A stretch of 33,732 nt of DNA from Nitrososphaeraceae archaeon (GTDB lineage: Archaea; Thermoproteota; Nitrososphaeria; Nitrososphaerales; Nitrososphaeraceae), in contig WHTU01000037.1 in assembly GCA_009377575.1 (NCBI GenBank), forward strand, positions 1 through 33,732. Reading direction: 5' to 3'. The stretch's first letter is position 1, and each line of letters opens with the position of its first letter. The position numbers were made by a program, and so were the translations under genes. Below, piece after piece: positions 1 through 33,732 of the stretch. The notes under the pieces were generated by a model. It saw only the letters and a list, made by a program, of their open reading frames with translations, did not search any database and was not told the DNA's origin.

Positions 1-2
1 AA

Positions 3-686
3 CTTATATGGGTTCTTAAAGCAACAGGACTAGGACTCATTGAGTTCGTTATCAGATTCATTGCATGGTTATGTGTTCGTAATGACCAGCTCAAAGGTAG
101 TCAAGTCTGTATCGTAACAGGACCAAGGATAGACTTATCGATTGCAATCATTGACCGTATTAAGAATCTATTCATGCAACGTAACATACTATCATTTGAT
201 ACTAAATCAACAGTAGTCTATCTTAATCAAGTAAAGATAGAAGCATTCCCATCAAATCACCTTGATAGTATGAGAGGCATAGCATCAGTGAGCTTCATAT
301 TCCTAGATGAGGCAGACTTCTTTAGCCCAGGTGAACAGCAGAATGCTCGTGATATATCTGAACGTTACATTGCCAAGTCAGATCCACATATTGTAATGGT
401 TAGCACTCCTAATATGCCAGGTGGTTTATTTGAGTCAATGTCCAATGAGAAAGAATGTATCTATTACAGAATGTATATGGATTATACTATTGGTCTTTCG
501 AAAATATATGATAATAAGCAGATAGCACTAGCTCAACTCTCACCAGGTTTTGAACGTGAATATAACCTGAAGTTTCTAGGTGGTATTGGCAATCTCACAC
601 CAATTCAAACCATAACAGCAGCTATTGAAGAATATAGTTTAGACGATGATATTATCACACAAGTCCTTACTTTACTAGGTGGATAG
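3..686 (+). CDS. Terminase large subunit, ATPase part (5' partial, frameshifted)
   Basis: This is the ATPase half of the motor that packages DNA into tailed-virus heads. The frame is open from the window edge, so the true start lies outside. A Walker A-like stretch LKATGLGLIEF is visible at the left end, then a beta strand SQVCIVTGPR. The Walker B/DEAD motif is FIFLDEADFF (about 301-330), and the coupling motif VMVSTPNMPGG follows. The frame stops at TAG 684-686, exactly where the nuclease domain should begin; that domain continues in the -1 frame. It marks the left end as provirus-derived. The family call is firm. Whether the gene is dead or merely mis-sequenced is open. Confidence 0.85.
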   Translation, partial: LIWVLKATGLGLIEFVIRFIAWLCVRNDQLKGSQVCIVTGPRIDLSIAIIDRIKNLFMQRNILSFDTKSTVVYLNQVKIEAFPSNHLDSMRGIASVSFIFLDEADFFSPGEQQNARDISERYIAKSDPHIVMVSTPNMPGGLFESMSNEKECIYYRMYMDYTIGLSKIYDNKQIALAQLSPGFEREYNLKFLGGIGNLTPIQTITAAIEEYSLDDDIITQVLTLLGG

Positions 687-1213
687 GCATAGACCCAGGT
701 TATGCTTCAAGTAAGTTTGGCATATGCGTAGTCCAATATAATAATGACAAACTAGAAGTAGTTTACACAGCATCACTTGACAAACCATTGTATACAGACA
801 CATTACACTTGATACGTCAGTTAGTGCAGCGTTTCCATGTCTGCAAAGTATTCATAGATGGCTCAGCATCACACTTGATTCATGAACTGAAGCATGGTTA
901 TGGTGAGTATATCACATATGAAAAGCTAAAGCCAGATGTCTTAGATCGACAAATCTCTAGTGGGTGCGGGGAGCCTCTGATTGTTCCTATTAACTTCCAG
1001 AAACATCATAAATCAATGGCAAAGCACTTAGTTAAAGCACTAGCACATAAGAGAGTACGAATTAATCCCAAGTTTGATGACCTAATAATATCATTAAAGT
1101 CAGCAACTACAAAGGAAGATGAATGGACCTTAGATAAACCAAGGTCTGCAAATAATGACTTGTTTGATGCATTTAGAATGAGTATGCTCTGTCTGAAAGG
1201 AGCAGGTGAATGA
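680..1213 (+). CDS. Terminase large subunit, nuclease part (separated by frameshift)
   Basis: This is the RNase H-fold nuclease domain that cuts concatemeric viral DNA during packaging. It begins with WIGIDPGYASSKFGICVVQ from 680, where the first catalytic Asp sits in IDPG. The second acidic motif is KVFIDGSASH, and the third is NNDLFDAFRMS near the C-terminus. All three acidic sites are intact. The frame has no ATG; the first possible start is TTG at 788, which would discard the first catalytic Asp. It is therefore best read as the second half of the upstream ATPase gene, joined by a -1 shift around 660-680. Confidence 0.82.
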   Translation, partial: WIGIDPGYASSKFGICVVQYNNDKLEVVYTASLDKPLYTDTLHLIRQLVQRFHVCKVFIDGSASHLIHELKHGYGEYITYEKLKPDVLDRQISSGCGEPLIVPINFQKHHKSMAKHLVKALAHKRVRINPKFDDLIISLKSATTKEDEWTLDKPRSANNDLFDAFRMSMLCLKGAGE

Positions 1214-1222
1214 TAAATAACA

Positions 1223-1423
1223 ATGCCTCATAAAGGATATATCCCTTGGAATAAAGGCCGAAAGATGGATGGACATTCTAAAGAATCCATACAAAAGATA
1301 AAAGCTGCACGTGCTGGAAAGAAACCCAATCTAGACAAACAATTCACTGAAGAACATAAGCACAAAATCAGTCTATCATGTTTTAAGCATTGGAGAGAAT
1401 ACCCACGAAAGAAAGGTAGGTGA
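1223..1423 (+). CDS. Stand-alone NUMOD3-type DNA-binding protein
   Basis: This is a 66-residue basic protein starting at ATG 1223, 9 bases after the terminase stop. GYIPWNKGRK followed by HSKESIQKIKAARAGKK is the NUMOD3 pattern. NUMOD3 is normally found as repeated DNA-binding units in GIY-YIG and HNH homing endonucleases. A second, weaker unit (FTEEHKHKISLSCFKHW) follows. No nuclease domain is attached. It is either a remnant of a homing endonuclease or a free-standing DNA-binding protein of the virus. Its place just after the terminase fits an inserted homing element. The motif call is good; function is inferred. Confidence 0.65.
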   Translation: MPHKGYIPWNKGRKMDGHSKESIQKIKAARAGKKPNLDKQFTEEHKHKISLSCFKHWREYPRKKGR

Positions 1424-1474
1424 GAAATCAGATTAGTTAATAAGAAAAAGGATTGCTGTCTCTCTAAAGAACAA

Positions 1475-1585
1475 ATGGACGAATTGCATCAGCTCGAACG
1501 TATATTCGGCGTAGTTGACTTAAAGAATTGGTCCTTAACGACACCTACAGATAGCACTATCACCATGAAACGACCAAAGAAATAA
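1475..1585 (+). CDS. Very small viral protein of unknown function
   Basis: This 36-codon frame (starts MDELHQLERIFG, ends KRPKK) stays open all the way back to the stop of the NUMOD3 gene. Its TAA (1583-1585) overlaps the ATG of the next small gene in the string TAATGA, an arrangement typical of translational coupling in compact viral operons. No domain is recognised. The start at 1475 is the only ATG. It is supported mainly by the overlap with its neighbour. Confidence 0.35.
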   Translation: MDELHQLERIFGVVDLKNWSLTTPTDSTITMKRPKK

Positions 1586-1737
1586 TGACCTGTTATAGAC
1601 TAGGGTGTAATAATGAAGCTAAACGTGGGGTTCGTGATCGTTCTGGTCAAGTAATAGTATTCTGTCCCCCTTGCTTCCAAGAATTACTTAGGTCAAATAT
1701 CATAGATAGAGCAACTGGGGAAGTAATGACTACCTAA
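1585..1737 (+). CDS. Small zinc-ribbon-like viral protein
   Basis: This 50-residue protein starts at ATG 1585, overlapping the preceding stop by one base. It has two cysteine pairs: CYRLGC at residues 3-8 and CPPC at residues 27-30, about 18 residues apart. That suggests a single zinc knuckle or ribbon, a layout common among small viral proteins. The rest is basic then mixed (RDRSGQVIVF, then LLRSNIIDRATGEVM). The function is unknown. It is the last recognisable gene of the terminase cluster. Confidence 0.5.
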   Translation: MTCYRLGCNNEAKRGVRDRSGQVIVFCPPCFQELLRSNIIDRATGEVMTT

Positions 1738-1807
1738 ACTAACGATTTAGCATGACACTTAGCACAACTCATTGCTATTGGATAGGGTATTTACAAAAAC
1801 AAGTATT

Positions 1808-1849
1808 CTATGCGTGAGTTATGGCGTGGTTTTTCACGACTCAGCATAG
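1808..1849. repeat. Imperfect long hairpin
   Basis: CTATGCGTGAGT at the left pairs with ACTCAGCATAG at the right, with one bulged G. An inner CGTG/CACG pair closes around a TTTTT loop. The whole spans 42 bases in a gene-free stretch of the provirus. It could be a terminator, an RNA element or a protein site. Confidence 0.45.
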
Positions 1850-1930
1850 AATTCCAATTATTGGCACCATAATAAAGGATATTCCAGAGAAAATTACCCG
1901 ACGAAGGTATCCAAATAGAAACACTTTTAA

Positions 1931-1946
1931 TATACATCTATGTATA
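1931..1946. promoter_or_regulatory. Palindromic site 1 (probable operator)
   Basis: TATACAT-CT-ATGTATA is a perfect 7+2+7 palindrome. It is repeated in inverted orientation at 1960-1975, with 29 bases between centres, and lies about 110 bases upstream of the HNH gene. Paired sites of this type usually bind a dimeric repressor. Confidence 0.5.
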
Positions 1947-1953
1947 GATCTCC

Positions 1954-1981
1954 TACTACTATACATAGATGTATAGTAGTA
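1954..1981. promoter_or_regulatory. Palindromic site 2 (probable operator)
   Basis: A perfect palindrome with 13-base arms (TACTACTATACAT and ATGTATAGTAGTA) around a 2-base centre AG. Its core is the inverted copy of site 1, so sites 1 and 2 could also pair as a 17-base stem. A TATA-like AAATATATTA follows at about 1985. Confidence 0.52.
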
Positions 1982-2055
1982 AAACAAATATATTACCCCT
2001 CCGTAGTTATATTAACTCTTGTCTATGAAAGAAGGTTTTACGGAAGTGGGGGATC

Positions 2056-2490
2056 TTGAAAGTCAAGAGTTGTAGGATATGTGGGGTTCCAACTGGTCCA
2101 CATAATGTTAGACACAGAACTAAACTACAATATTATATATGCAAGAGGGACGAGGACATGGAAGATAAGGGACGTAGACAGACACTAAAAATAGAGGTGT
2201 TAAACCAATATGGGGGAAAATGTGTATGTTGTGGGACGGCAATAATGGAATTTTTGAGTATCGATCATATCAATGGTGACGGATATATTGATAGAAGATT
2301 GAGAGATGGAGATCATATATGGAATCAGATTAAGAGGAATAATTATCCTGACACATTTCGAATATTATGTTTTAACTGTCACATGGCAAAGACTCATTAT
2401 GGATATTGTCCACATGACATGTTAAACAATCGTCGTCTTAGAAAACAGTTACTCCCCACTGTATTCAAAGATGCCCAACAGGAGAATTGA
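2056..2490 (+). CDS. HNH-type nuclease with zinc-binding cysteines
   Basis: A 144-residue protein with a TTG start at 2056; the G-rich GTGGGGG just upstream may act as its ribosome site. An N-terminal CRIC pair is followed by CVCC, the core LSIDHINGDG (the His-Asn of the HNH fold) and a C-terminal FRILCFNCHMAKTHYGYCPH segment. This is the layout of small HNH proteins found in archaeal and bacterial viruses, with the two CxxC pairs holding a structural zinc. It may be a homing endonuclease or a packaging-associated nicking enzyme. The short overlap with the next gene suggests an operon. Confidence 0.72.
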   Translation: MKVKSCRICGVPTGPHNVRHRTKLQYYICKRDEDMEDKGRRQTLKIEVLNQYGGKCVCCGTAIMEFLSIDHINGDGYIDRRLRDGDHIWNQIKRNNYPDTFRILCFNCHMAKTHYGYCPHDMLNNRRLRKQLLPTVFKDAQQEN

Positions 2491-2491
2491 A

Positions 2492-2902
2492 ATGAACATT
2501 ACAACAGAAAAAACTGAGGAGTTCAAAATGAAGGTCGAACAACTAATTCCTAAATATGCGATCCAAGGACAGGTAAAGGATTATGATAAATTTCTGAAGG
2601 AATTGTTAGAATACGCGGTGAGTCAATCCAGTACTTATATCCCTGCAAGACTTGAACTGTGGGAGAGTCATAGGACAAAGGTTGACAATACTCAATTAGA
2701 CTATGATTCTATATGTCTTGCAATTATTTTGATATCTTGGGCGGTTCGAATGCGTAAAGTCAAATCTGATGAAGGTCAATGCCATGTACATATGAAAGAT
2801 TGTGCGGATACGAGAAAAATGCATAGTGAAATATATGATCAATGGATAGAAGTAGTTGAAGAGGCTTTAAAGGCATTAAAAGCAGGTAGACCTGGCCGAT
2901 AG
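2492..2902 (+). CDS. Unknown protein downstream of the HNH nuclease
   Basis: I chose ATG 2492 over the in-frame ATG 2471. AGGAGAA sits at 2480-2486 at proper spacing, and the ATG lies directly after the HNH stop. It encodes about 136 residues, starting MNITTEKTEEF. The sequence is largely helical, with a mid-region hydrophobic stretch (ICLAIILISWAV) and a CHVHMKDC cluster that could bind metal. I recognise no family. It is probably cotranscribed with the HNH gene. A hairpin begins immediately after its stop codon. Confidence 0.6.
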   Translation: MNITTEKTEEFKMKVEQLIPKYAIQGQVKDYDKFLKELLEYAVSQSSTYIPARLELWESHRTKVDNTQLDYDSICLAIILISWAVRMRKVKSDEGQCHVHMKDCADTRKMHSEIYDQWIEVVEEALKALKAGRPGR

Positions 2903-2928
2903 TTTGTTACTATGTAAAGAGTAACAAA
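2903..2928. terminator. Perfect hairpin directly after a stop codon
   Basis: TTTGTTACT (2903-2911) pairs perfectly with AGTAACAAA (2920-2928) around an 8-base loop. It begins one base after the TAG of the preceding gene. No clear T-tract follows, so it may mark the 3' end of the transcript rather than be a classic terminator. Confidence 0.45.
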
Positions 2929-3061
2929 GTCTTGAGCGTGAAAGTGTTAAAATATCTCGAAAATATTTTGATAACATATACCATATTTTATTATCCACCT
3001 ATAATTAGGGAGACTTGTATCTATAATTCCGATATTCCTTGGACTAGCGGGACTATTTTAT

Positions 3062-3241
3062 ATGCAAGGTATGGCCAATATTATTGCTATCATCCTGGCT
3101 GTGGCCGCTGGAGGCATTTTCTATATGCTCTACTTTGATATGATCCCAAAAGCTCATAAAGATCGAAAGTGGCTTCCAACGTTCGGTGCCGTATTGGGTT
3201 TTATCATCGGGTTTGCTATTGTAAGAACTGTTGGAGGATAA
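3062..3241 (+). CDS. Small two-helix membrane protein
   Basis: The frame beginning at ATG 3062 (alternative ATG 3071) encodes about 59 residues. One hydrophobic helix is ANIIAIILAVAAGGIFYML, then comes a charged loop KAHKDRKW, then a second helix FGAVLGFIIGFAIV. The open frame extends upstream through another hydrophobic stretch (IIPIFLGLAGLFYM) that has no normal start codon, so the gene may be 5'-damaged or use a rare start. The stop TAA shares bases with the next ATG (TAATG). It resembles small membrane proteins encoded in archaeal proviruses; its function is unknown. Confidence 0.5.
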   Translation: MQGMANIIAIILAVAAGGIFYMLYFDMIPKAHKDRKWLPTFGAVLGFIIGFAIVRTVGG

Positions 3242-3375
3242 TGTTTGTTGAGAAGGTGAATTACAAAATTACCTCTACGTACTTAGCCCTATACGTATTA
3301 GGTACTTTCAATGAATGGAATGGATCTTGTAACTGTATTCCTACGTTCCCAAATAATAGCGGCAATAGGTCATAG
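3241..3375 (+). CDS. Doubtful small protein overlapping the membrane gene stop
   Basis: A 44-residue frame (starts MFVEKVNYKITSTY) whose ATG overlaps the preceding TAA. It has two cysteines (CNC) and no recognisable domain. The TAATG overlap is the only argument for it. It could equally be non-coding. Confidence 0.22.
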   Translation: MFVEKVNYKITSTYLALYVLGTFNEWNGSCNCIPTFPNNSGNRS

Positions 3376-3482
3376 CAGGTGACTTATTTCTTATCTAATA
3401 CCTTTTTACTTGTTAGGCCTATCGATTCGGTCTCAACGAAGGTGCCAATGCAGCTTAAAAAAAGTTAATGTGATCGACTCAA

Positions 3483-3608
3483 ATGTCTCCTGTGCTCATA
3501 CTAAGGGAAACTTTAATTGAATTTTGTCTTATCGCAAGTTCTACATTGAGTCTTCTCTTCATCCTCCTTTCGAAAGGTGTGACTAATGATGCGGGTATAG
3601 TAAAGTAA
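3483..3608 (+). CDS. Single-helix membrane mini-protein
   Basis: A 41-residue frame starting MSPVLILRETLIEF, with one hydrophobic helix (FCLIASSTLSLLFILL) and a short polar tail. The size and layout match the other tiny membrane proteins in this provirus-like stretch. No family is recognised. The lack of a clear ribosome site keeps confidence low. Confidence 0.3.
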   Translation: MSPVLILRETLIEFCLIASSTLSLLFILLSKGVTNDAGIVK

Positions 3609-3643
3609 TAAGGTGGGCAGCCTTAACAGCTGTTGGATTTGCA

Positions 3644-4738
3644 TTGGAGAATCGAGAAGGACTATCATACGATAAATACGTCAATCGGTTGCAACAATTA
3701 TTAGATTCTAAAAAGATTACAATTGACCACTTTAATCATTTCAAATCGCGAGGCATTGAAATTATTCGCCCTTTACAAGATTTCGGTTTAAGATCTCTTG
3801 GCCGTATCTTGCCTGAAATTGTGATCGGGGCCTCATACGAATTTATTAAAAGAATGAAAATTCCTTACCAAGCAACTAGTTTTCTGGTTGCAAACACTAA
3901 ATCTAACTTGAATGGGTGGTATGTATACAAGATTCCTGAACAACCCAAAGGTGGACTCCTTCTTTTGAGCGGAGGTAAAAGAAGGCTAGGCGATAACGTT
4001 TTTGCATCCACACATAGAATAATCCTGGGAAGGAAAGCGATCCTAGTCAGTGCAGTTAATTTGATGACAAACAAAAACAATATCTGGAATTGGCATTTCT
4101 TTGGAGATCATTTAAAGCAAGACAATGAATTACTGTATGAAGATCTGGTAAGACTTGAGACCATTATGAACCGTAAAGATGATTCAGCGAGCAGCGTTAA
4201 TAGTATAGGTCCCTATTACTATATAATAATCGCGAGATCGGAATCAACTTTTAAGAAATTAGAAATTGTAGACAATTATTTGCAAAATAAAGTTGCAGTT
4301 TTGAATCCTGAGAATAATATACATGCGATTTTTATTACTAATAATTCTGGCTTTGACTTCGCTTCAAAAAGAATAGAAGAGTCAAGTTTAGTTAGCTATA
4401 TTGCTACAGGAGAAAACTTTGATCTATATCGGGCAATGCAAGAACTAAAACGAAAGTATGGGATTGACTTGATACTAAATGACGGCGGACGTATAATGTC
4501 TGAGGGAGTTAGGAGGGAAGGACTTTTGGGTGAAGAAAGAATCTCCTTAGAACCGTTTCCCGGTGAGGATATATTTCCTTCAGACAAATATATTGATCCT
4601 ACAACAGTTGCTGGATCTATAGGTCTGGGTTTAGACGGCAGCGAGATAGAAGGATCCATATTATTACACACAAACAAGATCGAGGATGAAAAATTGAATG
4701 TATATGTTCATCCGTTGGAGGAACGTAAAGTACTCTGA
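3644..4738 (+). CDS. Divergent protein with a RibD C-terminal/DHFR-fold-like region
   Basis: A 364-residue protein with a TTG start. Residues about 190-310 resemble the RibD_C/dihydrofolate-reductase-like fold: a strand YYYIIIARSE, then KYGIDLILNDGGRIMSEGV (compare the family's ygi..ll.EGG), then REGLLGEERISLEPFPGE (compare glvDel.l...P..G). The usual EGG is here NDGG, and the Asp of the Del motif is Glu. The N-terminal half contains a second strand-rich segment (GGLLLLSGGKRR, IILGRKAILVSAV) that may be a diverged copy of the fold. A reductase role is inferred from fold only; its substrate is unknown. It lies just right of the provirus genes. Confidence 0.42.
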   Translation: MENREGLSYDKYVNRLQQLLDSKKITIDHFNHFKSRGIEIIRPLQDFGLRSLGRILPEIVIGASYEFIKRMKIPYQATSFLVANTKSNLNGWYVYKIPEQPKGGLLLLSGGKRRLGDNVFASTHRIILGRKAILVSAVNLMTNKNNIWNWHFFGDHLKQDNELLYEDLVRLETIMNRKDDSASSVNSIGPYYYIIIARSESTFKKLEIVDNYLQNKVAVLNPENNIHAIFITNNSGFDFASKRIEESSLVSYIATGENFDLYRAMQELKRKYGIDLILNDGGRIMSEGVRREGLLGEERISLEPFPGEDIFPSDKYIDPTTVAGSIGLGLDGSEIEGSILLHTNKIEDEKLNVYVHPLEERKVL

Positions 4739-5252
4739 AGTTAACATGATGAAGAGCTATCAAACCATGCAAATCTGTGTCATCATAGTATAAAATAATT
4801 AGATTCCTCTGTTGTATGACTCCCTTCTTCCTATTGGTGTGAAAGCTGCCCCAATCAATTCGTTCAATAAATCATCAATTAGTATAGCACTCATTGATTG
4901 GATCTATCACAAATTCGTTTGGATGCTACCCAATACGATCCATGGATCAAATGCAAACTGACGGGATACCTAACGTAGAGTATGATTATAGGCAGAACGT
5001 TTATTCATTTAATACCACTAAATTTCAATTCCTGTAGGCTGTAGGCTCTATTCTTCATCTTTTTCTTTTGGACAACATTGTTGCACGCTCACCGTCTAAC
5101 GTCAGCGTACACCTATGCCCTCTGGTACGACAATGAATTTATTTATTTCCGTTAATTCGGATGGTCTCCCTGTAAAAACGGCCTAAGAATGAATAACAAG
5201 AATGAGAAAGGATGATAAAACTAATGATAGAACTAAATAATGAAGTGAAGAA
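4739..5252. other. Gene-free stretch
   Basis: No convincing gene. The longest frames are short and lack sensible starts. A tiny CTGTAGG tandem duplication lies near 5033-5046. AT-rich sequence precedes the phospholipase gene. I see nothing else. Confidence 0.5.
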
Positions 5253-6572
5253 ATGAGAAGGAAGAAACTGACAGAGACCTCACCATCAACGCTGAAAACA
5301 AATAATCAGAACAGTGGCAATCAAGCCGCCAATGATGATAACACAATTGAAAATGTGTTGGTACTCCAAGGCGGCGGATCTTTGGGGGCATTTGGCTGTG
5401 GAGTATTCAAAGCTATCGCAAATAACAATATCAAATTAGATATTATTGCAGGCACATCTATAGGTGGTATAAACGCTGCCATTATAGCTGGAAGCAAAGA
5501 TAAAGAACATTCAGAAGAAGCGTTAGAACGGTTCTGGCTGGAACTATCCGAGAGTTTTGTAGACTTGGATAAAATAATTCCTCCTCCTTCGAGCTCCATA
5601 CCTGATTTTGTGGAAAAGCTGCTGTCACAGTCATCTGCCTATTTCTATGATGGCATAGCAACAGCCTTGAGTGCCGATGAAAAAATTGGTATTTCAAGAA
5701 CCTATCATGACGAACGTGATATAAAGATGAGGCAGTTTCGATCTTTCTACAGCTCGGCTATTTTTGGGAACGAGAAGATGTTTAGACCAAGATGGAGGCA
5801 GGAAACTGCTCTTTCAGATCCAGAGTTTTTCACGCCACAAAATTGGACTTATATATATGACCATACGCCCTTGGTGAAAACCTTAGAAAACTATATCAAC
5901 TATGATAAATTAAGACCCGATGGAAACCCTAACTCTCGTTTGATATTAACGGCAGTAAACATCCTAAATGCACAACCTTTAACATTCGACAGTTCAAAGG
6001 AACAAATAACACCAAAGCATATACTTGCAACTTCTGCTTATCCTTTATACAATTTTCGTTGGGTAGAAGTCGAACAAGGAATATATTCTTGGGATGGAAG
6101 TTTACTGAGTAATACACCCCTACGAGAGGTCATAGACGCATCTCCTGTGAACGACAAGCGGATATTTCTTGTTGAAAACTATCCAAAAAAAGTTGATTTG
6201 CTACCAAAGAACTTACCTGAAGTCTATCATAGAGCAAGAGATATTATGTTTTCTGACAAAACTGAGCATAGTATAACCATGTCAAAGGTAATTACGATGT
6301 ATCTTAAGTACATCGATGAACTCTATCAATTGATCGAAAATCATATTGATCTGTCAAAGGTAGATCAGGAACAACTCAAAAAAATTCGTCGCAAATATAA
6401 AAAAATCAAGCACGAGCGTGGAGCTGAGATAAAGGATATCTTTTACATAACACGCGATGAAACCTTTCCCCATATGTATGAAAATGCAGATTTTTCTCCA
6501 CAAACGATAAAGGAGTCAATCAAAGAGGGTGAAATGAAGATGCTTGAAGTATTAAATAGAAGGCTGGATTGA
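5253..6572 (+). CDS. Patatin-like phospholipase
   Basis: A 439-residue lipid acyl hydrolase of the patatin family, which uses a Ser-Asp dyad. The oxyanion-hole motif is LQGGGSLGAFGCG (residues 38-50). The nucleophile elbow GTSIGG places the catalytic Ser at 69, and the DG motif SWDGSLLSN places the Asp at 281. The C-terminal region (about 300-439), with YHRARDIMFSDKTE and a helical tail, matches the extension seen in RssA-like bacterial patatins (DUF3734 type). There is no signal peptide, so it acts in the cytosol or at the inner membrane face. The likely substrates are membrane or storage lipids. The family looks bacterial, so acquisition by transfer is plausible. Confidence 0.9.
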   Translation: MRRKKLTETSPSTLKTNNQNSGNQAANDDNTIENVLVLQGGGSLGAFGCGVFKAIANNNIKLDIIAGTSIGGINAAIIAGSKDKEHSEEALERFWLELSESFVDLDKIIPPPSSSIPDFVEKLLSQSSAYFYDGIATALSADEKIGISRTYHDERDIKMRQFRSFYSSAIFGNEKMFRPRWRQETALSDPEFFTPQNWTYIYDHTPLVKTLENYINYDKLRPDGNPNSRLILTAVNILNAQPLTFDSSKEQITPKHILATSAYPLYNFRWVEVEQGIYSWDGSLLSNTPLREVIDASPVNDKRIFLVENYPKKVDLLPKNLPEVYHRARDIMFSDKTEHSITMSKVITMYLKYIDELYQLIENHIDLSKVDQEQLKKIRRKYKKIKHERGAEIKDIFYITRDETFPHMYENADFSPQTIKESIKEGEMKMLEVLNRRLD

Positions 6573-6844
6573 CACCGCCTATATTCCGGTGAAAAATATC
6601 GGCTATTTTAGGACTGTACACATTAGCTAGGCAGCAATATCATCACGCCAGCTGTTCTTTTCTTTCACAATGTTCCTTGCTGATTGAGGCTAACAAAAGT
6701 CTTCCTCGGAATGGATAGGTCTGAGGTTAGATCAGGAGTCTAAGGACGCATTTGACTCTGAGATCATGTTTTACCGCTTTCGAATGTGGCTAGTTAAGAG
6801 GAACACGTTGTTCTATTTTATGATCTTGACGTGTCCAGAGCCAA

Positions 6845-7534
6845 TTGAAGCTATATAAAGATTGGAAGATATTAATCAATATAACAAGAATAACGATACG
6901 TAAAAAAAATGACTCTCGTGGTAGAGATAAAGATGTCTCTAAATTCGATCATGTTCGTAGACAACTTGGCGCACGAAGGATAGAATTTATCGCTGCCGCA
7001 ATTATAGGAGTAGTTTTTGCTGTATGTTTTGCACATCTGGAGTACTACTTTATTAAAGATCCGGCCTTACAAATCTCAAATAATCAGGACGGCAACATTA
7101 TAGTAACGACAGAGACAGACTCTGACCATAGTAGAGAGGCAGAGCCGATCCTAGGCAACATGTATCAATACCATTTATTCCCAATGTTCTTCATTTTTGT
7201 TCTAGTTAGTTTTGCTGCGCTCATTGACGATATGACTTTGAAGGTGTTTGGAAAGAACAAAAGAAGTAAGGCACTTTTTCTTGGTTTTGCCACTCTGATA
7301 ACGGCGATAGTGGTCGAAGATTTTGCTTGGTTTGTAAATAGATGGTTAGTTCCTTTAGAGTCAGATCCGAAAGGAGGTCAACTAATGCAGTACTCAGACT
7401 GGACATCAAAGCATATTGGAGCTATCAATGCAGGTAATTTCGTTATACCGGTTTGGTATTTATTTGCAATAGGTTTAGCTTCCGTCGCATATTATGCGGC
7501 CTTCAGAAGGCATGACAAGTGGGATTCTGAGTAA
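6845..7534 (+). CDS. Four-helix membrane protein of unknown function
   Basis: A 229-residue protein with a TTG start. A basic N-terminal arm precedes four predicted membrane helices at about residues 46-64, 108-128, 142-165 and 197-219. A 40-residue acidic loop lies between helices 1 and 2. Potential functional residues sit at membrane edges: HLEYY, YQYHLFPMFF, VVEDFAWFVNRW and a tryptophan-rich SDWTSKHIGAINAGNFVIP segment. I do not recognise the family. The conserved-looking Glu-Asp and His residues suggest metal or heme binding, but this is only inference. Confidence 0.65.
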   Translation: MKLYKDWKILINITRITIRKKNDSRGRDKDVSKFDHVRRQLGARRIEFIAAAIIGVVFAVCFAHLEYYFIKDPALQISNNQDGNIIVTTETDSDHSREAEPILGNMYQYHLFPMFFIFVLVSFAALIDDMTLKVFGKNKRSKALFLGFATLITAIVVEDFAWFVNRWLVPLESDPKGGQLMQYSDWTSKHIGAINAGNFVIPVWYLFAIGLASVAYYAAFRRHDKWDSE

Positions 7535-7687
7535 GGCATATAGGGATAAAGATGATAGCCAGGTTTAGTATTCGATCGCTGTCATCCAGGTATTTGTAAT
7601 TCGGAACTAGAAATTGTACTGCATATACAAAATTTGCATGAATGCATGGGTTCCTCCTCTGGCAATTTAAATTAAGGTGCTACTCGT

Positions 7688-10507
7688 CTAAATGGTTTCT
7701 AACATTTTGGCTAAGTCCTGTCGACTCTCAAGGATATTAGACCAAGACGACAGGGAATTTCTTATATCTCTCTTCTCAGATATTTTATCTGGGACATTTA
7801 AGATTGTAAAATCTGTCGGTAGAATTTGATCTGGTGCATCCCACTTAAATGGCATAGAAATGGTAGCGAAAGCGGTAGGCCTCGCAGAAAAAACTGATGC
7901 AAGTGTCTTTCCTTTAGCATTTTGGTTGTGATCAAAGAAAATTTTACCTCGCCTTTTAGATGTATTCCAATCCATTGTAATCTTGTCAGGGTGTTCGCTA
8001 ACCAATGTTCTTCCGATGATTTCAGCGAAGCTTCTTGCTTGCTCATAATTGTAATCCGTAGAAACAGGTACAAAAATGTGGATTCCAGTTTTACCTGAGG
8101 TTTTGATGTAAGATTTGATATTCAATTTATCAAAAATTTCAGATTTTAGTAGCTGAGCCACTTCGACCGTTTTCATGAACGCTTTATGATTGTACTCCGG
8201 TTCCTGTGAAGCACCCGTTTCTAATCCAGAGTAAATATATGGATCTAAATCAAAGACAATAAAATCTGGATGATTGAGGCCACAGTTTTCTTCATCCAGT
8301 GCAATAGAATCCTTTAAACAGGCTTCATAATCAACAACTCTACTATACCATGGGTGTATTTCTATGCAGCCAAGATTTGCTAACCAGAGTAGTGTTTCCT
8401 TGTTATTGCAGATCAAATAGTTAGTCATTCTCCTTGAAGATTCGGAATAAAGCTTCACTGAATCTACAAATTCAGGTTTTTCCATATTCCAATTTTTTTG
8501 ATAAAAGTGCTTACCCATAATTCCGTCAGGATATCTGCTTAAGGACAATGGTCTGTCTTTAAGAAACGGGAGCAGGTAGTCACTTATTTTGTCATAATAT
8601 CTTATCAAGTCTCCTTTAGTTAGCTCAGGGTGAGATCGACTCTTTGGCCAAAATACCTTGTCTAGGTTAGAAAAGCTGTTCTCTATTCTTTTGGGTCTTG
8701 GTGTAGAAGAGGTATCAGGAGATAACGACTCTGACGGTGGTCGCGCGGAAGACGACTCCAGAGATGACGCTGATGATGGGATAGACAGCTCTTTGGAATT
8801 TTGCGGTTTTACATTCGAGAGCTGGTCCACATGCACAGTTTTTTCAAGTGTGCATTCTTGAGGCCTCTTGTCATCTCTAATCCTTAAAAATATGGGAGCT
8901 CTCATAATCTTGTCCTCTGTCCATCCATCAAACTTAACTTCGACTACTAGCTCCGGTCGTACCCATACTGGATCCCTATTGGTATATGGTATGTATCTAA
9001 CAGGAATTTCATCAGTCTTTATTTCTTGTAATTTGTTGAAAATCTGAACAATTTGTGGGAAGTCAAACCCACTTCCGGAGTGTCCAACGAAGACAAGTTC
9101 TCTACTGAATGCAGCTAGTAGCAAGGATCCAAAATAGCCCTTTCTATTACCTTCCCCCCTCGTGTATCCAATCACCACACAGTCCTGAGTCTGTATATTC
9201 TTGATCTTTAACCAGTCAATACTCCTTGCACCTTGCAAATACTTGCTATGTCTATTCTTTGCAATGATCCCTTCGAGGTTGAGTGCTTTGATATTTTCGA
9301 AAAGTTCTACGCCCTTTGCTTCAAAAGATTCAGATATCCTAATCACTCTGTCACCCTCTTGACTTGTATCTAGAACCGAGGACAGCAACTCTCGTCGTTC
9401 TGAGAATTCTAAACTTTCGAGACTTCTTCCATCTAAGTACAAAATTTCAAAAACATAGAACGTAGACGGAATTTCCTTAGAAAGGTATTGAATATCTAGA
9501 GCATTGTCTATATTCATTCTTCTTTGATGACTTTGAAAGTCTGGATGGCCTTGTTCGTTCAAAATCACTATCTCTCCATCAAGCACAATTGAATCATCGC
9601 AATTTACAATCGACGATGATACTAATGAATCGACAATCTCTGGATATCGATGACTAATTGATTTATTAGTTCTCGATTTGAGCTCAAGTATGTTTTTACT
9701 CTTGTGATAAAACAGAATGGCTCTTACTCCATCCCATTTGATTTCGAACTCCCAGTTCTTATCATTAAAGGGTTTATCACCTGGGGTAGAAAGCATAGGC
9801 CTTATCTTGTTCGGGAAATCAGACAAAGAGAGGCATTGTATTTTCTTTTTGGTAGAATGCAGAAGATCCGTCTCTTCATCCTTATTATTGCCGTGGACAG
9901 GATTAGAATCCACCTGAAGGCTAGAATATACACTGCTGGCGCTGTCTTTTTTTGTATAAGCATCTTTTTCAGTTTGAGATAACACAGAATCAGGCAAAGA
10001 TGACGTCAGGTCCTCTTCTGATGCGTACTCGTCATCATACTTTATCAAAAGCCATTGGTTTTCCAGGCTGGTTCTAATCAAAGAAAATTTACCGTTCACC
10101 TTATGCCCGTGTAAACTAAAAGTAATCTTTCCTTTATCGAACTGCTCATAAAACCTTTCACTAGATTTTTCTAATGTAAAGATACCTGTATCCCATACAA
10201 GAACTGTACCTGCACCATAGTTCCCCTCAGGGATTGTACCTTCAAAGAGAAGATAGTCTAATGGATGGTCTTCAGTAAGGATAGCAAGGCGTTTTATTCT
10301 AGGATTGAGAGAAAATCCTTTCGGTACGGCCCATGATTTGAGGACCCCATTTTCTGTTTCGAGCCTAAAGTCATAATGCAATCTCCTTGCATTATGCTTC
10401 TGAATGACAAAGTGTCTTCCGAAGTCCTTTCTTGTCGCATCACTGCGACTGCCAATAGGTTCAGGAGTATTCCCAAAGTTCCGTTTCCTATTATATTTTT
10501 CAAGCAT
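7688..10507 (-). CDS. ligD: Multifunctional DNA ligase D (phosphoesterase-ligase-polymerase)
   Basis: A 939-residue enzyme of non-homologous end joining, with all three LigD domains in the order phosphoesterase, ligase, polymerase. Residues 1-160 are the 3'-phosphoesterase (HYDFRLE at 44-50, EGTIPEGNYGAG). Residues 230-555 are the ATP-dependent ligase: the nucleotidyl Lys is K257 in EIKWDG, followed by SRTNK, LDGEIV, LEGIIAKN and DWLKIK. A Ser/Pro-rich linker spans about 570-607. Residues 612-939 are the primase-like polymerase: VFWP, FDLDP at 752-756 (metal-binding Asp 753 and 755), SGKTGIH. In bacteria LigD works with Ku; no Ku gene is in this window. Very few archaea have LigD, so acquisition from bacteria is likely. 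A TATA-like ATTTAAAAATA lies about 50 bases upstream of the ATG. Confidence 0.95.
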   Translation of the reverse strand: MLEKYNRKRNFGNTPEPIGSRSDATRKDFGRHFVIQKHNARRLHYDFRLETENGVLKSWAVPKGFSLNPRIKRLAILTEDHPLDYLLFEGTIPEGNYGAGTVLVWDTGIFTLEKSSERFYEQFDKGKITFSLHGHKVNGKFSLIRTSLENQWLLIKYDDEYASEEDLTSSLPDSVLSQTEKDAYTKKDSASSVYSSLQVDSNPVHGNNKDEETDLLHSTKKKIQCLSLSDFPNKIRPMLSTPGDKPFNDKNWEFEIKWDGVRAILFYHKSKNILELKSRTNKSISHRYPEIVDSLVSSSIVNCDDSIVLDGEIVILNEQGHPDFQSHQRRMNIDNALDIQYLSKEIPSTFYVFEILYLDGRSLESLEFSERRELLSSVLDTSQEGDRVIRISESFEAKGVELFENIKALNLEGIIAKNRHSKYLQGARSIDWLKIKNIQTQDCVVIGYTRGEGNRKGYFGSLLLAAFSRELVFVGHSGSGFDFPQIVQIFNKLQEIKTDEIPVRYIPYTNRDPVWVRPELVVEVKFDGWTEDKIMRAPIFLRIRDDKRPQECTLEKTVHVDQLSNVKPQNSKELSIPSSASSLESSSARPPSESLSPDTSSTPRPKRIENSFSNLDKVFWPKSRSHPELTKGDLIRYYDKISDYLLPFLKDRPLSLSRYPDGIMGKHFYQKNWNMEKPEFVDSVKLYSESSRRMTNYLICNNKETLLWLANLGCIEIHPWYSRVVDYEACLKDSIALDEENCGLNHPDFIVFDLDPYIYSGLETGASQEPEYNHKAFMKTVEVAQLLKSEIFDKLNIKSYIKTSGKTGIHIFVPVSTDYNYEQARSFAEIIGRTLVSEHPDKITMDWNTSKRRGKIFFDHNQNAKGKTLASVFSARPTAFATISMPFKWDAPDQILPTDFTILNVPDKISEKRDIRNSLSSWSNILESRQDLAKMLETI

Positions 10508-10795
10508 GCGCTAAACCTTGGCTTTCCGTCCCACCTTAACCATCGACACTATACTATTTTTAAATTAGGATTCTGACTTTAGGTTATTCTGTTCCTATAA
10601 TTTTCCTACCCATAGTTGTAGGGAAAGCTATGTGAAAGTTCATCTGCATTATATACTTCTTCCAAATCTCCTACTCAAAGGCACTTGTACAAATCTGATC
10701 TCATTTGCAATATCTTCCCTTGCGATCTTCATCATTATTATATTGGATGATAACGCCGTTCCAATACGTCGTGCCGTTGAAAAGCGTTTACAATC

Positions 10796-11029
10796 CTACA
10801 CATTCCTTTTACGGAAATCCAGAGCAACATTTAGAATATTGTAGTCTCCTTTAATTCTAAAATCATCAGCTAATCTTTCAATCTCATCCCAGACGATTTT
10901 CGGATGATTGCTGGGACCCATTAGTTGTTCAATCTCTTTCAACTTGTCTCTGGCTTCTTGATGTAAGTCATACAATTTGGGATGTGGAGTCAGAAAACCT
11001 TTCTCCTTAACCGGTTTTGCGGAGCTCTG
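10796..11029 (-). pseudogene. Continuation of the C2H2 protein frame past an in-frame stop
   Basis: The reading frame of the upstream C2H2 gene continues after its TAA (11030-11032) for 77 sense codons to a TAG at 10796-10798. The translation looks like real protein: HPKLYDLHQEARDKLKEIEQ, HPKIVWDEIERLADDFR, NILNVALDFRKRNV, with an amphipathic helical character. It has no start codon near its beginning; the first ATG is at 10921. It is either a C-terminal domain cut off by a nonsense mutation, a readthrough product, or a separate gene that lost its start. Confidence 0.45.
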
Positions 11030-11590
11030 TTAGTTTGACTGAACACTAAGGGCTTCTTCATACAGCCGCAACGGTTGCAAATAATCATCCAAACGGGATT
11101 CCTTATTTTTACTTTTGATTACATCAAGTTCTATACTTCTTATCACTGTTTCATGAAGTGGATGTGGAAAAAGACTTTTGCATAGAGACTTGATCTCTTC
11201 AAACTTTGACGAACTTGGATCCTTGGATTGGTCCGCAGAAAATGGTTTGGCGGATTCATCATGAGATTGTTTGCTCGATTTGTATTCTGTCTGTCCCATA
11301 TTTTCGTAGCTTTGTGAATCAGGACTGCTATGTGCAATGGCGATGAAGGGAAAATTGCCAGGACTGCCAATGGCAGTGCGCTGCCTGTTTTTCCTCCTGA
11401 ATAATATCGGATCAGCTGACGAATACTCACCGGTCACCCTCCCTATTACGTATTCAAGCGTACTAACGATCCTGCCCCGTTCCTGATGGAGAATACGGTT
11501 ATGTCGGTATGCACTGTACTTCCTGGTAAAATCTTGTGCGCACGTCACGCAGACGTAGTTCTTAAAGCTCGTCTGAATAACGACTATCAC
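11030..11590 (-). CDS. C2H2 zinc-finger protein (Nitrososphaerales type)
   Basis: A 186-residue protein with a GTG start. A single C2H2 finger lies at residues 14-35 (C14, C17, H30, H35; spacing C-x2-C-x12-H-x4-H) in NYVCVTCAQDFTRKYSAYRH. It continues into a helical segment ERGRIVSTLEYVIGRVTGEY. Single-finger proteins of this build are numerous in soil ammonia-oxidising archaea and are presumed DNA- or RNA-binding regulators. The middle (about 80-130) is Ser/Gln-rich and disordered, and the C-terminus is helical (SLFPHPLHETVIRSIELDVI). The frame continues past its TAA for 77 codons, so this may be a shortened version. Confidence 0.75.
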   Translation of the reverse strand: MIVVIQTSFKNYVCVTCAQDFTRKYSAYRHNRILHQERGRIVSTLEYVIGRVTGEYSSADPILFRRKNRQRTAIGSPGNFPFIAIAHSSPDSQSYENMGQTEYKSSKQSHDESAKPFSADQSKDPSSSKFEEIKSLCKSLFPHPLHETVIRSIELDVIKSKNKESRLDDYLQPLRLYEEALSVQSN

Positions 11591-11990
11591 ATACTCTAAA
11601 TAAGTGTTGGCGCTGCATTGTGCAGCTTTGAATAGTAATATTATAGTATAAGAATCATCACGACTACCTGGAAAGATTCACTTACGACCTTAACTGGTTG
11701 AGAAATACCAGGAGTCTAGTTCTTTGGATTTTCACACCTCGATTTTGTATGTTTAACGCAGAAATCAACTATAATACCGATTACAAGCAAGGTTGTGAGA
11801 TTGAGATTCCTACTGCTATCACTTATGGAACCTGGGCCCATTGTCAGAATTGATCATACCAAATAATATGAGCCCATAAAAGCGTCAGAGAAAAAAAGAA
11901 TCTAAGACGCCTATCTACTGGGATATGATGTCAATCCTATGACCAAAATATCACGATAAGCGAATAGGAATATGTGACTAAATTATGTCT
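11591..11990. other. Gene-free stretch between the C2H2 gene and nuoB
   Basis: It carries the upstream region of the C2H2 gene and the 3' side of nuoB. A 34-codon plus-strand frame at 11749-11853 (starts MFNAEINYNTDYKQ) is possible but unsupported. I see nothing else. Confidence 0.4.
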
Positions 11991-12506
11991 CTATCTTACT
12001 TTTGCTCTTTTAATCTTTTCCTGCAAAAGCATAACACCTTGAATCAATGTTTCCGGACGAGGGGGACAACCAGGAACGTAAACATCAACAGGGATGATTC
12101 CATCGACACCGGGAAGTACATTATATGAGTCTATATATAGGCCGCCAGTGATTGCACATGCCCCCATCGCCACCACGTATTTAGGGTCAGGCATTTGGTC
12201 ATATACCATGCGTAATCTAGGAGCCATCTTTCTTGTCACGGTTCCCTGTACAACTATTAAATCACACTGCCTAAGAGAACCAAATGCTTCTATTATTCCA
12301 AACCTCTCCGCATCATACCTGGGTCCCGAAACAGCACCAAATTCTACGCTACAGCAAGCCGTCTCCAAATGAACTGGCCATAAAGACCACATTCTCCCCC
12401 AGTTTATCGCATATCCAAGAGGCTTATCTAATGCCTTAACTAAAACATCCCCAATCTTGCTCACCATGACGTTAAAGTTTGATTGATTGAGCAGTTCAGC
12501 CTTCAA
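11991..12506 (-). CDS. nuoB: NADH-quinone oxidoreductase subunit B (isolated copy)
   Basis: This 171-residue protein is the Complex I subunit that holds iron-sulfur cluster N2, the last electron carrier before quinone. All four ligands are present: C51 and C52 (HLETACCSVEFG), C117 (VAMGACAITGG) and C147 (DVYVPGCPPRPE). The translated start is TTG at 12506; ATG at residue 14 is an alternative. Archaeal Complex I genes normally sit in a nuoA-N cluster, but here no other nuo gene is adjacent. The gene is flanked by a C2H2 protein and a divergent endonuclease IV. It may be a second copy or a relocated single copy. Confidence 0.93.
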   Translation of the reverse strand: MKAELLNQSNFNVMVSKIGDVLVKALDKPLGYAINWGRMWSLWPVHLETACCSVEFGAVSGPRYDAERFGIIEAFGSLRQCDLIVVQGTVTRKMAPRLRMVYDQMPDPKYVVAMGACAITGGLYIDSYNVLPGVDGIIPVDVYVPGCPPRPETLIQGVMLLQEKIKRAKVR

Positions 12507-12743
12507 GCTTGTTTACAACATTTAGGGATTCCAATATTACCTTTCATACATCATATATAATACTTCAGAAACGATCGATACCGAAGATAGGACTGGAAAC
12601 ACCACTCATCACAAGCAGGTCTAAAGGATGGTGTAATCCATGGCGATCGGATTCGAGGGAACTGTATACGTATGACAAAGGTCTACGACGAATTCTCTCC
12701 TGATCAAAAATGTATAAACGCTACCTAACTTCAAATAATAGCA

Positions 12744-13709
12744 TTGGGATTAAGAATCGGATTCCACGTATCGATTTCTGGTGGAATTTCAAACTCTGTC
12801 GACAATGCTCTAAAGGAGGATTGTACTGCATTTCAGATATTCAGTAGAAATCCCCGAGGCTGGGCCGCTAAACCTTTGGATAATGAGGACGTCCTGCTGT
12901 TTAAGAACAAATTGGCAGGACGCTTAGATCGTAATGACTCAACGAAAAGTAGACAGGCGAAAACTTACCCCAGCGGCAGTGGAGAAAAGAGGGCTAACGA
13001 GAGATCTAAAATCGATAGAAATGCCATATATGTTCATATGCCTTATCTACCGAACCTGTCTTCACCCAATAAGATAATCTATGATCAGTCAGTGCAAGTC
13101 TTGATAGATGAACTCAATAGATGCGACGCTTTAGATATCCTCTACCTTGTCGTTCATCTAGGAAGTCACCAAGGTGAAGGAATTAAGAAGGGCGTTGATC
13201 AACTTGTATATGCGTGCTCTCATGCTATCGAGTCGACTTCGAGTGAAAACAATGTTTCAATTCTGTTGGAAAATAGTGCCGGCCAAAAAAATACAGTCGC
13301 CAGTGACTTTGGAGAGTTAAGAATAATACTTGATAAGCTGTATGATAATAATCCCAGGAGCAAGAAGAATAGATTCGGCGTATGCTTGGACACATGTCAT
13401 GCGTTCGCTTCAGGTTACGACCTTTCCTCAAGGGAAGCGGTTGATGATACGATGGATAAGTTCAACTCGCAAGTTGGATTAAAGTATCTCAAACTTATAC
13501 ATTTGAATGACTCGCGAGACAAGCTCTTCTCTCGCCGAGATAGGCATGAACATGTAGGACTTGGAGAGATAGGAACAGAAGGATTTAATGCATTCTTGAA
13601 ACATAAATCTCATGTAAATACGCCGCTAATAATGGAAACTCCAATGGATAACAGGCGAAGCAATTCCGATAACCTTGAGTTTGTTAAGGCTATCATTGAC
13701 AGCCCGTGA
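12744..13709 (+). CDS. nfo: Endonuclease IV (AP endonuclease)
   Basis: A 321-residue TIM-barrel enzyme of base excision repair that cuts 5' of abasic sites and trims damaged 3' ends. Family motifs are all visible: IGFHVSISGG, FQIFSRNPRGW (31-40), YVHMPYLPNL, VVHLGSHQGEG, LLENSAGQ, GVCLDTCHAFASGYD, LIHLNDSRD, RHEHVGLGEIG and IMETP. Probable zinc ligands are H98, H138, E176, D216, H219, H253, D266, H268 and E298. The start is TTG at 12744. It is about 35 residues longer than the E. coli enzyme because of a Lys/Arg/Ser-rich insertion at about 60-90. It is transcribed divergently from nuoB and belongs to the same repair theme as ligD. Confidence 0.93.
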   Translation: MGLRIGFHVSISGGISNSVDNALKEDCTAFQIFSRNPRGWAAKPLDNEDVLLFKNKLAGRLDRNDSTKSRQAKTYPSGSGEKRANERSKIDRNAIYVHMPYLPNLSSPNKIIYDQSVQVLIDELNRCDALDILYLVVHLGSHQGEGIKKGVDQLVYACSHAIESTSSENNVSILLENSAGQKNTVASDFGELRIILDKLYDNNPRSKKNRFGVCLDTCHAFASGYDLSSREAVDDTMDKFNSQVGLKYLKLIHLNDSRDKLFSRRDRHEHVGLGEIGTEGFNAFLKHKSHVNTPLIMETPMDNRRSNSDNLEFVKAIIDSP

Positions 13710-14145
13710 AAGGAGGCCATAGTCTAATAAATGAAGATAAATCAATAGGAGGCTGTATCAGTACTAAAATGAACCAGGTTTGGTAATGTTAAAAGTTAAT
13801 TGCAAATCTTCTAGCCATCACTGATAAGTGGGCGCGGCTCAAATTGAAATTTGTATGAATTAGGTATACCTATAAACCGCTCAAACGGAGGTCTGCTCAA
13901 ATTATAGAAATCTCAATCCTCGGTACTCATTAATTGGATAAGTGAAAGAAATAATTACTTGCAACCAAGTAGCTCTAATATTCTTGGTAGAACTGTAAGC
14001 TATGAACATAAACTTAGGTTAAACACATTCCAACTTATCTCTTGGAGAGGTAACTCTATCCGTCTGGTATTCACATATACGTAAGATGTATTTCTACCAC
14101 AGAAGACGAATCAAGCTCTGCAGCTTTTTATACCTGTATCTATTT
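13710..14145. other. Gene-free stretch with a small palindrome
   Basis: No gene-like frame is seen. A perfect 12-base palindrome TAGGTATACCTA lies at 13861-13872, and the 9-mer GCTCAAATT is repeated near 13837 and 13894. Either could be a regulatory site or chance. Confidence 0.4.
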
Positions 14146-14433
14146 TCAAATATCTCTAACCATGATATGTTCAATTGAATGTGTTGGAATTAGTTCCCTA
14201 TTAATTATCTTATTAGCATCTTCATCTCTATAGTAAGTAATTGTTACATAATCTGCAACTACCTGTACATTAATTGTTTCAATAGACAGATCCCGTTCAT
14301 ATTTTGTAGCAGATACATCCAATTTTTCTATCGTACTTGCGCCCGATGTCCGTCTAAGATGAGTAATGATCACATTCTTGACTTGTATTCCATGGAATTT
14401 TATGGAAGTTTCTTTCTTCGAGTCATCCATCAA
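14146..14433 (-). CDS. Small unknown protein
   Basis: A 95-residue protein starting MMDDSKKETSIKF (ATG at 14433 or the next codon). It alternates predicted strands (KFHGIQVKNVIITHLRR, LSIETINVQVVADYVTITYY) with charged turns, giving a small soluble beta-rich protein. There are no cysteines, no signal peptide and no membrane helix. A TATA-like TAGATATATTA lies roughly 30 bases upstream on its strand. I do not recognise a family. Confidence 0.6.
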   Translation of the reverse strand: MMDDSKKETSIKFHGIQVKNVIITHLRRTSGASTIEKLDVSATKYERDLSIETINVQVVADYVTITYYRDEDANKIINRELIPTHSIEHIMVRDI

Positions 14434-14810
14434 TCAACTCTAATTATGCACATACTTTAATATATCTAAAGTCTGAAAACCTGCAGGTTATAGCAGAAAG
14501 GAGAGTGCCGTATCAGTTTGTTGGTAATCTTTAAATTAAAATAGTGTGTGACAAGAACGAAGGTGAGTTAAGATTTCTCTCCTCCATACAGTGCCACCTT
14601 TAAGTCCAAAAAATACGTTACTAATTTGGACATGCTTGATTCATTCAAGTGATTCTGTTTTTTGTACGTTTTCATCCGACTTAGTAGTTCTTTGGTTTGA
14701 ATTCAAATACGACAACTAATCATGATCATGATGATAATTATCATCTTAGTCAATTGCTTAGTTATATAGCTAAAATAAAGCTTAACTAGCTCCTAATTCA
14801 ACTCTTCAGT
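14434..14810. other. Gene-free stretch with palindromes
   Basis: It contains two abutting perfect palindromes at 14720-14745 and a TATA-like TTATATAG just before the small gene at 14811. It serves as the upstream region of both flanking small genes. Confidence 0.45.
14720..14745. promoter_or_regulatory. Two overlapping palindromes upstream of a small gene
   Basis: TCATGATCATGA (14720-14731) and GATGATAATTATCATC (14730-14745) are both perfect palindromes sharing two bases. They lie 65 bases before the small gene at 14811, upstream of its TATA-like element. This is typical placement for an archaeal regulator site. Confidence 0.45.
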
Positions 14811-14990
14811 ATGAATACTGTAAATCTAGAACTATCAAGAAAGGAGCTAGAGATTCTATACGCTTCTTTCAAGAGATATTTGGATCCTTCAACCGCTGTA
14901 CTTGTGCCTGAAGATGCCACATTAGATGAAATGAACGAACTCTCTGAGAAACTCAAAAAACAAATAAATCAAAATGACCAACAAGAGTGA
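14811..14990 (+). CDS. Small helical acidic protein
   Basis: A 59-residue protein from ATG 14811, starting MNTVNLELSRKELEILYASF. Two helices are expected: an N-terminal one ending at KRYLDP, and a C-terminal one DEMNELSEKLKKQINQ. It has no cysteines or membrane segment. Codon use and composition look like the neighbours. It is preceded by a TATA-like element and the palindromes at 14720-14745. Function is unknown. Confidence 0.6.
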   Translation: MNTVNLELSRKELEILYASFKRYLDPSTAVLVPEDATLDEMNELSEKLKKQINQNDQQE

Positions 14991-15071
14991 TATGTAAGCA
15001 TGCATTCACCTTATTTATGGCCTGATCATCACTCTGCCAACTCGCCCGCTTTTAATTTTATGGAATTGTTA

Positions 15072-16619
15072 CTAAAGTTGCGAAGCTGCTCTTGCAACAA
15101 CCTCTGACAGGGCAGGATGTATATGGACTGTCCTGCCGATATTCTCAATAGTTCCGATATTGCCTTTAGAATCAGTAGTTTTCATGGCTACCAATACCTC
15201 GTGTATGAGAACGGAAGCATCCGTCCCGATGATGTGACAACCTAGAATTCTTCTACTTTCCTTGTCGACCAGGAACTTTACGAAGCCTTCATGGTCTTCT
15301 ATCGCAAGACCCATTCCAGTATTGATGTATGGATAAATGGATCTTACGTAATCTATATTTTCCTTCTTTCCTTGCTGCTTCAAAGATTGCTCTGTTACTC
15401 CAACCCCTGCTATCTGTGGATAAGTAAATATTGCATGAGGCATAGCAGCATAATCCACTGGAACCTTATCTTGCCCCTGAATCATATTATGAATAACATA
15501 CTGAGCTTGTAAATTCGCACTATGTTTAAACGGATATTTTCTGACTACGTCTCCAAGTGAATAAATACCTTGAATGTTCGTTTGTAAATATTTGTCTGTT
15601 AGGATATAACCTCTATCATCCAATTTTACACCCGCCTTTCCTAAATCAAGTATGTCTGAATTCGGAATCCTACCGGCTGCCACCATTAACTGATCCGACT
15701 CAATCCTTAGCGTATTTCCAGATGAATTATTCCTTGCCGTAATTGTATATATTTCGGAGCTATTATTCCCAGTTATTTCCTTATTATGATTATAGGAGTC
15801 ACTGCCCTCACTGTTGGACTTTGAAACCGACTCAGTGGAGTAGTCCAGATACACATTATACTTCTTGGTAAAAATATCGGTTAATCTTTTTGAAATATCT
15901 TCATCCTCCGAAGGTATCAACCTGTTCCGAAGTTGTATAATGTTAATTTTTGTTCCAAGACTTCCGAAGAAGTGAGCTAGCTCACAGCATATGTATCCTC
16001 CACCTATTATGGTGAGGCTGTGTGGTTGTGTTTTTAGCCGTAAGGCCTGATCGCTGGTTATAAAACCAGATTCGTTTAGCCCTGCTATTCTTGGGACCCA
16101 TGGTCTGGAGCCAGACGCGATTAGGAAATTGCGGGCAGTAATACGCTGGTTGTTCATAATATTACCATTGCTGTCGCGTCGTTTGTTACCTTTCTTAACT
16201 ATGTTACTACTAGTTAGGTCTGCATTGATTTCCTCGAGCAATAATTCTTTAAAGCCAACGAATTTGCATTGATTATAGAAGACCTTTGGATTTTCTATCC
16301 TACCGTATGTTTCTTGAATTTCTTCAGATTTTGAATCAACAATACTATTTACACGACTTACTATCTTTTCGAAATCAATCAATATCTTTCCATTTATATT
16401 TATGCCAAAAGTCTTGCATTGCCTTATTAGTTCCATGACATCCGCACTATGAATTAATAATTTGGATGGAATACAACCTCTATTAAGACAAGTACCGCCC
16501 ATCCTATTTTTTTCTATCAGAGCAACTCTGAGACCCCTTTGCGCAGCTGCATTAGCGACGTCCAGGCCAGAGCCCGATCCTATGACTATTAAATCGAAAT
16601 CCCTCGAATCTTCAATCAT
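15072..16619 (-). CDS. Pyridine nucleotide-disulfide oxidoreductase (dihydrolipoamide/mycothione reductase-like)
   Basis: A 515-residue flavoprotein that passes electrons from NAD(P)H through FAD to a redox disulfide. It shows an N-terminal FAD-binding DLIVIGSGSG and the active disulfide C44/C49 in GGTCLNRGCIPSK. The NAD(P)-binding motif is SLTIIGGGYICCELAHFFGS, the second FAD motif is GIYSLGDVV, and the C-terminal catalytic pair is HIHPALSEVV (about H501, E506). It is longer than the usual 450-480 residues because of polar, Ser/Asn-rich insertions at about 150-170 and 275-310. The substrate could be lipoyl protein, a low-molecular-weight thiol or a metal ion. No 2-oxoacid dehydrogenase genes are nearby, which favours a thiol or stress role. 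Confidence 0.88.
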   Translation of the reverse strand: MIEDSRDFDLIVIGSGSGLDVANAAAQRGLRVALIEKNRMGGTCLNRGCIPSKLLIHSADVMELIRQCKTFGININGKILIDFEKIVSRVNSIVDSKSEEIQETYGRIENPKVFYNQCKFVGFKELLLEEINADLTSSNIVKKGNKRRDSNGNIMNNQRITARNFLIASGSRPWVPRIAGLNESGFITSDQALRLKTQPHSLTIIGGGYICCELAHFFGSLGTKINIIQLRNRLIPSEDEDISKRLTDIFTKKYNVYLDYSTESVSKSNSEGSDSYNHNKEITGNNSSEIYTITARNNSSGNTLRIESDQLMVAAGRIPNSDILDLGKAGVKLDDRGYILTDKYLQTNIQGIYSLGDVVRKYPFKHSANLQAQYVIHNMIQGQDKVPVDYAAMPHAIFTYPQIAGVGVTEQSLKQQGKKENIDYVRSIYPYINTGMGLAIEDHEGFVKFLVDKESRRILGCHIIGTDASVLIHEVLVAMKTTDSKGNIGTIENIGRTVHIHPALSEVVARAASQL

Positions 16620-16998
16620 TTAGATGAGGAGAAATTACTTAGGAGAGATAAAAGGATTGTTTGAATACATTATAAGTTTATTATTATTATTATTAACTCC
16701 CAAACCTTTCGAGGACTCGATTACATTATAAATTGTCGGGAGCTAGACAAATTTATGCCCTACTCTAATTTGGCTGTTTTCTAACTCTCCTCAAACGTTG
16801 GAGCAAGTAAACAGTTTGGTGTAAAATCCTCTTTAGATGAGATCTTATTTTGAAAAAAAACAATCCTTAGGTAAGTACGTACGATCCAGCAAGAAAACTA
16901 TCACAGGATTCTTCCTCTTCTTCCTTCGCTTGGTCGACCAGAGCTGCGAAGAACCGTCCTAGAGAATAAATGAAACGTGGAGCTGACGTAAGGGTTGA
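16620..16998. other. Mostly gene-free stretch
   Basis: It carries a short ATT microsatellite near 16681-16697 and a weak 41-codon frame at 16837-16962 (starts MRSYFEKKQSLGKY) with no family resemblance. It leads into the Rieske remnant; the missing N-terminal part of that gene is not recognisable here. Confidence 0.4.
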
Positions 16999-17304
16999 CT
17001 ACTAAAAAAGAACAGCAAAAAGGTCGTAGAGGCGTTAGACCCTGAAGAGGGACTTGTATTAGAGGAGAAAGAAAAGAAAATTGCAATATTCAAAGACGCT
17101 CGCAGAAAGGCCCATAGATATTCTGCAGAGTGTAATCACATGGGATGCGCTGTAGTATGGAAATTATCAGAAGAATCATTTGATTGTCATTGTCATGGAT
17201 CTCGATTTTCCGCTTGTAGAGGAAAAGCAATCAACGGTCCAGCCAATAGCGATCTGACGTATTGGAAACAAAAATTTAAGAAAACATTTAAGCAGCTATT
17301 TTAG
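16999..17304 (+). pseudogene. Remnant of a FAD-dependent oxidoreductase: C-terminal Rieske domain
   Basis: The open frame after a TGA at 16996-16998 has no start codon, yet encodes a recognisable Rieske [2Fe-2S] domain. KIAIFKDARRKAHRYSAECN is followed by the two cluster-binding motifs, CNHMGC (C-x-H) and CHCHGSRFSA (C-x2-H), then GKAINGPANSDL. This is the typical C-terminus of DadA-like FAD oxidoreductases fused to a Rieske domain. The preceding FAD domain, normally about 380 residues, is absent. The cluster ligands are intact, so the loss looks recent or reflects a large deletion. Confidence 0.7.
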
Positions 17305-17413
17305 AAACACCACCAACGCTAAATGTAATTGACAATGTTAAAAAAATCTGAACATGTTAAAAAATCTGACAAGTCCTTAAATAGTTTAAATCATAAATTA
17401 CTGTGTAAATAAG

Positions 17414-17605
17414 ATGCCTGTGAAATTAGGCAAGAAGAGTTACAAGAATTTCGCAAGCGCGAAGGAAGCGGTAAAGAAAAACAAGGGCATATCAGATGAG
17501 AAAGCCTCAGCTTACGTTGCCTCAGTTGAGAGAGCGCAAGGGAAGGATCCTAGAACGGGAAAGAAGACAAAAAAGAGAAAGACTAGTGTACAACGTAAAA
17601 AATGA
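17414..17605 (+). CDS. Small, very basic Lys-rich protein
   Basis: A 63-residue protein starting MPVKLGKKSYKNFASAKEAV. A helical core (SAKEAVKKNKGISDEKASAY) is followed by a Lys/Arg-rich tail (KKTKKRKTSVQRKK). About a third of residues are Lys or Arg, so binding to nucleic acid is likely. AT-rich TTAAATAGTTTAAATC lies about 35 bases upstream of the ATG as a TATA region. Similar mini-proteins are common in soil ammonia-oxidising archaea; their function is not known. Confidence 0.75.
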   Translation: MPVKLGKKSYKNFASAKEAVKKNKGISDEKASAYVASVERAQGKDPRTGKKTKKRKTSVQRKK

Positions 17606-18237
17606 AATCGACGGCAAACGAACATGTCTATAAAAAACTACACAAATTTACGACATACATTATCCATTAGTATCCGGCCTAATCATAATGCCGCTGGTTG
17701 AACCATCCTTCTATCTTTTCAGTTGTCTCTTTTGTGAGACCAACTAATTGGTTCCTGCTTTTACATTGGCCTAATTGTTCGGCAAATAAGAGATTGTAAA
17801 ACTAAGCTAAGAGATTATCCAAGATTGAAAAACCTTTCTACTGTATTATACGTGTAAATAGTTACTAACACTATAAATCCTTCAATAAACTCGTTGAGTT
17901 CTATGTTAAATTTCTAATATAAGAGTTCTACAGACGGAAGAAATAGCTTTGGTGCTACCGTCAATCTAAGTATCAAGCAGGAGCTCTAGCTATCCCGGCT
18001 GTAGCAACATTTGCAAATCTGAATGCCAGATCTATCGGATTAAATAGCCCATTCAAGTACTAAATCCTCCAGCCCAGCACTTAGGTCAGTATTAGGATGT
18101 ACAATTTTACCTTAACAAGCCTGATCTCCGAAAATACGTTCTAATATTATAATAAAATAATAAGACAAATGTGGTTGGAATAATACCTGAAATCCATATA
18201 ATCTTAATCTTGAAATCGTAATGCGACAGCATACAAT
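17606..18237. other. Gene-poor stretch with possible gene scraps
   Basis: No complete gene. A minus-strand frame ending at TAG 17679-17681 has a protein-like look (GQCKSRNQLVGLTKETTEKI, then EGWFNQRHYD) but no start codon. A plus-strand frame ending near 18062 (GALAIPAVATFANLNARSIG) also lacks a start. Both could be remnants of decayed genes. I cannot assign families. Confidence 0.3.
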
Positions 18238-19437
18238 TTGATATGGAAGTGGAATTCAAGAGAAAGTACTAGCTGCAAAAGGGCGTTATTTTTCATAATG
18301 GTTGTATTATTGATATCTTCTTATCCGGTAACGACTTTCATCGCCGAGGGTGTTGACCAGACGATTTATGGTGCCGCCAGCGATAGCGGGCTCCGAAGTA
18401 CCGAGGCGAGCGACTATCATTTTTCCATGCCTGGATATGCCGAAGAATTGCGTGACAGATTGGAATTACGGCAGTAACAGCAAAAGTTTGACCTACAATC
18501 AACCCCAATTGACCTCCCCGGTATGCCCTATATGCTAGATTCTAAGAACAATGAAAATACAAATAATTTTGAGCGTTATATTGTAGCATTAAGAGAAGGC
18601 TCTTCTGGCAAGGATCGATTAGCCTTGCTTGAAGAAATAAAGAGGAAAAGTACATTGAATCAAGTGATGGATCCTTCTCCCCAAGTCACAGACCTCTACA
18701 ACAATGTCTTTGTCGGGTTTAGTATCAGTGTTCCAAAAGGTGATACCAGAACGCTGAAAATATTACAAGATAATCCTCGAGTAGCAATTGCAGAGAAAGA
18801 TCAACAAGTTCGTGTCTTTTCTCAAACCCTTCCTACCGGCGTCAATAGAGTCGACGGGGATCTAAGTGCAGCCCAATCAGGAAATGGCCAGGGTATCGTC
18901 GATGCTGATATTGCTATAATGGATACTGGAGTAGATCTGAATCATCCCGACCTTAACGTCTTCAGAGAAAAAACCTTTGTTAGTGGTACTGTATCTGCTG
19001 AAGATGATGACGGTCATGGTACACATGTTGCAGGCATTGCGGCCGCCAAAGATAATAGCATAGGCGCAGTCGGGATAGCGCCGGGTGCAAGGATACGGGC
19101 TAACAAGGTTCTTGACAATACCGGAATAGGCTTTATCTCCGACATAATAGCAGGTATTGATTATCTGACTCAAAACGCAGAGGAGGTAGATGTTGTAAAT
19201 ATGAGCTTTGGTTGCGAATGCAGTTCATCTGCTCTTGATACAGTATTAAACAATTCGGTGCAGGCAGGAAGCTACGTATATGTGGCATGGGCTGATGATA
19301 CCACAGGAAATCAGGAGATCTTGTACAGGAAATCAGTGGACAGCGGAAGTACATTTGAGGACATCCTAATTGATGTTAGCAACAATGCAGGTTCGTCCAT
19401 TTTTCCTGCTATGGCACACTACGATACACAACTATAA
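18238..19437 (+). pseudogene. Broken S8 (subtilisin-like) protease fused to a secreted repeat-protein fragment
   Basis: One frame runs through the whole interval, interrupted by a single TAA at 18475-18477. The first part holds a signal-like hydrophobic segment (LFFIMVVLLISSYPVTTFIA). After the stop come an inhibitor-type propeptide (RYIVALREG, VFVGFSISVP) and the protease core. The catalytic Asp is in AIMDTGVDLNHPDL and the catalytic His in DDDGHGTHVAGIAAA. The core then breaks off at NMSFGCECSSSALD...NNSVQAG. The frame switches without a stop to YVYVAWADDTTGNQEILYRK and SNNAGSSIFPAMA, which match the sialidase-like repeats of archaeal secreted proteins. The catalytic Ser region is missing, so proteolysis is not expected. 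The frame with the protease core starts at ATG 18523. Confidence 0.8.
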
Positions 19438-19570
19438 TAACAAATCAGACATGCTCACAAGATTTTTTTATTACTTAGCAAAGGCGATGTCAGCATGACA
19501 GAAGGGTAATGCAAGCTTAACCTCCGAAATAAGAAAGCTATGACAGTTATTTCTATCGGAAATGATAGGA

Positions 19571-19919
19571 CTAGGAATTGCATAATGCTGTCCCAAAGTG
19601 CTTATGACCTATGATAATAATCCTGGATATTATGCTATCGCTCATCCATAATATTATGGTACATTGACCTGAACCATAATCTTGGTAGGTCGGCCCAAAC
19701 AGATGATATCTTGTCATTTTTTCATGGACATGGTTTTTTAATACGTTAGAAAAGGTACGCCCATCTCCCATCGTCGTTGCTGCTGATTCCAAGCCACCAT
19801 AATCTGTTTGCTATATTTCTTAAATAGTAAGTTCCTCCATCATCAGCCTGCCAGGTACCGGTTAAATTGAAATCTTCTAGATTGCGCCTAACGAGGCTGA
19901 CCAATGCCAACGTTGACTC
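19571..19919 (-). pseudogene. Decayed beta-rich protein (GTW-DDGGTYY family)
   Basis: On the minus strand one frame reads NLTGTWQADDGGTYYLRNIA and NRLWWLGISS. The next frame continues with DGRTFSNVLKN and CTIILWMSD. Together they recall a small secreted beta-barrel family with the pattern GTW..DDGGTYY.R..gN..WWLG....GR.F.NV. The frame changes near a GATGGGAGATGGGC duplication (about 19767-19780), and no proper start is present. I recall this pattern from uncharacterised bacterial and archaeal proteins and cannot name a domain. It lies directly downstream of, and antisense to, the broken protease. Confidence 0.45.
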
Positions 19920-20262
19920 CTAAAATAAGTAATGCAGATAACCCAGATTTAGGGAACGAACTAATTCCTAGCATAGTTAGAGAGAGAGGCCACTTTCACA
20001 GATCTAAATGCCCTTATTCTCAGCCGTTTTTCTGAGCGGCTTCTAATCCAGAAGAGCCGCATACATACAATCTGGCAGTCAGAGTTCCACCAGAATTGAG
20101 TATTTATTTTATCTCTCCAAAAATGAAGAATTTATCTCTAAGCGATTCCACCAAATTTATCGAGCGTAATTTAGATCTGACTAGTTCGACCACCTATTCG
20201 ACCACCTATTTGACCAATTTCATTGAAGATTTAAAAACAAACTTCATAGTATAGGATTCGAA
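19920..20262. other. Upstream region of the HTH/coiled-coil gene
   Basis: There is no gene. It contains a short GC hairpin (AGCCG/CGGCT near 20020-20040) and the 12-base tandem repeat at 20185-20220, followed by an AT-rich stretch before the ATG. Confidence 0.4.
20185..20220. repeat. 12-base tandem repeat upstream of the HTH gene
   Basis: TTCGACCACCTA occurs twice in tandem (20185-20196, 20197-20208), followed by a degenerate third unit TTTGACCAATTT (20209-20220). It lies about 45 bases before the ATG at 20263. It could be an autoregulatory binding array. Confidence 0.6.
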
Positions 20263-22047
20263 ATGCCAGGAAGATTACCTGAATTCACCAGGTCAGCGAT
20301 CATACCGAAATGGCTCGAGGGCAAGTCTAGGAACCAAATTGCAATTGAATGCAACGTAAGTCAAGGGGCGGTTAGTGGAACAATAGATGATTGGAAAAAG
20401 TCCGTGGGAGTTAGTCTTGCAGAACAACTTAGAGATTTATTGTTAGCAGTAGGGCGAAGCGGGATCTCAGTAGTGGAATGCGCCCAAGGATACCGAACTT
20501 TCAGAATGTTAAGCAATTTACACGTCGACGAAGACAAAGCGGGACCTTTTTTAGGTGAGACCGTCAATAGGTGCATCGGAATTGGAATAAGCCCGGAAGA
20601 CATAGCTAGTCATCTACAAGATCTGGCCTCGTTTGCTGACGATACGAGGAAGCTGGGCATTGATATGCAGGAGGCAGGAGACTTCAAAGACAACGACAGA
20701 GCCGTCTCAAAGAAGGTCCGTTCGCTTTCGCAGATAGCAAGTTATCTCGAAAAAACAAAGGAAGAGATTGGGAAATCACTGTTAAAAAAGAAGCAGCTAC
20801 AAAATGAGTGCGACCTACTACAGACTAACAAGTCATCAATAACACGGGAAACAGCAGATATGCTCAAGAAACGTGATATAACAGCTGAAAAGCTAGATTG
20901 GTATTTGGGGATGAGGACAGAGCTCCTAGTCTCAGGACGTTCGGAAAAAGATTTCGAACTGGTCCTAAAAGCAATAAATTTCTCAAGAAAAAAGGGATTT
21001 AACTTACTAGCAATTGCTGCTGAATTCTCTGAATATGGGCGCCTAAAATCATCTGTTCACACATTTAATGTCCAGCTATCAATATTAGAGAAAAAGTTCA
21101 GGGAAGTGGAAGAAAGGATCGCCATTGGCGAACAGATGATTGAATCAAAGAGCCAGCTGCAACGGAATATGGTACAACTAGAATCTATGGGATTCGGGCT
21201 TAAGCAGCTAAGGCGTCTCCTTAGCGTCATCAAAGAAATCAATGAAGCAAATGGCTTTTCAGAAACTGACGGTTATGCTGTTAAAATTTTTCTGGATCAG
21301 GTTGAAAGATACTATGATAGCCTACTTGGTTTCGAGAAACGAGCAGGGGAATTAAAAGCCGAGACCAACAATCTCCAGATACAGTACCTAGGTCAGGTGA
21401 ATATTATGTCCGCCATACCGTATGTTGGAAGTGCCTTGGTGTACTTACTAAACAAAGGACTACAAGTAGATCAGATTCTGAAACTCGCAAAGCTGTCCCA
21501 AACGCATCCTGATATTATTCAGCCATTTATACGAAGCGAAGGAGAGCAAGAAAAGCATGATGACTTTCCCAAATCTACGTCATCAACACATTTCTCATTT
21601 TCCCCTCCCTCCTCTTCATCATCATTCTCAGCACCTCCAACCCAACCTCATTCTCCATCTTCTTTTCAGTCGCAGCCTCAGAAAACTGCGGGGTCGACCC
21701 TTCAGAAATCGGCGTCAATTCCACCAGTGATAGAACCCAAGTCCACGGTCACTACTACAAACCCATCAGTAGACAAGGTAGGCTTCTCTGACAAAGAATC
21801 AGATGTCCAACCGTTCGCACAGATAATGCCGGAAAAGCAGCCACCTCCCATGAAAGTGCAGTACGACTTTCCTAGAATAGAAGCCGACGTATCTATTCAT
21901 AGTGATGAGAATCCTCAGCCCTTAGAAATGAGGAGGAAAGAAAATAACAAAGAGATGTACAAGGTGAATTCTAATTCTCTGACGCGGACAGCTACAATTC
22001 ATGGCAAACAAGTCAGCATTCCAAATTCAATCCTTCTGGGGATTTAA
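20263..22047 (+). CDS. Large protein with N-terminal helix-turn-helix and long coiled coils
   Basis: A 594-residue protein. Residues about 10-46 (SAIIPKWLEGKSRNQIAIEC, NVSQGAVSGTIDDW) form a homeodomain-like helix-turn-helix of the type used by transposases and resolvases. Long amphipathic helices follow: KKVRSLSQIASYLEKTKEEI to about residue 215, then EFSEYGRLKSSVHTF to about 310. A small globular part (YVGSALVYLLNKGLQVDQI) comes next, then a disordered Ser/Pro/Gln-rich segment (about 435-530) and a short C-terminal motif. I see no catalytic motif, so it is more likely a DNA-binding structural or regulatory protein than an active transposase. Similar proteins recur in soil ammonia-oxidising archaea; no function is known. 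A tandem repeat lies just upstream. Confidence 0.7.
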   Translation: MPGRLPEFTRSAIIPKWLEGKSRNQIAIECNVSQGAVSGTIDDWKKSVGVSLAEQLRDLLLAVGRSGISVVECAQGYRTFRMLSNLHVDEDKAGPFLGETVNRCIGIGISPEDIASHLQDLASFADDTRKLGIDMQEAGDFKDNDRAVSKKVRSLSQIASYLEKTKEEIGKSLLKKKQLQNECDLLQTNKSSITRETADMLKKRDITAEKLDWYLGMRTELLVSGRSEKDFELVLKAINFSRKKGFNLLAIAAEFSEYGRLKSSVHTFNVQLSILEKKFREVEERIAIGEQMIESKSQLQRNMVQLESMGFGLKQLRRLLSVIKEINEANGFSETDGYAVKIFLDQVERYYDSLLGFEKRAGELKAETNNLQIQYLGQVNIMSAIPYVGSALVYLLNKGLQVDQILKLAKLSQTHPDIIQPFIRSEGEQEKHDDFPKSTSSTHFSFSPPSSSSSFSAPPTQPHSPSSFQSQPQKTAGSTLQKSASIPPVIEPKSTVTTTNPSVDKVGFSDKESDVQPFAQIMPEKQPPPMKVQYDFPRIEADVSIHSDENPQPLEMRRKENNKEMYKVNSNSLTRTATIHGKQVSIPNSILLGI

Positions 22048-22129
22048 TAAAACACAAGAATTCGGGAAGTTCGATCATATTCGGAAGGTAAAAGGAGCTG
22101 ACTGAAACAAAAAGGAAAAGATCAATCAC

Positions 22130-22324
22130 ATGCTAATGAGAGAGAGAAATGTTGTGCTTCTACATAGCGTGCAAGGACAAAAATGTCATGTGAGAGGCAA
22201 ATGTGATTCCTGCGGTATGGAAGATGTAGAAATACAACCATACAAGTTAAAGAACGAGGAGTGGCGAAATGTTGTAATCAATGTAGGCCAACAGATGGTG
22301 CATACGGATTCTAAAATCCATTGA
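22130..22324 (+). CDS. Small zinc-knuckle-like protein
   Basis: A 64-residue protein from ATG 22130. KCHVRGKCDSCGMED provides three Cys and one His in a zinc-ribbon-like cluster. It is followed by a strand/turn VEIQPYKLKNEEWRNVVINV. It lies 82 bases after the HTH/coiled-coil gene on the same strand and may be cotranscribed. There is no family match I can name. The second ATG (codon 3) is an alternative start. Confidence 0.5.
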   Translation: MLMRERNVVLLHSVQGQKCHVRGKCDSCGMEDVEIQPYKLKNEEWRNVVINVGQQMVHTDSKIH

Positions 22325-22680
22325 CATTGTCCGAATTACAAGCTCTATTGTTCTACGACAAAAGTTAAAACAGTAAAGCTGAGCTTACATCTCGGCGAAT
22401 ATTGACAACAGAATCGGCTATTTTGAAACATCTAGGAATTCCAGCAATTTAGGGACATATTGGATCAGCCAGTGGAAGATTGGTTCACTTGAAGTTGACG
22501 GATAATGATGAATATTGCTATTTATAACAATTACCAGCAATTTCCTTCTTCTTAAGGTCGCCACAAGCGTAAATAGCATTTGGTCAAGGGAGTCAATCCT
22601 CTGGCCGACAGGCGTTGTTTGCTCGCTAACCTAAACGATTTTTTTATTCCGCTAATCAGAGATTTGCTTAAACTCCAAAG
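22325..22680. other. Gene-free stretch
   Basis: No frame with a credible start and protein-like content is seen on either strand. I see no clear repeat or hairpin. Confidence 0.4.
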
Positions 22681-22800
22681 TTAGGGGCCCTTCATTTCGT
22701 GTTCGAGTTTTTTGTGATCTTGTAACTCGGCCTCACTTTTGAAGCCTTTTCCACAGACCACACACTTGAATTTCTTTCGAGAAAAAAAATCAAACTGCAT
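22681..22800 (-). CDS. Single C2H2 zinc-finger mini-protein
   Basis: A 39-residue protein from ATG at 22800. Nearly the whole chain is one C2H2 finger: KFKCVVCGKGFKSEAELQDH, then KKLEH, with C13, C16, H29 and H34 (C-x2-C-x12-H-x4-H). The classical finger core residues Phe20 and Leu26 are in place. A TATA-like AAATTATATCA lies directly upstream. Its spacing is identical to the finger at 11590-11030. It is probably a minimal nucleic-acid-binding or protein-interaction module. Confidence 0.78.
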   Translation of the reverse strand: MQFDFFSRKKFKCVVCGKGFKSEAELQDHKKLEHEMKGP

Positions 22801-23107
22801 GATATAATTTAGTATTAATACTATTTATAGATGCAAGTAATCGCCACATTCTAGTTTATACCATCCTTCAAGTTTAAATTTAAAATTCTTTCAACATTCA
22901 ATCCAGCATAAAAGATAACTCCTGAAGGCAGAGATCATTGTGGGTAGCCCAAAATTTGGACGAGTTTGTGGACTGGCAACTTCTAGCTTTTTTTAACAAG
23001 CTAGAATAGATAATTATCCTATGTTATCATAGCCATCAAACAATTTAGATCTTGTGGAAGCAGTACGCCTCAGTTAAATTGCCCGCAAATGCAGCCGGGC
23101 TCTTGTG
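22801..23107. other. Gene-free stretch with a hairpin
   Basis: It holds the promoter side of the mini zinc-finger gene, the hairpin at 22981-23006, and the 3' side of the PRC-barrel-like gene. No frame stands out. Confidence 0.4.
22981..23006. repeat. Perfect 9-base inverted repeat
   Basis: TTCTAGCTT (22981-22989) pairs with AAGCTAGAA (22998-23006) around a T-rich 8-base loop. It lies about 100 bases beyond the 3' end of the minus-strand gene ending at 23108, so it may be a transcript-end hairpin for that gene. Confidence 0.45.
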
Positions 23108-23500
23108 TTAGTCTGCTTTTTTAATTACTCGTACGAAAGGTAATTTATCTGAAAATTTTTTATCTGATTCTATGGCTTCGCTTCCATAACCCTGATCCTT
23201 AGTAAAGTAGTCAGATTTGTCCGGTTTAGCCTTTTTTTCAAATTGTTTCGCTTCATCTTCAGTAATAGTTAGGTATACGTCGTGTCCATCCCAACCTTCC
23301 ACTTTGTCTACCGGAATGTAATAGTATTTTCCACTTCTCTTCCCTTTTTTTATTACAATTGTATCCTTGTTTACAGCTTCTACTTCGCCAATTTCCTTCC
23401 CCTTTCTTTTTCTTACATAAACAGATTGTTTAGTCAGATCCATTACGCTTCTAGTAGATTGATTATCACGATCCGACTTATTCTGTCCCGTCCGGCTCAC
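23108..23500 (-). CDS. PRC-barrel-like stress protein
   Basis: A 130-residue protein. Residues about 23-80 form a PRC-barrel/DUF2171-like beta domain: QSVYVRKRKGKEIGEVEAVN, then DTIVIKKGKRSGKYYYIPVD and KVEGWDGHDVYLTITEDEAK. Polar tails rich in Lys, Asp and Ser flank it on both sides. Such domains occur in envelope- or stress-associated proteins and in RNA-metabolism partners. There is no signal peptide, so it is cytosolic. The family call rests on the IPVDKVE.WDG..V pattern. Its partner is unknown. Confidence 0.65.
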   Translation of the reverse strand: MSRTGQNKSDRDNQSTRSVMDLTKQSVYVRKRKGKEIGEVEAVNKDTIVIKKGKRSGKYYYIPVDKVEGWDGHDVYLTITEDEAKQFEKKAKPDKSDYFTKDQGYGSEAIESDKKFSDKLPFVRVIKKAD

Positions 23501-23904
23501 AAAACCCGTTAATTATAATAGTATTTAACGGTTTATCGAAATGTCTGATGTCTTGCCAGTCATTATAAAATTCGTCATATAGTAAAAGCCGCATTCACAG
23601 TTCTAACTTGATAGTTCGCATGTCTTAAAAGGATAATTTGTAGACATCTATGGCTGTAGTATTTTTTCATATATTTGTGACTCCTTTATATTATTGATAT
23701 TATTAGAATTGGATAGTATTTGAAGACCCGTAACAATGTTGACCCCACACTTTGCCTCATGATCCAAATTATTGACTAGTTTTCTCTAAAAGGCGACCAA
23801 ATAATAATATATCAATTTTGAAGCGGGCTGTTAGATTGAAATAAATACTAATCAGACAAATTAACGCCTATTCTTTTATAGTTTGTCGAATAAGCTCTGT
23901 TACA
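23501..23904. other. Gene-free divergent promoter region
   Basis: It separates the PRC-barrel-like gene (minus) from the hydrophilic stress-type gene (plus). A TATA-like CTTTTATAG lies at about 23873-23881, close to the plus-strand ATG, suggesting a leaderless transcript. I see nothing else. Confidence 0.4.
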
Positions 23905-24240
23905 ATGGGAAAGTTGACTGACAAAGTTAAGGACACTTTAACAGGCGCTAAAGATTCTGTAATCGGAAAAGAGGAAAATGCTGACAATAGACAATCTGAC
24001 AGCGATCCTTTAAATGAATACGAATCTAAAGAACCAATGACTCCCGCAAAGATAAAGGAGCATGAACCCACAGCTGTTAAGAGAGAGATGACTGAGAACA
24101 TTGCTGAATCAGGTCAGGTCGGGACAAACCCCCAAGATGCAGCCGAGAGAGCTCGAAGGAGCGGGATGACAAAAGGAACAGCTGGCGCTACTCAAACTGG
24201 CAGTGACTACGAGCAAGAAAGCGCAGGCACAAATCAATAA
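23905..24240 (+). CDS. Hydrophilic stress-type protein (CsbD/LEA-like character)
   Basis: A 111-residue protein from ATG 23905, starting MGKLTDKVKDTLTGAKDSVI. The N-terminus resembles the amphipathic helices of CsbD or LEA proteins. The rest is strongly hydrophilic and low in bulky residues (EPMTPAKIKEHEPTAVKREM, RARRSGMTKGTAGATQTGSD), with no cysteine, suggesting an intrinsically disordered protein. Proteins of this type accumulate in desiccation or osmotic stress; the role is inferred from composition. The TATA box about 25-30 bases upstream indicates a near-leaderless mRNA. Confidence 0.65.
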   Translation: MGKLTDKVKDTLTGAKDSVIGKEENADNRQSDSDPLNEYESKEPMTPAKIKEHEPTAVKREMTENIAESGQVGTNPQDAAERARRSGMTKGTAGATQTGSDYEQESAGTNQ

Positions 24241-24771
24241 AAAACCATATCACAGTTGATCAACAGAAAGTGCACAAAACGCCTTCCCCTTTTTTATAGT
24301 TAAAATAGATTTTCTGGGTCAAATTCTTGCTGAACAGGAAGGTATACGTGGTAAGTTGGGTTATCTAGGACACATCTTCAGATAAATCAGGTGACTCTTT
24401 CAAGTTATACATGTAATTTTATTTCAGACTGGCTGACTTAAGAGTAATCATTATCAAGAATGGTAACTGCGGATTGGCAAATTACAAATTTAGGTTCGCG
24501 CGAACTTAATTTTGAACTAAATTAATTGAAACCTCTCATATACTTTTACGTGGACAACCAACAGATCTTCAAACAATCTTAATCATACGTATTTTTTTGA
24601 GTAATTTACTAAATTATTCTTTGAAAGCTTCCTGGCAAAAAATAATATTCAAGCATTTAACCTCCAATTAGATCTACTGCAGATGCATACTATTTGACTA
24701 TCAGTCAAAGCATCATCGACTTCATTATCCGTTATATAACATTTAAATCGTATCTTAGACTGTTTATCTTA
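24241..24771. other. Gene-free stretch with a GC-rich palindrome and promoter
   Basis: No gene-like frame is seen. A perfect palindrome GTTCGCGCGAAC lies at 24494-24505. The TATA region of the secreted protein (TTATATAACATTTAAAT, about 24732-24748) is at the right end. Confidence 0.45.
24494..24505. promoter_or_regulatory. GC-rich perfect palindrome (possible operator)
   Basis: GTTCGCGCGAAC is a perfect 12-base palindrome. It extends to 18 bases with one mismatched pair (TAgGTTCGCGCGAACtTA). It stands out sharply in otherwise AT-rich intergenic DNA. Confidence 0.45.
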
Positions 24772-25212
24772 ATGAATCGAACATTTTTGATTGCATTAAC
24801 TTTAGCATTGTCTTTGGGACTAATGACCTTTGTTTCAACAGGCATAAGTCCTTCGTACGGACAACAAAACCAGTCGAGTAATACGACATCAACTCAACCT
24901 CAACAAAACCAGACGACGGAAATTGAGAGTGCCAGTGAAATTGAAAATATGACGGCTGGCAATATACCGGTACTCGGAAATGAGACCGATATTGAAAGCC
25001 AAAATGATACCTCTATAACAGAAGGATTGCAAAAAGAACAGTTAACGACTGATACTAATACGACTAACAATCAGACTGAATCAGGAGGTAACCAGACTCA
25101 AACAACAGCAAATCAGACTGAATCAGGAGGTAACCAGACTCAAAAAGGCCCTCTAGAGCAAATAGGTGAAGCGATTAGCGGTATATTTGGAGGAGGAAAC
25201 CAGTCTAATTAG
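24772..25212 (+). CDS. Secreted Asn/Gln/Thr-rich protein with sequon repeats
   Basis: I chose ATG 24772 (MNRTFLIALTLALSLGLMTF) over the upstream in-frame codon at 24694. A clean signal peptide begins there, ending near ISPSYGQQ, and a TATA element lies about 25-35 bases upstream. The mature part is a low-complexity chain with many N-x-T/S sequons (NQT, NTT, NQS) that would be N-glycosylated in archaea. A 14-residue repeat (NQTESGGNQTQTTA) is present in about 1.8 copies. A short amphipathic C-terminal segment (LEQIGEAISGIFGGG) ends the protein. It is probably a cell-surface or matrix glycoprotein; its exact role is unknown. Confidence 0.72.
   Translation: MNRTFLIALTLALSLGLMTFVSTGISPSYGQQNQSSNTTSTQPQQNQTTEIESASEIENMTAGNIPVLGNETDIESQNDTSITEGLQKEQLTTDTNTTNNQTESGGNQTQTTANQTESGGNQTQKGPLEQIGEAISGIFGGGNQSN
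25069..25144 (+). repeat. In-frame 42-base tandem repeat in the secreted protein
   Basis: A 34-base identical block at 25069-25102 recurs at 25111-25144 (period 42 bases, 14 codons). It encodes the NQTESGGNQTQ unit. Unequal recombination here would change the number of sequons. Confidence 0.8.
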
Positions 25213-25293
25213 ATTTTTTTCCCTTATTCATTTTTCTTTATTTCTAGGATTTTAGATAAATATTCAATTCTTGCTAGAATAGAACATTATCCA

Positions 25294-25467
25294 TTAGTGC
25301 TGCTTTATTTTCATATATATCCACACTCCTGCACCAATTATTATTACTAGGATAATCAAGCCTACAAATATGGGCGCAAGTACTTTGACAAGTAATACTA
25401 ACAGAAATATTATCACCAATAAGACAGTTATTCCAATGATTACAATCGCGATTGTCCCAAGAGCCAA
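25294..25467 (-). CDS. Two-helix membrane mini-protein
   Basis: A 57-residue protein with a TTG start at 25467, preceded by AAGGTAGT. Two long hydrophobic helices (GTIAIVIIGITVLLVIIFLL and IFVGLIILVIIIGAGVWIYM) are joined by a short LVKVLAP turn, and the chain ends in a basic tail KIKQH. It is almost entirely membrane-embedded. No family is recognised. It sits between the secreted protein and nadE on the opposite strand. Confidence 0.6.
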   Translation of the reverse strand: MALGTIAIVIIGITVLLVIIFLLVLLVKVLAPIFVGLIILVIIIGAGVWIYMKIKQH

Positions 25468-25532
25468 CTAACTACCTTTTTACAATACCCGAAATGACTT
25501 AAAAATTCTTCATGGTCTAATTATTTCTGATC

Positions 25533-26396
25533 ATGAAATATATAATGGTTATTTCAATTCCTGTATCACGAATTATGGATGATAAACGCAAGCGCAAGAT
25601 TATACGATCTATCACACAATTCATCAAATCAGAAATTCGAACTAGGAAATCCAACGGATTAATAATAGGAATGAGTGGAGGAATCGATTCTTCAGTAGCT
25701 GCCTGGCTCGGTGTCAAAGCACTCGGGACGGAGAGAGTTTTTGGCTTGATCTTACCAGATTCATCAGTAACACCAAGAAAAGATACCAAGGATGCAGAGG
25801 AACTTGCACAGAAACTAAAAATCAGATACAAAGTTATCGAGGTGGGGAAATCGAAGAACCAGCTCCTAAGGCATCTTCCAAAAAATAAATTAGCCAAGGC
25901 AAATTTTTTAGTTAGACTAAGAATGTCTATCTTGTATTATTACGCAGCCCTAATGAACAGACTCGTATTAGGTACAGGTGACAAAAGTGAGCTACGGCTA
26001 GGATACTTTACAAAGTACGGTGACGCCGCTGTCGATCTAATGCCGCTTGGCGACCTTTATAAAACTGAAGTACGAGAACTCGCCGATTTCATGCAAATTC
26101 CTTCGAAGATATCCAGAAAGAAAAGTAGTGCTAGATTGTGGAAAGGTCAAACGACAGAAGGTGAAATCGGATTAGCATATGAGAAGATCGACTCTATACT
26201 TATGCAATTTGAAAACTTGCAAGAGGGGAAAAGGAAAGTTCCAAATGTACGACTGCAAAGCTTCGACAACGTTTATACTGGCACCAACGGACGACGCAAA
26301 CCCGAGTACAGTGGAGCAGATGTTAAGCGAGTTTTAGCAATTATTGAAAGAAACGGACATAAACTTACTCCGGCTCCTATCTGTAGAATTAGGTAG
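25533..26396 (+). CDS. nadE: NH3-dependent NAD+ synthetase
   Basis: A 287-residue enzyme that amidates deamido-NAD+ to NAD+ using ammonia and ATP, the last step of NAD synthesis. The P-loop SGGIDSS (48-54) activates the substrate with ATP. Other family blocks are LGTGDKSELRLGYFTKYGD, DLMPLGDLYKTEVRELA and SARLWKGQTTEGEIG. There is no glutaminase domain, so free ammonia is the donor, which suits an ammonia oxidiser. The start could be ATG 25533 or the later ATG at MDDKRKRK (residue 15). A TATA-like CTTAAAAATTC lies about 30 bases upstream. Confidence 0.95.
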   Translation: MKYIMVISIPVSRIMDDKRKRKIIRSITQFIKSEIRTRKSNGLIIGMSGGIDSSVAAWLGVKALGTERVFGLILPDSSVTPRKDTKDAEELAQKLKIRYKVIEVGKSKNQLLRHLPKNKLAKANFLVRLRMSILYYYAALMNRLVLGTGDKSELRLGYFTKYGDAAVDLMPLGDLYKTEVRELADFMQIPSKISRKKSSARLWKGQTTEGEIGLAYEKIDSILMQFENLQEGKRKVPNVRLQSFDNVYTGTNGRRKPEYSGADVKRVLAIIERNGHKLTPAPICRIR

Positions 26397-26500
26397 GTAA
26401 GCATATGCAAAGCTCCTTCTCCAGATCTTAGAAATACTAATGCCTTTTGATGAATACTACTTGTGCTAGTATACTGCACCCTCATAATAGTATCATCTCA

Positions 26501-26902
26501 TTATTGTTTCGTTCTATACTCACCACGAATTTGATATACTACTACCCCAAATAATGTAAATGCCCCAACTATAGCCGCTATAAAGGCTGCCATAAATACA
26601 CTGGTTGCAATCTGGGCTAATTCAACAGTTACACTAGCTGTAAAAATAGCATAAACCAGAATAATGAATCCAATTAATGCGAATAAGCCCATTAGTATTG
26701 CTCTATTATTATTTGATATCCTGATGGATTCAGAAAGAGATTTGTTATTCTCGTCGGCCTTATCGTGTGTTGAAGTAAGTTTCCCTACAATTTTATCTTT
26801 GAAATTCGTTATATTGGACGACTCGGATTTCTTGCTGGTATTACCAGGTTGAAAATCATGCTGTTCATCGGTATTATCATTCAACTTTTCTGGATCGCTC
26901 AT
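26501..26902 (-). CDS. Membrane protein with a disordered N-terminus and two helices
   Basis: A 133-residue protein from ATG at 26902. The N-terminal half (1-65) is polar and disordered (KLNDNTDEQHDFQPGNTSKK). Two helices follow at about 68-88 (AILMGLFALIGFIILVYAIF) and 100-123 (ATSVFMAAFIAAIVGAFTLF), with a short basic tail GEYRTKQ. It resembles small anchor proteins whose soluble tail faces the cytosol. No domain is recognised. Confidence 0.65.
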   Translation of the reverse strand: MSDPEKLNDNTDEQHDFQPGNTSKKSESSNITNFKDKIVGKLTSTHDKADENNKSLSESIRISNNNRAILMGLFALIGFIILVYAIFTASVTVELAQIATSVFMAAFIAAIVGAFTLFGVVVYQIRGEYRTKQ

Positions 26903-27031
26903 TTTATAATACCATTATTTGCTGGCGTACTATTAGTATCTTTGCTGAAAAATGAAAACACTTCTGGTGTTGGTGGTCCCATTGTTCTCAAATTAGCATG
27001 ATTTCATTGTTGGACATTTTCCTTTAAAGTC

Positions 27032-27376
27032 CTACGTAACTATTGGAAATCTGAGAGTAGACTTAATCAACCTTACAATAGGAATGTAAATGCATTGAGG
27101 ATTGGTACCTACAGCATCTACAAAGCCATAACAACTGGTCATTTTATTCAGTTCCACAAATTTCTTATTTGGCTTTTCGTTAATAATATTATAATGAGCA
27201 ACAATACCGCCGACTAAACCAGTGTGAATAAAGAGTATTTCTTTATCATGATAAGTTATATGATAGAGTTGTGCTAGAATAGCCATAAAGGATTGTGAAG
27301 TGTATAGTATAACATTTAACATTTCATTCAAATTCTCATATTCTAAATAGGTAGTAAACCATTCACTTTGGGACAA
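27032..27376 (-). CDS. Small unknown protein (possible sensor-type fold)
   Basis: A 114-residue protein with a TTG start at 27376. Predicted helices (EYENLNEMLNVILYTSQSFM) are followed by strands (ITYHDKEILFIHTGLVGGIV, CIYIPIVRLIKSTLRF). It has two cysteines and no signal peptide or membrane helix. I recognise no family. The gene lies between the membrane protein and Mn catalase, on the same strand as both. Confidence 0.5.
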   Translation of the reverse strand: MSQSEWFTTYLEYENLNEMLNVILYTSQSFMAILAQLYHITYHDKEILFIHTGLVGGIVAHYNIINEKPNKKFVELNKMTSCYGFVDAVGTNPQCIYIPIVRLIKSTLRFPIVT

Positions 27377-27500
27377 TGTATAGGTATTCCTTAGATACTT
27401 GCATATTTTGCGTTATTGACCATAATACTAATCCATGAGTGCATCTAAAAAGAAGAAAGTTGTCCATGGCGTCCAAGCTATTTCTCGTTACTGTCTTTTC

Positions 27501-28400
27501 TTACCCTGCCCTCTGAGCTTGTTGTACCATCTTCCTTAGTTCCGAATCCAATCCCGGTGAGAACTCTTCTGGAGCTTCTGGAAACAGTGGTGTGTCAGCG
27601 CCTTCTGGAAAACCTTCCAACACTTCAAGTGTTCCTCCATCATCAAACGGTGAATCTCCTTTGAATATCTTGGCCATCCCAGTTGGCTCTCCATTGTTTG
27701 CAAAGGTCCACATTGTATTGTGTAAATTCTTTCCTTCTAATTCTTTAACCTCAGGCATATTATCTGTATTAATTTGAGGAACAGGTAACGCTTTTCCCCA
27801 ATTGACACCTAGTGTTTCAAGGGCTTTTGTAAACACCTTTTCGTGAACTAGATCTCGTACAATCAAGTAAGATACTGTAGCTCTGAATGCTTTATTATTG
27901 CTCATCTCATATAGTCTACACTTTTGAAGTCTACCTGTTGCCTCAAGCATAAGGTTGTACAACATATTCAAAACAAGATTTCCACTATCATATATGTAAG
28001 ATGCTGACCATGGATTCCCAGCAGCATCAACTGGTCTAGCACTCTGTGCCGCGACTAGGAAGTGATGGATATTTGGTGAATCAAGAGCTACTGATAATGG
28101 TAAGTCGTCAGGTTGAGTAGTAGAATTTGATGCACCGTCAAGTAGCATATTAATTGTATTTGTAATTTGTTCTACATGTCCCATTTCCTCTGTTGCTATA
28201 CTTCTCAACAAATCCTGATACGCTGTTGCATCCCCTCGAAAATTCATATTCTGAAAAAAGTATTGCATCATGGTTCTCATTTCTCCAAACTGGCCCCCGA
28301 GACCCTCTTGTAATGCTTGAGCAGCTTTTGGATCAGGTCGGTCTGAAGGAGGTATTGGATGTGGAATTCTTTGTAGTGATAAAAACATATTTGTATTCAT
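27501..28400 (-). CDS. Manganese catalase
   Basis: A 299-residue non-heme catalase that dismutates hydrogen peroxide at a dimanganese centre in a four-helix bundle. Expected ligands are visible: E40 (GQFGEMRTMMQYFFQN), E71/E72 and H75 (SIATEEMGHVEQITN), E153 (YNLMLEATGRLQKCRLYEM) and H186 (YLIVRDLVHEKVFTKALE). The C-terminal GDSPFDDGGTLEVLEGFPEG segment is also typical. It is cytosolic. Mn catalases are scattered in archaea; this one supports peroxide defence, an otherwise weak point of ammonia-oxidising archaea. It is followed on the same strand by an unknown small gene. Confidence 0.94.
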   Translation of the reverse strand: MNTNMFLSLQRIPHPIPPSDRPDPKAAQALQEGLGGQFGEMRTMMQYFFQNMNFRGDATAYQDLLRSIATEEMGHVEQITNTINMLLDGASNSTTQPDDLPLSVALDSPNIHHFLVAAQSARPVDAAGNPWSASYIYDSGNLVLNMLYNLMLEATGRLQKCRLYEMSNNKAFRATVSYLIVRDLVHEKVFTKALETLGVNWGKALPVPQINTDNMPEVKELEGKNLHNTMWTFANNGEPTGMAKIFKGDSPFDDGGTLEVLEGFPEGADTPLFPEAPEEFSPGLDSELRKMVQQAQRAG

Positions 28401-28585
28401 GAACGATAATCTAACAAACTACTTAATGATTGCATGAAAGAATAGCCATTAAATGGAACCTAATGTAATACGTCTAATCGGATGGTGATATGAATTCCAA
28501 ACGTTCGCCTTTTTCTATAGGTCAACTAAGATACTTCCAGAGGAATCAAAAGATCTTGTTTAGTTTGAGTGGGCTAGACGTGGGT

Positions 28586-29260
28586 TCATTCCTTTTGGTC
28601 TTTTGCTTTATTTTCGTCGTCATAATCGTTATTTGACATTATCCATTGTTTCTGCCTGAAAAACCAAAATAGGAAGACCGCCATAACAATCATCGTGATA
28701 ACGACGATCATAAACCCCAAGGGTATGTTACTTATGTTTGTTAGATCTAACCCGTTCATGCCATAAATGCCAGTAATAAGAGTTAATGGCAGTATGATGG
28801 CTGTAAAGATTGTAAGAGTTCTCATGGTGTCATTCATTTGCATAGATAGTTTAGCTATATACAAGTCACGTGTGGAGTTAATTGTGTCACGAACTGATTC
28901 AACCAGATCTATTAAATGATAACTGTCATCGCACGCAATGTGCAAATATTTGATTTCACCGTTGTCCTGCTCTGTATGTGTAAGAAAGTTCATAATGTCT
29001 CTTGCCTGCCAGAAATGCCGCCGTAGTAGTATTATCTGTCTTGTAAGTGCATCTAATTGTTCAAGGATTTTCTTCGTTGCTCTTTTTTGCAGCGATCTCT
29101 GTCCAAAATCGGAAATGGTTAACTCTACCGATGTAAGTAATTGTTCGTATCTGCTAGTTATTTCGGTTAGAATATTGTAATACAAAGCATCAACCGTTGC
29201 TTCCATTACCTTCTTGTTTTTTGTTCGAAAAAGTAATTTTATGTTTGTCAACAAGTCCAC
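28586..29260 (-). CDS. corA: CorA-type Mg2+/divalent cation channel, C-terminal part
   Basis: A 224-residue frame with a GTG start at 29260. It covers the long stalk helix and the two membrane helices of CorA: the signature GMN follows the first (ILPLTLITGIYGMNGLDL), and the second is GFMIVVITMIVMAVFLFWFF. A basic tail ends the chain. Full CorA proteins have about 320-350 residues. The missing N-terminal cytosolic domain is present upstream but split by a stop and two frameshifts (see 29261-29549). The stalk and pore alone might still insert in the membrane; normal gating is unlikely. It may be a pseudogene or an assembly artefact. Confidence 0.8.
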   Translation of the reverse strand: MDLLTNIKLLFRTKNKKVMEATVDALYYNILTEITSRYEQLLTSVELTISDFGQRSLQKRATKKILEQLDALTRQIILLRRHFWQARDIMNFLTHTEQDNGEIKYLHIACDDSYHLIDLVESVRDTINSTRDLYIAKLSMQMNDTMRTLTIFTAIILPLTLITGIYGMNGLDLTNISNIPLGFMIVVITMIVMAVFLFWFFRQKQWIMSNNDYDDENKAKDQKE

Positions 29261-29549
29261 CTTATCAGAATGTATAGTTATGAGCCACTCTCGTCCATGA
29301 AAGAGATAGATACTCTCAGTAATTAAATCTTCAAAGTCTTGTACCTTATATCAAATATGATAGTAATTTTGTGATTATCTAGGACCCGAATCTGGGGTTT
29401 CTTTGATTGTGCAATAACGCCTCTACGGCGGATCTATCTAGATCAAAGATTTTCTTGATCTCAGATATTTCTGATGGATCTGGATTGATAATATCTACCC
29501 ACAACTTGACTCAATTCTTAGTGTCTTCCTTTGTGCCATCATATTTCAC
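29261..29549 (-). pseudogene. corA: Broken N-terminal domain of CorA
   Basis: Three minus-strand frames in order give the CorA N-terminal domain. Frame one has KLWVDIINPDPSEISEIKKI and FDLDRSAVEALLHNQRNPRF, with an in-frame TGA at 29511-29513 near its start. Frame two has VLDNHKITIIFDIRYK. Frame three has QDFEDLITESIYLFHGREWL and ITIHSDKVDLL, which runs straight into the frame of the downstream part. Frameshifts lie near 29390 and 29343. The piecewise match to the family order is clear. Confidence 0.72.
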
Positions 29550-29767
29550 TTAGTTTTCATTGTATGCAATGGACGTTTGCATATGTGTATACTCAAATAT
29601 AATGAGAATTAAACCAGTTAGAAGATTTGTTCTGGTCATTATATAGCTTTTTCATCTCATCACTTTTTGGTCCAGCTTACGAAGAGATTGGATACTTTTC
29701 TAGACGTACATAATTAATCACACCTAATATCGTTATTAAGAATATTGTACTAGTGATAGTATAACAA

Positions 29768-30271
29768 ATGGTAGAAATTGAAAAGCTCCAAGAGAAGTTA
29801 GGTGAAGCGCTAGGGTTAGAGATGGCTGCTCAGAAGGCAGTAGAAGAATTAGGCTCTAAGGGATTGTTGGACAAGAATGGAATGCTAGTACAACTGCAAA
29901 AAATGCAATCGCAAGCTGGTAATCATCAGTCAAAGCTTGAAGAAACAGTCCGGAATTTGGCAGACGTTAGTGAGGAACTTGATTCGTCAAAAATTCAACA
30001 AGTTGCACAAGAGACAGCTCAAAAGTGTTCAAGTATGATGCAGACTTATTTGGGACAAGATCCAGATTCTTCCGAAGCAATAGAATTCCTATGTCTTGCA
30101 GAAGGCGGAGAAGTAACTCATTATGAAGTATTAGCTGCGATATCTAAAAAGCTTAATGGTAAGATCAAAAATAATAGAAAGTTATCAACTACTGTGAACT
30201 CTATCCTACGGGAAGAAAAAAGACATCTTGCCTTATGCATAAAATTAGCGAAGCAAACTGCTACAAAATAA
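29768..30271 (+). CDS. Ferritin-like four-helix protein (DUF892/YciE-type)
   Basis: A 167-residue all-helical protein from ATG 29768. It has four helices: EKLGEALGLEMAAQKAVEEL (E13/E18); a long second helix around KLEETVRNLADVSEEL; a third with GGEVTHYEVLAAI (E115, H118); and a fourth with ILREEKRHLALCIKLA (E150, H153). The E-x2-H pairs in the last two helices fit a di-iron ferritin-like centre. The size and stress-gene context suggest a DUF892/YciE-like protein, possibly for iron storage or peroxide protection. The second-helix ligands are less clear, so metal binding is inferred. Confidence 0.6.
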   Translation: MVEIEKLQEKLGEALGLEMAAQKAVEELGSKGLLDKNGMLVQLQKMQSQAGNHQSKLEETVRNLADVSEELDSSKIQQVAQETAQKCSSMMQTYLGQDPDSSEAIEFLCLAEGGEVTHYEVLAAISKKLNGKIKNNRKLSTTVNSILREEKRHLALCIKLAKQTATK

Positions 30272-30403
30272 TGTAGCAGTGATATGAGAGTGAATTTGTG
30301 GGGCAGTCTTTTTTCCTTTTATTCCTTCGAATATTTTTCTCTGCTCTTTCATTAATTTCTCCGCTTCCTGTGGAGCAACCTTATTCATTAGCCATTGTAA
30401 CAT
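30245..30403 (-). CDS. Possible small protein, overlapping the previous gene tail-to-tail
   Basis: A 52-codon frame from ATG 30403 (starts MLQWLMNKVAPQEAEKLMKE, continuing QRKIFEGIKGKK). The helical charged section looks protein-like, but the last 13 residues overlap the end of the ferritin-like gene and look like antisense. It could be a degraded gene. Support is weak. Confidence 0.28.
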   Translation of the reverse strand: MLQWLMNKVAPQEAEKLMKEQRKIFEGIKGKKTAPQIHSHITATLFCSSLLR

Positions 30404-30861
30404 TTCTTGATTTCTTTCCTCCTCTTCTTTCGATTGAGGGCTTCCAATATACCATAGCTAAGTTAGACCATCAACGTGTCATATAAATCGTAAAAATTCC
30501 GACTGCCAATTCTCAATGTTTCTCTCATATTTCTTGCCATGAATTCTGGTAGTAAAGCAGTAGTACCAATGTCGTACAATTGCACCGCTGAATAAGATTA
30601 GTTATTCAAATATCCATACTTTTTCAATACGGATCGATTGCTTATTTTCATATTAGCTTAGACTAGTTGCGGTCCATATAGTTTTATAGCCAAATATCTA
30701 AATAGGAGTCAGACTAGTATTTCACAGTTCTTCATTTAAGACAGACTACAAGAATCAAGCCCGAGATTAACGCTTTTATCTAATAGTGAGTCTAGATATC
30801 TTATGAGCCTAGTAATCCTCCTTTGGACGAGCAAATTAAATGTAATTATGCAAAATGGCCC

Positions 30862-30887
30862 ACTTTGTAATTATCCAATTACAAAGT
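30862..30887. promoter_or_regulatory. Perfect 11-base inverted repeat upstream of tfb
   Basis: ACTTTGTAATT (30862-30872) and AATTACAAAGT (30877-30887) form a perfect palindrome with a 4-base centre ATCC. It lies about 50 bases upstream of the tfb TATA box and 79 bases from the ATG, a position suited to activation or repression of tfb. Confidence 0.58.
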
Positions 30888-30935
30888 TTGCGTTGTTGAC
30901 CAGATAACTCAAGTAGTTACACTATAAACATAGTT

Positions 30936-30947
30936 GTTTTATAAAAC
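30936..30947 (+). promoter_or_regulatory. TATA box of tfb
   Basis: GTTTTATAAAAC, itself palindromic, is centred about 25 bases upstream of the ATG at 30966. That implies a leaderless or nearly leaderless transcript. Confidence 0.6.
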
Positions 30948-30965
30948 CGGAATTATTATCTGATT

Positions 30966-31955
30966 ATGAAATCGCAGCGTAATTCCCTTTCCTTATTGTA
31001 CCCAGACCACAAACAAGGTCATTTTACCGAGCAACAAAGAGTAGGTAATGAGATTGTCGAGGTCAGTAGATCTGCCTCACAGCCAATTTGTTCTTCATGT
31101 AGGTCAAAGGCGGTGATCTTCGATGATTTGACAGGAGAAATTGTTTGTACTCAATGTGGTATGGTTATTTCAGAAAGACAAATGACCTTGGAAAAGGCAT
31201 TCAAATCCAATGACCCAACGGGCATGCCGTTTTCTCTTGCTTATCCTGATAAGGGACTATCCACTGTAATCACCAATTTAAATACAGACGCGGCTGGTAC
31301 ATTATTGAATAACGATCAGATAACCAATGTAAACAAAATTAGATACTACAATAAACTTTCAGATAGTAAAAATCACACCAGAAACTTAAAGAATGCCTTT
31401 GTTGTTATGGCTACGATCAAAGACAAACTTACTCTTACAGACCCTATAATAGAAAGAGCAGCATATTATTATCGCAAAACTCTCGAGAGCAAGTTGATTA
31501 AAGGAAGATCTATCAAAGAAATGGTAGTTGCTTCAGTATATGCTGCATGTAAGGAAATGGACATCCCAAGAAGATTAGAAGATATATCCGTAGCAGCAAA
31601 CGCTGACAACATATTTGCCGGAAGATGTTTCAGGACTATTGCAAAAGAGTTGAGCATTAGTTCTTCAATTGTAGACGCAGCGCGCTATATGTCAAAGGTA
31701 GCAGCCAACGCTGATGTTAGCCAAAAGACATACAGAACTGCACTTGATATGTTGGACGTAGTAAAGAAGAATCCTATCTCTTATGGCAAGGATCCAAAAG
31801 CACTTGCAACTGCTTCTTTGTATGTCGCCTGTCTGGTTGAAGAACAAGACAAAGTTAGTCAAACAAGAGTAGCACAAGCCGGGGGAATAAGTGTAGTTAC
31901 GTTACGAAAAAGGGTTTTAGATATCTCAAAGCTATTCCCTGAGATACAGAAATAG
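30966..31955 (+). CDS. tfb: Transcription initiation factor TFB
   Basis: A 329-residue archaeal homologue of TFIIB that bridges TBP-bound promoter DNA and RNA polymerase. The N-terminal zinc ribbon has C42, C45, C61 and C64 (ICSSCRSKAV, EIVCTQCGMVISERQ). The B-reader/linker region follows (KAFKSNDPTGMPFSLAYPDK). Two cyclin repeats come next: about 130-220 (RAAYYYRKTLESKLIKGRSI) and about 225-325 (TASLYVACLVEEQDKVSQTR, ending SKLFPEIQK). Ammonia-oxidising archaea carry many TFB copies that specialise by condition. This solitary copy, with its own palindrome upstream, is probably one of the specialised ones. Confidence 0.95.
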   Translation: MKSQRNSLSLLYPDHKQGHFTEQQRVGNEIVEVSRSASQPICSSCRSKAVIFDDLTGEIVCTQCGMVISERQMTLEKAFKSNDPTGMPFSLAYPDKGLSTVITNLNTDAAGTLLNNDQITNVNKIRYYNKLSDSKNHTRNLKNAFVVMATIKDKLTLTDPIIERAAYYYRKTLESKLIKGRSIKEMVVASVYAACKEMDIPRRLEDISVAANADNIFAGRCFRTIAKELSISSSIVDAARYMSKVAANADVSQKTYRTALDMLDVVKKNPISYGKDPKALATASLYVACLVEEQDKVSQTRVAQAGGISVVTLRKRVLDISKLFPEIQK

Positions 31956-32161
31956 GAAATTAGAAAAGCTAAAGCAGACATTTCATTGAGTAGTGCCATT
32001 CAATACTCGGATTGTAGGCTGGTTCTCATCTTAATTCAACTCAATACCTAGGGCTTACTGCCTCAATTGGTCAAATTTTTTTACCGTAAAGCTTTGTTTC
32101 TTCTAGCAGTAAATCTACATCAAACCGCTAAATAGTAAGCTGCATACGAAAGGATGAAAAC

Positions 32162-32776
32162 GTGACCGTAAACACAGGCAACACAAAAAGCATGTTTATC
32201 ATCCCATATCATGCAGACAATAATAAAGAAGAATGGGAAGAAAAAAGAATGATCACCGATACTATTGAAGGATTGTTTACACAAACCGATGGAGATTGGA
32301 ATGCCATTCTTGTGGTGAATGGGCATTCTAAAGGGATGGTTAGTAATTATCTATCTGATTTGAAAGGAAAATTCCATCCAAAAATCGATATTATCTCCTT
32401 GGACAGAATTGCAGGTCCAGGAGTCGCTAGAAATCTTGCCATCATGAGAGCAATAGAGAAGGGTTGCTCTTTAGTACTTTTTAATGATGCAGATGATATA
32501 TCTCATCCGAAACGGTTAGAAGTTGTCAAAAGTATATTTTTAGAGAAGCCTGAAGTTGATGTAATCTATTCGACTTTTGAAGTAATAGATGAGAATAATC
32601 ATCAGATTCCTAGGAATAAAATCTCTTCACCCATTCTTGAAATCTTAGAATCGCATGAGGTGAATCCAATCGAGGGTAACGATATCTGGATTAAGATGGG
32701 AACAGAAACAGGATATATCAATGCAACTTCTTCAACTGCTGTACGAGGCTGGCTTTGCCAACCAAATGGAAAATGA
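32162..32776 (+). CDS. Family 2 glycosyltransferase, C-terminally truncated
   Basis: A 204-residue protein with a GTG start at 32162. It has the GT-A nucleotide-sugar-binding fold: MFIIPYHADNNKEEWEEKRM, NAILVVNGHSKGM, then GPGVARNLAIMRAIEKG. The metal-binding DxD region is SLVLFNDADDISHPKRLE (D109-D112). Related enzymes continue after INATSSTAVR with an SED/His-Trp acceptor-side block. Here the chain stops a few residues later (GWLCQPNGK), so the catalytic-base region appears missing. It is either a truncated relic or a mis-terminated gene. Confidence 0.78.
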   Translation: MTVNTGNTKSMFIIPYHADNNKEEWEEKRMITDTIEGLFTQTDGDWNAILVVNGHSKGMVSNYLSDLKGKFHPKIDIISLDRIAGPGVARNLAIMRAIEKGCSLVLFNDADDISHPKRLEVVKSIFLEKPEVDVIYSTFEVIDENNHQIPRNKISSPILEILESHEVNPIEGNDIWIKMGTETGYINATSSTAVRGWLCQPNGK

Positions 32777-33013
32777 GAGTTATGTCTATATTAACAGATA
32801 GAATTTTAGAATTATCATGATCCTCATCACCTTTCTTAATATCGCTAAAACTAACGCATTGATATAATGCAATCACTAAACAAAATGTTCCAGCTGTATC
32901 CTACTCATTCATTATCCATCCAATTGCAATTACTAAATGTGCTGTCTTCTTAATGAATACAGGAGTCTAGAGAATACATTACACTTGCTATGCGGAATTG
33001 ATGATATTAAGGC

Positions 33014-33193
33014 TTACTTTATGATATGTGATTTAATTTTTTCTTTCATCTCCAGAGTCATGAAATCTACTTCTTTGTACCCATTCTCTTTGACGGCAGC
33101 CTCTGCAGCATTTTTCATAAGTTCTTCTTCTGTTTTTCCCTGTTCTACACAATCACAATCCTGTCCGATATCATGACATGCGAGCATTAACAT
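33014..33193 (-). CDS. DUF1059-family small protein
   Basis: A 59-residue protein from ATG at 33193 (or the ATG two codons on, 33187). The pattern MLACHDIGQDCDCVEQGKTE, then EELMKNAAEAA, matches DUF1059 (C.DiG.dC.f...g.teeEvm..a..Ha). Three cysteines and one His near the N-terminus could bind metal. The C-terminus is helical and charged (MTLEMKEKIKSHIIK). DUF1059 proteins are small and uncharacterised, and often found in stress or envelope contexts. Confidence 0.72.
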   Translation of the reverse strand: MLMLACHDIGQDCDCVEQGKTEEELMKNAAEAAVKENGYKEVDFMTLEMKEKIKSHIIK

Positions 33194-33336
33194 GCAGATT
33201 AATCACTCTCCTTAATGTTGTCCAGGCTGGATTTAGAATTAGAATTCATAATGGTTCTTATCTTCTTTGGTCCTACATGGAGACAAATACCATTGACTAC
33301 CAATATTTAAATAACTCATAGAAATGAATTGTCAAC

Positions 33337-33436
33337 ATGTCAAAAAGAGAACAAGAGAAAGCTATTGAAGTTACAAAAAAAATTGGCTGAAGAAGCCAAG
33401 AGTGTAGGAGACAAACGTGATGCCCAGCGGGAATAA
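33337..33436 (+). pseudogene. Mini-protein gene with a +1 frameshift in a run of eight A
   Basis: From ATG 33337 the frame reads MSKREQEKAIEVTKKIG and stops. If the run of eight A at 33375-33382 were seven, the frame would continue KLAEEAKSVGDKRDAQRE to a TAA at 33434-33436, giving a charged helical 32-residue protein. A TATA-like ATATTTAAATA lies about 30 bases upstream. A homopolymer indel or transcript slippage explains the break. Confidence 0.45.
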
Positions 33437-33732
33437 CTTGCCTACTACTCATTTTTCTAAGCCATCTTTGCTGGCGGGATGACCTTATATTTATTATCTA
33501 TATTAAACACAGCTAGGCGTCAGATATCTAATCCCTACTAGAAGTATTACAGTATAAAGGACGACTAATCTAGGCGGGGGCTTACGCTAACCTAGAACTG
33601 TCAATATCTCGGAACGTCACCCGTATAAAATCTTCTTTTCCATCCCAACCAAGATAAGTCACTACTACGCCAATACACTAGGAAATCGCAGTTGTTTAAC
33701 CGGAACTTTTTGCCTCTCTACTACACCATGAT
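33437..33732. other. Right-end gene-free stretch
   Basis: No supported gene. A minus-strand frame (VVTYLGWDGKEDFIRVTFRD) of about 30 codons looks protein-like but has a stop close upstream and only a GTG start. It may be a scrap of a gene. Confidence 0.3.

Follow-up and report, generated by a model that had tools for sequence, protein, structure and literature searches.

A complete three-domain DNA ligase D in a Nitrososphaeraceae archaeon whose Ku genes lie on other contigs

In the archaeon Methanocella paludicola, the domains of the NHEJ machinery are separate proteins. Abby et al. 2020 (PMC7554672) name the M. paludicola NHEJ as the described full complex, and report that a complete NHEJ complex was acquired from bacteria in the ancestor of the Nitrososphaerales. 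PMC11936186 lists Ku for Nitrososphaera and Nitrosocosmicus, and PMC13006922 mentions NHEJ components in Arctic ammonia-oxidising archaea (AOA). The original prediction for the DNA described here, made from its sequence, held that archaeal NHEJ is known from very few lineages. In view of these three papers, this statement is partly out of date.

The window, that is, the whole stretch of DNA analysed, is the entire 33,732-bp contig C310 of genome G000, a 3.89-Mb assembly of 380 contigs from a soil archaeon, which is 99% complete. The genome carries archaeal amoA, and the contig carries a TFIIB gene (30966..31955, plus strand), which stands outside the NHEJ system and serves here as context that marks the contig as archaeal. 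Long stretches of the contig align with the congeners G003 and G004, and the named relatives with LigD are Nitrososphaeraceae. The combination of amoA, TFIIB and congener synteny indicates that the DNA comes from an ammonia-oxidising archaeon, as had been predicted, and that the contig is not contamination. A xylose-isomerase-like TIM barrel gene (Pfam AP_endonuc_2; 12744-13709) is located about 2 kb upstream of ligD.

The ligD gene lies at 7688..10507 on the minus strand, a strand which the original prediction did not state. The reading frame runs uninterrupted from an ATG at 10507 to a stop at 7688 and encodes 939 aa, with Pfam and NCBIfam matches in the domain order PE-LIG-POL; the complete three-domain LigD of 939 residues claimed at the outset is thus borne out. 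All Pfam matches are above the curated cut-offs: LigD_N at residues 36-145 (2e-39), DNA_ligase_A_M at 247-436 (2e-34), DNA_ligase_A_C at 455-547 (1e-20) and LigD_Prim-Pol at 630-914 (8e-74). The protein reaches 453 bits with the NCBIfam DNA ligase D model TIGR02776, whose cut-off is 373. On the minus strand, the 3′-phosphoesterase (PE) domain, assigned by Pfam, corresponds to 10073..10402 (residues 36-145), the ATP-dependent ligase (LIG) domain, consisting of NTase and OB parts and assigned by Pfam and Foldseek, to 8867..9769 (residues 247-547), and the primase-polymerase (POL) domain, assigned in the same way, to 7766..8620 (residues 630-914). The linker between PE and LIG (9818..10036, minus strand, residues 158-230) has low pLDDT and is poorly conserved in relatives, and the one between LIG and POL (8681..8842, minus strand, residues 556-609) has low pLDDT and is variable in the alignment. 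Both linkers are variable and predicted to be disordered, which agrees with a protein of three tethered domains. Confidence in the AlphaFold model is moderate (mean pLDDT 66.5, with PE poorly modelled), and its use is confined to the linkers and the LIG and POL folds.

The catalytic residues of the three domains align with those of solved structures. In PE, H38, H44 and D46 align with His42, His48 and Asp50 of PaLigD; in LIG, K257, within the motif EIKWDGVR, aligns with Lys481 of MtLigD; in POL, D753/D755, S804, H810 and R876 match Asp137/Asp139, Ser172, His178 and Arg244, and D859 also belongs to the aligned catalytic residues. The roles of the reference residues in the three domains are described in PMC8656161. 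All these positions are invariant in an alignment of 20 relatives, so the predicted integrity of the catalytic motifs stands for each domain. By sequence, PE matches the structures of P. aeruginosa LigD (2lj6, 3n9b) and LIG that of M. tuberculosis LigD (1vs0), while the matches of POL among solved structures comprise Prim-PolC, the M. paludicola NHEJ polymerase and LigD POL. Foldseek aligns LIG with 6nhz at a TM-score of 0.72, and POL with the Prim-PolC structure 6sa1 at 0.78 and the M. paludicola NHEJ polymerase 5dmu at 0.83, all by target length. The dN/dS of ligD against three congeners is 0.14-0.26, which indicates purifying selection. Judged by its sequence, the window protein is a conventional three-domain DNA ligase D, with PE, ATP-dependent LIG and POL in one chain, and is predicted to have ligase, polymerase and phosphoesterase activity. 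Before the DLDP motif, the POL domain of AOA LigDs carries a segment (8279-8320 in the window, residues 730-743) with two mostly conserved cysteines, C730 and C742; the bacterial LigDs compared do not show this segment. Two genomes of the same order without detectable Ku, G042 and G048, encode stand-alone PE domains of about 130 aa (L022 and L024, respectively).

No Ku is encoded on the window contig, neither in the 7.7 kb that flank LigD on one side nor in the 23 kb on its other side, which confirms the predicted lack of a neighbouring Ku over the whole 33,732-bp contig. A Ku family search of the genome finds two Ku genes, on contigs C359 (Ku1) and C3 (Ku2); of the two explanations offered beforehand, a Ku encoded elsewhere is the correct one. 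Ku2 is intact, with 290 aa and the C-terminal tail DLIAALKASL kept. In Ku1 (L001:1462-2178, identical to G000:C359:7621-8337), an in-frame TAA follows ...DISRYRD; beyond it 54 conserved residues continue in frame, so that Ku1 lacks the C-terminal tail containing DLIAALKASL. Removal of the C-terminus of M. tuberculosis Ku affects DNA and LigD binding (PMC9638933), and the region with this role is conserved in Ku2 and missing from Ku1. Between G000 and G004, nonsynonymous divergence in Ku1 amounts to 0.044 ahead of the stop and 0.191 beyond it; the corresponding parts of Ku2 give 0.048 and 0.070. This difference is a hint that constraint on the Ku1 tail is relaxed. Immediately upstream of Ku1, a protein kinase gene is likewise split into two frames, so decay of Ku1 or a sequence error in contig C359 is possible. 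It could be imagined that in this genus a single unlinked LigD has two diverged Ku paralogues as partners, with the shortened Ku1 (the core, lacking the C-terminal tail) joining Ku2 as heterodimer partner or modulator, which would be a prokaryotic counterpart of Ku70/80. Such an arrangement is very unlikely; given the split kinase neighbour, mere decay of Ku1 or a sequencing error may account for its shortening.

The two genes also co-occur in the family. Among 70 family genomes, 34 have both LigD and Ku, 23 have neither, eight have LigD only and five Ku only (Fisher p = 3e-7, a statistic which ignores shared ancestry). For the 39 genomes at least 90% complete, the corresponding counts are 23, 12, three and one, and of 14 genomes with a completeness of at least 98%, six have both and eight neither, with no exceptions. 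Ku and LigD are found on one contig in 21/34 genomes with both, mostly adjacent. Their orientation is convergent in genera g2 and g12 and in genome G024 and tandem in g11, and in G018 (genus g6) the genes are about 7 kb apart. Adjacency is frequent but not defining for two-component NHEJ, and in the window's genus ku and ligD are unlinked. The neighbours of the LigD locus are conserved across G000, G003 and G004, and those of the Ku2 locus across G000, G001 and G004, on contigs other than that of LigD. Since both loci keep their flanks across species, the separation is a stable arrangement at the genus level, and the lack of Ku near the window LigD reflects nothing more than gene order. The copy number of Ku looks dynamic in the family. 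Besides two full-length Ku genes, G030 has a frameshifted Ku pseudogene at C194 (L197:2180-2925).

A scan of named genomes places the nearest bacterial LigDs in the Chloroflexota (38-42% identity), followed by the Armatimonadota and Pseudomonadota. Of 397 genomes sampled from the phylum, only Nitrososphaeraceae exceed the full LigD cut-off. In unrooted trees the archaeal sequences form one clade, both for full-length LigD (SH-aLRT 100) and for Ku (SH-aLRT 100). The phylogeny of each domain, proposed as a check in the original prediction, gives a single archaeal clade for PE, LIG and POL (SH-aLRT 92, 99 and 99, also unrooted), and on these grounds a mosaic of domains is rejected. The POL domain contains an insertion, PYIYSGLE...EPEYN (8189..8242, minus strand, residues 756-773), whose pattern PYIYSGxE...EPE is common, with some variation, to the LigDs of Chloroflexota, Armatimonadota and Pseudomonadota. 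It was not found in the LigDs compared from Bacteroidota, Acidobacteriota and Planctomycetota, nor in the split NHEJ polymerases sampled elsewhere in the phylum. The shared insertion supports acquisition from bacteria. The reading that fits best is that LigD and Ku would have been acquired from bacteria by the ancestor of the archaeal lineage, with the direction taken from the distribution and the shared POL insertion, the trees being unrooted.

The locus very probably encodes one part of an ordinary two-component Ku and LigD NHEJ system, which was taken from bacteria together with Ku by the ancestor of the lineage and has been inherited since, with ku and ligD unlinked in this genus. The gene with its domains and motifs, the Ku genes, the co-occurrence, the synteny and the phylogeny are observed, and the enzymatic activity, the physical contact between Ku and LigD and the bacteria-to-archaea direction are deduced. 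Going by the protein families, a Ku dimer, most likely of Ku2 encoded on another contig, would bind and bridge the ends of the DNA and bring in LigD. Cleaning or trimming of the 3′ ends would fall to the PE domain and gap filling to the POL domain, and the LIG domain would seal the break with ATP.

The absence of Ku from the window contig could also be read as a sign of a LigD that needs no Ku here and relies on another end-binding protein. In the same direction point eight genomes without detectable Ku in their assemblies (G003, G006, G013, G017, G034, G466, G467 and G472), as well as the decay of Ku copies in some genomes (G006:C80, G030:C194). Against this, Ku is present in the window's own genome, and the genomes at least 98% complete have strictly both genes or neither. 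All eight LigD-only genomes are fragmented assemblies, of which G006 (93% complete) is the most complete. The Pfam Ku model gives no match in the genus g3 genomes G006 and G017. An AOA Ku profile, by comparison, detects in G006 a broken Ku (pseudogene) at C80 (L192:3221-3834), and two contigs of this genome, including the one with LigD, share at their ends a 238-bp repeat (98% identical) that encodes a Ku C-terminus (L194:7980-8217 and L195:7664-7901). This suggests that near-identical Ku copies broke the assembly, and the missing copies are most likely in assembly gaps. The broken Ku and the two contig ends thus lead to the rejection of a Ku-less LigD for G006; in G017 (75% complete), no Ku at all was found. 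As LigD and Ku co-occur across the family and adjoin in several related genera, the other end-binding protein offered as an option is unsupported, and an independence from Ku is highly improbable.

The likeness of POL to mycobacterial Prim-PolC raises the question of whether base-excision or gap repair, and not the joining of breaks, is the main task of LigD. In sequence, the solved structures closest to POL are indeed those of Prim-PolC (5op0/6sa0), and the Foldseek E-values are also best with 6sa1. However, the TM-score by target length is better for the NHEJ polymerase 5dmu, PE and LIG are fused to POL, and Ku co-occurs. The POL domain of a Chloroflexota LigD ranks the same structures first, so the Prim-PolC likeness looks like a trait of a LigD subgroup combined with an effect of which structures are solved; the POL domain of a Bacteroidota LigD, unlike the Chloroflexota one, does not show this ranking. 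The Prim-PolC-like role, very unlikely in our assessment, was rejected on the basis of the Chloroflexota ranking. The bacterial type of the LigD gene and the bacterial homologues in its trees would also suit a contig of bacterial contamination within an archaeal bin. This explanation has next to no probability and is refuted by the synteny with G003 and G004 over much of the contig and by the nesting of LigD in the Nitrososphaeraceae clade, along with TFIIB on the same contig; even the bacterial LigD nearest to that of the window is only 42% identical. The occurrence of this sequence on a bacterial contig, named beforehand as the observation that would overturn the prediction, was likewise not encountered, the nearest bacterial LigDs being 38-42% identical.

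The ordinary Ku and LigD system settles the puzzle of the isolated gene: as the whole-genome search shows, an archaeal LigD that stands alone on its contig does have a Ku. The Nitrososphaeraceae are a clear example of an NHEJ pathway that was probably acquired from bacteria and is kept or lost as a unit. The presence or absence of NHEJ among close relatives, several of them with complete genomes, provides a good setting to test its role in soil archaea.

Compared with the bacterial PE-LIG-POL LigDs, represented by P. aeruginosa LigD and by the closest homologues in Chloroflexota, Armatimonadota and Pseudomonadota, the window protein has the same domain order, catalytic residues and Ku partner, and it has the POL insertion in common with the Chloroflexota-group LigDs. 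It differs from the nearest of them in its identity of 38-42%, the AOA-specific POL segment (C730, C742) and the unlinked Ku of the genus. The NHEJ of M. paludicola, with split Pol, Ku, Lig and PE, has the same set of activities in an archaeon and a POL fold (5dmu) close to that described here, whereas in the window LigD the domains are fused into a single chain. Several other families of the phylum have split POL - Ku - (LIG+PE) operons (L155-L164), which encode the same activities, with Ku in the operon. In the trees of PE, LIG, POL and Ku, however, their sequences form clades of their own, and they do not have the POL insertion. In these operons PE follows LIG rather than preceding it, and in G425 (L161:4773-6179) a POL+PE fusion replaces LIG+PE. 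The Nitrososphaerales NHEJ of PMC7554672 and the Ku of PMC11936186 are treated at the level of presence in the main texts, to which the present analysis adds domain trees, gene order and the state of the Ku copies. In the main texts of these two papers and of PMC13006922, we found no domain-resolved trees, no use of the POL insertion to indicate origin, no unlinking at genus level and no mention of two Ku copies with one shortened. With the same lineage and the same inferred bacterial acquisition as in the main-text accounts of PMC7554672 and PMC11936186, the window gene belongs with these systems, and its LigD is a further member of the NHEJ family already published for the Nitrososphaerales.
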